DNA from: Terriglobia bacterium
Lineage (GTDB): Bacteria; Acidobacteriota; Vicinamibacteria; Vicinamibacterales; CAVVIG01
Assembly: GCA_020073005.1 (NCBI GenBank)
Contig: JAIQFX010000023.1
Location: forward strand, 1-53,673
Length of the DNA stretch: 53,673 nt
Reading direction: 5' to 3'
Part shown: positions 1 to 53,673 of the stretch, in pieces
How the letters are laid out: each line of letters opens with the position of its first letter
How positions within the stretch are numbered: the first letter of the stretch is position 1
Made by a program: the position numbers and the translations under genes
The notes under the pieces: generated by a model
The model's input: the letters and a program-made list of their open reading frames with translations, nothing else
The model's database searches: none
What the model was told of the DNA's origin: nothing

Positions 1-249
1 TTCAAGTGCACCAAGCCGTGGCAGCGGATGATCGTCCGCTACGACGGCACGCTGCTGCCGTGCTGCACGTTCCACGGCGCGCACCTGCCGATGGGCAACG
101 TCTTCGAGACGCCGATCGACCAGATCTGGTCGTCGCCGCGGATGCGGGACCTGCGCGCGATGCACAGCCGCGGCGAGTTCTACAAGAACCCGGTCTGCAA
201 GGCGTGCGCGTTCAGCAGCACGGCGAGCGGCGCGGCGTGGGACCGGTGA
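1..249 (+). CDS. Radical SAM protein, C-terminal SPASM part (5' truncated)
   Basis: The frame is open from the first base and ends in TGA, giving the last 82 residues of a larger protein. The piece looks like a SPASM domain, the auxiliary Fe-S binding region at the C-terminus of many radical SAM enzymes. It has a Cys at residue 3, a YDGTLLPCC segment with paired cysteines, a GNVFETPIDQIWSS segment, and a final C-x2-C pair (VCKACAF). The catalytic CxxxCxxC core lies outside the window, so substrate and reaction cannot be judged. The stop overlaps a GTG start of the following methyltransferase by 4 bases, which ties it to the same operon. It resembles the C-terminus of the complete radical SAM gene at 41111-42262 in general organisation. 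Confidence 0.8.
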   Translation, partial: FKCTKPWQRMIVRYDGTLLPCCTFHGAHLPMGNVFETPIDQIWSSPRMRDLRAMHSRGEFYKNPVCKACAFSSTASGAAWDR

Positions 250-929
250 CCGCGGCGCCTTCAGTTCCGATGAGCCTTCGCAGCACCGTCTGGCGCGCGC
301 TCGCGTCGCGATACCCGTCGCTCTACTGGCTGCGCCGCGGGCGGACGTATTACCAGCAGCGCGAGGAAAGCGCGTGCGAGCGGCTGATGCACGAGGCCGT
401 CCTCGATCGTATCGCCGCCCTGAAGCCGTCGCGGCTGCTCGAGTACGGCGCCGGCAACGGATCGTTTCTCCGGAAGATCCAGGCGCGGATGCCGGATGTC
501 GAGTGCTTCGGCGTGGATTTTTCCGCGTCGCAGCTCGCCGTCGCGCGCGCGGCGATGCCCGGCGCGAACCTCTCGGTGGGCAACCTGACGCACCTGAAGT
601 TCGAGACCGGCGCTTTCGACGTCGTGGTCGGGCTGGGCGTGCTCATCTACGTGCGGCCGCAGGATCGCCGCCGCGTCTTTGGCGAGCTGCGCCGCGTGTG
701 CCGCGGACACCTCGTCGCGGTCGAATACATCACCAAGTTCTTCGACGCCGGGATGAAGGCGCGCTTCGACGGCGCCCGCGATTTCCGGTACGACTACGAC
801 ATCGAGCAGCACGTCCGCGACGCGGGGTTCGACGTTCTCGACGCCGGGAAAATCGCGGCGGCCTGGGATCCGGCGACCAACCCGCTGGGCGAGCTGCCGC
901 ACGGCATGATCGTGGCGCGCGCGAGATGA
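246..929 (+). CDS. Class I SAM-dependent methyltransferase
   Basis: Predicted 227-residue soluble methyltransferase. The SAM-binding motif I is LLEYGAGNGSFLRKI, followed by a motif II-like acidic strand end (CFGVDFSASQL) and a DVVVGLGVLIYV segment typical of the Rossmann fold. I chose GTG at 246 because it forms a GTGA 4-base overlap with the upstream stop, the commonest junction in this window. The ATG at 270 (protein starting MSLRS) is a good alternative. The C-terminus contains a DFRYDYDIEQHVRDAGF segment, which may position the acceptor. In this setting the acceptor is probably a sugar or glycan, but nothing in the sequence identifies it. Confidence 0.82.
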   Translation: MTAAPSVPMSLRSTVWRALASRYPSLYWLRRGRTYYQQREESACERLMHEAVLDRIAALKPSRLLEYGAGNGSFLRKIQARMPDVECFGVDFSASQLAVARAAMPGANLSVGNLTHLKFETGAFDVVVGLGVLIYVRPQDRRRVFGELRRVCRGHLVAVEYITKFFDAGMKARFDGARDFRYDYDIEQHVRDAGFDVLDAGKIAAAWDPATNPLGELPHGMIVARAR

Positions 930-2761
930 GCTCGCCCGCGATCCTGCTCGTCGATTCCTCCGCCACGCTCGAGGCCGCGCGAGACGCGGGTTGGCTCCGG
1001 CATCGGGATGTGACCGTCGTCGCCGCGACGAAGTACGGCGTCCACGCGTGTCACGCCGCGCGCGTCCCGTACACTGTGATCGACTCGTTCTATCCCGCGG
1101 CCGATCTCGTGGCGTTCACGCTCGCCGCCTACGATCGGCTGTCGGCGTTCTGCGAGGAGCGCGACGCCGCGCTGTGGCGGCGTCATGACGATCTGCGGCG
1201 GCGGGGCATCCGGCCGTTCCGGTTTTCGTTCTACGAACTGAAGATTCTCGCCGACGTCCTTTCAGTGAAACTGCTTCAGCTGCGCCGCCTGTTCGCCGTC
1301 CGGCCGGGCACGCGCGCGATCTACCGCGCGCCTGGTTCCACGGTTGATGCCGGCGCAGGATGGCCCATCGACGAGCGCTGCAATCTCTTCGGCGCGCTGC
1401 TCGAGTCGAACGGCGCGGGCTGCCCGGCGATCAGCCTCGAGCCGATCGCCGTCCCGTGCGAGGAGCGGCTCGGGCCCGCGCCGCGCGGGTCGCTCGAGGC
1501 GCGGGCGCGCCGGGCTGGCCGATCGCTGGTGGCCGCGATCGAGCGCGCCACGTCGGCCTCCGCCGCGGCGGCCTTCGTGCTGTTCGCGCCCGGCGGCCAC
1601 GACATTAGATATGTCCTGCCCGCGCTGAAGCGGCGCGGCCTCGCGCCCGTCGCCCTCCGGCGCAGCGGCCGTCCAGCCGCCATCGACCGCGCGCCGTATG
1701 CGGACACCTGGCGCGAATGGGTCGGCGACGAGGCGTTCGCCCGCTTCTTCTCGGTGGACGGCGTGAGCTACTTCCCGCTGGTGCGCGCGCGCCTCGAGCG
1801 CCTGATCGTGGAGGAGACGCCCGCCGCGATCGACGCGTACGACGACGCCGCCGCGCGCATCGAGCACTCGCGGGCGCTGAAGTTCGCCCTGACAGCCGTG
1901 GTCACGGTTTCCGCCGAAGAACGCAGCCAGATGAAGGCGTGTCAGGATGCGGGCTTGCCGCTCGTGACGTATCAGGAAGGCGCCGGCTTCGGATCGGTCG
2001 TCCACCCGATGAACGACTACGCGGAAATTGTCGATGGCGACGCGTTCCTCTGCTACGGCCCGGGCAACCTTGAATATCGCGACGCGCAGGCCGCGGCCGG
2101 CCGTCCCGCGAAACCCTTTGTCGTCGTCGGATCGGCGGAGCAGGATGACGTGCGCGCGCGTCTGCGCCCGAGGGCCACGCCGCGCACGGTGACGTCGATC
2201 ATGTACGTCGGCACCGGCGTCGCGGCCAACCGGCAGCATCATCCCTGCAACGGCGGAACGGATACGGCCTATGCCGCATCGCAACTCCTCCTGTTCGAGG
2301 CGCTCGCGCGGCTGTCGTCGCGCGTGACGGTGCGCGTCAAGCCGCACCCCAGCGATCCGCTGCCGGGCTGGTACTTCGATCGGCGGACGCATCCGCGCGT
2401 GGAGATGCTCGACGGCGTGCTCGAGGATCATCTCGACGGCACCGATTTGTTCATCGTGGACCATCCCTCGACCACGCTGCTCACCTGCTGTGAAACGGCG
2501 GCGCACGTGTACGTGCTGGCGAACCCCGCCATGACGCGCTTCACCGACGGTCAGCGCCGCTCGCTCGAGACGCGCGCGTTCGTGTTCGAGGACGCCGGCG
2601 CGCTCGTCCGCGCGCTGGACCAGCTGGCCGCCGGCGCGTTTCAAATGTCCGAGATTCGCGCGGACGACGACTACGTCCGCCGGTACGGCACGTATCTCGC
2701 CGACGGACAATCCGCCGAGCGGGCCGCGGCGTACCTCGACACGTTGGGGCGGGCCTCCTGA
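926..2761 (+). CDS. Large GT-B-like surface carbohydrate biosynthesis protein
   Basis: Predicted 611-residue cytoplasmic protein without clear membrane segments. The N-terminus (AILLVDSSATLEAARDAG) resembles a Rossmann-like sensor or carbohydrate domain. The C-terminal third carries features of GT-B folds seen in capsule and surface polysaccharide proteins: a VRVKPHPSDPLPGWYF strand-loop, then a DLFIVDHPSTTLLTCCETA segment equivalent to the donor-binding region. The ATG overlaps the upstream stop by 4 bases. It sits immediately before an SpsF-like cytidylyltransferase and a CMP-nonulosonate synthetase fusion. A glycosyltransferase using a CMP- or NDP-activated sugar from this locus is therefore the best inference. 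I cannot assign a GT family. It is distantly similar in layout to 48088-50049 and the N-terminal part of 3501-6125. Confidence 0.7.
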   Translation: MSSPAILLVDSSATLEAARDAGWLRHRDVTVVAATKYGVHACHAARVPYTVIDSFYPAADLVAFTLAAYDRLSAFCEERDAALWRRHDDLRRRGIRPFRFSFYELKILADVLSVKLLQLRRLFAVRPGTRAIYRAPGSTVDAGAGWPIDERCNLFGALLESNGAGCPAISLEPIAVPCEERLGPAPRGSLEARARRAGRSLVAAIERATSASAAAAFVLFAPGGHDIRYVLPALKRRGLAPVALRRSGRPAAIDRAPYADTWREWVGDEAFARFFSVDGVSYFPLVRARLERLIVEETPAAIDAYDDAAARIEHSRALKFALTAVVTVSAEERSQMKACQDAGLPLVTYQEGAGFGSVVHPMNDYAEIVDGDAFLCYGPGNLEYRDAQAAAGRPAKPFVVVGSAEQDDVRARLRPRATPRTVTSIMYVGTGVAANRQHHPCNGGTDTAYAASQLLLFEALARLSSRVTVRVKPHPSDPLPGWYFDRRTHPRVEMLDGVLEDHLDGTDLFIVDHPSTTLLTCCETAAHVYVLANPAMTRFTDGQRRSLETRAFVFEDAGALVRALDQLAAGAFQMSEIRADDDYVRRYGTYLADGQSAERAAAYLDTLGRAS

Positions 2762-2778
2762 CGCCGAAGGTCGCCGCG

Positions 2779-3504
2779 GTGATTCAGGCGCGCATGGGTT
2801 CGACGCGCCTGCCGGGAAAGGCCCTGATGCCGGCGGCCGGGAAACCGCTGCTCGAGCATCTGATCGAACGGCTGCGGCGCGCGCGCTCGCTGAACCACGT
2901 GATCGTCGCGACGACGACGATGCCGGAGGACGACCAGATCGAGGCCGTGTGCCGCCGCCTCGGCGCGGGCTGCTTCCGCGGCAGCGTGGACGATGTGCTG
3001 GGTCGCGTTGCCGCGGCGCTGGACGCGTTCCGCGTCGACGTCCACGTGGAGGTCCACGGTGACGGCCCGCTCGCGGATTGGCGCCTGGTCGACCACGCCG
3101 TCGAAGAGTACTGCGCCGGCGGCGTCGATCTCGTCACCAACGCGGTGCGCATCACGTACCCGCCCGGACTGGAACTGTGGATCTATGCGTCGTCGCTCTG
3201 CGCGCGTCTCGCGCGGGAGGCGGCCGCGCCGAAATATCGTGAGAGCCCGATCCTGTACGTGATGGAGCGTCCCGGCGAGTTCCGCATCCGCAACATCGAG
3301 GCGCCGCCTGAGCTTCACGCGCCGGACACGTACCTCGAAGTGGACGAGGCGGCCGACTTCGCGGTGATGAAAACCGTCATCGAGCGGCTGTACCCGTCGA
3401 ACCCCGCGTTTCTTCCCGAGGATGCGCTCGCGCTGCTGCAGCGTGAACCGCAGCTGGCCGAGAGCAATCGCGCCGTCGTCCGGCGATGGAAGGCGGCCGA
3501 GTGA
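2779..3504 (+). CDS. SpsF-like cytidylyltransferase
   Basis: A 241-residue nucleotidyltransferase of the SpsF/acylneuraminate cytidylyltransferase group. The N-terminal nucleotide-binding signature IQARMGSTRLPGKAL is nearly textbook, and the VHGDGPLADWRLVDHAV segment corresponds to the usual GDCPLIDP metal/nucleotide site, with some substitutions. Family members normally have four to six residues before IQAR. Here the GTG at 2779 encodes the valine directly before IQAR, and the only in-frame upstream candidate is a CTG at 2758, so the true start may be non-standard. The enzyme probably activates a nonulosonate-like or other acidic sugar with CTP. It lies between two GT-B-like genes and ends in a 4-base overlap with the next one. 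Confidence 0.82.
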   Translation: MIQARMGSTRLPGKALMPAAGKPLLEHLIERLRRARSLNHVIVATTTMPEDDQIEAVCRRLGAGCFRGSVDDVLGRVAAALDAFRVDVHVEVHGDGPLADWRLVDHAVEEYCAGGVDLVTNAVRITYPPGLELWIYASSLCARLAREAAAPKYRESPILYVMERPGEFRIRNIEAPPELHAPDTYLEVDEAADFAVMKTVIERLYPSNPAFLPEDALALLQREPQLAESNRAVVRRWKAAE

Positions 3505-6125
3505 CGCCTCGTCCGCCGGATCGTGTCTGGGTCGATCGGCTTTCGCGCGAGTCGGTGCGCGCCGCCGTGGAGATCTGCCGGCAGAAGGGCATCGCCCGCA
3601 TCGAGTACCTCGAGTGGCCGACGACCGTGCACGAACCCGTGCCGCCAGGATCGCTCGATGCCGGACTGACGCTGCAGCCGATAGACGGCGATCTCTCGAC
3701 GCTGCGGTACGCGAGCGGACGCGGGATCAGATACGAATTGAATGAAGTGGTCGTCTCGCGTGTGCCCGAGACGTTGCGGCGGCGGATGGCCGCCACTGGA
3801 CTCGGCGACAGCACGCCTCGTCTGACGCCTGACGAAGTGTTCGCCGCGTTGCTGCGTTCCGCGGTCGTGAATCTGGTGTATCCGTCGGCGGCGCTTGCGC
3901 TGCTGGCTGCGGCCCGAAGCGACGACGGCTCGTCGCCGATCATCCTGATCGATGCTGCGGCCGGTGCGCTGGTGGGCGACTGGCCGGAGTGTCGCGGATG
4001 CGTCGTCCAGACATACAACGTCCGCCGGTCGGCGGCGGCGCGGTGCCGCGCGGCGCTCGGTGGCGGGCTGCGCGCGGTGAAAGAACTGTTGGGGCTGCAC
4101 CTCCGCGGCATTGCGTCCTCCGCTCCCGCGGACGGCGCTCCGCGCATTGCGCTGCAGCTGTTGCCCCACGTCAAAGGCGAGCCGCTCTGGTACCCGTGGT
4201 ACGAGGATTCGGGGATCGATGGTTCGCAGGTCTGCGTCTACGCGGACCGGCCCGACTTTCCGATCACCGCGGACGCCCGCGCCGCGATCGCGCGCAACAG
4301 GCACGCGTGGATCGATTTCCGGGCCGGCGCCGGCGCCGCGTGGGGACGGCCGTATGTCGCCGACGCGCGCGCGACGCTCGGCGAGTCGCTGCGGATCGTC
4401 CGCCTCGCGATGCGCGGCAGCGATCCATTTGTCGCCTGGGAGAGCGTCGAGCGGCAGCGGCTGCTGTGGCGCGTCGCGTTCTGGGAGTCGCTGTTCCGGC
4501 GGCATCGGATCGCGGCGTTGCTCCAGGTCGGCGAGACCGAGCCGCTGACGATCGCGCAGGCCGCCGCCGTCAGGCGCGCGGGCGGCATCAGCGTCGGCTG
4601 GCACTGGTCGCACTATCAGTTCGCCAGCGCCATGCACACGCGGTGCGGCTCGACGTATTTCTCGTGGGGGCCGTTTTACCGAGCGCTCTTCGTCCGGGAA
4701 CCCATGCGCGTGACCCAGCTCGTGTACGCCGGCCACATGCCGGGCCGGCCCGCGAAGCACCCGGCGCTCGCGCCCGCGGATCAACTCCGGCGCGCGGGCG
4801 CCACGTACGTCGTCTGTTATTTCGACACGTCGGTGTGGGCGCAATCGCGGCGGAGCGTGCTCGACCTGTACGCACGGTTGCTGACCCACGTCGCCCGCAC
4901 GCCCGGCTTCGGGCTGATCATCAAATCCAAGAAAGGCGTCCCGCTCGACATCCCGGAGTTGCGGGACGCCGACGCCGCGGCCCGCGCGACCGGCCGCGTT
5001 CTGGAATTGTCGCCCGAGACGTCGTCGCAGGATGCCGCCGCCGCGGCCGATCTCGTGGTGGGCCACGGGATCAACACGGCGGCGCTCGAGGCGGCGTTCG
5101 ACGGCCGCCGCGCGATCTACGCGGATCTGGATGGAGACGCGGCGAACGCGTTCTACGCGTGGGGCCGGAACACGGTCGTGTTCGATTCCCTGGACGGCGT
5201 GATGAACGCGATCGAGCGGCATCGCCTCGAAGGCGACGCCTCGGCCATCGGCGATCATCGCGCGATGCCGGCGACGATCAATCTCTTTGGCGATCACGCG
5301 GGTCACCGGCGCGCCGGCTGGTATCTGAAGACCTACCTCGACGATCTTTCCCGCCACGGCGATACCGCGAGGGCGCATCGGCACGCCGGTGCTGAATACC
5401 AGCGGCGCTTCGGCGCGGCGAGCGTGGTGTTCGACGCGGAAGGCGCGGGCGTCAGGATTCTCGGTCTCATTCCCGCGCGCGGCGGATCCCGGCGGCTGCC
5501 GGGCAAGAATCTGCAGCCGCTCGGCGGCCGGCCCCTGATCGCGTGGACGATCGACGCCGCGAAGCGCAGCCGCGCGTTCGATCGGATCGTGGTCTCGACA
5601 GACGACGAGGCGATCGCCGCCGTCGCGGCGGAGTGCGGCGCGGACGTGCCGTTCGTGCGCCCGCCGCAGCTGGCGACCGACGCCGCGTCGAGCGCGGACG
5701 TCGTGCGTCACGCGCTGGACGCGCTCCGCGCGCAGGGTTACGTGCCCGACATTCTGTTTCTGCTGCAGCCCACGTCGCCCTTCCGGCTGCCCGAAGACAT
5801 CGATACCGCGCTGGCGCTGCTGGCCGAACGCGGCGCCGACGCCGTTCTCGGCGCGACGGCCGCGGCGCAGAATCACGCGTCGCGCTGGCGCGTCAATGGA
5901 AACGGCTGGGCGGCGAGGATCGATGCCGCCGGTTCGCCGTCATCCGGCGAAACGCAGTACGCGATCAACGGCGCCATCTACGCGGTTCGCACCGAGGCGT
6001 TCCTGCGGGAGCAGACGCTGTTTCCCGCGCGCTCCGTGCTGTTCGTGATGCCGCCCGAACGCTCGCTGGATATCGACGTGCCGGTCGATCTGCAGCGGGC
6101 CGAGTCCATGGCGGCGGCGCGCTGA
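3501..6125 (+). CDS. Fusion: GT-B-like surface carbohydrate protein + CMP-nonulosonate synthetase
   Basis: A single 874-residue open frame with two parts. Residues 1 to about 645 form a GT-B-like region with strand-loop features such as VGWHWSHYQFASAMH and YFSWGPFYRALF, then GLIIKSKKGVPLDIP and a LVVGHGINTAALEAAFDGRRA donor-site-like stretch. Residues 651-874 are a complete CMP-N-acylneuraminate synthetase domain with IPARGGSRRLPGKN, a FLLQPTSPFR segment and the C-terminal SLDIDVPVDLQRAE metal/substrate motif (LegF/NeuA family). The domain is of full single-enzyme length, so this is a true fusion and not a fragment. I chose GTG 3501 because of the GTGA overlap; ATG 3486 is the alternative. 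Inference: it both makes the CMP-sugar and transfers it, a channelling arrangement. Confidence 0.8.
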   Translation: MTPRPPDRVWVDRLSRESVRAAVEICRQKGIARIEYLEWPTTVHEPVPPGSLDAGLTLQPIDGDLSTLRYASGRGIRYELNEVVVSRVPETLRRRMAATGLGDSTPRLTPDEVFAALLRSAVVNLVYPSAALALLAAARSDDGSSPIILIDAAAGALVGDWPECRGCVVQTYNVRRSAAARCRAALGGGLRAVKELLGLHLRGIASSAPADGAPRIALQLLPHVKGEPLWYPWYEDSGIDGSQVCVYADRPDFPITADARAAIARNRHAWIDFRAGAGAAWGRPYVADARATLGESLRIVRLAMRGSDPFVAWESVERQRLLWRVAFWESLFRRHRIAALLQVGETEPLTIAQAAAVRRAGGISVGWHWSHYQFASAMHTRCGSTYFSWGPFYRALFVREPMRVTQLVYAGHMPGRPAKHPALAPADQLRRAGATYVVCYFDTSVWAQSRRSVLDLYARLLTHVARTPGFGLIIKSKKGVPLDIPELRDADAAARATGRVLELSPETSSQDAAAAADLVVGHGINTAALEAAFDGRRAIYADLDGDAANAFYAWGRNTVVFDSLDGVMNAIERHRLEGDASAIGDHRAMPATINLFGDHAGHRRAGWYLKTYLDDLSRHGDTARAHRHAGAEYQRRFGAASVVFDAEGAGVRILGLIPARGGSRRLPGKNLQPLGGRPLIAWTIDAAKRSRAFDRIVVSTDDEAIAAVAAECGADVPFVRPPQLATDAASSADVVRHALDALRAQGYVPDILFLLQPTSPFRLPEDIDTALALLAERGADAVLGATAAAQNHASRWRVNGNGWAARIDAAGSPSSGETQYAINGAIYAVRTEAFLREQTLFPARSVLFVMPPERSLDIDVPVDLQRAESMAAAR

Positions 6126-7504
6126 TGCGGGCGCTGGCCGATCTCACGGCGATCCGCGACAGCGCGACCTTCAGTCGCCAGCTTGACGCGCTGCGCGATC
6201 AGGAATTCGCGTCGGCCGAGGCGCGGCTCGCGTTCCAGATGTCGGAAGTGCGGCGGCTGCTGACGCATTGCGGCGCGCACGTGCCGTACTACCGCCGGCT
6301 GTTCGATCGGCACGGGATCGATCCGCAGTCGATCCGGACGCCGGACGATTTCCGGCGCGTCCCGCTGCTCGACAAGGACACGATCAAAGCGCATCACGCC
6401 GACTTCATCGCCGACACCGTGGACACGCGCACTCTCGATCACCTCACGACGGGCGGGAGCACGGGCGCGCCGCTGAAGGTCATGATGGACGTCGAGTACA
6501 AGGCCCGCCGCCTGGCGACGACGTACTACTACATGGGGCTCGCGGGCCTGAATCCGGAGGAGTTCCGGTCGGTGCGGCTGCACGGCAACACGCTCGACGC
6601 CGCGCTGGTCGGCGCGTCGACGTTCTGGACGCTCGAAACGCCGGCGAAGCTCGTCATGTCGTCGTATCACATCACCGCCGTGACGGCGCCGCGCTACGTG
6701 GAGCAGATCAACCAGCATCGGCCCGACTACATTCACGCGTTCCCGTCGAGCCTCGCGCTCCTGGCCGAGTACGCGGAGAAACTGCCGCTGACGGTGACGG
6801 CGCGGCCGCGCGCGGTCTTCTGCGACAGCGAGGTGCTGTATCCGTGGCAGCGGCGTCTGATCGAACGCGTGTTCGCCGCGAAAGTCTACGACGTCTACGG
6901 TCACACGGAAGGCGCGGTGCTCGGCGTGTCCTGTCCGGCGTCCGAGAAACTTCATCTCGTGCCGCAGGTCGGCTACGCCGAAATCCTCGACGATCGGGAT
7001 CGTCCGATCGCCGCGCCGGCGCAGGCGGGCTGGATCGTCGTCACCGGGTTCCTGAACTACGCGTTCCCGATCGTCCGCTATCGCACCTTCGACCAGGGGA
7101 TCGTGAGCCGCGAGGGATGCCCGTGCGGCCGGCAGGCGCTCCTCCTCGACCGGATCGAAGGGCGCCTGCAGGACTTCGTCGTCGATCGCGCGGGCGGCCT
7201 CGTGCCGCTGGCGCCGGCGCTGTTCGACTACAACTTCGACTGGTCCGGCGTCGATCGCTTTCAGGTGTATCAGGAGACGCCGGGCAGGCTGACGTTCCGC
7301 GTCGTGCCCGAGGCCGCCGCGGCGCAGACGTTCGACGCGCTCGGCCGCCGGATCGCCTCCGGCTTCGAGCGCATTCTCAACGGTGGATTCGAGATCGAGA
7401 CCGTGCGGCTCGAGGCGATCGAGCCGACGGCGCGGGGCAAGCGCCGCTACCTGGATCAGAAGATCGATCTGGCGGCGTTCGCGCCCCGGCGAGGCGGCGC
7501 ATGA
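6125..7504 (+). CDS. CapK/PaaK-like AMP-forming acyl-activating enzyme
   Basis: A 459-residue member of the ANL superfamily, close in layout to phenylacetate-CoA ligase and the CapK proteins of capsule loci. The P-loop-like adenylation motif is TTGGSTGAPLKV near residue 115. VYDVYGHTEGAVLG supplies the YG-x-TE motif, and VRYRTFDQG with a zinc-type CPCGR segment precedes the C-terminal lid. Known relatives form acyl-adenylates and usually acyl-CoA. Its 1-base TGATG overlap with the CMP-synthetase fusion and 4-base overlap with the hydrolysing epimerase put it inside the nonulosonate core. I infer that it activates an acyl group destined for an amino sugar. The acid used cannot be told from sequence. 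Confidence 0.82.
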   Translation: MRALADLTAIRDSATFSRQLDALRDQEFASAEARLAFQMSEVRRLLTHCGAHVPYYRRLFDRHGIDPQSIRTPDDFRRVPLLDKDTIKAHHADFIADTVDTRTLDHLTTGGSTGAPLKVMMDVEYKARRLATTYYYMGLAGLNPEEFRSVRLHGNTLDAALVGASTFWTLETPAKLVMSSYHITAVTAPRYVEQINQHRPDYIHAFPSSLALLAEYAEKLPLTVTARPRAVFCDSEVLYPWQRRLIERVFAAKVYDVYGHTEGAVLGVSCPASEKLHLVPQVGYAEILDDRDRPIAAPAQAGWIVVTGFLNYAFPIVRYRTFDQGIVSREGCPCGRQALLLDRIEGRLQDFVVDRAGGLVPLAPALFDYNFDWSGVDRFQVYQETPGRLTFRVVPEAAAAQTFDALGRRIASGFERILNGGFEIETVRLEAIEPTARGKRRYLDQKIDLAAFAPRRGGA

Positions 7505-8670
7505 AGCGCTTCGCTCCGCCGTATCGCGTCGCCGTGTTCACAGGGTCACGCGCCGAGTTCGGTCTGCTGCAGTACGTGATGCAGGCGCTACGCGACGATC
7601 CGGCGTTCGAGCTGCAGGTGGTCGCCGGCGGCATGCATCTCAGCCCCGTGTTCGGCGACACCGTCCGCGAGATCGAGGCGTCGGGATTCGAGGTGCGGGA
7701 GCGCGTCGAGATGCTCGTGCCGTCCGACACGCCGCTCGCGAAGGCGCAATCGGTCGCGCGAGGCACGCACAACCTGGCGGACGCGCTGAACCGGCTCGCT
7801 CCCGACATCACGCTCTGCATGGGCGATCGGTTCGAGCTGCTGTCGCTGGCCGGCGTCGCGACGACGATGAATCTCGCGCTCGCGCACGTGTCGGGCGGCG
7901 AGATCACCGAAGGCGCGGTGGACGACAACATCCGCCACGCGATGACGAAGGTCAGCCATCTCCATTGCGTGGCGAACGACTGCTTCGCGGCCAGGATTCT
8001 CCAGATGGGCGAGGAGCCCTGGCGCGTGCTCGTGTCGGGCGAGCCCGGCCTCGACGCGATTTACCGCGTGGACTTTCTGACGCGCGAGGCGCTCGAAGCG
8101 GATTTGCGGACGCCGCTCGGCCGGAACACCGCGCTGGTGACGTTTCATCCGACGACGCGCGAGCTCGACGATCTGGATTCGCAGATTGAGGAATTCGTCT
8201 CCGCGCTCGGTGCCACGGACCTGCGCTTCATCATGACCGCGCCGAACGCCGACGCGGGCGGGCTGCGCATCCTCGCCGCCCTGCAGGCCTTCACCGCCGC
8301 GCATCCGGACCGCGCGACGTTCGTGCCGAGTCTGGGCCACCGGCGGTATCTGAGTCTGCTGAAGATCGTCGGCCTCGTCATCGGCAATTCGTCGAGCGGT
8401 CTCGTCGAGGCGCCCTCATTCAACGTGCCGGTGGTCAACATCGGGACGCGCCAGGCGGGCCGTCCGCAGGCCGCCAACGTCTTCCAGACCGGGTACAGCC
8501 GATCGTCGATCGCCGACGGCATCGCGCGCGCCCGCGCGTATGCCGGACCGCCGCCGGTCAACCCCTTCGGCGACGGGCACGCGTCCGCCAGGATCCACGA
8601 ATTTCTCCGCCGCGTCCTCGAAACGAAGACGCGCGACGAAGTCCTGAGGAAAAAATTTGTCACGCGCTGA
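7501..8670 (+). CDS. neuC: Hydrolysing NDP-N-acetyl-hexosamine 2-epimerase (NeuC/LegG type)
   Basis: A 389-residue GT-B-fold epimerase of the NeuC/LegG family, the step that releases NDP and inverts C2 to give the free mannosamine-type sugar used by NeuB. Visible features are TGSRAEFGLL at residues 14-23, GDRFELL (108-114), the SGGEITEGAVDD nucleotide/catalytic stretch (131-142), FHPTTRE and the IGNSSSGLVEAP donor-phosphate site. Length matches the family. ATG overlaps the previous stop by 4 bases. Because the locus also has LegB- and LegC-like genes, the likely substrate is a 2,4-diamino-2,4,6-trideoxy sugar (LegG role), not UDP-GlcNAc. That choice is inferred from context, not from residues. 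Confidence 0.88.
   Translation: MKRFAPPYRVAVFTGSRAEFGLLQYVMQALRDDPAFELQVVAGGMHLSPVFGDTVREIEASGFEVRERVEMLVPSDTPLAKAQSVARGTHNLADALNRLAPDITLCMGDRFELLSLAGVATTMNLALAHVSGGEITEGAVDDNIRHAMTKVSHLHCVANDCFAARILQMGEEPWRVLVSGEPGLDAIYRVDFLTREALEADLRTPLGRNTALVTFHPTTRELDDLDSQIEEFVSALGATDLRFIMTAPNADAGGLRILAALQAFTAAHPDRATFVPSLGHRRYLSLLKIVGLVIGNSSSGLVEAPSFNVPVVNIGTRQAGRPQAANVFQTGYSRSSIADGIARARAYAGPPPVNPFGDGHASARIHEFLRRVLETKTRDEVLRKKFVTR
8646..8650 (+). promoter_or_regulatory. Ribosome binding site supporting the TTG start at 8657
   Basis: GAGGA is followed by a six-base A/T-rich spacer and then TTG at 8657. No ATG or GTG is available nearby in that frame, so this purine-rich site decides the start of the PLP enzyme. 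It lies inside the end of the neuC-like gene, which overlaps the next gene by 14 bases. Confidence 0.6.
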
Positions 8671-9778
8671 CGCCGGACGCGCGCCGCTCGGCGGCGACTT
8701 TGCGCTCGATCCCGCGATCCTCGACGGACCGATCGTCCAGCAGCCGGACGCGTTCTTCGCGCTCGACCCGGATCGCACGGTGATCGTGGACTCGGGACGT
8801 TCGGCCCTGCGGCTGGCGATCGCCGCCGCCGGTCTCCTGGGAAAAACGATCCTGCTGCCCGACTATCTCTGCGGCGGCATCTTTTTCGATGTGCTCGAGT
8901 CGATGCGCGTGCGCTGGCGGCTGTTTCCGGTGCAGGACGATCTGCTTCCGCGGGCCGGCGCGCTCGAGGCGCTCGCCGGAGACGCGGACGCGGTGCTGAC
9001 GATCGACTACTTCGGCCTCGTGTCGACCGCGCCGCTGCTGGATCGCCTCAAGCAGCGCTATCCCGCGCTGGTGACCATCCTCGACGCCGTCCAGGATACG
9101 TACCAGGCGCGCGTCCGCCCCGTGCGCCCCGGCGTGGACTTCATGATGGCAAGCTTCCGGAAGACGTTCCCCGTGCCCGATGGCGGCTTCCTCTGGTCCC
9201 GCACGCCGGTCGATCAGCGTGCGGTCCCGCTCGCGCCGTCCCGGCGGTCGAGCAGCGATGCGTGGCTCGCCGGCGCGTTGTTGAAGCACGGCTTCGCCGG
9301 CGGCGCCGACGGCGGCGCGCGCGAGCGCGCGTACCTGAGCGCGTTCGAGCAGGCGAAGCGGACGTTCGACGGACCGCCGGCCGGGATGTCGGAGTGTTCG
9401 CTCGAGATTCTGCGCCGGCTGGATCTCGAGGCCATCGCCGCAGCGCGCGTCGCGAACTATCGCGCGCTGGCGTCCGCGCTGCGCGAGTGCCGGACGCTCT
9501 GCCCGATCGTGCCGGTTCCGGGCGCCGGGCACGTCCCGCTGTTCCTTCCCGTCCGCGTGGCACGCGGCGGCCGGACGGCGTGCCTCGAGCACCTGCGCGC
9601 GCGCGCGATCTATTGCCCGGTGCACTGGCCGCGCGACGCGCGTCAGGGCGCCACGGAGGCGGCGAGCCTGACGCTGCACGAGGACACCTTCAGCCTGCCG
9701 GTCGATCAGCGTCTGTCGGCCGGCGACCTCGCGCGCGTCACCGACGCGCTGCTCGCCTTCGATCGGAAGGCCGCATGA
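8657..9778 (+). CDS. Divergent DegT/DnrJ/EryC1-like PLP enzyme
   Basis: A 373-residue fold-type I PLP protein distantly related to sugar aminotransferases. Recognisable parts are a VDSGRSALRLAI cofactor-phosphate segment near residue 44, LLPDYLCGGIFF, an ILDAVQDTY aspartate strand near residue 141, and MASFRKTFPVPDGGFLW with the candidate Schiff-base Lys at about residue 169. The usual SFHPLK/SFNGNK context is replaced by SFRKTFPV, which puts it outside the main sugar-aminotransferase groups. The start is TTG, supported by a GAGGA site 6 bases upstream. It sits between neuC and neuB, so a role on the nonulosonate or its precursor is plausible. It may be an aminotransferase or another PLP reaction; I cannot tell which. 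Confidence 0.7.
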   Translation: MSRADAGRAPLGGDFALDPAILDGPIVQQPDAFFALDPDRTVIVDSGRSALRLAIAAAGLLGKTILLPDYLCGGIFFDVLESMRVRWRLFPVQDDLLPRAGALEALAGDADAVLTIDYFGLVSTAPLLDRLKQRYPALVTILDAVQDTYQARVRPVRPGVDFMMASFRKTFPVPDGGFLWSRTPVDQRAVPLAPSRRSSSDAWLAGALLKHGFAGGADGGARERAYLSAFEQAKRTFDGPPAGMSECSLEILRRLDLEAIAAARVANYRALASALRECRTLCPIVPVPGAGHVPLFLPVRVARGGRTACLEHLRARAIYCPVHWPRDARQGATEAASLTLHEDTFSLPVDQRLSAGDLARVTDALLAFDRKAA

Positions 9779-10782
9779 GCGTGTTCATCGTCGCGGAGGC
9801 CGGCGTCAATCACAACGGCGATCTCGCGCTCGCGAAGAAGCTCGTGGACGCGGCCGCGCGCGCGGGCGTGGACGCGGTCAAGTTCCAGACGTGGAAACCG
9901 GGCGAGTGCACGGGCCGGTTCGCGATCAAGGTGGACTATCTCGCGGAGAGCGGCGAGGCGGACAGCCGGTACGATCTCTCGCGCCGGCTCTGTCTGCCGT
10001 ACGACGCCTTCCGCGAGCTGCAGCCGTACTGCGCGGAGCGCGGCGTGCTGTTTCTCTCAACGCCGGACGGCTTCGAGAGCCTGGACTTTCTCGCCGACGA
10101 GCTGCGGATGCCGATCATCAAGATCGGCTCGACGGAAGTGACGCACCTGAAGTTCATCGAGAAGGCCGCGTCGAAGCAGCGGCCGATCCTGCTCTCGACC
10201 GGGCTCAGCCGTCTGGGCGAGATCGAGCGCTGCGTCGACGCGGTGCGGCGGCAGACGTCCGCGCCGCTGACGCTGCTGCAGTGCACGAGCGAGTATCCGG
10301 CGCCGCCCGACGAGGTCAACCTGCGCGCGATGCGCACGCTCGCCGACGTCTTCGGGACGCCGGTCGGGCTGTCCGATCACACGAGCGGCATCGACGCGTC
10401 GGTGGCGGCGGTCGCGCTCGGCGCATCGGTCATCGAGAAGCACTTCACGCTCGACACGACCATGCCGGGGCCGGATCACAAGGCGTCGCTCGATCCGGAC
10501 GAGCTCGGACGGCTGGTCACGAGCATCCGCGTCACCGAACGCATGCTCGGCGACGGCATCAAGCAGCCCACGGCGAGCGAGCGCAGGAATCTCGCCGGCA
10601 TCCGGCGCGGGGTCGTCGCCGCGCGCGCGATTCGCGGCGGGACGCGCCTCACCGCCGACATGATGACGGCGAAGCGGCCCTACGTCGGCCTCGATCCGGC
10701 CGACGCGGAGCTGCTCGTCGGCCGCACGGTGAACCGCGACCTGGCCGAAGACGAACCGATCCGGTGGAAGGACGTCGGGTGA
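9775..10782 (+). CDS. neuB: N-acylneuraminate/legionaminate synthase (NeuB/LegI)
   Basis: A 335-residue NeuB-family enzyme that condenses phosphoenolpyruvate with an N-acyl mannosamine-type sugar. The TIM-barrel domain runs to about residue 265 and shows AEAGVNHNGD (7-16), AVKFQTWKP (34-42), KIGSTEVTH, the LSDHTSG motif (199-205) and IEKHFTLD (220-227) with a metal-ligand His. It is followed by MPGPDHKAS, typical of the family. Residues from about 272 form a SAF/antifreeze-like domain (RRGVVAARAIRGGTRL) that closes the active site. ATG overlaps the previous stop by 4 bases. Legionaminate is favoured over sialate because of LegB/LegC genes elsewhere in the window. Confidence 0.93.
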   Translation: MSVFIVAEAGVNHNGDLALAKKLVDAAARAGVDAVKFQTWKPGECTGRFAIKVDYLAESGEADSRYDLSRRLCLPYDAFRELQPYCAERGVLFLSTPDGFESLDFLADELRMPIIKIGSTEVTHLKFIEKAASKQRPILLSTGLSRLGEIERCVDAVRRQTSAPLTLLQCTSEYPAPPDEVNLRAMRTLADVFGTPVGLSDHTSGIDASVAAVALGASVIEKHFTLDTTMPGPDHKASLDPDELGRLVTSIRVTERMLGDGIKQPTASERRNLAGIRRGVVAARAIRGGTRLTADMMTAKRPYVGLDPADAELLVGRTVNRDLAEDEPIRWKDVG

Positions 10783-11819
10783 ACGGGTTCCAGGACGATC
10801 CCGGCGTGTGGCAATCCTGCCTGGACCGGTTGCGCCCGCTCGGGCTCGGCGACATCTACTTCAGCCGCGCCTACCACCAGTTGAACCTCTGCGCGGCCGA
10901 TCGCGCGACCGCGTTCGCGTACGAAGACGGCGGCGACCTGTTCTTTCTGCCGATCGTGCGCAGGCCGGCGCCGCCCCAGTCGGAGGGCTGGTTCGACGCC
11001 GAGAGCGCGTACGGCTACGGCGGACCGCTGAGCACGTCGGCGCAGCGCGGCTTTCTGGAGGCGGCGTGGACCGCGTTTCTCGCGGCCGCGCGGCGGGAGC
11101 GGATTTTCTGCTGCTTCCTGCGCTTCCATCCGCTGCTCGAGAACCAGCGGTGGGCGCTGGAGCCGTGGGTGACGGCGTGCGATCAGCGCGCGACGGTCTG
11201 GATGGCGCTGGACACCGACGAAGAGGCCGCGCTGGCGCAGTATCGCGCGGACACGCGCAGCAAAGTCCGGAGGGCGCAGAGCAGCGCCATCGAGGTCACC
11301 CGGCTCGACGGGCGGGACGCGCTGCGGCGCTTCGCGCGTTTGTACCGCCAGACGATGATGGACGTCGAGGCCGGAGCGGAATACTTTTTCCCGGATGCGT
11401 ACTTCGATCGGATCGCCGACACCCTCGCCGGTCAGTACTCCGTCTTCCTCGCGACGCTGGACGGGCGGGAGATCGGCGGCGTGCTGACGCTGCAGTCCGA
11501 GCGGTTCGTCCACCTGCACCTTTCGGCGACCGACCGCAATACGCGGGGGCTCGGGACGGCGAACCTGCTGCGGCACGCCGCGATCGTCGCGCACCTCGGC
11601 GCGGGCAGGACGTTTCACTTCGGCGGCGGCCTCACGAACGATCCCGCGGATACGCTGCTGCAGTTCAAGAAGGGCTTCGCGAAGGAAACGGCGCGGTTCT
11701 ATATCGGCAAGGTCACGCCGGAGCCCGCGGTCTACCGCGCGTTCTGCGAGCGGTGGGAGCGCGCGCATCCGGACGGCGTCGGCGCCGCGGGCACGATGTT
11801 TCAGAAGTACCGGTTCTGA
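10779..11819 (+). CDS. FemAB-like/GNAT acyltransferase
   Basis: A 346-residue protein with the double-GNAT layout of FemAB/Acetyltransf_6 proteins. The second half holds YRADTRSKVRRAQSS, a DVEAGAEYFFPDAYFDRI segment, GREIGGVLTLQS and LLQFKKGFAKETARFYIGK, where FKKGF near the C-terminus is typical of this group in exopolysaccharide loci. The start is GTG in a GTGA overlap with neuB. FemAB enzymes move aminoacyl groups from tRNA, and related proteins in polysaccharide operons may acylate amino sugars. It directly follows neuB and shares the core with a CapK/PaaK enzyme, so it is a candidate for the missing N-acyltransferase step. That is inference only. Confidence 0.78.
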   Translation: MNGFQDDPGVWQSCLDRLRPLGLGDIYFSRAYHQLNLCAADRATAFAYEDGGDLFFLPIVRRPAPPQSEGWFDAESAYGYGGPLSTSAQRGFLEAAWTAFLAAARRERIFCCFLRFHPLLENQRWALEPWVTACDQRATVWMALDTDEEAALAQYRADTRSKVRRAQSSAIEVTRLDGRDALRRFARLYRQTMMDVEAGAEYFFPDAYFDRIADTLAGQYSVFLATLDGREIGGVLTLQSERFVHLHLSATDRNTRGLGTANLLRHAAIVAHLGAGRTFHFGGGLTNDPADTLLQFKKGFAKETARFYIGKVTPEPAVYRAFCERWERAHPDGVGAAGTMFQKYRF

Positions 11820-11830
11820 GAGCGCCGCAG

Positions 11831-12514
11831 ATGTGGGATTCCGGCTGGGATGACATCTTCAGAAAGAACGAGTGGGGCCGCTATCCCCCGGAAGAAGTCG
11901 TGCGCGTCGTCGCGCGCAATTTCTTCGGCGCGCCGAGGCGATCGGACGTCGCGATTCTCGAAATCGGGTGCGGGACTGGCGCGAACCTCTGGTTCGTCGC
12001 GCGGGAAGGGTTCCGCGCGTCCGGCATCGACGGCAGCCAGGTGGCCATCGATCGCGCGCGGCAGCGGATGGCCGAGGAGCATCTGACCGCCGATCTCCGC
12101 GTGGGCGACGTCGCGACGCTGCCGTACGCGAATGCGGCGTTCGACGCCGTGCTCGACGTCGAGTGTCTGTACGCGAACAGCCTGAAGGACTCGCGCGGCA
12201 TCGTGCGCGAGGTGCATCGCGTGCTGAAGCCCGGCGGACTCTTCTTCAGCAAGACGTTCATGACCGGGACCTACGGCGACGGCAAGGGCACGCGGCTCGA
12301 AGGCGAGCCGAACACGTACGTCGCGCTCGACGAGGGCGCGCTCCGGAAGGGTTACGGTCTCGTGCGCTTTTCGTCGGAGGCGGACGTGCGCGCGCTGTAC
12401 GAGCCGCTGTTCGACATCGAAACCCTGGACACGCTCGTCAGGACCGAGAAGAACCGCGCCTATGAGGTTCGAGAGTGGCTCGCGGTCTGCCGCGCCCTCC
12501 CGGTGCCGCGATGA
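11831..12514 (+). CDS. Class I SAM-dependent methyltransferase
   Basis: A 227-residue methyltransferase with motif I ILEIGCGTGANLWFVA, an acidic loop (ASGIDGSQVAIDRAR), post-I LRVGDVATLPYAN and VLKPGGLFFSKTFM, a layout close to Methyltransf_11/25 proteins. The start ATG lies 11 bases after the FemAB-like gene, and the end overlaps the CBS-nucleotidyltransferase by 4 bases. Similar small methyltransferases are regularly found beside NeuB and PtmE-like genes in flagellin and O-antigen glycosylation loci. An O- or N-methylation of the nonulosonate is a reasonable guess, but the acceptor is unknown. Confidence 0.85.
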   Translation: MWDSGWDDIFRKNEWGRYPPEEVVRVVARNFFGAPRRSDVAILEIGCGTGANLWFVAREGFRASGIDGSQVAIDRARQRMAEEHLTADLRVGDVATLPYANAAFDAVLDVECLYANSLKDSRGIVREVHRVLKPGGLFFSKTFMTGTYGDGKGTRLEGEPNTYVALDEGALRKGYGLVRFSSEADVRALYEPLFDIETLDTLVRTEKNRAYEVREWLAVCRALPVPR

Positions 12515-13578
12515 TCACGGACCTGACGCCGTTCTGCATCGGCCCGGACGCCACGCTCATCGACGCGATGCGGCTGATCGATCGCAACGCGAAGGGCATC
12601 GCGCTGGTGGTCGACGCGCGGCAGCATCTTCTGTACACGGTCACCGACGGCGACCTGCGCCGTGCGATTCTCCACGGCCTGAGCCTCGACATGACGCTGG
12701 CCGCGTGGGCGGCGACGCGGCCTGAATTCGGCAACAGCCGTCCCCGCAGCGTCCCGGTGGGCACGTCGTACGAGCGGATTCGCGAGATGCTGGAGCCCGA
12801 AGGCCTGCGGCACATGCCCGTCGTGGACGATGACGGCCGCGTGATCGGGCTCGTCGTCCTGACGGGTCCGCGGCGCGACGCGGACGCCGCCGTGCACGCC
12901 GTGGTGATGGCCGGCGGCCGCGGTTCGCGGCTGTCGCCGCTCACAGCCGAGACGCCGAAGCCGCTGCTGCCGGTCGGCGATCGTCCGCTCATGGAGCATC
13001 TGGTCGGGCAGTTGAAGGACGCGGGCATCGAGCGCCTGAGCGTCACGACGCATTACCGCGGCGACCAGATCAGGAGTCACTTCGGCGACGGACGCCGGTT
13101 CGGGCTCGAGATTGAATACGTCAACGAGGATCAGCCGCTCGGCACCGCGGGAGGGCTCGGTCTGCTCGCGCCGTGGAGCTCGACGCTGCTGGTCGTGAAC
13201 GGCGACATCCTGACGCGCGTGAACTACCAGTCGATGCTGTCGTTCCACCGCGAGAATCGCGCGGCGATGACCGTCGGCGTCCGGCAGTACAAGATTCCCG
13301 TCGCGTACGGCATCGTCGAGACCGACGGCGTCGAGATTCGCGCGATCAACGAGAAGCCGACGCTGCAGTTCTTTTCGAACGCCGGCCTGTACGTCATGGA
13401 GCCGTGCGTTCGTGAGTACCTCACGCCGGCGCGGCGGATCGACATGCCCGATCTGATTAGCGCGCTCGTGGCCGGCGGGCACAAGGTCGTCAGTTTCCCC
13501 ATCAGCGAGTACTGGCTCGACATCGGCCGGCACGAGGACTACCGCCAAGCGCAGGTCGACGTCAAAGAGGGTCATTAA
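12511..13578 (+). CDS. CBS-domain sugar-phosphate nucleotidyltransferase (PtmE-like)
   Basis: A 355-residue protein with two CBS motifs (residues 1-120, including VTDGDLRRAIL and HMPVVDDDGRVIGLV) followed by a nucleotidyltransferase domain with MAGGRGSRLSPLT (133-145), the ETPKPLLPVGDRPLMEH segment, LLVVNGDIL and YWLDIGRHEDY. This architecture matches PtmE of Campylobacter, which forms GDP-glucosamine for the GDP-dependent legionaminic acid route. The CBS pair may bind adenosyl ligands and tune activity. The ATG overlaps the methyltransferase stop by 4 bases. Together with NeuC, NeuB and a CMP synthetase this supports legionaminate-type synthesis. Other NTP/sugar pairs, such as mannose-1-phosphate, cannot be excluded by eye. 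Confidence 0.85.
   Translation: MITDLTPFCIGPDATLIDAMRLIDRNAKGIALVVDARQHLLYTVTDGDLRRAILHGLSLDMTLAAWAATRPEFGNSRPRSVPVGTSYERIREMLEPEGLRHMPVVDDDGRVIGLVVLTGPRRDADAAVHAVVMAGGRGSRLSPLTAETPKPLLPVGDRPLMEHLVGQLKDAGIERLSVTTHYRGDQIRSHFGDGRRFGLEIEYVNEDQPLGTAGGLGLLAPWSSTLLVVNGDILTRVNYQSMLSFHRENRAAMTVGVRQYKIPVAYGIVETDGVEIRAINEKPTLQFFSNAGLYVMEPCVREYLTPARRIDMPDLISALVAGGHKVVSFPISEYWLDIGRHEDYRQAQVDVKEGH
13567..13571 (+). promoter_or_regulatory. Strong ribosome binding site for the radical SAM gene at 13578
   Basis: GAGGG followed by a 6-base spacer and ATG at 13578. Most junctions in this window show little Shine-Dalgarno signal, so this clear site, together with the TAATG 1-base overlap, makes this start secure. 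Confidence 0.55.
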
Positions 13579-15638
13579 TGGGCGTACAGGTTTCGTTCGC
13601 CGATCTCACGCACACCGGTCAGGTCGTCGCGGCCAACACCTTTCCGTACGGGATCTCGATGGTGGCCGCGTACGCGAAGCACGCGCTCGGCGCGGACATC
13701 GACGCCGAGATCTTCAAGTACCCCGACGATTTCGCGTCCTACCTCGACCGCGTCACGCCGCAGATCGCGTGCTTCTCGTCGTTCTCGTGGAACATCCGGC
13801 TCGGCCACGAGTACGCGCGGCGCATCAAGGACGTCTCGCCCGGCACGATCACGTGCTTCGGCGGCCCGAATTTTCCGGACGCGCCGGAAGAGCAGGCGGC
13901 GTTCCTCCGCAAGTACCCATCGATCGACTTCTACTTCGAATTCGAAGGGGAGTTCGCGTTCGTCGAATTCTTCCGCGCGATGGTCGCGCGCACGTTCGAC
14001 GCCGCCGGCTTCAAGCGTGAGCGCGCGCTCGTCCCCAACATCCGTTACCTCGTCGACGGCGAGTTCGTCGCCGCGCCGCTGGCGCCGAAGATCGAGGATC
14101 TCAACCAGCTGCCGTCGCCGCACCTGACGGGCCTGTCCGACAAGTTCTACGACGGCGTGCTGATCCCGATGATCCAGTCGGCGCGCGGCTGCCCGTACCA
14201 GTGCACGTTCTGCTGGGAAGGCGGCCCGTACTTCCAGAAAGTGAAGCGCTACGACCTCGGCCGCGTGAAGGACGAGGTCCGCTACATCGCCGACCGGATC
14301 GGCAACGTCGCGGACCTGTGCATCGTCGACGCGAACTTCGGCATGTTCGGCGACGACCTCGAGCTGGCGCACGAGCTTTCGCGCATCCAGAAGTCGCACG
14401 CGCACAGCTGGCCGCGCACGATCCTGACCGCGACCGCGAAGAACCACAAAGAGCGGACGATGGAGATCGTGGACATACTCGGGGACACGATGCCGCCGAC
14501 GGCCGCCGTGCAGAGCACCGACACGGCGGTCCTCAAGCTCATCAAGCGGAAGAACGTCGCCAATGAGGTCCTCGCGAAGATGGCCGACCGCACGATGGAG
14601 CTCGGCGGCCAGACGGAAGCGGAAGTGATCCTCTGCCTCGAGGGTGAAGGGAAGGCGTCGCACTTCCGCACCATCGTCGACATGCTCGACGCGAACATGA
14701 GCTTCATCCGGATGTACCAGTTCATGATGCTGCCGGGCACGCAATCCGCGAGCCGGAAGACGCGCGAAACGTACGCGTTCATGACGCGCTATCGCGTGCT
14801 GCCGCGCTGCTTCGGCTGGTACCGGTTCCGCGGCGACCGGTTCTCCTGCGCCGAGATTGAGGAGATCGTCGTCGGCACGAGCACGATGCCGTACGAGGAC
14901 TATCAGGCGTGCCGCGATCTCCACCTGACCGTCGAGATCTTCAACAACGACTGGATCTTCTCGGACCTGATGCAGTACCTGCGGTCCTTCGGCATTCAGC
15001 GATCGGTCTTCATCTCGCGGCTGCAGGACGAGATCGTCAGCGGCAGGGCCGGGACGGCGCTCGCCGGCCTGTATGCCGACTACCGGGCCGAAGAGAAGAA
15101 GAATCTCTGGACCGATCTCGCGGAGGTCGAGGCGTTCGTGCAGCAGCCGGGCGTCATCCAGCGGTACATCGACGGCGAGTACGGCACGAACGAGCTGTAC
15201 AAGTACCGCGCGCTCGCGGTCTTTCCGCACATCGAGGACGTGCACCGCGTCGCGTACACGATTGCCGCGCGCCTGATCGACGAGGCCGGACGGAGCTCCG
15301 AGGACGTGTCCGAGTACCTCGAGGATCTCCGGGCGTTCAGCCTGGCGCGCAAGACCGATTGCCTCGAAACCGGCGCCGTGATTCGCCGGTCGTTCCACTA
15401 CGACTTCCCGGCGCTGGTTGCCCGGAGCTTCCGCGGCGACCCGCGCGACGCCCGCCGCACCGAGGGCGTCGAGGTCGAGATGTATCACTCGGAGCAGCAG
15501 AAGCAGCTGATCGGCACCTACGTCAAACAGTATTCGACGAGCCTGATCGGCCTCGGACGCATCCTGCTGCGCGCGAACATGAACCGCCTGTACCGCACGG
15601 CGCGAATCGCCGGCGAGTCGCTGCGCGCGGCCGGCTAG
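13578..15638 (+). CDS. Radical SAM protein with N-terminal B12-binding-like domain
   Basis: A 686-residue protein. Residues 1-150 form a Rossmann-like domain of the kind that binds cobalamin in this superfamily, with ACFSSFSWNIRLGHEYA and TCFGGPNFP segments, although no clear DxHxxG cobalamin motif is visible. The radical SAM core has the canonical CxxxCxxC at Cys205, Cys209 and Cys212 (ARGCPYQCTFCWEGG). A long C-terminal region (about 500-686) with aromatic and charged stretches has no family I recognise. Known relatives catalyse methylations, rearrangements and ring changes on unactivated carbons. In a glycan locus it may act on a sugar or a lipid carrier. Start ATG is preceded by a GAGGG site and overlaps the previous stop by 1 base. 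Confidence 0.85.
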   Translation: MGVQVSFADLTHTGQVVAANTFPYGISMVAAYAKHALGADIDAEIFKYPDDFASYLDRVTPQIACFSSFSWNIRLGHEYARRIKDVSPGTITCFGGPNFPDAPEEQAAFLRKYPSIDFYFEFEGEFAFVEFFRAMVARTFDAAGFKRERALVPNIRYLVDGEFVAAPLAPKIEDLNQLPSPHLTGLSDKFYDGVLIPMIQSARGCPYQCTFCWEGGPYFQKVKRYDLGRVKDEVRYIADRIGNVADLCIVDANFGMFGDDLELAHELSRIQKSHAHSWPRTILTATAKNHKERTMEIVDILGDTMPPTAAVQSTDTAVLKLIKRKNVANEVLAKMADRTMELGGQTEAEVILCLEGEGKASHFRTIVDMLDANMSFIRMYQFMMLPGTQSASRKTRETYAFMTRYRVLPRCFGWYRFRGDRFSCAEIEEIVVGTSTMPYEDYQACRDLHLTVEIFNNDWIFSDLMQYLRSFGIQRSVFISRLQDEIVSGRAGTALAGLYADYRAEEKKNLWTDLAEVEAFVQQPGVIQRYIDGEYGTNELYKYRALAVFPHIEDVHRVAYTIAARLIDEAGRSSEDVSEYLEDLRAFSLARKTDCLETGAVIRRSFHYDFPALVARSFRGDPRDARRTEGVEVEMYHSEQQKQLIGTYVKQYSTSLIGLGRILLRANMNRLYRTARIAGESLRAAG

Positions 15639-15651
15639 GCGAGCGCCATTG

Positions 15652-16191
15652 ATGAAATCGAAGATCGAAAATCCGCAGGTGCGGTACGCGGCCGACCGGT
15701 TCGTGACGGCCGGGCGGGAAGACATCGCCGACCTGACGCGCGCGATGAAGGAAAGCGGCGGCGGCCGGATCCGGATCTGCGCGCATTCCGCGATCGACGA
15801 TCGGCTGCACGAAATGCTGATCGTGCACACGAGCGACGTCTACGTCCGGCCGCACAAGCACGTCGGCAAGAGTGAATCGCTGCATGTGATCGAGGGAACG
15901 GCGGATGTCGTGTTGTTCACCGAGACCGGCGCGGTCGCCGACGTCGTCCCGGTCGGCGACTACGCGTCGGGCCGGACCTTTTATTACCGTCTGGCCGATC
16001 CGGTCTATCACACGCTGATCATCACGTCGCCCGTGTTCGTGTTTCACGAAACGACCAACGGACCGTTCCGGCCGGAGGACACGATCTGGGCGCAGTGGGC
16101 GCCGGACGCCGGTGATGCCTCGGGCGCGAGCGCCTTCATGACGACGCTGAACGCCGCGGTCGCCGGGCGCGCCGGCGGAAACCCACGATGA
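15652..16191 (+). CDS. wbuC: WbuC-family cupin-fold protein
   Basis: A 179-residue protein. It matches the WbuC family found in O-antigen clusters: RICAHSAIDDRLHEMLIVH at the start of the cupin barrel, YVRPHKHVGKSESLHVIEG with the paired His metal-ligand motif, and VYHTLIITSPVFVFHETTNG near the end, followed by GPFRPEDTIWAQWAP. WbuC proteins are conserved in surface polysaccharide operons, but their reaction has not been settled to my knowledge. The ATG at 15652 directly follows an in-frame TTG at 15649, which is the less likely start. The gene overlaps the C-methyltransferase gene by 4 bases. Confidence 0.82.
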   Translation: MKSKIENPQVRYAADRFVTAGREDIADLTRAMKESGGGRIRICAHSAIDDRLHEMLIVHTSDVYVRPHKHVGKSESLHVIEGTADVVLFTETGAVADVVPVGDYASGRTFYYRLADPVYHTLIITSPVFVFHETTNGPFRPEDTIWAQWAPDAGDASGASAFMTTLNAAVAGRAGGNPR

Positions 16192-17429
16192 CGTCACCTT
16201 CGTTCAGGCGCAGCGTCTGCCGCTTCTGCGGCGGTCCGAATCTGGAGCTCGTGCTGCCGCTCACGCCGACCGCGCTTGCCGACGCGTACGTCCCGGCGTC
16301 GAGGGTGCACGAGACGCAGGACGTCTTCCCGCTCGATCTGTATCTCTGCCGCGACTGCGGCGGCGCGCAGCTGCTCGACGTCGTCATCCCGCAGGTGATC
16401 TACGTCGACTACATCTACGAGACGAAGAGCTCACTGGGCCTCGTCGATCACTTCAAGCGGTACGCCGCGGACGTCGTCGCGCGCATCGCGCCGGCGCCAG
16501 GCGGCCTCGTCGTGGATCTCGGCAGCAACGACGGCTCGCTGCTCGGGTTCTTCAAGCAGCACGGGATGCGCGTCCTCGGCGTCGATCCTGCGCAGGCGAT
16601 CGCCGCCGACGCGACCGCGCGCGGCATCGAGACGCTGCCGGTGTTCTTCGACGCGGCGGAGAGCGCGCGCATCCGGCAGGAGTACGGGCCGGCCGCGATC
16701 GTCACCGCCAACAACGTCTTCGCGAACGTGGACGACATGGACGCCTTTGCCGGCGCGATCCGCGGGTTACTCGCGCCCGACGGCGTGTTCGTCTTCGAGA
16801 GCTTCTACCTCGTCGACTGGATGCAGCACATGGTGTTCGATTTCACGTACCACGAACACCTGTCGTACTTCTCGGTCAAGCCGATGCAGGCGTTCTTCCG
16901 GCGCCACGGCATGCAGCTGATCAACGCGCAGCGCGTTCCGACCAAAGGCGGATCGGTCCGCTACACGGCGAAGCTCGCGGGTGCGGCGCGGGCCGTCGAT
17001 CCGTCCGTCGGCGAGCTGATCGCGCTCGAGCAGAAACTCGGCGTGCACCAGGCGGCCGCCTTCAAGACGTTCGCGGCCACGATCGAGAAGAAGAAGCAGG
17101 ACCTGCTGAACGTGCTCCGGCCGCTGCAGGCGGGCGGCCTGACGATCGCTGGGTATGGCGCGTCGGCGACCACGACGACGCTCGTGTATCACTATCAGCT
17201 GGGCGACATGCTCCGGTTCATCGCCGACGACTACACCGCGAAGCAGCACCTGTTCAGCCCCGGCCATCACATTCCCGTGCTGCCGCCCGAGGCGCTGTAC
17301 ACGGAGAAGCCCGACTACGTCGTGATTCTCGCGTGGCGCTATTGGGAGCCGATCGTCAGGCAGCACCAGCGCTATCTCGATCTGGGCGGACGGTTCATCG
17401 TTCCGCTGCCAGACGTTCAGGTCATCTAA
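16188..17429 (+). CDS. NovU/TylC3-type C-methyltransferase
   Basis: A 413-residue sugar C-methyltransferase of the TylCIII/NovU/TcaB9 group. The three-part structure is visible. An N-terminal zinc-binding domain carries CRFCGG and LCRDCGG pairs. A central SAM domain has VVDLGSNDGSLLGFF near residue 104. A C-terminal domain carries GYGASATTTTLVYHYQ and the DDYTAKQHLFSPG segment. The YHEHLSYFS sequence matches the catalytic Tyr/His/Glu/His region of TcaB9. Family members methylate C3 of NDP-4-keto sugars, so a 3-C-methyl branched deoxy sugar is likely in this locus. It is followed by a DegT aminotransferase with a 1-base overlap, consistent with methylation and amination of the same 4-keto intermediate. 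Confidence 0.88.
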   Translation: MTSPSFRRSVCRFCGGPNLELVLPLTPTALADAYVPASRVHETQDVFPLDLYLCRDCGGAQLLDVVIPQVIYVDYIYETKSSLGLVDHFKRYAADVVARIAPAPGGLVVDLGSNDGSLLGFFKQHGMRVLGVDPAQAIAADATARGIETLPVFFDAAESARIRQEYGPAAIVTANNVFANVDDMDAFAGAIRGLLAPDGVFVFESFYLVDWMQHMVFDFTYHEHLSYFSVKPMQAFFRRHGMQLINAQRVPTKGGSVRYTAKLAGAARAVDPSVGELIALEQKLGVHQAAAFKTFAATIEKKKQDLLNVLRPLQAGGLTIAGYGASATTTTLVYHYQLGDMLRFIADDYTAKQHLFSPGHHIPVLPPEALYTEKPDYVVILAWRYWEPIVRQHQRYLDLGGRFIVPLPDVQVI

Positions 17430-18520
17430 TGCCGAGCAAGATCTCCTGGTGGCGCACGAATTTCGGCGTCGAGGAAGCCGATCGCATCGCGGCGTCGATC
17501 GCGCAGGAACACATCAGCCAGGGACCCGAGACCGCCGAGTTCGAGCGGCGGCTCGCCGCGCTGCTCGGCGTCCCCCACGTCGTCGCGACGACGAGCGGCA
17601 GCACGGCGCTGTTGATGTCGCTCATCGCGGCCGGTGTCGGACCGGGTGATGAAGTCATCGTGCCGAACCGCGGCTGGATTGCGGCGGCCCACGCCGTCCG
17701 TCTGCTCGGGGCGAAGGTGGTGCTCGCGGATGTTCAAGCCGGCACACCGCTCCTCGACGTCGATGATGCGGCGGGCCGCGTGACGCCGAAGACCAGGGTG
17801 ATCGTACCCGTCCACCTCAACGGGCGATCGGTGGACATGGACGCGGTCAACCGTCTCGCTGCCGAACGAGGGCTCATCGTGATCGAGGACGCGGCGCAGG
17901 CGCTCTGCTCGCGCAACGCGCTCGGTCCGCTCGGCGGCCAGTCGTTCGCCGGCTGCTTCTCGTTCTCCGTCGCGAAGATCATTTCCACGGGGCAGGGCGG
18001 ATTCATCGCCACGCGCGACGCGGCGACGTACCGCCGGTTGAGCCTGATGCGCACGCACGGCGTCGCCGACGTCGTGAACGCGGAGTGGACCGAGTTCGGC
18101 TTCAACTTCAGATTCACGGACATCCTGGCCTCGATCGGCCTCGTGCAGCTGGGCCGGCTGGCCGGACGCATCGAACAGGTCAAGACGATCCACGCGCAGT
18201 ACGAAGCCGGATTGCGCGGCGTCGAGTCGGTGAAGCTGATTTCCGTCAACGTGGCGGCCGGCGAGATTCCGATCTACATCGAGGTGCTGTGCCCGGCGCG
18301 CGCCGCGCTGATCGCCTTCCTCGCCGATCGCGGGATCGAGACGCGGCCGTTCCACCCGGACTTGAATCTGGCGCGGTACCTCGACAACCCCGGCGTGTTT
18401 CCGCATTCGGCCGTGTTTGCGACGCAGGGGCTCGTCCTGCCGTCCGGCCCCGGTCAGACGGCCGGGAACGTTCAGCGGGTCCTGGATGAAGTGCGACGAT
18501 TCGATGCGAAGCGCCCGTGA
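17429..18520 (+). CDS. DegT/DnrJ/EryC1 sugar aminotransferase
   Basis: A 363-residue PLP-dependent aminotransferase of the sugar-nucleotide group. VVATTSGSTALLMSLI holds the phosphate-binding Ser/Thr, VIEDAAQALCSRN the cofactor Asp, and CFSFSVAKIISTGQGGF the Schiff-base lysine. Typical family members transfer an amino group to a 3- or 4-keto sugar nucleotide. The TAATG start is coupled to the C-methyltransferase. It is one of five DegT-type genes in the window, so it should serve a different sugar from LegC, probably the branched sugar made by the upstream methyltransferase. Confidence 0.88.
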   Translation: MPSKISWWRTNFGVEEADRIAASIAQEHISQGPETAEFERRLAALLGVPHVVATTSGSTALLMSLIAAGVGPGDEVIVPNRGWIAAAHAVRLLGAKVVLADVQAGTPLLDVDDAAGRVTPKTRVIVPVHLNGRSVDMDAVNRLAAERGLIVIEDAAQALCSRNALGPLGGQSFAGCFSFSVAKIISTGQGGFIATRDAATYRRLSLMRTHGVADVVNAEWTEFGFNFRFTDILASIGLVQLGRLAGRIEQVKTIHAQYEAGLRGVESVKLISVNVAAGEIPIYIEVLCPARAALIAFLADRGIETRPFHPDLNLARYLDNPGVFPHSAVFATQGLVLPSGPGQTAGNVQRVLDEVRRFDAKRP

Positions 18521-19767
18521 GTCGAAGCGGGGAGACGACGCGCGTGCGGACGTTCCTGCGACGTCAGCTCCGGCAAATCCGCCTGGGAGGCTGGGCGGCG
18601 GTCTGGAGAAAGCTGGGCATCGCGCTGCTCGTGCTGGCGTGCGTTCCGCTGGTGCTGCTGGCGCGGATACTCCGGCCGCTCGTGTGGTTCCGCTTCGGCT
18701 ATCTGCCGAGCGCGCGCATCGGTCACTACGGGCCGAACGTCGAGGTGTATCTGTGCGAGCGGGACGCCGGGATGCTCGATCCGCGCATCCGCGATCTCTT
18801 CTACGACGGGTATCAGGTCAGCAATCATCAGCTCCAGAAAATGTGGAGCCGTGTCCTGCCGGTGCATCCGATCGTGCGCTGGCTGGATCACGTCAACCAG
18901 GGGATTTTCGGCGGCGCAAAGCACCATTTCCAGTTCAGGCCGGATCCGTGGCGGGACGTGCACGGACTGCTGGAGCGGACCGCGCCGCATCTCGTGTTCA
19001 CGCCGGACGAGGACGCCCGGGGACGCGAGGCGCTGCCGTCCATCGGCGTCCCCGCGGACGCGCCGTTCGTCTGCTTTCACGCGCGGGATCAGGCGTACCT
19101 CGAGACCGTGCTGCCGGGCAACGACTGGGACGTCCACGCGTGCCGGAACTGTTCGGTTCACACGCTGGTGCCCGCGGCCGAGGCGCTCACGCAGCGTGGG
19201 TACACGGCACTCCGGCTCGGCGCGATCGTGAAAGAACCGCTGCGGACCGGCAATCCGCGAATCATCGACTACGCGTCGAAGTACCGCACCGATTTCCTCG
19301 ACGTGTACCTCGGAGCGAAATGCGCGTTCTTCTTCGGCAGCGACGCCGGCATCCATGGCATCCCGAACGTCTTCCGGCGTCCCGTGGCGTTCGTCAACTA
19401 CACCGGGCTGGAGTACCTGCACACGTGGGCGTCGTACGATCTGTTCATTCCGAAAAAGATCTGGATGCGTGAGCAGCGACGGTTCATGACGTTCCCCGAG
19501 ATCCTGCGCTCGCCGGTGCGCAAGTTCATCCACTCGAATCACTATCGCGACGCGGGTCTCGAGGTCGTGGACAACACGCCGGAAGAAATCACCGCGGTCG
19601 TGCTGGAGATGGACGATCGGCTGAAGGGCGCGTGGCGGACCACCGAGGAAGACGAGGAACTGCAGCGCCGGTTCTGGCAGCTGTACCGTGAAGGCAGCGT
19701 CAATCAGGTGTACGACGCGCACATCGGCGCGGAATTCCTGCGGCAGAACCGGGACCTGCTCGATTGA
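18517..19767 (+). CDS. Putative glycosyltransferase, TIGR04372-like
   Basis: A 416-residue protein with a single N-terminal hydrophobic segment (about residues 30-52, LGIALLVLACVPLVLLARI) and a soluble part. The FVCFHARDQAYLE segment, RLGAIVKEPL, CAFFFGSDAGIHGIPN and PVAFVNYTGLEYLHTW closely follow the pattern I associate with the TIGR04372 family of putative glycosyltransferases. The FGSDAGI region resembles the donor-binding loop of fucosyltransferase-like GT-B enzymes. It begins with GTG in a GTGA overlap, after the aminotransferase and before a multi-membrane protein, so it would act at the inner face of the membrane on lipid-linked glycan. Confidence 0.75.
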   Translation: MSRSGETTRVRTFLRRQLRQIRLGGWAAVWRKLGIALLVLACVPLVLLARILRPLVWFRFGYLPSARIGHYGPNVEVYLCERDAGMLDPRIRDLFYDGYQVSNHQLQKMWSRVLPVHPIVRWLDHVNQGIFGGAKHHFQFRPDPWRDVHGLLERTAPHLVFTPDEDARGREALPSIGVPADAPFVCFHARDQAYLETVLPGNDWDVHACRNCSVHTLVPAAEALTQRGYTALRLGAIVKEPLRTGNPRIIDYASKYRTDFLDVYLGAKCAFFFGSDAGIHGIPNVFRRPVAFVNYTGLEYLHTWASYDLFIPKKIWMREQRRFMTFPEILRSPVRKFIHSNHYRDAGLEVVDNTPEEITAVVLEMDDRLKGAWRTTEEDEELQRRFWQLYREGSVNQVYDAHIGAEFLRQNRDLLD

Positions 19768-21728
19768 TGCGCGCGCGCGGAGCCTGGCTGCCGTACATGG
19801 TCGTCATCGCGGCGGCGGTGTACGTGCTGGCGCCGGCCGCGTGGGAACCGGGCGCCGAGAGCCTCAAGAACTGGGTGAGCGCGCGCATCTGCCGCCAGAC
19901 CGGCGGCTTTCCGGTCTTCGATCACGGACCGCTCTACAACATCTACCTGCAGGCGTTCCTGTCGTTCGACTACCCGCTGTCGATCCAACTCGAGCATCTG
20001 GTGACGCACCTGTTCACGTACACCGCGCTCTTCCTGTTGCTGGCGCGTTTTCTGCCACGCGTGCCGGCATTGATGCTCGTCTGTGCGTGGATTCCTGCGC
20101 TCTGGACGATGGAGGGGGGGAACCGCGTGATCGGCATGGGCTGCCTGGCCCTGTATCTCGAAGCCGGCGCGGACTCGACGTGGAGCGGCGGGCTCGTGCC
20201 GGTGACGCTCCTGGCGGCGGCGCTCTTCGATCTGTTCTTCGTCCCGTTTATCCTCGGCCATGTCGTCGGCGCGCTCGCCGTGCGGTGGCAGCGCGGCGAG
20301 CGGTTGTGGCCGGAACTGTCGCGACCATCAGCCTGGACGCCCGCACCCGCGCTGGCGCGCGTCGCGCTCGCGGCCATCGTGATCGTCACCCTCGCGTTTC
20401 CTTCCCATCGTCCCGATCACAACTCGCGAGGGATGGAGGAACCGTGGGCGCCCGTGCCGCTCGACAATGTTCTCGCGCTGAGCAGCGTGCAGGCCGCCAA
20501 CTGGCACTACGCGATCGGCCACTATCCGAAAGCGGAATGGATTCACCAGGACTGGTACCTGACGCAGCGTGAGGCGTTCGGCGGCGCGACGACGCTGCTG
20601 GGCACGATTCGCAACAACCCGCGCGTGTACCTGACGAACGTCTTCTTCGAAGCGCTCGCGTTCCTGCGCGCGCCCTCGCAGTTTCTGACCGGGTTTCGTC
20701 CGCTGCCGTCTCCCTGGCATCGCGTGCTGCTCCCGGCGATCCTGGTCGTGCTCGCGATGTGCGGCTACTGGATCGCGCGCGGCTATCGGCAGGCCGGCCA
20801 GGTCGAGCGCGTGTTTTCACTCGGCGCAGGAGTGGCGGCCGGGGCGGTCGCGATCTCGCTGGTGTACGTCAGTCAGCGGTACATGATGCCGTTCCTTCCG
20901 ATCGGACTGCTGGCGGCGGCGCACGCCGGCCACAGCCTTCGCGCGCTCGGCCTCATGCTCCGAAGCGCGTTCCCGCGCACCGGGGCCGTTCCCGCCGGCG
21001 CGAACGATCGCACGGGAGGCGCGGGTCTGATCGCCGCCGGCATTCTGTTGCTGGCGCTGCCGCTCGCCGTGAATCCGTGGCTGCTCGGCGACGTGCTCGG
21101 ACTGCCGTCCAACGAGCGGATGTTTCTGATCGTGTTCGATCTCGTATCAGCCGCCGGTGGAGTCGCCGTGCTCGCGCGGCCCGGTGTGTTCGTGCGGCTC
21201 TCCAGCACGCTCGACGCGATCCCGTATCCCGCGCGGGCCTCCAGGCTGACGCTCGCCGCCGTCGCCGGCATCGCGCTGCTGGTGGTGACGGCGACGACAC
21301 CGTATTCGTGGACCGGCCGCGCCGGATTCCTCACGCGCAACCCGTACGCGCTGCGCGGCCCGCTCTCGCGCGCCAGCGGCCCGTTGATGGCGAGCCTCGG
21401 GAGAGGCCGGCGCGTGCTCGCGCTCGAGGAATCGTGGATCCGGAGCTTCGCCAACGTCGACACGGAGACCGTGTACCATCCCTTGTACTTGCCGCCCTTC
21501 AAGGACGCGTCGGGAAAGACGGAGCGCTTTCTCGAAGGGCTCGACGTGATCTGGGTCAGCGACTCGTTCGCCACGCCCGCGCCGTCAGCCGGCACGCAGA
21601 CCTATCTTCGCGACGAGCTGCACGTGGAGCCCTTTCTGCGGCGCGCGGTGCAGAACGGCTGGACGCGTGAAGACGTCGCCGGCTTCGGCCGGATCTACCG
21701 GAAGAAAGCGAGCCTGAGCGCCTCGTGA
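19767..21728 (+). CDS. Polytopic membrane protein, possible GT-C-like or polymerase
   Basis: A 653-residue protein with many hydrophobic stretches, for example around residues 7-30, 85-115, 190-215 and 300-320, plus later paired helices. A large loop or tail from about residue 540 contains DTETVYHPLYLPPFKD and a RFLEGLDVIWVSDS stretch. No conserved catalytic motif is plain to me. A GT-C glycosyltransferase, polymerase or other glycan-handling role is plausible because it follows a glycosyltransferase and precedes an ABC exporter. ATG 19767 overlaps the previous stop by 1 base; a TTG at 19764 is in frame. A run of 7 G at 20115-20121 lies in the coding sequence. It is similar in general type to 50981-52486, not evidently a close homologue. 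Confidence 0.65.
   Translation: MRARGAWLPYMVVIAAAVYVLAPAAWEPGAESLKNWVSARICRQTGGFPVFDHGPLYNIYLQAFLSFDYPLSIQLEHLVTHLFTYTALFLLLARFLPRVPALMLVCAWIPALWTMEGGNRVIGMGCLALYLEAGADSTWSGGLVPVTLLAAALFDLFFVPFILGHVVGALAVRWQRGERLWPELSRPSAWTPAPALARVALAAIVIVTLAFPSHRPDHNSRGMEEPWAPVPLDNVLALSSVQAANWHYAIGHYPKAEWIHQDWYLTQREAFGGATTLLGTIRNNPRVYLTNVFFEALAFLRAPSQFLTGFRPLPSPWHRVLLPAILVVLAMCGYWIARGYRQAGQVERVFSLGAGVAAGAVAISLVYVSQRYMMPFLPIGLLAAAHAGHSLRALGLMLRSAFPRTGAVPAGANDRTGGAGLIAAGILLLALPLAVNPWLLGDVLGLPSNERMFLIVFDLVSAAGGVAVLARPGVFVRLSSTLDAIPYPARASRLTLAAVAGIALLVVTATTPYSWTGRAGFLTRNPYALRGPLSRASGPLMASLGRGRRVLALEESWIRSFANVDTETVYHPLYLPPFKDASGKTERFLEGLDVIWVSDSFATPAPSAGTQTYLRDELHVEPFLRRAVQNGWTREDVAGFGRIYRKKASLSAS
20115..20121 (+). 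repeat. Homopolymer of 7 G inside the membrane-protein gene
   Basis: Seven consecutive G follow a GGA at the start of a Gly-Gly-Asn segment (MEGGNRV). Runs of this kind can slip in replication and switch surface genes on and off. Seven is at the low end for that, and the frame is intact here. Confidence 0.45.
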
Positions 21729-23497
21729 AGGGCCGCGCGTTCATCCGTGACATGGTGTCGGCCTTTCCCGGCCTGCTCGCGATGAACGTCGCGCTCCTGC
21801 TGCTGACGTCCATCGTGGACGCGGCGGCCATCGTCGCCGTCGCGCCGATGATCGATCTGCTGCTGCACCCTGGCCTGCAGGACGTCAGCCGCCTGACGGC
21901 GCGCCTGCTCGACATCGTGCGCGCCGCCGGCATGCCGGCGACACTCAACAGCCTGCTGGCGATCTTCCTCGCGTTCAACGTGCTCAAGGCCGCGCTGTAC
22001 ATCGCCGTCAGGTATTCGATTCTGAAGACGACGTACGCCGTCGATCGGAAGCTGACGGTTGGCACGTTCGAGGACTTCTTCAACGCGGGTTGGTATTTCT
22101 TCAGCAGCGGCAGCCAGGGCACGTTCCTCAACACGTTCATTCGCGAGCTCAACATCGCGACCAGCGCGTTCGGCGCGATGGCGCTCTTCGCGGCGACGTG
22201 CCTGCAGATCGCGGTCTACGTCGCGATCCCCCTCTACATTTCCTGGCAGGTCACGCTCGTGAGCCTGCTGTCGGCCGTGCTGTTCCTGCTGCCGCTGCTG
22301 GCGCTGGGCAAAGTGAACTACCGGCTGGGCGTCCTCAACACCACGACGGCGAACACGCTCGGATCGATTCTGCACGAGAGCCTGAGCTCGGCGAAGGTGA
22401 TCCTCGGCTTCGGTAACCAGCAGAAGAGCGTCGACGACCTCCGCCGGGCCTTCGACGCGCACGTGCGCGCGACCGTGGCGTCGCAGACGCTCGGCATCGC
22501 GGTCTCGAGCATCTTCGTCCCGCTGGGCCTGTTGTCGGTGGTAATCGCGCTCGGCGTCGCGCAACGGCTCGCCGTGCCGCTGGCCGAGACCGCCGCGCTC
22601 CTGTACGCGCTGCTGCAGATCGTGCCGTATCTCGGCGTCCTCGCGGCGCAGAAAACCTCGATCGAGACGTTCTTCCCGAGTTACGAACAGGTCGTCACGC
22701 TGCGCGAACGCGCGGCGCAGCTCAAACAGCGGTCCGGCTCGCGGCCCTTCGCCGGTCTCGACCGCGAGCTCGCCCTCGATCATGTCTCGTTTGCGTATCC
22801 CGGCGCGGACGGCACGCTCAACGACGTGAGCGTCCGCATCCGGAAGGGGACTATGGTCGCGTTCGTCGGCGAGTCCGGCGTCGGCAAGTCGACGCTGATC
22901 GACGTGATCATGGGCTTCCACGAGCCGACCGCCGGACGCGTCACCGTGGACGGCACGCCGCTGCAGGAGTTCGACATCAACGCCTACCGCCGGCGCATCG
23001 GCTACGTGCCGCAGGACAGCGTGCTCTTCAACCGGTCGATCCGCGAGAACCTCCTGTGGTCCTGCGAGACGGCGTCGCAGGACGACATCGTGCGCGCGTG
23101 CCGGCTCGCGAACGCCGACGAGTTCATTCAGCAACTGCCAGAGACGTACGAGACGCGCGTCGGCGACCGCGGCGTCCGGCTCTCGGGCGGCGAGGTCCAG
23201 CGCGTCGCGCTCGCCCGCGCCATTCTCCGCAAGCCGCACCTGTTGATTCTCGACGAGGCGACGAGCAATCTCGATTCGCTGTCCGAGAGCCTGATCCAGC
23301 AGGCGATCGAGTCCATCGCGAAAGAAACCACGGTCGTGGTCGTCGCGCATCGGCTGTCGACCATCATGAACGCCGACTACATTTACGTGCTGCGGGATGG
23401 AAGAATCGTGGAAGAGGGGACCTACAACGCATTGGTCGGCAAAGGCACGGACTTCGCCCAGATGGTCAAACTCCAAACATTGACGCCGGTCGCATGA
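21725..23497 (+). CDS. MsbA/PglK-like ABC exporter (half transporter)
   Basis: A 590-residue fused permease/ATPase. Residues 1 to about 310 carry about six membrane segments. The nucleotide-binding domain has Walker A GESGVGKST at 382-390, the LSGGEVQRVALARAIL signature, and LLILDEATSNLD Walker B followed by the VVVAHRLST H-loop. Members of this group flip lipid A (MsbA) or lipid-linked oligosaccharide (PglK). As the only transporter in the window, and placed after a glycosyltransferase and a membrane protein, it is the best candidate for moving the locus product across the inner membrane. GTG 21725 overlaps the previous stop by 4 bases. Confidence 0.9.
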   Translation: MKGRAFIRDMVSAFPGLLAMNVALLLLTSIVDAAAIVAVAPMIDLLLHPGLQDVSRLTARLLDIVRAAGMPATLNSLLAIFLAFNVLKAALYIAVRYSILKTTYAVDRKLTVGTFEDFFNAGWYFFSSGSQGTFLNTFIRELNIATSAFGAMALFAATCLQIAVYVAIPLYISWQVTLVSLLSAVLFLLPLLALGKVNYRLGVLNTTTANTLGSILHESLSSAKVILGFGNQQKSVDDLRRAFDAHVRATVASQTLGIAVSSIFVPLGLLSVVIALGVAQRLAVPLAETAALLYALLQIVPYLGVLAAQKTSIETFFPSYEQVVTLRERAAQLKQRSGSRPFAGLDRELALDHVSFAYPGADGTLNDVSVRIRKGTMVAFVGESGVGKSTLIDVIMGFHEPTAGRVTVDGTPLQEFDINAYRRRIGYVPQDSVLFNRSIRENLLWSCETASQDDIVRACRLANADEFIQQLPETYETRVGDRGVRLSGGEVQRVALARAILRKPHLLILDEATSNLDSLSESLIQQAIESIAKETTVVVVAHRLSTIMNADYIYVLRDGRIVEEGTYNALVGKGTDFAQMVKLQTLTPVA

Positions 23498-24480
23498 ACA
23501 ACCTCGCCAACAAGACTGTGCTCGTTACCGGCGCCGCCGGCTTCATCGGCAGCCACTTGACCGAACGCCTCGTCGCGCTCGGCGCCAGAACGCGCATCCT
23601 CGTGCGCTACACCTCGCGTGGCGACTGCGGCTGGCTCACCGGGACGCCCGCCGCCGCCGGAGTGGAAGTGTTCCGCGCGGACCTGGGTGACCGCCGGGTG
23701 ATCGCCAACGCGTTGCGCGGCGCCGACGTCGTGCTCCACCTGGCCGCGCTCATCGGCATTCCGTATTCGTACGAAGCGCCGTCGTCCTACGTCCGCACGA
23801 ACGTCGAGGGCACGATGAACCTGCTCGAAGCGGCCCGCGACGCCGGCGTCAGCCGGTTCGTCCATACGTCGACGTCGGAGGTCTACGGCACGGCGCAGTC
23901 TATTCCGATCGGCGAGGATCACCCGCTGTGCGCGCAGTCGCCGTACGCGGCCAGCAAGATCGCCGCGGACAAGTTCGCCGAGAGCTTCAACCGCGCGTTC
24001 GGCCTGCCCGTCGTCACCGTGCGGCCGTTCAACACCTACGGCCCGCGCCAGTCGGCGCGCGCGGTCGTGCCGACGATCGTCCTGCAGGCGCTCGATGGCG
24101 GACCCGTGAAGCTCGGCAATGTGACGCCCACCCGCGACATGATCTATGTCGACGACACTGTCGACGGCTTCATCCGCGCGGCGGGCGCCGATGCCGCAGT
24201 TGGCTCCGTGATCAACCTCGGCACGGGCCGCGAGATTTCCATCCGCGATCTCGCCGCCGCGATCGGCCGCGTCGTCGGGCGTCCGCTGGACCTGCGGGTC
24301 GAGGAGCCGCGCGTCCGCGTGCCGGGAAGCGAAGTCGAGCGGCTCTGCGCGTCCACCTCGCGCGCGCGATCGCTGCTGCAGTGGGAGGCCGCCACACCGC
24401 TCGAAGAGGGACTCCGCCGCACGGTCGAGTGGATTCGCGCGCATCGCCACGAGTACAAGGTGGATGGCTATGCCGTCTAA
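23494..24480 (+). CDS. legB: LegB-like NAD-dependent 4,6-dehydratase
   Basis: A 328-residue extended SDR. NAD site TGAAGFIGS (12-20), catalytic TSTSEVYG (125-132) and Tyr151-x3-Lys155 (SPYAASKIAAD). The region RPFNTYGPRQSARAVVPTI is nearly diagnostic of LegB-type dehydratases that form the 4-keto-6-deoxy intermediate from GDP- or UDP-GlcNAc. It is followed by a LegC-like aminotransferase, matching the known legB-legC order. The ATG overlaps the exporter stop by 4 bases. It should supply the first sugar for the NeuC/NeuB genes more than 10 kb upstream in the same window. Confidence 0.84.
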   Translation: MNNLANKTVLVTGAAGFIGSHLTERLVALGARTRILVRYTSRGDCGWLTGTPAAAGVEVFRADLGDRRVIANALRGADVVLHLAALIGIPYSYEAPSSYVRTNVEGTMNLLEAARDAGVSRFVHTSTSEVYGTAQSIPIGEDHPLCAQSPYAASKIAADKFAESFNRAFGLPVVTVRPFNTYGPRQSARAVVPTIVLQALDGGPVKLGNVTPTRDMIYVDDTVDGFIRAAGADAAVGSVINLGTGREISIRDLAAAIGRVVGRPLDLRVEEPRVRVPGSEVERLCASTSRARSLLQWEAATPLEEGLRRTVEWIRAHRHEYKVDGYAV

Positions 24481-25663
24481 CCCCGCGCAGGCGGCCCCCG
24501 CGATTCCGCTGTTCGAGCCCGAGATCGCGGGCAACGAGTGGCGCTACGTGAAGGAGTGTCTCGACACCGGCTGGGTGTCGTCGGTCGGCCCGTACGTCGA
24601 TCGCTTCGAAGCCGCCATGGCCGCGCAGGCGGGCTGCCGTCACGCCGTGGCGACCACGAGCGGAACCGCGGCGCTCCACGTCGCGCTGCTCGTCGCGGGC
24701 GTTCAGCCCGATGACGAAGTGATCGTCTCCGGCCTGACGTTCGTCGCGCCGGCGAACGCGATCAAGTACGTCGGCGCGCATCCGGTCTTCATCGACGCCG
24801 AGCCCGAGTACTGGCAGATGGACGTCGATCTCCTGGAGCGGTTCGTGACCACCGGCTGCCGCGTCACCGGCGGTCAGCTCCGAAACGTGACGACCGGCCG
24901 CCGCGTGCGCGCGATCGTCGCCGTCCACGTGCTGGGGCATCCCTGCGACATGGATCGCATCACCGCGCTGGCGCGCCGCCACGAGCTGGCCGTGATCGAG
25001 GACGCGAGCGAGAGCCTCGGCGCGACCTATCGCGGCCGGCCCGTAGGACAGCTCGGCGACATCGCGTGCTTCAGTTTCAACGGCAGCAAGATCGTGACGA
25101 GCGGCGGCGGCGGGATGATCACGACGAACCACGCGTCGTGGGCCGGCCGCGCGAAGCACCTCACGACGCAGGCCAAGAGCGATCCAATCGAGTACGTGCA
25201 CGACGACATTGGCTACAACTACCGGCTGACGAACGTGCAGGCAGCCATCGGGCTGGCGCAGCTCGAGCGCCTGCCGGAGTTCGTCGCCCGGAAGCGAGCC
25301 ATCGCCGCGAAATACGCGGCTGCCGCGCTCCCCGGCGTCCGCGTCCAGCCGGAGGCGCCCTGGGCCGAGGCCACGTGGTGGCTCTGCACCGTCCTTATTA
25401 ATAAGGATGCGACCGGGACCGACAGCCGGGCCGTTCTCGCCCGGCTGGCGGCGGCCGGCGTTCAAGCGAGGCCGCTGTGGCATCCGGTGCCCGGCCTGGC
25501 CATGTACCGCGACTGCCAGGTGCTGGGCGGCGAGGTCATGGAGCGGCTCTACCGTGAGGCCCTCAGTCTGCCTTCGTCCACCGCGCTGCAACCGGCGCAC
25601 CAGGACCGCGTGATCGCCGCGCTGCGCGACGCCGTGACCGCCAATGCCGCCAACTCGCGCTGA
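24470..25663 (+). CDS. legC: LegC-like sugar aminotransferase
   Basis: A 397-residue DegT-family aminotransferase. It shows IPLFEPEIAGNEW at the N-terminus, VATTSGTAALHVAL, VIEDASESLG with the PLP Asp, and CFSFNGSKIVTSGGGGM containing the Schiff-base Lys near residue 207. The FNGSK and GGGGM context is typical of the PglE/LegC group that aminates 4-keto-6-deoxy-GlcNAc nucleotides. I preferred ATG 24470 over ATG 24464 because AAGGTGG then lies 6 bases upstream. The gene contains an AT-rich 16-base perfect palindrome at 25392-25407. The pair with LegB suggests formation of the 4-amino precursor of legionaminate. Confidence 0.84.
   Translation: MPSNPAQAAPAIPLFEPEIAGNEWRYVKECLDTGWVSSVGPYVDRFEAAMAAQAGCRHAVATTSGTAALHVALLVAGVQPDDEVIVSGLTFVAPANAIKYVGAHPVFIDAEPEYWQMDVDLLERFVTTGCRVTGGQLRNVTTGRRVRAIVAVHVLGHPCDMDRITALARRHELAVIEDASESLGATYRGRPVGQLGDIACFSFNGSKIVTSGGGGMITTNHASWAGRAKHLTTQAKSDPIEYVHDDIGYNYRLTNVQAAIGLAQLERLPEFVARKRAIAAKYAAAALPGVRVQPEAPWAEATWWLCTVLINKDATGTDSRAVLARLAAAGVQARPLWHPVPGLAMYRDCQVLGGEVMERLYREALSLPSSTALQPAHQDRVIAALRDAVTANAANSR
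25392..25407 (+). repeat. 16-base perfect AT-rich palindrome inside legC
   Basis: TCCTTATTAATAAGGA is a perfect inverted repeat with a central TTATTAATAA. It encodes Leu-Ile-Asn-Lys codons rich in A and T, in a gene that otherwise uses G/C-ending codons. It may be an internal operator, a protein-binding site or a chance event. Confidence 0.6.
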
Positions 25664-26789
25664 GCGCGCGACCGTCGTGGATATTCCTTACATCGATCTC
25701 GTCGCGCAGCACGCGCCGCTGAAGGCCGAGCTGCTGCAGGCCGTCGCCGGCGTCATCGACCACGGCCAGTTCGTGCTCGGGCCGGAAGTCGCCGAGTTCG
25801 AGCACCGCTTCGCCGATCTCTGCGGCGTGCCGTACGCGGCCGGCGTGAGCTCGGGCACCGACGCCCTGGTACTGGCGCTGCGCGCGCTCGGCGTGGGTCC
25901 CGGCGACGAAGTGATCACCGTGCCCAACTCCTTCGTTGCGTCGGTGTCGTGCATCGAGCTCGCCGGCGCGCGGCCCGTGCTCGTCGACGTTCGCGACGAT
26001 TACACGATCGATCCCGAAAAGATTCCGGCCGCGCTCTCGCCGCGCACGAAAGCGATCCTGCCAGTGCACCTGACCGGCCGGCCGTGCGACATGGATCCGC
26101 TCATGGCGATCGCCCGCCAGCATGGCCTCGCCGTCGTCGAGGACTGCGCACAGGCGGTGACGGCGGAATACGCCGGCCGACGCGTCGGCTCGATCGGCGC
26201 GATTGGGTGTTTCAGCTTTCATCCATTGAAGACGCTGAGCGCGCTTGGCGACGCGGGCGCGATCACGTGCCACGACGCCGGGCTGTGCGAGCGCCTCAAG
26301 GTGATGCGCAACCTCGGCCTCCGCACGCGCGACGACTGCGTGGAATGGTCGGGCAACTCGAGGCTGGACGCCGTGCAGGCGGCGATGCTCGCCGTGAAGC
26401 TCAAGTACGTCGACGGCTGGACCGAGCGCAGGCGGCGGCATGCGGCCGAGTACCGCGAACGCCTCGCCGGTCTTCCGTGGATTCGTATTCCGGAGGACGG
26501 CCCGACGCGGAAGGCCGTGTATCACACGCTCGTGGTCGAAGCCGACGACCGCGATGCGCTGCGAACATGTCTTTCTGCACGCGGCATCGGCACGGCGATC
26601 CACTATCCGGTCCCGGTGCACCTGACGACGGCGGGCCGGAGTCTGGGATATCCGGCCGGCAGCTTTCCAGTCGCGGAGCGCCAGGCCGCGCGGATCGTCA
26701 GCCTGCCCGTGTACCCCGAATTGACCACGTCGCAGATCGACCGCGTGTGCGACGCGATTCGCGCCTTCTACGCGGACCGGCGGAGCTGA
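25644..26789 (+). CDS. DegT/DnrJ/EryC1 sugar aminotransferase (first of a tandem pair)
   Basis: A 381-residue aminotransferase with VSSGTDALVLALRALGVG, VVEDCAQAVTAEYAG and CFSFHPLKTLSALGDAGA, where the Lys in HPLK is the Schiff base. The HPLK context groups it with enzymes such as WlbE/DesV/QdtB-type transaminases, which commonly act at C3. The ATG at 25644 would overlap LegC by 20 bases. A GTG at 25677 gives a protein starting VDIPYIDL, the usual N-terminus of this family, and may be the true start. It is clearly homologous to the next gene, with shared GVGPGDEVIT and AIHYPVPVHL/KIHYPVPVHL segments. Confidence 0.86.
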   Translation: MPPTRAERATVVDIPYIDLVAQHAPLKAELLQAVAGVIDHGQFVLGPEVAEFEHRFADLCGVPYAAGVSSGTDALVLALRALGVGPGDEVITVPNSFVASVSCIELAGARPVLVDVRDDYTIDPEKIPAALSPRTKAILPVHLTGRPCDMDPLMAIARQHGLAVVEDCAQAVTAEYAGRRVGSIGAIGCFSFHPLKTLSALGDAGAITCHDAGLCERLKVMRNLGLRTRDDCVEWSGNSRLDAVQAAMLAVKLKYVDGWTERRRRHAAEYRERLAGLPWIRIPEDGPTRKAVYHTLVVEADDRDALRTCLSARGIGTAIHYPVPVHLTTAGRSLGYPAGSFPVAERQAARIVSLPVYPELTTSQIDRVCDAIRAFYADRRS

Positions 26790-26794
26790 CGGAC

Positions 26795-27904
26795 GTGCGC
26801 GTGCGATTCTCGTATCTCGACCGGCAGTTCGCGGACATCGAGCCGTATCTCGCGGACGTGCGCGCGCTCGTGCAGACCGGACGGTTCACGCTCGGCGCGC
26901 CGGTCGAGGAATTCGAGCGGCGGTTTGCCGCGATGTGCGGCCTGCCGCACGCCGTCGGCGTCGCCTCCGGCACCGACGCGCTGATGCTCACGCTGAAGGT
27001 CCTCGGCGTCGGGCCAGGCGACGAGGTGATCACCGCCGCCAACACGTTCATCGCCACCGTCGGCGCGATCGCGATGACCGGCGCGCGCCCCGTGCTCGTG
27101 GACAGCACGGACGGCTTCACGATCGACCCGCGCCTGGTGGAGGCGGCGATCACGGCGCGGACGAAGGCTCTCGTGCCGGTGCATTACACCGGCAACGTCG
27201 CCGACATGCCTGCGCTGATGGACATCGCGCGCCGGCGGCAGCTGCTCGTCGTCGAGGACGCGTGCCAGTGCATTGGCGGGATGCGCGACGGACATCCGGT
27301 CGGCTTCTGGGGCGAGGCGGCGTGCTTCAGCCTGCACCCGCTCAAGAATCTCAACGTCTGGGGCGACGGCGGGCTGATCGTCACCGGGTCCGCCGATCTC
27401 GATCGGCGGCTGCGTCTGTTCCGCAATCACGGGCTGACTGGACGCGACGAAGCCGTCGTCTTCGGCCACAATTCGCGGCTCGACGCGCTTCAGGCGGTAA
27501 TCGGATCGCGGCTGATCGATCAGACGTCCTTCATTACCAGCCGCCGGATCGAGAACGCGGCGCGTCTCGATCGCGGGCTCGCCGATCTCGCGCCGCAGGT
27601 CCGCATCCCTCGCCGCGATCCGCAGGTGAAACACGTCTATCACTTGTACGTGCTGCGCGTGGAGCGCCGCGACGAACTCGTCGCGTGGCTGCGCGCTGAA
27701 GGCATCGAAGCGAAGATTCATTACCCGGTGCCCGTGCATCTGCAGCCCGCGTCGCGCGCGCTCGGTTACACGGACGGCGATTGTCCGCAGGCCGAGGCCG
27801 ACAGCCGGTGCGTGATCACGCTGCCCGCGCATCAGCATCTGACGGACGAGGAAATCGACTACATGATCGATCGCGTGCGCGCGTTCTACGGGGCCGGTTC
27901 GTGA
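26795..27904 (+). CDS. DegT/DnrJ/EryC1 sugar aminotransferase (second of a tandem pair)
   Basis: A 369-residue aminotransferase with VASGTDALMLTLKVLGVG, VVEDACQCIGGM and CFSLHPLKNLNVWGDGGL, the Lys being the Schiff base. It is a paralogue of the preceding gene. It starts with GTG 26795 (VRVRFSYLD) or GTG 26801, with no ATG nearby. Two neighbouring copies with different cofactor-pocket details (QAVTAEYAG against QCIGGMRDG) suggest two amino sugars, or amination at two positions. Downstream the gene ends 37 bases before the GmhA-like gene, one of the larger gaps in the window. Confidence 0.86.
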   Translation: MRVRFSYLDRQFADIEPYLADVRALVQTGRFTLGAPVEEFERRFAAMCGLPHAVGVASGTDALMLTLKVLGVGPGDEVITAANTFIATVGAIAMTGARPVLVDSTDGFTIDPRLVEAAITARTKALVPVHYTGNVADMPALMDIARRRQLLVVEDACQCIGGMRDGHPVGFWGEAACFSLHPLKNLNVWGDGGLIVTGSADLDRRLRLFRNHGLTGRDEAVVFGHNSRLDALQAVIGSRLIDQTSFITSRRIENAARLDRGLADLAPQVRIPRRDPQVKHVYHLYVLRVERRDELVAWLRAEGIEAKIHYPVPVHLQPASRALGYTDGDCPQAEADSRCVITLPAHQHLTDEEIDYMIDRVRAFYGAGS

Positions 27905-27911
27905 GCCGGCG

Positions 27912-27920
27912 TGCTACCAT
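27912..27920 (+). promoter_or_regulatory. Weak extended -10 promoter candidate before gmhA
   Basis: TGCTACCAT fits an extended -10 (TGn plus TACCAT) 21 bases before the GmhA start, in one of the few real intergenic gaps. I see no matching -35 element. An AGGA at 27929-27932 supplies the ribosome site. Confidence 0.25.
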
Positions 27921-27941
27921 TTCGAGACAGGAATCACCACG

Positions 27942-28526
27942 ATGACCGCCGCATTCGTTGATCGCTATCTCGCCGAGCTGGAGCAGGTGCTCCGCCGTCT
28001 CTCGCGTCACGAGATCGCGGCGGTCGTGGATCGCCTCCTGGCGGCCTGGAAAGAGGAGCGCACGATCTTCCTGATCGGCAATGGCGGGAGCGCGGCGACG
28101 GCGTCCCACCTGATGAACGACCTGAACAAGTACACGCAGGTCGCGGGCCAGTCGCGCGTCCGCGCGCTCGCGCTCACCGACAACGTGCCGCTGATGACGG
28201 CGATCGCCAACGACCTCGGCTACCAGCACGTGTTCGTCGAGCCGCTCAGGAACCTCCTGCGCGCCGGCGACGTCGTGGTGGCCGTGTCCACGTCCGGCAA
28301 TTCGCCGAACATCGTCGCCGCGGCCGAGTTCGCGAAGTCGGCCGGCGCCACCGTGATCGGTTTGTGCGGCAATCCCGGCAGCCGGCTCGCCGAGCTCGCC
28401 GATCCGAAGATCATCGTCCAGTCCGACCGCGTCGGACAGCAGGAAGACGTCCACCTGATTCTCAATCACGTGATCGCCGAGGCGTTGCGCCAGCGGATCG
28501 CGGACTGTGCCCACGCCGTTGTCTGA
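27942..28526 (+). CDS. gmhA: Phosphoheptose isomerase-like SIS protein (GmhA)
   Basis: A 194-residue SIS-domain isomerase, full length for GmhA. LIGNGGSAATASHLMNDLNKY is the phospho-sugar binding signature, VSTSGNSPNIVAAAE the second Ser/Thr-rich site, and the QQEDVHLILNHVI segment carries the catalytic Glu/His residues typical of the family. GmhA converts sedoheptulose 7-phosphate to D-glycero-D-manno-heptose 7-phosphate. With the inverted HldE-like protein, SDRs and a HAD protein it begins a heptose-type module. An AGGA precedes the ATG by 9 bases. It overlaps the next gene by 20 bases. Confidence 0.87.
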   Translation: MTAAFVDRYLAELEQVLRRLSRHEIAAVVDRLLAAWKEERTIFLIGNGGSAATASHLMNDLNKYTQVAGQSRVRALALTDNVPLMTAIANDLGYQHVFVEPLRNLLRAGDVVVAVSTSGNSPNIVAAAEFAKSAGATVIGLCGNPGSRLAELADPKIIVQSDRVGQQEDVHLILNHVIAEALRQRIADCAHAVV

Positions 28527-29532
28527 GGCCGGCGCCCTCGCGCGCCGGGCCCTGGTCACGGGCGGCGCGGGCTTCATCGGCAGCCATCTCGTCGATGCCC
28601 TGCTCGCGGCGGGCCATCACGTCACGGTCATCGACAACTTCTCCACGGGCCGGCCGGAGAACCTCGCGCACGTCGCTCGCCACGAACGGCTGCAGGTGCT
28701 GCGAGCCGACGTCGCCGATCACGATCGGATCCGGCCCGCGTTCGACGGCGTCGACTGGGTGTTCCACCTCGCCGCGCGCGCGGACATCGTGCCGTCGATC
28801 CAGCAGCCGCTCGAGTACCACCGCGCCAACGTGGACGGCACGGTCAGCGTGATGGAAGCGGCGCGGCTGAACGCGGTCGCGCGCGTCGTCTACACGGCCT
28901 CGTCGTCGTGTTACGGCGTTCCGGACGTCTATCCGACGCCGGAATCGGCGCCCATCAGCCCGCAGTATCCGTACGCGCTGACGAAGTACCTCGGCGAGTG
29001 CATCGCGCTCCACTGGGCGCAGGTCTACGGCGTGCCGGTCGTCTCGCTTCGCCTTTTCAACGTCTACGGTCCGCGCGCGCGGACGTCGGGCAGCTACGGC
29101 GCGGTGTTCGGCGTGTTTCTCGCGCAGAAGCTGGCCGGCAAGCCGTACACGGTCGTCGGCGACGGCACGCAGACGCGGGACTTCACGTTCGTGACCGACG
29201 TCGTCTCGGCGTTTCTCGCGGCGGCGGCGTCGGACGTGACCGGAGAAATCTTCAACGTCGGATCGGGGCAGACCTACAGCGTCAATCGCCTCGTCGAGCT
29301 CCTGGGCGGCGACCGCGTCCACATTCCGCGCCGGCCCGGCGAGCCGGACTGCACGTTCGCCGATACCACGCGCATTCGGGCGCGGCTGCAGTGGGCGCCG
29401 ACGGTGACGCTCGAAGCCGGCGTCGCGCGGATGCTGGAGCACATCGGCGACTGGCGCGAGGCGCCGGTCTGGGATCCCGACTCGATTGCCGACGCCACGC
29501 GCGACTGGTTCGCCTACCTCGAACGCGCCTGA
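28507..29532 (+). CDS. SDR NAD-dependent epimerase/dehydratase (GalE-like)
   Basis: A 341-residue extended SDR. TGGAGFIGSHL near residue 18, FHLAARADIVPSI, TASSSCYGVP and Tyr-x3-Lys (YPYALTKYLGE) are intact, as is RLFNVYGPRARTSG and a C-terminal QTRDFTFVTDVV substrate segment. The closest general groups are NDP-sugar 4-epimerases and 4,6-dehydratases. The GTG start at 28507 gives a 20-base overlap with GmhA, the longest overlap apart from 33722. In a heptose-type operon it may modify the activated heptose or epimerise a hexose. Confidence 0.84.
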   Translation: MPTPLSEAGALARRALVTGGAGFIGSHLVDALLAAGHHVTVIDNFSTGRPENLAHVARHERLQVLRADVADHDRIRPAFDGVDWVFHLAARADIVPSIQQPLEYHRANVDGTVSVMEAARLNAVARVVYTASSSCYGVPDVYPTPESAPISPQYPYALTKYLGECIALHWAQVYGVPVVSLRLFNVYGPRARTSGSYGAVFGVFLAQKLAGKPYTVVGDGTQTRDFTFVTDVVSAFLAAAASDVTGEIFNVGSGQTYSVNRLVELLGGDRVHIPRRPGEPDCTFADTTRIRARLQWAPTVTLEAGVARMLEHIGDWREAPVWDPDSIADATRDWFAYLERA

Positions 29533-29534
29533 TC

Positions 29535-29538
29535 AGGA
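29535..29538 (+). promoter_or_regulatory. Ribosome binding site supporting the GTG start at 29546
   Basis: AGGA followed by a seven-base spacer and GTG. The frame stays open well upstream and includes a TTG at 29486, but that would overlap the previous gene by 47 bases, so this site decides the start. Confidence 0.55.
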
Positions 29539-29545
29539 CCGCCGA

Positions 29546-31072
29546 GTGCCACGCCATCGGAAAATTCTCGATCTGAACGACCTCGCCGTCGAAGTCGGCC
29601 GGCTGAAAGCGGCCGGCAAGCACGTCGTGCAGTGTCACGGCGTCTTCGATCTGCTGCACGTCGGCCACATTCGTCATTTTCAGGAGGCGCGCGCGTTCGG
29701 CGACGTTCTGGTCGTGACGCTGACGCGCGACGAGCACGTCAACAAAGGGCCGCACCGTCCGGCGTTCCCGCAGGAGCTGCGCGCCGAGTCGATCGCCGCG
29801 CTCGACGCCGTGGACTACGTCGCGATCAATCGGTGGCCCGACGCCGTCGAGACGATCAGGCTGCTGAAGCCTGACTTCTACGTGAAGGGCCCCGACTACA
29901 AGGACGCGGGCGCCGACGTGACCGGCGGCATCGCGGCCGAAGCGGACGCGGTCGCGTCGGTGGGCGGGCAGATCCGGTTCACCGACGACATCACCTTCAG
30001 TTCGTCGAGCCTGCTCAACCGCCACATGCCCGCGTTCTCCGGAGAGGTCAGCGAGTTCCTGACTGCGTTTCGCGCGCGGTATCAGGCCGGAGACATCAGG
30101 CAGTACATCGAGCGCCTGCGGCCGCTGCGCCCGCTCGTCGTCGGCGAAGCGATCGTGGACGAGTACGTCTACTGCAGCGCGATGGGCAAGTCGGCCAAGG
30201 AGCCGATCCTCGCGATGCGGTACGAGCGCGTCGAACGCTACGCCGGCGGCACGCTCGCCATCGCGAATCACCTGGCGGACTTCTGCGACACCGTCGATCT
30301 GGTGACGTACCTGGGCTGCGCGGACGCGCAGGAAGAGTTCGTCCGCGCGCACCTGCGGCCGAACGTCCGTCCGCATTTCATCTACAAGTCGGACTCGCCG
30401 ACGATCGTCAAGCGGCGCTTCGTCGAGAGCTATCTGCTGTCGAAAGTGTTCGAAGTCTACGAGATGAACGACGAGCTGCTGACCGACGCCGAGACGGCCG
30501 CCTGCGTCGCGGCCATCGGAGGCGTCCTGCCGTCGGCGGACGTCGTGATCGCGGCCGACTTCGGTCACGGCATGCTGACGCCGCCCATCGTCGAGCAGCT
30601 CTGCGGCCAGGCGCGATTCCTCGCCGTGAACACGCAGACCAACGCGGCCAACGTCGGCTTCCACGCAATCTCGAAGTACCCGCGCGCCGACTACATCTGC
30701 ATGCAGGAAAACGAAATCCGCCTCGACAGCCGGAGCCGCAAGGGCGACCTCGAGCCGCTCGTCATCGCGCTGGCCAAACGCCTGTCCTGTCCCACGGTCA
30801 TGGTCACGCGCGGCCGGACCGGGACCTTCTTCTATCGCGACGGTGAAGGCGTGTTCGAATGCCCCGCGTTCGCGATGTCGGTCGTTGACCGCGTGGGCGC
30901 GGGCGATTCCGTGCTCGCCGTGACCTCGCTGTGCGCCGCGGCCGGCGTCCCGGCCGATGCGATCGGCTTCATCGCCAACGTCGTCGGCGCGCAGGCCGTG
31001 ACCATCCTCGGCAACAGCCGTTCGATCGATCGCATCCAGGTGCTGAAGAGCATCGAGTCGCTTTTGAAGTAG
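29546..31072 (+). CDS. Inverted HldE-like fusion: cytidylyltransferase + PfkB kinase
   Basis: A 508-residue bifunctional protein. The N-terminal part has CHGVFDLLHVGHIRHFQEAR (HVGH at residues 38-41), the HxGH nucleotidyltransferase signature, then LLKPDFYVKGPDYKD, which is typical of RfaE2/HldE adenylyltransferases. The C-terminal part is a PfkB/ribokinase-type domain ending in VVDRVGAGDSVL with the anion-hole GAGD at 451-454. Canonical HldE has the kinase first and nucleotidyltransferase last, so the order is reversed here. With GmhA it should phosphorylate a heptose 7-phosphate and activate it to NDP-heptose. Whether it uses ATP, CTP or GTP cannot be read from the sequence. Confidence 0.84.
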   Translation: MPRHRKILDLNDLAVEVGRLKAAGKHVVQCHGVFDLLHVGHIRHFQEARAFGDVLVVTLTRDEHVNKGPHRPAFPQELRAESIAALDAVDYVAINRWPDAVETIRLLKPDFYVKGPDYKDAGADVTGGIAAEADAVASVGGQIRFTDDITFSSSSLLNRHMPAFSGEVSEFLTAFRARYQAGDIRQYIERLRPLRPLVVGEAIVDEYVYCSAMGKSAKEPILAMRYERVERYAGGTLAIANHLADFCDTVDLVTYLGCADAQEEFVRAHLRPNVRPHFIYKSDSPTIVKRRFVESYLLSKVFEVYEMNDELLTDAETAACVAAIGGVLPSADVVIAADFGHGMLTPPIVEQLCGQARFLAVNTQTNAANVGFHAISKYPRADYICMQENEIRLDSRSRKGDLEPLVIALAKRLSCPTVMVTRGRTGTFFYRDGEGVFECPAFAMSVVDRVGAGDSVLAVTSLCAAAGVPADAIGFIANVVGAQAVTILGNSRSIDRIQVLKSIESLLK

Positions 31073-31089
31073 CAGGCCCTCAGCTGACC

Positions 31090-32091
31090 GTGACCCCCTC
31101 GCGCATCAACCACGTCCTCGTGACCGGCGGCGCCGGCTACGTCGGGTCCGCCCTCGTGCCGCGGCTGCTCGCCGAGGGCTACGGCGTCACCGTCGTCGAT
31201 CTGTACCTGTTCGGTGACCAGGTGCTCGCGCCGGTCGCCGGCCATCCGAAGCTGCGGCAGGTGAAGGGCGACATCCGCGATCGCGCGGTGCTCGCGCGCG
31301 CGCTCGCCGGGTGCGACGCCGTCATTCATCTGGCATGCATTTCCAACGATCCGAGCTTCGAGCTCGACCCGGCGCTGGGGAAGTCGATCAACTACGACGC
31401 GTTCATCGGGCTGGTGGAGCTCTCGAAGGACGCGGGCGTGCGCCGCTTCGTGTACGCCTCGTCGTCCAGCGTGTACGGCGTGCGCGACGAGCCGGACGTC
31501 ACCGAAGAGCTCGCGCTGCGGCCGCTGACCGACTACTCGAGATACAAGGCGATGTGCGAGGACGTCCTGCTGGCCAGCCGGGCGCCCGGCTTCACGACCC
31601 TGGTGGTCCGTCCGGCCACCGTGTGCGGCTACGCGCCGCGCCTCCGGCTGGACCTGACGGTCAATATCCTGACGAACCTCGCCGTCAATCGCGGCGTGAT
31701 CACCGTCTTCGGCGGCCAGCAATTGCGGCCGAATCTCCACATCGACGACATGGTGGATCTCTACGTCCGCAGCCTCGAGTGGCCGGACGCGAAGATCGAC
31801 GGCCGTATCTTCAACGTCGGCTCGCAGAACTATCGCGTGGCCGAGATCGCGGAGACCGTGCGCGGCATCGTGGGTGCGGTCGCGGTCGAAACAACGCCGA
31901 CCGACGACAACCGGTCGTACCACATCTCATCGGACAAGATTCGCCGCGAGCTCGGGTTCGCGCCGTCGCGTGGCGTCGAGGACGCGGTGCGCGACCTGGT
32001 GGCGGCGTTCCGGCGGAACGCCGTGCCCAATCCGCTGACCGACCCGCGCTACTACAACATCAAGACGATGCAGGCGATCGCCCTCAAGTGA
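31090..32091 (+). CDS. SDR NAD-dependent epimerase/reductase
   Basis: A 333-residue extended SDR. TGGAGYVGSALVPRLL, CISNDPSFELDPALGKSIN, YASSSSVYGVRDEPDVT and the Tyr-x3-Lys in DYSRYKAMCE are all intact, followed by RPATVCGYAPRLRLDLTVN and FGGQQLRPNLHIDDMVDLY. This combination is a recognisable subgroup common in heptose and O-antigen loci, though I cannot name its substrate. The GTG start at 31090 lies 17 bases after the kinase-nucleotidyltransferase. Together with 28507-29532 it could carry out epimerisation or reduction of the activated heptose. Confidence 0.84.
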   Translation: MTPSRINHVLVTGGAGYVGSALVPRLLAEGYGVTVVDLYLFGDQVLAPVAGHPKLRQVKGDIRDRAVLARALAGCDAVIHLACISNDPSFELDPALGKSINYDAFIGLVELSKDAGVRRFVYASSSSVYGVRDEPDVTEELALRPLTDYSRYKAMCEDVLLASRAPGFTTLVVRPATVCGYAPRLRLDLTVNILTNLAVNRGVITVFGGQQLRPNLHIDDMVDLYVRSLEWPDAKIDGRIFNVGSQNYRVAEIAETVRGIVGAVAVETTPTDDNRSYHISSDKIRRELGFAPSRGVEDAVRDLVAAFRRNAVPNPLTDPRYYNIKTMQAIALK

Positions 32092-32720
32092 CGTCGCGGC
32101 CAGTAGTCGGCGTGGATTTCGACAACACGATCGCCGACTTCGACGACGTGATCCATGCCGTCGCCCTCGAGTCCCAATTCATTGGCTCCCGCGTGCCAAA
32201 GAGCAAGCGCCGGATTCGCGACTGGATCAGGCAGCGCCAGGACGGCGAGGATCGCTGGCGCGCGGTGCAGGCGGCCGTGTACGGCCCCCGGATCGAAGGG
32301 GCGCGGCTGGCGCCGGGCGTCGATCGATTTCTGCGCCAGTGCCGCGAGCGCGGCGTGACGGTGTACGTCATCAGCCACAAGACCGAGTTCGCCACCGCCG
32401 ATCGCACGGGGACGAATCTCCGCGACGCCGCACGCGGCTGGCTCGAGCGGAGCGGACTGTTCGACGCCCACGGCGGCGGGCTCGCGCCCGGTCAGGTCTT
32501 CTTCGAATCGACGCGCGACGACAAGCTGCGGCGCATCGCGCGGATGGGGTGCACGCACTTCATCGACGATCTCGAAGAGACGTTTCTCGAGCCCGCGTTT
32601 CCCGCCGGCGTCGAGAAGATCCTGTACGACCCGCATATCGAATGCGACACGCGGGCCGCGGCGCGCGTGTTCACGAACTGGGCGGCCATCGGTGAGTACG
32701 CGTTCAATGGCGGCCGATGA
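32088..32720 (+). CDS. HAD-superfamily phosphatase-like protein
   Basis: A 210-residue protein with the HAD nucleophile motif VGVDFDNTIADFDDVI near residue 7, a Thr/Ser motif II region (VYVISHKTEFA) and a motif III/IV acidic segment (CTHFIDDLEETF). The helical insert between motifs I and II is long. The placement in the heptose-like module suggests the phosphatase step (the GmhB role), although GmhB itself has a different zinc loop, which is not visible. GTG 32088 overlaps the SDR stop by 4 bases. Confidence 0.72.
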   Translation: MTSRPVVGVDFDNTIADFDDVIHAVALESQFIGSRVPKSKRRIRDWIRQRQDGEDRWRAVQAAVYGPRIEGARLAPGVDRFLRQCRERGVTVYVISHKTEFATADRTGTNLRDAARGWLERSGLFDAHGGGLAPGQVFFESTRDDKLRRIARMGCTHFIDDLEETFLEPAFPAGVEKILYDPHIECDTRAAARVFTNWAAIGEYAFNGGR

Positions 32721-33747
32721 CGCCGGCCGGCGGACGTTGGACGCGTTTTCGTCGCGCCTGTTGCGGCATCCGGTGACGTCGATCGTCCGCCTGGGCGGCG
32801 GCGGCAACAGCCGGACCTACGACGTGCGGGCCGGCGCGCGCCGGATCGCCGTGAAGCAGTACGTCGCGCGCGCCGACGGCCGTCGCCCGATGGCCGCCGA
32901 ATTCGAAGGCCTGAGTTTTCTGTGGCGCGCCGGCGTGCGCGCGATTCCTCGTCCGCTGGCCGCGGACGCGACGGCCGGCTGCGCGGCCTATGCGTTCGTC
33001 GAAGGCGCGCCGGTCGCGCGCGTCGGCGCCGCGGATGTCGATCGCGCGGTCCGGTTTCTGTCGCAGTTGCGCCGCCTCGCGGCCGCGCCTGGCAGCCGCC
33101 GGCTGCCCGCGGCCTCCGAGGCGTGTTTTTCGATGCAGGACATCCTCGACAGCCTCGACCGGCGCGTCCGGCGCCTGCGCGCGGCGCGCCGCTCGCATTC
33201 AGGGCTGCGGCGGTTCCTGGATCGGGATTTCGCGGCGGCGCGCGCCGACATCGGCGCGTGGGCGCGCGCGCGGCTGGACGGCTCGGCGCTCGACCTGCGG
33301 CGCCCGCTGGCGCGCGGGCTCAGAACGCTCAGCCCGTCGGACTTCGGCTTTCACAACGCGCGCCGGCGTCCCGACGGCTCGCTCGTGTTCCTCGACTTCG
33401 AGTACTTCGGCTGGGACGATCCGGCAAAGATGGTGGCCGACTTCCTCCTGCATCCGGCAATGACGCTGCCGGAGCCGCTCCGCCGCCGGTTCGTGGACGG
33501 CGTCGTCCGATCGTTCCGGGGTGATCCCGCGCTGCGGCGCCGCGTGGAAGTGGTCTGGGGGTTGTACGGCCTCAAGTGGTGTCTCATTCTTCTGAACGAG
33601 TTCGTGCCCCGCGATCTCTCACGCCGGCGGTTCGCGGCCGCGCGGCCGGCGCGCGCGGACGTCGCGAGGCGTCGTCAGCTGCGAAAGGCCGAACGGCTGC
33701 TCGCGACCGTCACCCAGCACTATGCCCGGTTCCCGTACGGTGAATAG
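32707..33747 (+). CDS. APH-fold phosphotransferase/kinase
   Basis: A 346-residue protein with the aminoglycoside phosphotransferase/choline kinase fold. GGGGNSRTYDVRAG looks like the nucleotide loop, KQYV the phosphate-contact Lys, and LSPSDFGFHNARRRPDG is the catalytic loop with Asp and Asn but with Ser-Pro-Ser in place of the usual His-Gly. VFLDFEYFGWDDPAKMVAD carries the metal-binding DFE. It probably phosphorylates a sugar or sugar alcohol. ATG 32707 overlaps the HAD gene by 14 bases, and a GTG at 32692 is in frame upstream. Its end overlaps the transketolase gene by 26 bases, the longest overlap in the window. Confidence 0.8.
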   Translation: MAADDAGRRTLDAFSSRLLRHPVTSIVRLGGGGNSRTYDVRAGARRIAVKQYVARADGRRPMAAEFEGLSFLWRAGVRAIPRPLAADATAGCAAYAFVEGAPVARVGAADVDRAVRFLSQLRRLAAAPGSRRLPAASEACFSMQDILDSLDRRVRRLRAARRSHSGLRRFLDRDFAAARADIGAWARARLDGSALDLRRPLARGLRTLSPSDFGFHNARRRPDGSLVFLDFEYFGWDDPAKMVADFLLHPAMTLPEPLRRRFVDGVVRSFRGDPALRRRVEVVWGLYGLKWCLILLNEFVPRDLSRRRFAAARPARADVARRRQLRKAERLLATVTQHYARFPYGE

Positions 33748-34573
33748 CCACGCGCGATCGACGGCGCCGCTCGACGAGCGCTCGCGCGAGCTGCGTCGCG
33801 TCATCGTCCGCATGGTCCAGGCCGCGGGCCGGGGTCATCTCGCGTCGGCGTTCTCCGTCGTCGAGATCCTGCGCGTGCTCTACGACGATGTCCTGCGGTA
33901 CGATCCGAAGAATCCACGGTGGCCGTTGCGCGATCGCTGCCTGCTGAGCAAGGGGCACGGCTGTCTCGGCCTCTATCCCATCCTGGCGGAAAAAGGCTTC
34001 TTCGATCCCGCCGAGCTGTGGAAGTTCTCGAAGCGCGACGGCATCCTCGGCGGGCATCCGGAGTACGGCAAGGTGCCGGGCGTCGAGGCGTCGACCGGCA
34101 GTCTCGGGCACGGTCTGTCGATCGGGATCGGGTTCGCGCTCAGCGCCAGACACGACAGGACCGGCGCGCGCGTCTTCGTCGTCATCGGCGACGGTGAATC
34201 GGACGAGGGCTCGGTCTGGGAAGCGGCGATGTGCGCGAGCAAGCACTGCCTCGGCAACCTGATCGCGCTCACCGACTACAACAAGCAGCAGTCGTACGGA
34301 TCGACGTCCGAGGTGCTCGACCTCGAACCGCTCGCCGACAAGTGGAGGAGCTTCGGGTTCGCGGTGACGGAAGTGGACGGCCACGACGTGGCCGCGCTCC
34401 GCGCGGCGATTCCGGCCGCGCCGGATCCCGCCGGCCGGCCGACGATGGTGATCTGTCACACGGTGAAGGGGCGGGGCGTCGATTTCGTGGAGCGCGACCT
34501 GATGTGGCACCACAAGAACAAGATCTCCGAGGATGAAGTGCGCGCGCTGCTCGCGGGACTGGACACGCCCTGA
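33722..34573 (+). CDS. Transketolase, N-terminal (ThDP pyrophosphate-binding) subunit
   Basis: A 283-residue subunit of a split transketolase. LLSKGHGCLGLYPILAEKG, TGSLGHGLSIGIGFALS and GDGESDEGSVWEAAM followed by LIALTDYN give the ThDP/metal signature (GDG...N). Split transketolases of this type serve many secondary routes, transferring a two-carbon unit to an aldehyde. Here the pair is inside a glycan locus, just after a heptose-type module, so it may either supply sedoheptulose 7-phosphate or build a branched or extended sugar. ATG 33722 overlaps the kinase gene by 26 bases. GTG 33740 is an alternative start. Confidence 0.88.
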   Translation: MPGSRTVNSHARSTAPLDERSRELRRVIVRMVQAAGRGHLASAFSVVEILRVLYDDVLRYDPKNPRWPLRDRCLLSKGHGCLGLYPILAEKGFFDPAELWKFSKRDGILGGHPEYGKVPGVEASTGSLGHGLSIGIGFALSARHDRTGARVFVVIGDGESDEGSVWEAAMCASKHCLGNLIALTDYNKQQSYGSTSEVLDLEPLADKWRSFGFAVTEVDGHDVAALRAAIPAAPDPAGRPTMVICHTVKGRGVDFVERDLMWHHKNKISEDEVRALLAGLDTP

Positions 34574-35496
34574 TGCGCGCCGCGTGCCTGCAGATGGTGT
34601 ACGAGCTCGCGAAGAAGGATCCGCGCGTGTTCTTCATCGGCTCGGACCTCGGCACCGGCACGCTCGACGCCTTCAAGCGCGAGATGCCCGAGCGCTTCTT
34701 CATGGAGGGCGTCTCGGAGGCGAATCTCATCGGTCTCGCGGCCGGCCTCGCGCTCGACGGCAAGATCCCGTACGTGAACACGATTGCGACGTTTCTGACG
34801 CGGCGCTGTTTCGAGCAGATCGTGCTCGACGCCTGCCTCCACAACGTGAACGTGCGCCTGCTCGGCATCGGCGGCGGGCTCGCGTACGCGCCGCTCGGGC
34901 CGACGCATCTGGCCGTCGAGGACATGGCGATCCTGCGCGCGATTCCGAACATGACGATCGTCGCGCCGGCCGACGCCGACGAGATGCGGCGCCTGATGCC
35001 GCTGACCCTCGAGCATCAGGGGCCGATCTACGTGCGGATCGCGAAGGGCAACGATCCCATCGTCAGCCGCACCGACGTCCCGTTCGCGATCGGCCGCGCG
35101 CTGCCGATGCGCGCCGGCTCGGACGCGCTCATCGTGACGACGGGGATCACGCTGAAGAACGGGCTGGACGCCGCGGCGTCGCTCGAGTCGAGCGGCATCC
35201 GCGCGGGTGTGCTGCACGTGCCGACGCTGAAGCCGCTCGATCGCGACGCGATCCTGGACGCGATCGCTCCGGTGCGCGCCGTCGTCACGGTCGAAGAACA
35301 CACGATCTGCGGCGGGCTCGGCACCGCCGTCGCCGAACTGCTGGCGGAGGCGGCGTTCGCGCCGTCGAAGCGCTTCCGGCGTCTCGGCATTCCGGACGTC
35401 TTTCCCGACGAGTACGGCTCGCAGGCCAGCCTGATGGAGCGCTACTCGATTACGGCGGCCGCGGTGGTGGCGGCCGTCACGCAGCTGGCCCACTAA
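34573..35496 (+). CDS. Transketolase, C-terminal (pyrimidine-binding and TKC) subunit
   Basis: A 307-residue subunit completing the transketolase. The catalytic Glu of ThDP chemistry lies in MEGVSEANLIGLAAG (Glu49). The pyrimidine-binding region continues through ATFLTRRCFEQIVLDACLH, and the C-terminal domain starts near DALIVTTGIT and ends with a DVFPDEYGSQ segment. ATG overlaps the N-terminal subunit by 1 base (TGATG), so the two are coupled and should form one enzyme. No housekeeping pentose-phosphate gene lies around it, which supports a dedicated role in this glycan pathway. Confidence 0.88.
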   Translation: MRAACLQMVYELAKKDPRVFFIGSDLGTGTLDAFKREMPERFFMEGVSEANLIGLAAGLALDGKIPYVNTIATFLTRRCFEQIVLDACLHNVNVRLLGIGGGLAYAPLGPTHLAVEDMAILRAIPNMTIVAPADADEMRRLMPLTLEHQGPIYVRIAKGNDPIVSRTDVPFAIGRALPMRAGSDALIVTTGITLKNGLDAAASLESSGIRAGVLHVPTLKPLDRDAILDAIAPVRAVVTVEEHTICGGLGTAVAELLAEAAFAPSKRFRRLGIPDVFPDEYGSQASLMERYSITAAAVVAAVTQLAH

Positions 35497-35519
35497 CGCA
35501 CACGAGGATCCGGAGACAC

Positions 35520-36182
35520 ATGGCGTACATCGATTTCATCATGCAACTGCACACGCGAACGAAGCGCAACTACGTTCAGCGTGTCGTCGAACATCCGAAG
35601 GCCGAGTCCGCGAAAATCGCGAAACAGTACGGCGCGGACTACTGGGACGGCGATCGCAAGTTCGGCTACGGCGGCTACAAGTACGACGGCCGGTGGCGCG
35701 TGGTCGCCCAGGACATGGCGAAGCACTACGGCCTGAAGGCGGGCGACCGCATTCTCGACGTCGGCTGCGGCAAGGGCTTTCTGTTGTACGAGTTCACGCA
35801 GGTCGTGCCCGGCATCGAGATCGCCGGCATCGACATTTCCGAATACGGCATCGCGAACGCCAAGGAGGAAGTGAAGCCGTTCCTGAAGCTCGGCAGCGCC
35901 GTCAGCCTGCCGTACGCCGACCACAGCTTCGACTTCATCGTGTCGCTCGGCGCGCTGCACAACCTGTACATCTACGAGCTCTGGCCGGCGTTGAAGGAAA
36001 TCCAGCGCGTCGGCAAGGCGAACAAGTACGTGATGGTCGAGTCGTACCGCAACGAGGAGGAGAAGGCCAATCTTCTCTACTGGCAGCTGACGTGCGAGTC
36101 GTTCTACACACCGCAGGAATGGGAATGGGTGTTCGCGCAGACGGGGTACACCGGAGACTATGGCTGCATTTATTTCGAATAG
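35520..36182 (+). CDS. Class I SAM-dependent methyltransferase
   Basis: A 220-residue methyltransferase with ILDVGCGKGFLLYEF, AGIDISEYGIANAK, LGSAVSLPYADHSFDFIVSLGALHN and a KYVMVESYRNEEEKA segment, close to Methyltransf_11-type proteins found in O-antigen loci. It has a GGAG at 35512-35515 and starts 23 bases after the transketolase. The N-terminal YGADYWDGDRKFGYGGYKYD stretch is rich in Gly and Tyr and may bind the acceptor. It likely methylates a sugar built by the neighbouring transketolase/dehydrogenase genes. Confidence 0.86.
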   Translation: MAYIDFIMQLHTRTKRNYVQRVVEHPKAESAKIAKQYGADYWDGDRKFGYGGYKYDGRWRVVAQDMAKHYGLKAGDRILDVGCGKGFLLYEFTQVVPGIEIAGIDISEYGIANAKEEVKPFLKLGSAVSLPYADHSFDFIVSLGALHNLYIYELWPALKEIQRVGKANKYVMVESYRNEEEKANLLYWQLTCESFYTPQEWEWVFAQTGYTGDYGCIYFE

Positions 36183-36183
36183 C

Positions 36184-36189
36184 GGGGAG
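36184..36189 (+). promoter_or_regulatory. Ribosome binding site for the alcohol dehydrogenase gene
   Basis: GGGGAG followed by a five-base spacer and ATG at 36195. It confirms the start in a 12-base gap between genes. Confidence 0.5.
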
Positions 36190-36194
36190 CGCCG

Positions 36195-37220
36195 ATGAAG
36201 GCTGCGATTCTTGAACGCGTGAACGCGCCGCTGACGATCGCGGACGTGGAAGTGCCGCGCCTGGCCGCCGGCCAGGTGCTGGTGAAGATGGAGTACAGCG
36301 GTGTGTGCGGCAAGCAGATCGACGAGATCAGCGGACGCCGCGACGATCCGTTCCTGCCGCACCTGCTCGGCCACGAAGGCGCCGGCACGATTGTCGAGGT
36401 GGGCGACGGCGTGACGAAGACGAAGAAGGACGATCGCGTCGTGCTGCACTGGATGAAGGGCCCGGGCATGAACTCCGCGACACCGAAATTCCGGTGGAAC
36501 GGCCGCGAGATCAACGCCGGGTGGGTGACGACCTTCAGCGAGATGACCATCGCGTCCGAGAATCGCGTCACGCCGATTCCGTCCGGCGTCGGCGGCGACC
36601 TCGCGTGCCTGCTCGGCTGCGCCGTCACGACCGGGCTCGGCATCGTGTTCAACAACGCGAATCTGAAACCCGGGCAGTCGCTCGTCGTCTTCGGCGCGGG
36701 CGGCGGCGTCGGGTTGAACGTCATCCGCGGCGCCGCGCTGGTCAACGCGCATCCCATCGTCGCCGTCGACGTGTCGGAGCAGAAGCTCGACTGGGCGAAG
36801 GCGGCCGGCGCGACGTACGTCGTCGACGCCCGGCGCCCGGATCTCGAGCGGCATCTGAAGAGCCTGGCCGCGCAGGGGTTCGACGCGTCGGTCGATACGA
36901 CCGGCCTCGGCGCCGTGCGTCAGACCGCCTACGACGTCACGGCGAACACCGGCATCACGATTCTCGCGGGCGTGCCGTACCAGTCGGAGCGGATGACGAT
37001 CGACTCGTACCCGCTGCACGCGGGCCGGCGGATCATCGGATCGCACGGCGGCGACACCCGGCCCGACGTCGATATTCCGCGCTACCTGCGGCTGCACGAG
37101 CTCGGCAAGCTCGATCTCGCCGGCCAGATCACGCACCGCTTCACGCTGGACACGATCAACGACGCCATCGATACCGTCCGCAAAGGACAGGCCGGACGCT
37201 GCGTCGTCAAGCTCTCCTAG
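36195..37220 (+). CDS. Medium-chain alcohol dehydrogenase without obvious structural zinc site
   Basis: A 341-residue MDR-family dehydrogenase. Catalytic-zinc residues are present: Cys38 in SGVCGKQ and His60-Glu61 in LLGHEGAGTIVEVGDGV. The region that normally carries four structural-zinc cysteines (around residues 90-115) reads GPGMNSATPKFRWNG with no cysteine, so that site appears lost. The NAD(P) domain has VVFGAGGGVGLNVI. It may reduce or oxidise a keto-sugar or polyol made by the transketolase. The start is supported by a GGGGAG site. Confidence 0.85.
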   Translation: MKAAILERVNAPLTIADVEVPRLAAGQVLVKMEYSGVCGKQIDEISGRRDDPFLPHLLGHEGAGTIVEVGDGVTKTKKDDRVVLHWMKGPGMNSATPKFRWNGREINAGWVTTFSEMTIASENRVTPIPSGVGGDLACLLGCAVTTGLGIVFNNANLKPGQSLVVFGAGGGVGLNVIRGAALVNAHPIVAVDVSEQKLDWAKAAGATYVVDARRPDLERHLKSLAAQGFDASVDTTGLGAVRQTAYDVTANTGITILAGVPYQSERMTIDSYPLHAGRRIIGSHGGDTRPDVDIPRYLRLHELGKLDLAGQITHRFTLDTINDAIDTVRKGQAGRCVVKLS

Positions 37221-37233
37221 TGGACTCTCTCGA

Positions 37234-38139
37234 ATGAGCGGTCTTCGCGTGTTGATCACCGGCGGCACCGGTCTGCTAGGCCACGCGTTGCTGCAGGGCG
37301 CGCCGCAGTCCTGCGAGACGCTGGCGACGGCGTTTCGCTCGGCGCCGGCCGTCGAGTGGCGCGCGCGGTTCCGGCCGCTCGACGTCCGGGACGCGCGGGC
37401 CGTGGACGCGCTGATTGCCGACTATCGGCCCGGGGTCGTGATTCACGCGGCGTCGGTCGGCAGCGTCGATCAGGCCGAGCGTGAGCCCGACGCCGTCCGC
37501 CGCACCAACGTGGACGGGCTCGCCGCCGTCGGGCGCGCGTGCGCGCGCGCGGGCGCGCGGCTCGTGTTCATCTCGTCCAACGCCGTCTTCGACGGGACGC
37601 ATCCGCCGTACGACGAACAGGCGCCGCGCCACGCGGTCAATCAGTACGGCCGCCTGAAGATCGAAGCGGAGGAGTGGCTCGAAGCCAGCGGGCTGCCGCA
37701 CGCCATCGTCCGCCCCATTCTGATGTACGGGTGGCCGCCCGCCGGCGGGCGCAGCAACGTCGTGACGCGCTGGCTCGCCGACTTCGAAGCCGGCCGGCCC
37801 GCGGAAGTCGCCCAGGACATCCGCAGCATGCCGCTGCTCGCGAGCAACTGCGCCGACGCCATCTGGGCCGTCGTCCGGCTCGACCGCCGCGGCATCTATC
37901 ACGTCGCGGGCGCCGATCGCGTCACGCTCGTCGAGTTCGCGCGCGAGACGGCGCGTGTGTTCGGATGCTCAGAGGATCTCGTCGTGCCGGTGCCGAGCGC
38001 GCGATTCACGTCGCTGGCGCCGCGGCCGGCCGACACGTCGTTCGTCCTCACGAAAATGGAGCGCGATCTCGGTGTCCGCCCCCTCGGCGTCCACGAAGGA
38101 CTCGTGGCGATGCGGCTGGCCCGCGCGCTGGCCCGGTAG
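37234..38139 (+). CDS. RmlD-like SDR sugar reductase
   Basis: A 301-residue extended SDR similar to dTDP-4-dehydrorhamnose reductase. TGGTGLLGHALLQ near residue 9, VVIHAASVGSVDQAE, FISSNAVFDGTHPPYDE and the Tyr-x3-Lys in NQYGRLKIEAEEW are present. VDQAE, VFDG and the SSN context are characteristic of RmlD proteins. It is probably an NAD(P)H-dependent reductase of a 4-keto sugar. The ATG at 37234 follows the dehydrogenase by 13 bases. Confidence 0.84.
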   Translation: MSGLRVLITGGTGLLGHALLQGAPQSCETLATAFRSAPAVEWRARFRPLDVRDARAVDALIADYRPGVVIHAASVGSVDQAEREPDAVRRTNVDGLAAVGRACARAGARLVFISSNAVFDGTHPPYDEQAPRHAVNQYGRLKIEAEEWLEASGLPHAIVRPILMYGWPPAGGRSNVVTRWLADFEAGRPAEVAQDIRSMPLLASNCADAIWAVVRLDRRGIYHVAGADRVTLVEFARETARVFGCSEDLVVPVPSARFTSLAPRPADTSFVLTKMERDLGVRPLGVHEGLVAMRLARALAR

Positions 38140-38142
38140 GAC

Positions 38143-39189
38143 GTGCGCGTGCTGCTCGTCGGACCGGTGCCGCGCCTGGGAGCGCCCAATCACCTGCCAT
38201 GGCTGCGCTACACCGCGTCCGCGCTGCGCCGGCTCGGCCACACCGTGACGACCACGGCGTACCGCGAGTCGTGGTCCGCGTCGCCGGCCCTGACGTCGAT
38301 CGCGTCGAGGGTGGCCGCGGCGCCCTTGCTCGCGCGTGTCGCGGCGGCACGGGCGGCGGCTCGCGACCGGCGCGTCGTGGCTGCGGCGCGGCGGGCGCGT
38401 CCGGAATTGACGGTCGTCCTCAAAGGCGAAGTGTTTCCCGATGAAGCGATTGCCGGGCTCAAACAATTCACGGCCGGTCCGCTGGTGACGTGGTGGGTCG
38501 ATGATCCGCAGGTGTACCCCGCGTCGATCCGGCAGTTTCCGATGTTCGATCGCGTGTTCCTGTTCGATCGCTCGTACATGCCCCCGCTGGAGTCCGGCGG
38601 CGTGAAGACCGCGTTTCTTCCCTGCGCCTGCGACGAGACGGTGTATCAGCCGCAGCAGCTGTCGGCGGCGGAGCGGGCGCGCCTGCGGACCGACGTGGCG
38701 TTCGTCGCGTCGTGCTATCCGCAGCGCGCGGCGCTCGTCCGCGCGCTGGCTCCCACGCTCGACGTCGGCGTGTGGGGCAACGGGTGGGCCGCGTTCTCCA
38801 ATCAGATGACGCCCCGCGGGACGCCCGTCTGGCGGGGCGGTCTCGTGGCCGATCACATGGCCGCGAAAATCTACAGCGCCGCCGCGCTCGGGCTGAACCT
38901 CCACCATCCACAGAGCCGTCTGGGCGGCGTGAACACGCGGACGTTCGAGTTGCTGGCGGCCGGGACGCTGCCGCTCGTCGATCGGCTCGCCGGCATGGAG
39001 GAATTGCTGGATCCGGAGCGCGAGGTGGCGTGCTACACGTCGGCCGACGAGGCGCGCGATCTGGCGATGCGCTACGTCGGCGATCCGGGCGCGCGGGCGG
39101 CGATCGTGCAGCGCGGACGCGCGCGCGTCCTCGCGCAGCACACCTACGTCGCGCGGATGCGCGAGCTCTGCCGTGTGGCCTGCGGATGA
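38143..39189 (+). CDS. CgeB-like glycosyltransferase
   Basis: A 348-residue GT-B protein of the CgeB/Glyco_trans_1_2 type. The N-terminal domain shows VRVLLVGPVPRLGAP, WWVDDPQVYPASIRQF and VFLFDRSYMPPLESGG. The C-terminal domain has VAFVASCYPQRAALV and GVNTRTFELLAAGTLPLVDR, the donor-binding region of this family. It starts with GTG 38143, 3 bases after the RmlD-like stop. It would transfer one of the sugars made in the preceding modules to the glycan. Confidence 0.82.
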   Translation: MRVLLVGPVPRLGAPNHLPWLRYTASALRRLGHTVTTTAYRESWSASPALTSIASRVAAAPLLARVAAARAAARDRRVVAAARRARPELTVVLKGEVFPDEAIAGLKQFTAGPLVTWWVDDPQVYPASIRQFPMFDRVFLFDRSYMPPLESGGVKTAFLPCACDETVYQPQQLSAAERARLRTDVAFVASCYPQRAALVRALAPTLDVGVWGNGWAAFSNQMTPRGTPVWRGGLVADHMAAKIYSAAALGLNLHHPQSRLGGVNTRTFELLAAGTLPLVDRLAGMEELLDPEREVACYTSADEARDLAMRYVGDPGARAAIVQRGRARVLAQHTYVARMRELCRVACG

Positions 39190-40028
39190 ACCGGTGGATC
39201 GCGCGAGCGATGCGGCGTGTCGGCGCGGCGGCCGGAGGCGTCGATCCCGGCGGCGTGCAGACGTGTCTGGTCCGTGGCCACGAGATCCGTCTGCTGATCG
39301 AGTCGCCGCTCGAGCAATTCCGCGCGAACACGTACCAGACCAAGGAACCGGAAACGCTGGACTGGCTCCAGCGCACCCTGCGCCCCGGCGACGTGCTCTA
39401 CGACGTCGGCGCGAACATCGGACTCTACAGTCTGTTCGCGGCGAAGCAGCTCGGCGGCGCCGGTCGCGTGTACGCCTTCGAGCCGGAGGCGCTCAATCAC
39501 GCGAGGCTGAGCCAGAACATCTACGTGAACGGCCTGTCCGGCGTCGTCATCCCGTGCTGCCTCGCGATCTGCGAGCGGCCGAGATTCGATCGCTTCAACC
39601 TGAATCCGGCGAGCGTACCCGGCGTCGGGCCGCGCGATCGGCTGATCGCCGGTTCGGCGATGCACAGCTTCGGCGCGGCGGAGGACTTCGCGCGCCAGCC
39701 ATTCGCCCCGTTCCATCAGCAGGGCATGTTCGGCCTGCCGCTCGACGATCTGTGGGGATCGTGGGGCCTCGAGTTTCCGAATCACATCAAGATCGACGTG
39801 GACGGCCTCGAGGATCGGATCATCGACGGCGCGGCGCGCACGCTCGAGGACGCGCGCCTGCGGTCGCTGCTCATCGAATTCACCGACGACTCCGAGCCGG
39901 GAGCGCGCATCGCCGCGCGGCTGACGCAGACGGGCTTCCGCGAGGTCGATGACTTCCCGTCGCACTCGCGCGATCAGCTCAAGGGCAGCCCGTACGAGAA
40001 ATGCGTGAATCGGGTGTTCGTCCGATAG
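39186..40028 (+). CDS. FkbM-family methyltransferase
   Basis: A 280-residue FkbM-type O-methyltransferase. VLYDVGANIGLYSLFAAK near residue 69, RVYAFEPEALNHARLSQNI and HIKIDVDGLEDRIIDGA near residue 200 are the family signature. The last two carry the SAM-contact acidic residue and the IDVDG motif that distinguishes FkbM. FkbM proteins methylate hydroxyls of macrolides and glycans. ATG overlaps the glycosyltransferase stop by 4 bases, so the two probably act on the same glycan. Confidence 0.88.
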   Translation: MNRWIARAMRRVGAAAGGVDPGGVQTCLVRGHEIRLLIESPLEQFRANTYQTKEPETLDWLQRTLRPGDVLYDVGANIGLYSLFAAKQLGGAGRVYAFEPEALNHARLSQNIYVNGLSGVVIPCCLAICERPRFDRFNLNPASVPGVGPRDRLIAGSAMHSFGAAEDFARQPFAPFHQQGMFGLPLDDLWGSWGLEFPNHIKIDVDGLEDRIIDGAARTLEDARLRSLLIEFTDDSEPGARIAARLTQTGFREVDDFPSHSRDQLKGSPYEKCVNRVFVR

Positions 40029-40043
40029 TGCCCGCGCCGCAGC

Positions 40044-41114
40044 ATGCAGACTGACGCCGGGCGCGATTTCCAGGTCGTGCCGCGCGCGGCCATTCCAACT
40101 GCGGACTGGAACGGCCTCGCCGCGGCCTCCGGCGAGGCGTGGCTGTGGCACACCTACGAATATCAGGATTGTATGGCGCTGGTGCCCGGGTTCGCCGACG
40201 CGGGTTTTGGCATGGTCGATCCCAACAACGGGGGATCCTTGGTGGCGATCGTGCCCGCTTACCTGAAGACCCACTCGCGCTCGCCCCTGCTCGAGTCTCG
40301 CGGTGGCCCGGCCCTTTCCGGTGGCCTGTCGCGAAAGCAACGAAAGAGCGTCATCGCATTCGTCCGTTCGGCCATGTTCGCCGCGGCCAGGAAAGTCTCC
40401 GCGTCGGTGGTGGACCTCACGATGGCGTCTCTCGCGTCGATGGACGCGCGAATCAACCCTCTCTTCTATTACGGCGTGGCGGACACGTCTTCGCAGACTT
40501 CGATCATCGATCTCACGCAACCCGAAACGGTGCTGTGGGAACGGATGGAAAAGCGTACCAGAAATGCAGTGACGTACGCCTCGAAGAAGAATCTCGAGAT
40601 CGCCGGAGCCGTCGCTGCCGATTTTCCAGTGTTTCGCGACTTGATGCGAGAAACGGTCACGAGAACGGGCTCCAACTTTGCCGATTCCCATTACAAAGCC
40701 CTATGGGATTCGTTCCTCGGTCCCGGCATGTTACGGGGCTACTTAGCCTGCGAAAAAGGCGGTGGCGCTGTGTCGGTGGCGACCGTCGGAGTGTACAAGA
40801 ACCGGGCGAACTATTGGAACGGCGGTGAAACGCGGCGGGGCTTGGCCTGTCAATCGCAGACCTTCCTGCTGTGGCACATCATCAGGCAACTGAAATCGAG
40901 CGGAGTCACGTGCCTTGAAATGGGCGAAGTGTCGCCGCTCCAGACAAACGATAAGAAAGGCGCCATCGGCAACTTCAAGAAGTCGTTTGGCGGTGACTTG
41001 TATCCCATCTACCAGGGCAGGCTCTACTGCGACGCGTGGGGACCCGTGAGGCGTGACCTTTCCGCGCTGCGCCGGGACCTCGTGCGATTCCTGCGAGGGC
41101 AGGCGCCTCAGTGA
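40044..41114 (+). CDS. FemAB-like/GNAT protein of lower GC content
   Basis: A 356-residue protein with the FemAB/Acetyltransf_6 layout: WLWHTYEYQDCMALVP, LWERMEKRTRNAVTYASKK, SNFADSHYKALWDSFLG, YWNGGETRRGLACQSQTFL and the FKKSFGGDLYPIYQ C-terminal motif. It is a second member of the family also found at 10779, though not a close copy. Its codon use is clearly different: three 60-base lines I counted by hand gave 55-63% GC against 77% in one line of the next gene. That points to recent acquisition. It could aminoacylate or acylate a sugar amine. ATG lies 15 bases after the FkbM gene. Confidence 0.8.
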   Translation: MQTDAGRDFQVVPRAAIPTADWNGLAAASGEAWLWHTYEYQDCMALVPGFADAGFGMVDPNNGGSLVAIVPAYLKTHSRSPLLESRGGPALSGGLSRKQRKSVIAFVRSAMFAAARKVSASVVDLTMASLASMDARINPLFYYGVADTSSQTSIIDLTQPETVLWERMEKRTRNAVTYASKKNLEIAGAVAADFPVFRDLMRETVTRTGSNFADSHYKALWDSFLGPGMLRGYLACEKGGGAVSVATVGVYKNRANYWNGGETRRGLACQSQTFLLWHIIRQLKSSGVTCLEMGEVSPLQTNDKKGAIGNFKKSFGGDLYPIYQGRLYCDAWGPVRRDLSALRRDLVRFLRGQAPQ

Positions 41115-42262
41115 CGACACCGCTGTACAAGAAGGCCGACAGTCTCATCGAGCTTCGGAGCGACGATCCCGATCTGCGCAGCGCGCTGGCGCGGCTCTCG
41201 GGCCGGCGCGACGCGATCCTGGCGTCGGCGGCCGATGCGTCGGGCCGGGCGATCCTGGCGCAGGCACTCGCGGATCTGCTCGACGGGCCGCGCCCGACTC
41301 CGGACCCGACCCGCTTCGCGCTGCGTCCGCACGTCCTGGCCGAGCTGCAGCGCATCACCGACGCGGAGCTCGCGCGGTATCTCGTCTACCGCTACCGGTA
41401 CGACGTCTTCCCGCACACGCACGTGGTGGACGCGTTTCCGCCCTGCCTGCAGGTCGAGCCGACGTCGATCTGCAATTACCGCTGCGTGTTCTGCTACCAG
41501 ACGGATCCGCAGCTGACGTCGCCGAAGAACGGCCAGATGGGCATGATGTCCCTCGACCTCTTCAAGACCATCATCGACGAGGCGCAGGGGCGGTGCGAGG
41601 CGGTGACGCTGGCGTCGCGCGGCGAGCCGCTGATGTGCCGCGACATCGACGCGATGCTCGCGTACGCGGCCGGGAAGTTCCTGGCGTTCAAGATCAACAC
41701 GAACGCGTGGTTCCTCGACGAGACGAAAGCGCACGCGCTGCTGCAGGCCGATCCGAGCACGATCGTGTTCTCCGCCGACGCCGCCTCGGAGCCCCTCTAC
41801 AGCCAGCTCCGCGTCCACGGCCGCCTGGACCGCGTGCTCGCGAACATCGAACGCTTCCACGACATTCGCGCGCGGCAGTACCCGCATGCGCGCGTGATCA
41901 CGCGCGTCGCGGGCGTGCGCTACGGCGGCGGCCAGTCGCTCGACGCCATGGAGACGTTCTGGGGCGGGCTCGTCGATCAGGTCGCGTTCGTCGAGTACAA
42001 TCCCTGGGAAAACACGTACGAGCGGCCGATCAACGACGTGACCGCGCCGTGCTCGGATCTGTGGCGCCGGATGTTCGTCTGGTTCGACGGCACCGCGAAC
42101 CCGTGCGACGTCGATTACCGATCGACGCTGGCGGCCGGCACGGTGCCGGCGCGGTCCCTCGGCGAGGTGTGGACCGGCGAGCCCTACGCGTCCTACCGGC
42201 GGGCGCATCTCGACGGCCGCAGGAGCGGCCTCTCGCCGTGCAACCGTTGCACCGTCGTCTAA
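41111..42262 (+). CDS. Radical SAM/SPASM protein
   Basis: A 383-residue radical SAM enzyme with the core motif EPTSICNYRCVFCYQTD (CxxxCxxC at Cys121, Cys125, Cys128), then TLASRGEPLMCRDID for the GxxL/SAM-binding region. The C-terminal SPASM-like part contains APCSDLWRRMFVWFDGTANPCDV and SPCNRCTVV, with cysteines for auxiliary clusters. Related enzymes act on peptides, aminoglycosides or sugars. Next to a CMP-sugar module its substrate may be a sugar, but that is inference. It starts GTG in a GTGA overlap with the low-GC FemAB gene. The truncated gene at 1-249 has a similar C-terminus. Confidence 0.87.
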   Translation: MTTPLYKKADSLIELRSDDPDLRSALARLSGRRDAILASAADASGRAILAQALADLLDGPRPTPDPTRFALRPHVLAELQRITDAELARYLVYRYRYDVFPHTHVVDAFPPCLQVEPTSICNYRCVFCYQTDPQLTSPKNGQMGMMSLDLFKTIIDEAQGRCEAVTLASRGEPLMCRDIDAMLAYAAGKFLAFKINTNAWFLDETKAHALLQADPSTIVFSADAASEPLYSQLRVHGRLDRVLANIERFHDIRARQYPHARVITRVAGVRYGGGQSLDAMETFWGGLVDQVAFVEYNPWENTYERPINDVTAPCSDLWRRMFVWFDGTANPCDVDYRSTLAAGTVPARSLGEVWTGEPYASYRRAHLDGRRSGLSPCNRCTVV

Positions 42263-42275
42263 GCCCTTCCCGACC

Positions 42276-43037
42276 ATGATTTGTGCCCTGCTGCTCGGCC
42301 GAGAGGCGAGCGTCGGATTTCCCGGCAAGAACTGGCATCCGCTGCTCGGGCGGCCGATGATGGCGTACCCGCTGCTCGCCGCCCGCGCGACGCCGTCGAT
42401 CGATCGCGTCTACGTCTCGACCGACTCGCCGCGGATCCGCGAGATCGCGGCGTCGCACGGCGCGCGGCTCATCGACCGTCCGCCGTCGCTCGCGTCGAAG
42501 GACGCGCTCGGCGAAGACGCGTTCGCGCACGGCTACACCGTGATCCGCGACGAGCTGGCGCGCGAGGGACAGACGGTCGAGCTCGTCGTGCTGTTGTTCT
42601 GCAACGCACCGACCATCACGGCTGACGCGCTGCAGCAAGGCATCGACGCGCTCCGCACGGATCCGGACGCCGATTCCGCCGTCACCGTGTCGGTCTACAA
42701 CATGTGGAGCCCGCTGCGCGCGCGCCGGCTCGACGAGCGAGGCTACCTGCAGCCGTTCGTCCCGTTCGAGACCTTCGGCGATCCGGCGACGCTGAACTGC
42801 GATCGCGATTCGCAGGGCGACGTCTACTTCGCCGACATGGGCGCGTCGATCGTCCGTCCGCATTGTCTCGAACGCCTGAAAGACGGGCTGCTGCCGCAGA
42901 AGTGGATGGGCCGGCGCATTCTGCCGATCAGGCAGTGGGGCGGCCTCGACGTCGACTACGAATGGCAGGTGCCGCTGGCCGAGCACTGGCTGCGCGCGCA
43001 CGGCTTCACCGACACCGTGACACCGTATGGACGCTGA
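42276..43037 (+). CDS. Acylneuraminate cytidylyltransferase-like enzyme
   Basis: A 253-residue nucleotidyltransferase. The N-terminus MICALLLGREASVGFPGKN replaces the usual IPARGGSKGIPGKN but keeps the PGKN lysine. VYVSTDSPRIREIA, VVLLFCNAPTITADALQQG and a C-terminal GGLDVDYEWQVPLAEHWL segment match CMP-sugar synthetases. The altered nucleotide loop separates it from the LegF-type domain at 5451-6122 and from the SpsF-like enzyme at 2779. It probably activates a different acidic sugar. It lies between a radical SAM enzyme and an SDR and overlaps the latter by 11 bases, an arrangement like ptmB-ptmA in Campylobacter. Confidence 0.82.
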   Translation: MICALLLGREASVGFPGKNWHPLLGRPMMAYPLLAARATPSIDRVYVSTDSPRIREIAASHGARLIDRPPSLASKDALGEDAFAHGYTVIRDELAREGQTVELVVLLFCNAPTITADALQQGIDALRTDPDADSAVTVSVYNMWSPLRARRLDERGYLQPFVPFETFGDPATLNCDRDSQGDVYFADMGASIVRPHCLERLKDGLLPQKWMGRRILPIRQWGGLDVDYEWQVPLAEHWLRAHGFTDTVTPYGR

Positions 43038-43782
43038 GACGGATCTGACCGGCCGGCGCGTGCTCGTCACCGGCGCCAGCTCGGGCATCGGCGCCGCGAC
43101 CGCGCGGCTCCTGGCGGCGCGCGGCGCGACCGTCGGACTGCACTTCAACCGGAGCCGCAGCGCGGCGGAGAAAATCGGGCGCGAGATTGCCGCGGCCGGC
43201 GGACAGGCGGTGCTGCTGACCGCCGATCTGCTCGATGACGCCTCGCGCGCGACGCTGGTGCCGGAGGCGGTCGCGAGGCTGGGCGGCCTCGACGCGCTGA
43301 TCAACAACGCCGGCGGCCCGGTGGCGTGGGCGAGCGTCGCCGATCTGACCGAGCACGTCTGGCGCGCCGCGTTCGTGCTCAACGTGGACGCGCCGTTCTT
43401 TCTCGCGCGCGATGCCTTCGCGCACATGCGCGCGCACGGCGGCGGGCGCATCGTCAACGTCAGCTCGATTGGCGTGAAGTACGGGGGATCCGCCACGACG
43501 CTCCACTATTCGGCGGCGAAGGGCGCGCTGGAAACCGTCACGCTCGGCCTGGCGAAGGCGGGCGCCCCGCACGGCGTGCTCGTGAACACCGTGCGCGCCG
43601 GGTTCATCGACACGCCGCTGCATGACGACATGGCGCCGGACGCGCGGGCCGCGCGGATCGCCGCGATTCCGCTCAAGCGCGCGGGTCAGCCGCAGGAGGT
43701 CGCCGCGACCATCGCGTTCCTGCTGTCGCCGGGGGCCGCGTTCATCACCGGCCAGACGTTCACCGTGTCGGGGGGCGACTGA
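43027..43782 (+). CDS. Classical SDR oxidoreductase (PtmA/FabG-like)
   Basis: A 251-residue classical short-chain dehydrogenase. TGASSGIGAATARLLA near residue 15, NNAGGPVAW, the catalytic Ser in NVSSIGVKYG and Tyr-x3-Lys in HYSAAKGALE are present, and the C-terminus FITGQTFTVSGGD is typical. In Campylobacter a similar SDR (PtmA) accompanies the CMP-sugar synthetase PtmB. The local pair may therefore oxidise or reduce a precursor of an activated sugar. It overlaps both neighbours, by 11 and 1 bases. Confidence 0.87.
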   Translation: MDAETDLTGRRVLVTGASSGIGAATARLLAARGATVGLHFNRSRSAAEKIGREIAAAGGQAVLLTADLLDDASRATLVPEAVARLGGLDALINNAGGPVAWASVADLTEHVWRAAFVLNVDAPFFLARDAFAHMRAHGGGRIVNVSSIGVKYGGSATTLHYSAAKGALETVTLGLAKAGAPHGVLVNTVRAGFIDTPLHDDMAPDARAARIAAIPLKRAGQPQEVAATIAFLLSPGAAFITGQTFTVSGGD

Positions 43783-44789
43783 TGGCGGATCGCCGTCCGC
43801 GCGTGCTCATCACGACGGTGCCGTTCGGCCAGCCGCGCCGCGACGCGCTGGATCGGCTCGAGGCCGAAGGCCTCGACTACGTGATCAATCCGATCGGCCG
43901 CCGCCTGCGCGAGCAGGAGCTGGTGGATCTGATCGGCGACGTCGATCTCATGATCGCCGGCACCGAGCCGATCACGGCGCGCGTGATCGCCGCCGCGTCG
44001 CGGCTGCGCCTGATCTCGCGCGTCGGCATCGGGCTCGACAGCGTCGATCTCCTCGCCGCGCGCGCGCGCGGCATTCCGGTCTCGTACACGCCGGACGCGC
44101 CGGCGCCCGCCGTGGCGGAATTGACGCTCGGGCTGATGCTGGCGCTCCTGCGGCACATCGCGCCTGCGGATCGCCAGCTGCGGCAGGGCCGCTGGCAACG
44201 CTACATGGGCCGCCGCCTCGACGGGCTGACCGTCGGTCTCGTCGGCGCCGGCCGCGTGGGACGCCGCGTCGCCACCATGATCCGCGCCGCGTTTCCCTCG
44301 ACGACGATTCTCGCGCACGATCTCGCGCCCGATACCGCGTTCGGCCGCGCGACAGGAGTGCGCTGGGTCGATCGCGACACCCTGTTCGCCGGCGCGGACA
44401 TCGTCAGCCTCCACGTGCCGCTGACGCCGCAGACCCGCGGCCTCGTCGGCGCGCGCGACATCGCGCTGATGAAGCCGACGGCGTTCCTGATCAACACGGC
44501 CCGCGGCACGATCGTCGACGAACACGCGCTGGCGGCGGCGTTGCGCGCCGGGCGCCTGCAGGGCGCCGCGCTCGACGTGTTCGAGGACGAGCCGTACGCG
44601 GGCGAGCTCGCGTCCCTCGACAACGTGCTGCTCACGTGCCACATGGGATCGATGTCGGAGGACTGCCGGGCGGCGATGGAGTACGAAGCGACCGACGAAG
44701 TCATCCGCTGCGCGCGCGGCGAGCCGCTGATCCGGCTCGTGCCGGAGGACGAGTACGCGCTCGCGGAACTGCGGCAGGCCGCGTCGTGA
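43782..44789 (+). CDS. D-2-hydroxyacid dehydrogenase
   Basis: A 335-residue NAD-dependent D-2-hydroxyacid dehydrogenase. SRVGIGLDSVDLLAARARG contains a conserved substrate-domain segment, GLVGAGRVGRRVATMI the NAD-binding loop, NTARGTIVDEHALAAAL the catalytic Arg, DVFEDEPYAG the Glu, and LLTCHMGS the catalytic His. Length and motif spacing fit the SerA/GyaR group. In this module it would produce or consume a 2-keto acid, which could be part of an unusual acidic sugar or a donor for its synthesis. It overlaps the SDR by 1 base. Confidence 0.88.
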   Translation: MADRRPRVLITTVPFGQPRRDALDRLEAEGLDYVINPIGRRLREQELVDLIGDVDLMIAGTEPITARVIAAASRLRLISRVGIGLDSVDLLAARARGIPVSYTPDAPAPAVAELTLGLMLALLRHIAPADRQLRQGRWQRYMGRRLDGLTVGLVGAGRVGRRVATMIRAAFPSTTILAHDLAPDTAFGRATGVRWVDRDTLFAGADIVSLHVPLTPQTRGLVGARDIALMKPTAFLINTARGTIVDEHALAAALRAGRLQGAALDVFEDEPYAGELASLDNVLLTCHMGSMSEDCRAAMEYEATDEVIRCARGEPLIRLVPEDEYALAELRQAAS

Positions 44790-44807
44790 TCCCGTCGGCG
44801 CACACCC

Positions 44808-44813
44808 TATAAT
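44808..44813 (+). promoter_or_regulatory. Consensus -10 promoter hexamer TATAAT
   Basis: TATAAT lies in the largest gap between genes in the window (44790-44830, 41 bases). It ends 17 bases before the ATG of the radical SAM gene at 44831. I see no good -35 element, and any transcript would have a very short leader. It is the only consensus -10 I noticed in a gap. Confidence 0.5.
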
Positions 44814-44830
44814 GAACACCACCGGACCGG

Positions 44831-46498
44831 ATGTTCGATAAGACCAGAGACACGACGTTCTTCGAAGTCGTCAACGCGACCGGGCTCGCGCCGCTGCCGC
44901 GCGACGCCTCGCCGAAGCCGTTTCGCGTCCTCCTCGTGTACCCGAACTACTCGATGGTCAACCTGCTGCCGACCAACATCGGCATCCTGGCCGCCTGCCT
45001 GCGCCAGAACGGGTTCGCCGTGGATCTCTTCGACACCACCTTCTACCGGACCGCCGCGAAGACGCTCGACGAGATTCGCGTCGAGAACCTGCAGGTCCGC
45101 AAGTTCAGCCTCGAGGACGCGGGCGTCCGCTTCAAGCCGACGCACTTCGTCGACGACTTCCGCGCCAAAGTCGGCGCCTTCCGCCCCGATCTCATCGCCG
45201 TGTCGGTCGTCGAAGACACCTGGCCGCAGGGGCGCACGCTGATCGAATCGGTGCGCGACGTGCCGGCGACGGTGATCGTCGGCGGCGTGTTGCCGACGCT
45301 CGCGCCGGACGTGCCGATCGCGCACCCCGACGTGGACATGATTTGCGTCGGGGAAGGCGAGCACGCGATCGTCGACGTCGCGTCGGCGCTGCTGCAGAAG
45401 CGCGATCCATCCGCCATCGCGAACCTGTGGGTGAAGCGCCCGGACGGCACGATCGCGAAGAACGCGATCCGGCCGCCGATCGCGCTCGACGATGTGCCGT
45501 TCGGCGACTTCGATCTGTTCGAGCGGGAGCGCTTCTTCCGGCCGATGCAGGGCAAGGTCGTCCGCATGGCGCCCATCGAAACCGATCGCGGCTGCCCGTA
45601 CAAATGCCGCTTCTGCGAGGCGCCGTCGCTCGTCGGGCTCTACAAGGCGCAGACCGGCCACTATTACTTCCGGCGCAAGTCGTGGGCGAAGGTGCGCGAG
45701 GAGATCGAGCTCTACCGCGACAAGTACGGCGTCGAGTACATCTACTTCAACGCCGAGACGTTCCTCGCGATGAGCGAGAAGGAATTCGACGAGTTCATCC
45801 GGATGTACGAGGGCATCCGGCTGCCGTTCTGGATGCAGACGCGCATCGAGACGCTGTCGGCGCGCCGTGTCGCCGACCTCGAGCGCGTGAACTGCAACCG
45901 GATCTCCATCGGACTCGAGCACGGCAACGAGCGGTTCCGCAAGGAGATGGTCGGCAAGGGCTTCAGCAACCAGCAGATGATCGAGGCCTTCCGCCTGCTC
46001 GATCGGTCGTCGATTCCCGTGACGGTGAACAACATCCTGGGCTTTCCCGGCGAAACGCGGGCGCTGATCTTCGACACCATCGAGCTGAATCGCGAGCTCG
46101 GCACCGACAGCGTGAACGCGTTTCTGTTCACGCCGTATCGCGGGACGGCGATGTACGACGACGCGGTCCGCCAGGGCTTCCTCGACGCGCGCGCGGAAAC
46201 CGATTCGCTGATCACGGGATCCATTTTGAACATGCCGACGATCTCGAAGGACGAGCTGATGGGGCTGGTGCGGACCTTCAGCCTCTACGTGAAGTTCCCG
46301 CGCGAGGAATGGCCGGAGATCGCCGTCGCCGAGCGCTTCACGCCCGAAGGCAACGCGGCGTTCGAGGCGCTGTCGAAGCGCTACTACGAGCGCTTCTTCG
46401 ACCACGACTTCAAGTGGACGAAGAAGGCGTGCTTCTCGACGCGCGCGTACGCCGGTGCGCCGGTCGCCAAGCAGGCGACCGAGGACATCACGAATTGA
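44831..46498 (+). CDS. B12-binding-domain radical SAM protein
   Basis: A 555-residue radical SAM enzyme with an N-terminal cobalamin-binding-like domain (residues 30-200). FRVLLVYPNYSMVNLLPTN, a VIVGGVLPTLAPDVPIAH segment and DMICVGEGEHAIVDVA are the typical strand and loop features of BchE/HpnJ-like proteins. The core CxxxCxxC is at Cys255, Cys259 and Cys262 (DRGCPYKCRFCEAPS). RISIGLEHGNERFRKEM and NNILGFPGETRAL follow. Such enzymes do methylations, cyclisations or C-C chemistry. The upstream gap carries a TATAAT, so it may start a sub-operon. Its end overlaps the next SDR by 4 bases, which suggests a shared pathway. Confidence 0.88.
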   Translation: MFDKTRDTTFFEVVNATGLAPLPRDASPKPFRVLLVYPNYSMVNLLPTNIGILAACLRQNGFAVDLFDTTFYRTAAKTLDEIRVENLQVRKFSLEDAGVRFKPTHFVDDFRAKVGAFRPDLIAVSVVEDTWPQGRTLIESVRDVPATVIVGGVLPTLAPDVPIAHPDVDMICVGEGEHAIVDVASALLQKRDPSAIANLWVKRPDGTIAKNAIRPPIALDDVPFGDFDLFERERFFRPMQGKVVRMAPIETDRGCPYKCRFCEAPSLVGLYKAQTGHYYFRRKSWAKVREEIELYRDKYGVEYIYFNAETFLAMSEKEFDEFIRMYEGIRLPFWMQTRIETLSARRVADLERVNCNRISIGLEHGNERFRKEMVGKGFSNQQMIEAFRLLDRSSIPVTVNNILGFPGETRALIFDTIELNRELGTDSVNAFLFTPYRGTAMYDDAVRQGFLDARAETDSLITGSILNMPTISKDELMGLVRTFSLYVKFPREEWPEIAVAERFTPEGNAAFEALSKRYYERFFDHDFKWTKKACFSTRAYAGAPVAKQATEDITN

Positions 46499-47412
46499 CG
46501 GCCACGAAATCGCGCGCGGTGGTCTTCGGCGGCGCCGGCTTTCTCGGCAGCTTCGTCGCCGACGCGCTCAGCGCCGCCGGTCACGACGTCGTCGTGTTCG
46601 ACCGCCGGCCGTCGCCGTACCTGCGCGAGGGCCAGCGCGGCGTCGTCGGCGACATTCTCGACGCGAAGATCGTGGCCGACGCGATCGCCGGCGCCGACAT
46701 CGTCTACCACTACGCGGCCGTCGGCGACATCGCCGCGGCGAACACCGATCCCGTCGAGACCATCCGCGTCAACGTGCTGGGGACGACGATGCTGCTCGAC
46801 GCCGCCCGCCGGGCCGGCGTGAAGCGGTTCGTCTTCGCGAGCACGCTCTACGTCTACAGCGAAAAGGGCGGCTTCTACCGCAGCGGCAAGCAGGCGTGCG
46901 AGCTCGTCATCCACGACTTCCAGAGCGCGTACGAACTGCCGTTCACAATCCTGCGGTACGGATCGCTGTACGGACCGCGCGCCACGGAATCGAACTGGAT
47001 CCATTCGATCCTGAAGCAGGCGCTCACCGAAGGCCGCATCGTCCGCGCGGGCGACGGCGAAGAGATCCGCGAGTACATCCACGTCTGGGACGCGGCGCAG
47101 AGCAGCGTCGACATCCTCGCGCCCGAATACGAGAACGCGAGCATCATCATCACCGGCCAGCAGCCGATGCGCGTCCGCGATTTGCTGACGATGATCCGCG
47201 AGATGCTCGACAACAAGATCGCCATCGAGTACCGCCCGCCGGACGAGGCGAGTCACGATCGCGCCTGGCACTATCAGATGACGCCGTATTCGTATCGGCC
47301 GCAAATCGCCCGCCGCCTCACGAAGACGAGCTATCTCGATCTCGGTCAGGGCCTCCTCGATCTGATCGATCAGATGGCCCAGTCGGTCGGCGGCCCTTCC
47401 GGCGCCGGGTAG
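46495..47412 (+). CDS. SDR NAD-dependent epimerase/dehydratase with TTG start
   Basis: A 305-residue extended SDR. FGGAGFLGSFVADALS at the N-terminus, YHYAAVGDIAAANTDP, FASTLYVYSEKGGFYRSGKQ (the Tyr-x3-Lys is YRSGK) and RYGSLYGPRATESNWI are intact. YHYAAVGDI is distinct from the more usual FHLAA. No ATG or GTG fits; the TTG at 46495 gives a TTGA 4-base overlap with the radical SAM stop, so I chose it. The gene may act on the product of the adjacent radical SAM enzyme. Confidence 0.8.
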   Translation: MTATKSRAVVFGGAGFLGSFVADALSAAGHDVVVFDRRPSPYLREGQRGVVGDILDAKIVADAIAGADIVYHYAAVGDIAAANTDPVETIRVNVLGTTMLLDAARRAGVKRFVFASTLYVYSEKGGFYRSGKQACELVIHDFQSAYELPFTILRYGSLYGPRATESNWIHSILKQALTEGRIVRAGDGEEIREYIHVWDAAQSSVDILAPEYENASIIITGQQPMRVRDLLTMIREMLDNKIAIEYRPPDEASHDRAWHYQMTPYSYRPQIARRLTKTSYLDLGQGLLDLIDQMAQSVGGPSGAG

Positions 47413-47438
47413 CCCTTCTGCCGTTTCCCCGCGTCCTC

Positions 47439-48083
47439 GTGCTCGATTTCGACGGCGTCGTGCTGGAGTCGGCGGCCGTCAAGGGCGCCGCGTTCCGCGC
47501 GCTGTTCGCGGAGCACCCGCAACACGTCGATCGGATCGCGCAGTACCACGTGGACAACGGCGGGCTGTCGCGCTACGAGAAGTTCCACTGGATCTACCGC
47601 GAGCTGCTGCGCCGGCCGCTCACCGAGGATGAGATGGGGGTTCTCGATCGCCGGTTCGAGGCGCTGATCGCGGACGCCATGCGCGCGTGCCCGTTCGTGC
47701 CGGGCGCCCGGGCGTTCATCGCGGCCCGCGCCGCGAGCGCGCCGCTGTTCGTCGCGTCGGGCGCGCCCGAGCGGGAATTGCGCGCAATCGTGCGCGCGCG
47801 CGGATTACACGCGTTCTTCTCGGGCGTCTACGGATCGCCGAGAAACAAGACGGAGTTACTGCGCGCGATCGCCGCGGAAGCGGACGTCGCGCCCGCCGAC
47901 ATGCTGTTTGTCGGCGACGGCCGGCAGGACTGGGAAGCCGCGCAGGCGCTGGGCGTGCCGTTTGTCGCGCGCGTGGCGCCCGGCGACGCCGACCGCTTCG
48001 GTCCGGGCCCGCTGGCCGTCGTTCAGGATCTGGCCGAGCTCGCCGCGCGCTGGCCGCTGCCGGCGCCTGACCCGCACCGTTGA
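47439..48083 (+). CDS. HAD-superfamily phosphatase (beta-phosphoglucomutase-like)
   Basis: A HAD hydrolase of about 214 residues. The nucleophile motif is LDFDGVVLESAAVKG, then a cap region with GLSRYEKFHWIYRELL, motif II LFVASGAPERELR, motif III Lys in SPRNKTELLRAI, and motif IV MLFVGDGRQDWEAAQALG. Neither ATG nor TTG is available. GTG 47439 would remove most of the first beta-strand, so a CTG at 47418, giving PFPRVLVLDFDG, is structurally more sensible. It probably dephosphorylates a sugar phosphate. Confidence 0.74.
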   Translation: MLDFDGVVLESAAVKGAAFRALFAEHPQHVDRIAQYHVDNGGLSRYEKFHWIYRELLRRPLTEDEMGVLDRRFEALIADAMRACPFVPGARAFIAARAASAPLFVASGAPERELRAIVRARGLHAFFSGVYGSPRNKTELLRAIAAEADVAPADMLFVGDGRQDWEAAQALGVPFVARVAPGDADRFGPGPLAVVQDLAELAARWPLPAPDPHR

Positions 48084-48087
48084 CACG

Positions 48088-50049
48088 TTGAACACGCTGG
48101 TCGTCATTGCCGACCCTGTGCCGCTCGACGCGGCGGTGCGGGCGATTCCGCCGTCCGGCGACGTCCATCTTCTGGCGGTGGGACGCGCGATCCCGCTGGC
48201 GGCGGATCTTCAGCGCGCGATCGGGCCGCGCCTCCACGCGCTGTCCGCCGTCGACCTGATGCGGGACGCCGTGCCCGTCGCGCGCGCGAAGTTCGTCCGC
48301 TTCGCCGCCGAGTGGCCGGCGCGTCCGGCGGTCTTCGGCGGCGACTTCCTCCAGGCGTTCCTGCGCGACGGGTGTCCGGCCTGGTGGTTCACCGATCTGT
48401 CGCAGAAGAACGCCGGCACGCGGCCGACGTTCGCCCGGTTGTGCGAGCTCGAGGCGCTGCGGATCGTCCTCGCGCGCGCGACGTACGAACGCGCGATCCT
48501 CGTCGTCGACGATCGCGATCACGCGAACGTGCTCGCGCAAGCCTGCGCGCAGGCTCGAGTGCCGGCCGCGACGGCGTGGCGCCCGGCAACCGTGGACGGC
48601 GAGAGCGTCCCGCGACTGCTGCTGGGCCGCGTGAAGCGCTGGTGGCTCGACGCGTGCGCGACGCGGCTGGCGCGTCGCCACGCGTTGCCCGCCACGGTGG
48701 ATGTCGATCCGTCGCGCCGCCTCATCGCCTTTCACACGTGGTTTCCGTCGCAGTGGCGGTCGTGGCGCGGCGCCTCCCGCGATCGATACTTCGTCGATGT
48801 CCCCGATCTCCTGCGCCGATCCGCCGCCGCGCAGCCGTTCTACGCGTGCGTCATTCCGGCGCCCGAGGCCGCCGCGCTCCGGTCCGGCGTCCGCGCGGCC
48901 GCGACGCGCGCGCGCGAGGAGCCGAACGCGTTCGTCTTTCTCGAGCGCTGGTCGTCCGTGCGCGATGTGTGCCGCCTGTACGCAGACGTGCGGCCGGCGC
49001 TGAAGTACTGGTGGCTGCAGGCTGTCGATCGCCGGTTCCGCCGCTCGTTCGATTGGGACGGCATCGACGTCTTTCCGCTCGCGCGCCACGATCTGGCGGC
49101 CTCGCTCGTCCGCGATCTGCCGTATTACGAGCTGCTGGCGCTCCGCCTGCGCCGCATGGTGGCGGGCCTGCGTCCTGCCGACGTCGTGACGCCGCTCGAA
49201 ACCTACGCCTACGGCCGCGCGGTGGCGTGGGGTGTTCACGCCGCGCACGCCGGCGCGCGCGTCGTCGGGTATCAGCACAGCCCGGTGAACGCGAATCAGC
49301 TGATGTACGCATTCACGCCGGGGGAGGCCGCGCGCATGCCGCTGCCGGACGTCTGGCTCCTGCACGGCGGCGACGCGCGGCGGATGCTGCGGCAGTCCGG
49401 CATCGCGGATGAACGGTTGATCGTGACCGGCGCGCCGCGGTTCGACGACCTCACGGAATTCCGCCGCCGCCGGAGCGAACACGCGTCGGCGCTGCGGCGC
49501 CAGTGGAACGTCGGCGCCGGGACGCGCCTCGTGGTTGTCGCGGGCGTCATCTGGCCGGAGATCACGCGCGCGCTCCTGCAGACGTGCATGCAGGCGCTGG
49601 CGGATCGGCCTGACACGCTGGTGCTGATCAAGCCGCATCCGCTCCACGCAGTCACCGAGAACGATCTGCGCGAGGCCGCGGGATCGCGCGCCCGCTTCGC
49701 GGTGACGACCGAGGATCTCAACGTGCTGCAGGCCGCGGCCGATGTGATGGTGGGCGCGTTCGGGACATCGGACGCGGAGGCGATTGCGATCGGCTGCCCG
49801 GTCGTGCGCGTGCTGCTGACCAACTTCGATCTGAGTCCGACCTCTGACGAGCCCGGCGCGACCGTCGAGGTCGCCGGTCCCGACGAGTTGCGCCGCGCGA
49901 TCGACGCCGTGCTGGCCGGCGCCGCGCCGCCGCCGCGCACGGCGGAGTTCATCGAGCGCGTGTTCTTCCGCCTGGACGGCCGTTCGGCCGAGCGCGTCGT
50001 CGCCGCCATCGAGGCCGGCGGTGGCTCGCGCGCGGCGGTGCCGGCCTGA
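48088..50049 (+). CDS. Large GT-B-like surface carbohydrate biosynthesis protein
   Basis: A 653-residue protein with TTG start at 48088, 4 bases after the HAD stop. The N-terminal domain has AWWFTDLSQKNAGTRPTFAR and a following AILVVDDRDHANVLA stretch. The remainder is a GT-B-like part with VVGYQHSPVNANQLMY, VWLLHGGDARRMLRQSG, TLVLIKPHPLHAVT and DVMVGAFGTSDAEAIAIG. The general pattern resembles surface carbohydrate proteins of Leptospira O-antigen loci (I recall TIGR04326). It is likely a glycosyltransferase acting on the polysaccharide. It is similar in plan to 926-2761 and to the N-terminal part of 3501-6125. Confidence 0.7.
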   Translation: MNTLVVIADPVPLDAAVRAIPPSGDVHLLAVGRAIPLAADLQRAIGPRLHALSAVDLMRDAVPVARAKFVRFAAEWPARPAVFGGDFLQAFLRDGCPAWWFTDLSQKNAGTRPTFARLCELEALRIVLARATYERAILVVDDRDHANVLAQACAQARVPAATAWRPATVDGESVPRLLLGRVKRWWLDACATRLARRHALPATVDVDPSRRLIAFHTWFPSQWRSWRGASRDRYFVDVPDLLRRSAAAQPFYACVIPAPEAAALRSGVRAAATRAREEPNAFVFLERWSSVRDVCRLYADVRPALKYWWLQAVDRRFRRSFDWDGIDVFPLARHDLAASLVRDLPYYELLALRLRRMVAGLRPADVVTPLETYAYGRAVAWGVHAAHAGARVVGYQHSPVNANQLMYAFTPGEAARMPLPDVWLLHGGDARRMLRQSGIADERLIVTGAPRFDDLTEFRRRRSEHASALRRQWNVGAGTRLVVVAGVIWPEITRALLQTCMQALADRPDTLVLIKPHPLHAVTENDLREAAGSRARFAVTTEDLNVLQAAADVMVGAFGTSDAEAIAIGCPVVRVLLTNFDLSPTSDEPGATVEVAGPDELRRAIDAVLAGAAPPPRTAEFIERVFFRLDGRSAERVVAAIEAGGGSRAAVPA

Positions 50050-50051
50050 TC

Positions 50052-50984
50052 GTGCTGAAGACGGTTCTTCACCGGCTCCGGTGTCCGGCCTGCGCCGGCT
50101 CGCTCGCGGCGGACGCGATTCGGCAGACGGATGCCCGCATCCTGGACGGCGCGCTGCGGTGTGGCGGCTGCGGCGCCGTGTTCGCGATCGAGAACGGACT
50201 CCTCGATCTGACGCCGCCTGCGCTGGCCGGCCCGCAGCTCGCGCAGCGCCGGCACTTCGACTGGTTTGCCGACAACGACACGCAGAGCTACACCGCGTAC
50301 CAGGCGTCGCCGTTCTGGGTGGCCGAGGACGGGCTGACGTTCGACGCGTGGCGGGCGCGGATCGACGCGGGCGCCTGGGTCCTCGACGTCGGCTGCGCCA
50401 ACGGCCGCAGCGCCTGGCCGCTGCTCTCGCGCGGCGGCGTCGTGGTCGGCTGCGACATCTCGCCGAAGCTCGTGCGCCAGGCGATTGCGCGCGCCGAGGC
50501 CGACGGCGTGGCGGACCGGACCTGCTTCTTCGTCGCGGACTGCGATCGCCTGCCGTTCGCCGACTGCAGTTTCCGGTACGTGCTCACGTACGGCGTCCTG
50601 CATCACCTCCCGGATCCGGCGCGCGCGTGCCGCGAGATTCAGCGCGTCCTCGAGCCGGGCGGCGTGCATTTCGGATCCGAGAACAACCGGACGGTGTTCC
50701 GCCGGCTGTTCGATCTGCTGATGCGGTGGCGGCCGCTGTGGATCGAGGAGGCGGGCGCCGAGCCGCTGATTTCCGAAGGCATGCTCCGTGAATGGCTCCG
50801 CGATCTGCCGGTGCGCCTCGAGTGCACGACGAGCGTGTTCCTCCCGCCGCACGTGATGAACGTCGCCGGCCACGCGTCCGCGCGATCGCTGCTGCGCCTT
50901 TCCGATTGCATCGGCCGCGCCATCCCCGGCCTGCGCGGGCAGGGCGGCCTGATCGTGTTCGACGCGCGGAAGACCGCCGCATGA
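50052..50984 (+). CDS. SAM-dependent methyltransferase with N-terminal Trm112-like zinc ribbon
   Basis: A 310-residue methyltransferase. The first 60 residues form a Trm112p-like zinc ribbon with CPAC and CGGC pairs (LRCPACAGSL, LRCGGCGAVF), followed by FAIENGLLDLTPP. The SAM domain has VLDVGCANGRSAWPLL, VVGCDISPKLVRQAI, YVLTYGVLHHLPDPAR and VLEPGGVHFG. This architecture is common in polysaccharide and natural-product loci. It starts with GTG at 50052 and overlaps the next membrane protein by 4 bases. Confidence 0.86.
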   Translation: MLKTVLHRLRCPACAGSLAADAIRQTDARILDGALRCGGCGAVFAIENGLLDLTPPALAGPQLAQRRHFDWFADNDTQSYTAYQASPFWVAEDGLTFDAWRARIDAGAWVLDVGCANGRSAWPLLSRGGVVVGCDISPKLVRQAIARAEADGVADRTCFFVADCDRLPFADCSFRYVLTYGVLHHLPDPARACREIQRVLEPGGVHFGSENNRTVFRRLFDLLMRWRPLWIEEAGAEPLISEGMLREWLRDLPVRLECTTSVFLPPHVMNVAGHASARSLLRLSDCIGRAIPGLRGQGGLIVFDARKTAA

Positions 50985-52486
50985 GCCGCGCGGCCGTGCG
51001 CGTGATGCTGCTGTGCGCCGTCGTCCTCGCCGTGCCGCTCCTCGCTCACGCATATGCGGGATCGTTCAGCCGCTTCATGGGCGACGACTATTGCGACGCG
51101 GCGATCTTCCGCCGCGAGGGATTGCTCGGCGGCCAGAAATACTTCTACGACAACTGGGGCGCCGTGCCGGCGACCATCGCGTTGATGGCCCTCGTCGATC
51201 CGGGCGGGCCGTCGCTGGCGGGATGGCTGCCGGCATCCGCTCTGGCGCTCTGGATCGTCACGCTCACATGGACGTTCACGCAGATCACGCCGCGCGTGTC
51301 AGTCCGCGCGCCGCGGCTGCTCGCCTTCGTGCTGGCCGAGGCCGTGATGTTCGCGACGCTCGAGGACGCGCCAAGCGTGATTCAGTCGCTGTATCTCCGG
51401 ATCCCGCTGCTCGCGTACCTGTGTCCGATCATCGCGCTCAGCGGCCTGGCGGGGTTCTGTATGCGGATGGCTCGCGGCGGGGAGGTATCCGGCACCCGGA
51501 TGATCGCGATGGGGAGTCTGGCGTTTGTCGCCGGCAGTTTCGGACCGGTCTACGTCGCGATGCAGACGACCGCTGTCGCCGTCGCGCTGGCGGCGGCGTG
51601 GACGATCCGCGACGCGCCGGCGCGGCGCGTGTGGACCAGGCTGCTCGCCGCCGCCATGGTCGGCTCGGTCGCGTCGCTCGCGTTCATTGCCGTGGCACCG
51701 GGCAACGCCAACCGCGCGCAGTTCTTTCCTCCGCGTCCCGGAGTACTCGATATCGTCAAGTCGACCGTGCTGGCCACGGGGTTCATGCTCGCTCGGCCCG
51801 CGCTGACGCTGCTCCGCCCGGCCGTGATTGCGGCGGTGCCGTCGCTGTGGCCTGACGCGTCGCGCTGGCTGGATCGCGCGCTGGCGATGACGTCGTCGCC
51901 AATCGTGCCGCTCGCGATGATCGTCCTGGGAAGCGTGCTCGCGCTCGCGGCGCCCGCGCCGCTGGTTGCGCGCGACGCGATCGCTCGTGTCAAATGGATG
52001 CTGGCGCTCATTCCCGTCGTCGCGTTCATCGTGGTCGCCAGCGCGATCGTCGTCGGTCCGTTCGGGACATCCGCGCCGCCGCCGCCCCGCGCATTGATCA
52101 TGCCGCAGTTCGCGCTCGAATTCCTGGCGCTCGCCTGGGGCGCGCTCGCCGGCACGCTCGCGCGCGCCTCGTTCGACGCGCGCGGCCTGCCGATCCGACG
52201 CGTGCGGTCCGCCGCCGCCGGCCTCGCCATTCTGCTGCTGGCCGCGCAGGCGGCGCGATCGACGGCAGGCACGCTGGCCCTCACGCCGTCCCTGCGCCGG
52301 TGGGCGAACGCGTGGGACGCCGGCGACAGGGAATTGCGCGAGGCCGCCAGGCAGGGACGCGTTCGCGCGACCGCGCCCGCGCTCGATCCGATCGGCGGCG
52401 TCGGCGCCCTCGGCCGCGATCCAGCCGACTGGGTCAACAACTGCGCGGCCCAGTACTACGGTCTTGAATCGGTCACGGGGCGCTGA
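50981..52486 (+). CDS. Polytopic membrane protein (DUF6056-like)
   Basis: A 501-residue protein with an N-terminal hydrophobic helix (about 7-26), a FMGDDYCDAAIFRREGLL extracytoplasmic-looking segment with a KYFYDNWG motif, and about ten more hydrophobic stretches. The GDDYCD acidic pair near the first loop resembles GT-C type active sites such as those of DUF6056 proteins. A polyprenyl-phosphate-sugar dependent glycosyltransferase is a reasonable inference. The ATG overlaps the methyltransferase by 4 bases. Confidence 0.68.
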   Translation: MSRAAVRVMLLCAVVLAVPLLAHAYAGSFSRFMGDDYCDAAIFRREGLLGGQKYFYDNWGAVPATIALMALVDPGGPSLAGWLPASALALWIVTLTWTFTQITPRVSVRAPRLLAFVLAEAVMFATLEDAPSVIQSLYLRIPLLAYLCPIIALSGLAGFCMRMARGGEVSGTRMIAMGSLAFVAGSFGPVYVAMQTTAVAVALAAAWTIRDAPARRVWTRLLAAAMVGSVASLAFIAVAPGNANRAQFFPPRPGVLDIVKSTVLATGFMLARPALTLLRPAVIAAVPSLWPDASRWLDRALAMTSSPIVPLAMIVLGSVLALAAPAPLVARDAIARVKWMLALIPVVAFIVVASAIVVGPFGTSAPPPPRALIMPQFALEFLALAWGALAGTLARASFDARGLPIRRVRSAAAGLAILLLAAQAARSTAGTLALTPSLRRWANAWDAGDRELREAARQGRVRATAPALDPIGGVGALGRDPADWVNNCAAQYYGLESVTGR

Positions 52487-52487
52487 C

Positions 52488-53117
52488 ATGGCGGAAGCGC
52501 TCAGCGCGGCCGGAACGACGGTGCGTCCGATGACGGTCGCCGACATCGACGCGATCGTCGAACTGCAGCTCGCGTTCCTCGAGGGGTCGATCATCACGGC
52601 GCTCGGCCCCGGTTTCCTCGTCGCGTTTTACCGCGCGGCCCTCGCGCATCCTCACACGCTCGCGTTCGTCGCCGCCGAAGATGCCGGCGCCGGCGCCGGG
52701 GGGGGCCCCGTCGTCGGATTCGCGCTGGCCACGCTGGACGTCGGCGCGTTCAATGCGCACGTGAAGCCACGCGTGTTGCGGGCGCTCGCGCTGGCGGTGC
52801 TCTCGCCCCGCGGATGGCGTCTGGCGTGGAGCATCGTGCGCGGCATCGGCGAGCCAGAGCCGCAGCCCTACATGCCCGCCGAACTTCTGCTGCTCGTCGT
52901 CGACTCGCGCGTGCGACGTCGCCGCATCGGCCACACGCTGCTGACCGAGCTCGAGGCGGCGTTCGCGCGGGCGCAGGCCGCCCGCTACCGCGTGGCCGTG
53001 CGCAGCCACCTCGCGGTGGCGCGGGCCTTCTATCTCGCGCTCGGCTTCGAGCCGGAGCAGCAACTGCTGGTGCTCGGCCATCCGATGACGTATCTCACGA
53101 AGCGCGTCGCCCGGTGA
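52488..53117 (+). CDS. GNAT-family N-acyltransferase
   Basis: A 209-residue GNAT protein. It has VRPMTVADIDAIVELQLAF at the N-terminus, a VVGFALATLDV strand, LLLLVVDSRVRRRRIGHTLL, where RRRIGH is the acyl-CoA loop, and ARAFYLALGFEPEQ in the C-terminal helix-strand. A Gly/Ala-rich stretch (DAGAGAGGGP) spans a run of 8 G at 52698-52705. As one of the few small acyltransferases in the locus it is a candidate for the N-acetyl step of the nonulosonate (LegH/PseH role), far from the neuB core. ATG 52488 is preferred; TTG 52464 is in frame. Confidence 0.8.
   Translation: MAEALSAAGTTVRPMTVADIDAIVELQLAFLEGSIITALGPGFLVAFYRAALAHPHTLAFVAAEDAGAGAGGGPVVGFALATLDVGAFNAHVKPRVLRALALAVLSPRGWRLAWSIVRGIGEPEPQPYMPAELLLLVVDSRVRRRRIGHTLLTELEAAFARAQAARYRVAVRSHLAVARAFYLALGFEPEQQLLVLGHPMTYLTKRVAR
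52698..52705 (+). repeat. Homopolymer of 8 G inside the GNAT gene
   Basis: Eight consecutive G follow a GC-repeat (GCCGGCGCCGGCGCC) that also encodes Ala-Gly. Length and position make this the best slippage site in the window. The frame is intact as sequenced. Confidence 0.55.
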
Positions 53118-53673
53118 CGAGGGTGAGGCCCCGAGTGCTGATGGTGACCGGCGCCTACTATCCCGAGATCGCGGGCGGCAGCCTGCAGTGCCGCTCGCTC
53201 GTCCTCGCGCTGCGCGATCGCGTGCGCGTTTCCGTCCTGACGACGACCGCCGATCGGCGTCTGCCGTCGCGGTCGGACGTCGATGGCGTGCCCGTGCACC
53301 GCGTGTTCGTCGATCCGAGAGCGCCGGCAACAAAAGCCGTCGCGCTCCTGCGGCTGCTGGCTCTCGCGCCGACGCTGGCGACCGGCGCCGACGTCTTTCA
53401 CTTTCACGGGTTCACGGAAAAGATGCTCGTGCTGTTCGCGATCGCCCGCTTGTCCGGCCGTCGCATCGTCCAGAAAGTGACGTCGGTCGGCTGGGACGAC
53501 CCGATCGCTATCCGCTCGCGTCCGTTCGGAGGCTGGCTGGCCGCCGGCATCGCGCACGCCGATCGGATTGTCGCCGTCAGCCCGGCGGTGGAGGAGCGCT
53601 GCCGCCAGGCCGGGGTGCGCGCGGATCGCCTCCGCGCGATTCCCAACGGCGTCGATGTGCAGTGCTTTGCGCC
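53114..53673 (+). CDS. GT4-type glycosyltransferase (3' truncated)
   Basis: Translated by hand from GTG 53114, which makes a GTGA overlap with the GNAT stop; the frame is open to the end of the window (186 residues). It has VLMVTGAYYPEIAGGSLQC at the N-terminus, an HFHGFTEKMLVLFA segment, VQKVTSVGWDDP, DRIVAVSPAVEERCRQAG and IPNGVD, the usual landmarks of the acceptor domain of GT-B family 4 retaining glycosyltransferases. The donor-binding domain lies outside. It would add another sugar to the glycan of this locus. Confidence 0.82.
   Translation, partial: MTRVRPRVLMVTGAYYPEIAGGSLQCRSLVLALRDRVRVSVLTTTADRRLPSRSDVDGVPVHRVFVDPRAPATKAVALLRLLALAPTLATGADVFHFHGFTEKMLVLFAIARLSGRRIVQKVTSVGWDDPIAIRSRPFGGWLAAGIAHADRIVAVSPAVEERCRQAGVRADRLRAIPNGVDVQCFA

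Follow-up and report, generated by a model that had tools for sequence, protein, structure and literature searches.

A PFTS-like GT-B protein fused to a NeuA-like cytidylyltransferase in an acidobacterial nonulosonate glycan operon

The joining of a glycosyltransferase to a CMP-sugar synthetase is familiar from cgtA/neuA1 of C. jejuni, which we take to carry the locus tag Cj1143 and to encode a two-domain protein. In the published description, cgtA/neuA1 (orf5/10) is written as one gene that combines an N-acetylgalactosaminyl transferase with a sialic acid gene, the CMP-NeuAc synthetase, in a sialylated surface-glycan locus (PMC7248181). A fusion of NeuB with a phosphatase has also been reported (PMC3438082). 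Transfer of the activated sugars is described in a B. subtilis study: legionaminic acid (Leg) transfer depends on SpsF, a predicted cytidylyltransferase, and not on SpsB, a TagB-like protein adjoining the Leg genes. The same paper cites TagB-domain proteins of T. forsythia as candidates for moving Pse/Leg, and states that, as of 2020, there was no report of a bacterial enzyme that transfers legionaminic acid to cell surfaces (PMC7439481). A 2021 title names Maf4 of C. jejuni as a putative legionaminyl transferase (PMC9298399), so that few such enzymes are known.

Here we describe a gene from an Acidobacteriota genome that lies in a window of 53,673 nucleotides, the whole stretch of DNA analysed (contig JAIQFX010000023.1, assembly GCA_020073005.1). 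Its product joins a PFTS-like GT-B protein to a NeuA-type domain. The likeness to cgtA/neuA1 is drawn from the gene description, and the C. jejuni partner differs in being an N-acetylgalactosaminyl transferase. A glycosyltransferase and NeuA in one gene are thus already known, and the PFTS-like plus NeuA pairing is a new form. Among the genomes covered, only one carries this exact fusion; the search for proteins with both domains gave no second example, and in the literature, covered in part, neither the fusion nor a tested function of PFTS-like proteins came up. The reading toward which we lean, by a small measure, is that of a GT-B transferase fused to a NeuA-type domain within a nonulosonate operon, which would transfer a CMP-sialic-acid-like sugar made or bound at the site.

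The fusion gene and its operon

The genes considered below, and the parts of the fusion gene, are as follows.

926-2761, + strand: LIC12162-like GT-B protein with a KPHP motif (TIGR04331 at 6.6e-07 and 28.4 bits, below the cut-off of 225; hhalign 96.4% to GT-B profile F2)
2779-3504, + strand: SpsF-type cytidylyltransferase, by similarity (PF02348, 98.1 bits)
3501-6125, + strand: fusion gene, PFTS-like GT-B transferase plus NeuA-like cytidylyltransferase, 874 aa (frame, codon bias, overlaps)
3501-5438, + strand: residues 1-646, PFTS-like GT-B domain, the GT-B core clearest at 321-542
5439-5450, + strand: joint, residues 647-650 (alignment with a single-gene relative)
5451-6125, + strand: residues 651-874, NeuA/PseF-like domain (CTP loop and metal aspartates kept; Ser814/Ser815 as the Arg165/Gln166 equivalents)
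6125-7504, + strand: PaaK-like AMP-dependent ligase (family-library matches)
7501-8670, + strand: NeuC/LegG-type UDP-GlcNAc 2-epimerase (TIGR03568, over cut-off)
9775-10782, + strand: NeuB-type nonulosonate synthase (TIGR03569, 398.0 bits, cut-off 399.65)
12511-13578, + strand: CBS plus sugar nucleotidyltransferase (family-library match), presumably PtmE-like

Further members of the row are a weakly DegT-like protein, FemAB, a methyltransferase and a B12-binding radical SAM protein, and by these similarities the row is assigned as a nonulosonate glycan operon. Additional NeuA-type genes are present elsewhere in the genome.

The frame at 3501-6125 runs for 874 codons without an internal stop from a GTG start (an ATG at 3486 would add 5 aa). 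The start overlaps the stop of the upstream SpsF-type gene by 4 bases (GTGA) and the stop overlaps the ATG of the downstream gene (TGATG), so that the frame reads as a single gene in a tight operon. GC3 lies between 0.73 and 0.97 in 30-codon blocks and stands at 0.77-0.80 at the joint with no sharp fall; there, the remaining two frames are interrupted by stops, at 5326 and 5393. In alignment, a single-gene relative of the N-terminal half (L162:9745-11646) stops one residue past fusion residue 646, which leaves almost no linker at the joint. The open frame, the even codon bias and the overlaps with both neighbours bear out the preliminary description of one polypeptide with GT-B-like and CMP-nonulosonate synthetase parts, and as far as the assembly shows the fusion is genuine.

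The N-terminal half and the PFTS-like family

Direct searches with residues 1-646 returned little. The family libraries gave only TIGR04417 (E 0.14), the NCBIfam 'polysaccharide biosynthesis PFTS motif protein', in a weak match over the C-terminal GT-B half of the domain at 11.1 and 13.7 bits, far below the cut-off of 100. Pfam, in which polyST stands for known sialyltransferase families such as GT38, gave no match at E<=1, and PHROGs and the PDB gave none. Sequence searches covered 149 relatives, 396 phylum genomes (the two sets overlap), viral contigs and plasmids, and recovered the protein itself and nothing else; genome contigs queried with the whole fusion protein contained no relative, and TIGR04417 had 0 matches in the 396 phylum genomes.

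Relatives were found by way of TIGR04417 and a two-row profile, which rules out the N-terminal half as an orphan. In 50 genomes of NeuA-bearing organisms, TIGR04417 matched two single-gene proteins in two genomes (2.8e-07 and 7.7e-10, both far under the 100-bit cut-off). The one from Omnitrophota (L161/L162) aligns across nearly all of the N-terminal half, with 78.7 bits over residues 228-642 (E 3.8e-26 against two sequences) and an identity of 26% pairwise or 22% in a 15-row alignment; the one from Dehalococcoidales (L160/L163) is not significant against the N-terminal half by sequence alone. When 107 genomes of the Omnitrophota phylum were scanned with the two-row profile, which comprises the N-terminal half and the Omnitrophota relative, it matched at 16 places distributed over 14 genomes, one of them the relative's own source. 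A 14-member profile built without the fusion protein then scored 225.1 bits to it over residues 73-643. Family members measure ~580-730 aa, and 13 of their 14 near-invariant columns (identical in at least 13 of the 14 relatives) are kept in the fusion, among them K475-x-K477, D442, D542 and R604. On these profile matches we place the N-terminal half in a PFTS-like family distantly related to TIGR04417.

The preceding ~650 residues had been described as GT-B-like, and profile comparison and structure modelling both agree. Against a GT-B profile that comprises 31 proteins encoded near NeuA genes, the 14-member PFTS-like profile reached 98.2% (P 4e-14). Used by itself, the N-terminal half gave 31.6% (P 5e-4) to profile F2 and 91.7% (P 8e-7) to the 31-row profile F4 in hhalign; in the controls, scores as high came from none of 100 shuffles and, among 36 window proteins, from LegG and the 926-2761 protein alone, both of them GT-B-like. 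With the five-row profile F3 the score was not significant, being equalled by 16 shuffles in 100 and by 12 of the 36 window proteins; profile F1 gave nothing, and HMMER comparison with F2 and F3 fell short of significance, with some shuffles above the real sequence.

An AlphaFold model of residues 300-645, the extent of the confident GT-B model, had a pLDDT of 70.4 and a pTM of 0.69. It matched UDP-GlcNAc epimerases, TagF, TarL and glycosyltransferases at Z 12-14, and in Foldseek a polysialyltransferase with CDP (polyST 5wcn) at 7e-6 among many GT-B folds; as the alignment behind the model consisted of 28 GT-B-like relatives, the fold match is not independent. The single-sequence model of the full-length protein was of low quality (pLDDT 36), and at 436-514, where pLDDT was about 45-67, the alignment-free model shows the same strands and helices. 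The modelling and profiles together make a GT-B-like N-terminal half, with a Rossmann C-terminal domain of GT-B topology, the most likely assignment. This GT-B C-terminal half is common to KpsS/TagB/LIC12162/CDP-glycerol transferase-like proteins. The HP histidine of the KpsS/TagB-type relatives (27 of 28 rows) is replaced by Lys477 in the fusion, and PFTS-like relatives carry K-x-K; conservation of K-x-K in all 14 of them rules out loss of the histidine as the mark of a dead transferase.

The NeuA-like half

Residues 654-871 match NeuA well above threshold (PF02348, 91.7 bits, cut-off 22.6), the PDB entry NeuA 9ftb matches at 1.4e-38, and the PseF equivalog model TIGR03584 gives 157.2 bits, under its cut-off of 205.7. 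The IPARGGSRRLPGKN and SLDIDVPVDLQ motifs are both present. In comparison with Neisseria NeuA, the CTP loop is kept (Arg660, Lys669, Asn670), as are the metal aspartates (Asp857/Asp859, corresponding to Asp209/Asp211); Gln104 is retained as Gln756, Lys142 as the still basic Arg795, and Asn175 and Tyr179 as Asn823 and Tyr827. Fold, CTP loop and metal aspartates are thus shared with stand-alone NeuA/PseF proteins (TIGR03584, PF02348), from which this half differs in being fused and in lacking the Arg-Gln pair: Arg165/Gln166, which serve the sugar carboxylate and the dimer loop, are Ser814/Ser815. The domain had been called a complete synthetase at first, a view that stands for the NeuA match, the motifs, the CTP loop and the metal site but not for the sugar-binding pair.

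In the literature, the Neisseria R165A mutant is inactive and Q166A strongly reduced (PMC2901514), and the equivalent arginine is termed catalytic (PMC6580227). Our alignment of NeuA-type proteins had 134 rows (the fusion included, with a few near-duplicates), of which 129 had letters at the two columns. Arg was present in 108 of these 129 rows and Gln, Glu or Asp in the neighbouring column in 126; only 3 rows, the fusion protein among them, had neither Arg nor a Gln-type neighbour. Arg was absent from 21 of the 129 (the fusion again included), 18 of which had Gln or Glu alongside, and so it is not strictly invariant at that column. NeuA proteins of PFTS-bearing loci read RRQD (L183), NRQ (L184) and, as a variant, ISQ (L163). 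Judged by these residues, catalytic competence of the NeuA half is doubtful.

An appreciable possibility, though one we rate below the reading that we favour, is that the NeuA-like domain is inactive as a synthetase and acts instead in CMP/CTP binding, oligomerisation or regulation, the CMP-sugar being made by the SpsF-type protein of 2779-3504 or by another NeuA. The Ser-Ser replacement points this way in light of the mutants just cited, an SpsF-type gene adjoins the fusion, so that the NeuA domain may not be needed for CMP-sugar synthesis, SpsF is a requirement for legionaminic acid transfer in B. subtilis (PMC7439481), and the other NeuA-type genes of the genome could also supply CMP-sugar. 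Against it are the retained CTP loop, Gln756, Arg795, Asn823, Tyr827 and Asp857/Asp859, and the lack of the arginine in 21 rows, the fusion included.

Related loci, other fusions and the proposed role

PFTS-like single genes recur beside nonulosonate genes. In the Omnitrophota-phylum loci (L162 and L180-L192, n=14, 4.7-19.5 kb each; the PFTS-like matches in L190-L192 are weak, 15-24 bits), NeuB occurs in 9 of 14, a cytidylyltransferase in 9 of 14, and at least one of both in 12 of 14. One row (L183) reads PFTS-like, phosphatase-like ORF, NeuA, NeuB and radical SAM-like ORF, the phosphatase and radical SAM labels being our presumptive assignments; in another (L189) a LIC12162-like gene lies immediately upstream of the PFTS-like gene. 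In Dehalococcoidales (L163/L101), PFTS-like, NeuA, NeuB, PseD-like and radical SAM genes share one strand of one stretch, and a gene of CMP-Kdo synthetase type (KdsB, above the cut-offs of two NCBIfam models) lies in the same row as one PFTS-like relative. The named NeuA loci are the best 80 out of at least 584; 1 of them (L101) has a PFTS-like protein, and in 10 a GT-B-like frame, NeuC excluded, lies on the NeuA strand no more than 200 bases away from NeuA, with 8 of the 10 frames scoring at least 50 bits. PFTS-like or other GT-B-like single genes near or beside NeuA are accordingly found in other organisms.

A second fusion was encountered in one of the Omnitrophota-phylum loci (L182:7015-9615, 866 aa); its PFTS-like region spans 242-627, and residues 638-843 form an SpsF-type cytidylyltransferase that is 31% identical to the SpsF-type protein of 2779-3504. 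Its GC3 is even, its joint lies at a similar position, and it alone among 17 listed PFTS-like ORFs also matches a cytidylyltransferase. Nodes of support 0.986 and 1.000 separate the two fusions in the tree; with their C-terminal domains of differing type (SpsF and NeuA), they look to have arisen independently. An independent second fusion in another phylum suggests that the transferase and activation jobs belong together.

As a rule NeuA is indeed stand-alone, as the preliminary description held: a comparable coding N-terminal fusion was found in 0 of the 80 named loci (best 80 of at least 584), where extensions were short or, by GC3, chance frames. The longest with high GC3 were those of L077 (~105 aa) and L084, the latter overlapping an upstream GT-B frame. 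The rule is breached, however, by C. jejuni cgtA/neuA1 and on the C-terminal side in relatives of the source genome, where NeuA is fused to a GT28-like domain (L045, L046, L059, L061-L063), a methyltransferase (L051, L052) or NeuB (L060); Pfam was applied to L045, L051 and L060, and L046 is assigned by frame plus GC3. In 20 stretches sampled from a larger number of long NeuA frames in relatives, the part upstream was nearly always a chance frame (GC3 ~0.4-0.6, versus 0.8-1.0 in NeuA) and was rejected as an N-terminal fusion, and a coding extension lay downstream in 9. NeuA genes of an Azospirillum plasmid and of Rhodobacteraceae with an apparent upstream extension turned out to be stand-alone.

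The presence of NeuB in 9 of 14 PFTS-like loci and the PFTS-SpsF fusion indicate that PFTS-like proteins probably work with CMP-ulosonates. It is unlikely, in our estimation, that the PFTS-like half uses some other donor, such as a UDP-sugar, and was fused merely as an operon neighbour. A GalNAc transferase is the partner of NeuA1 in the C. jejuni description (PMC7248181), so fusion is no proof of CMP-sugar use, and the TagB-like SpsB is dispensable for Leg transfer in B. subtilis (PMC7439481); set against this, PFTS-like domains are joined to two types of cytidylyltransferase in different phyla, and a PFTS-like relative shares its row with KdsB. An artefact of sequencing or assembly that fused two neighbouring genes is highly improbable: the draft assembly is single (179 contigs, 4.63% contamination), and with the relative stopping one residue past the joint and NeuA starting ~5 residues on a small change could suffice, but GC3 is even, no second open frame crosses the joint, and the L182 protein has the same architecture with a similar joint.

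In the fused transferase that we favour, the PFTS-like GT-B half would most likely use a CMP-activated sialic-acid-like sugar, or a related ulosonate, as donor and a surface glycan as acceptor, and the NeuA-type half would make, or at least bind, that CMP-sugar where it is used. Donor, acceptor, coupling and NeuA-domain activity are what we infer here, and a direct hand-over of CMP-sugar between the halves, still putative, is plausible. More tentatively, and somewhat less likely than not, PFTS-like proteins may be CMP-ulosonate (Kdo/nonulosonate) transferases that form a GT-B family not recognised so far, whose donor the NeuA and SpsF fusions would reveal along with a coupled activation-transfer enzyme. 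The altered NeuA half also puts to the test the need for Arg165/Gln166. More interesting than the fusion itself is the donor proposed for the PFTS-like proteins; the fusion, repeated with an SpsF-type enzyme in another phylum, points to a concrete candidate family for legionaminic/nonulosonate transferases with a directly testable donor.

PFTS-like genes in Omnitrophota loci

A second fusion was found in an Omnitrophota-phylum genome, and two loci of that phylum each hold a pair of PFTS-like genes within one nonulosonate locus:

L182:7015-9615 (-), PFTS-like GT-B domain plus SpsF-type cytidylyltransferase, 866 aa
L180:7288-9489 and 10663-12807, PFTS-like pair
L185:6588-8642 and 12698-14905, PFTS-like pair

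Partners of NeuA elsewhere

In relatives of the window's genome, NeuA is joined to other domains on its C-terminal side:

L045:3946-5643, GT28-like domain, which we take to be PseG/SpsG-like
L051:3989-5683, methyltransferase
L060:4986-6746, NeuB

In Bacillus sp. FJAT-44742 (stretch L094), two NeuA genes each have a GT-B-like frame immediately upstream (399-1754 and 8496-9986, both +); the window's NeuB found no match in this stretch.

Further possible nonulosonate genes in the window and its genome

Two genes within the window's nonulosonate operon raise the possibility of acyl or aminoacyl decoration of its sugar:

6125-7504, PaaK-like ligase
10779-11819, FemAB-like acyltransferase

An additional NeuA/PseF-like gene (42276-43037; TIGR03584, 73 bits) occupies a separate part of the window, adjoining an SDR gene and a D-2-hydroxyacid dehydrogenase-like gene.

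Because the window's own genome contains four long NeuB matches (C86, C93 and two in C165) and a weaker partial one (C68), it perhaps encodes several nonulosonate pathways.
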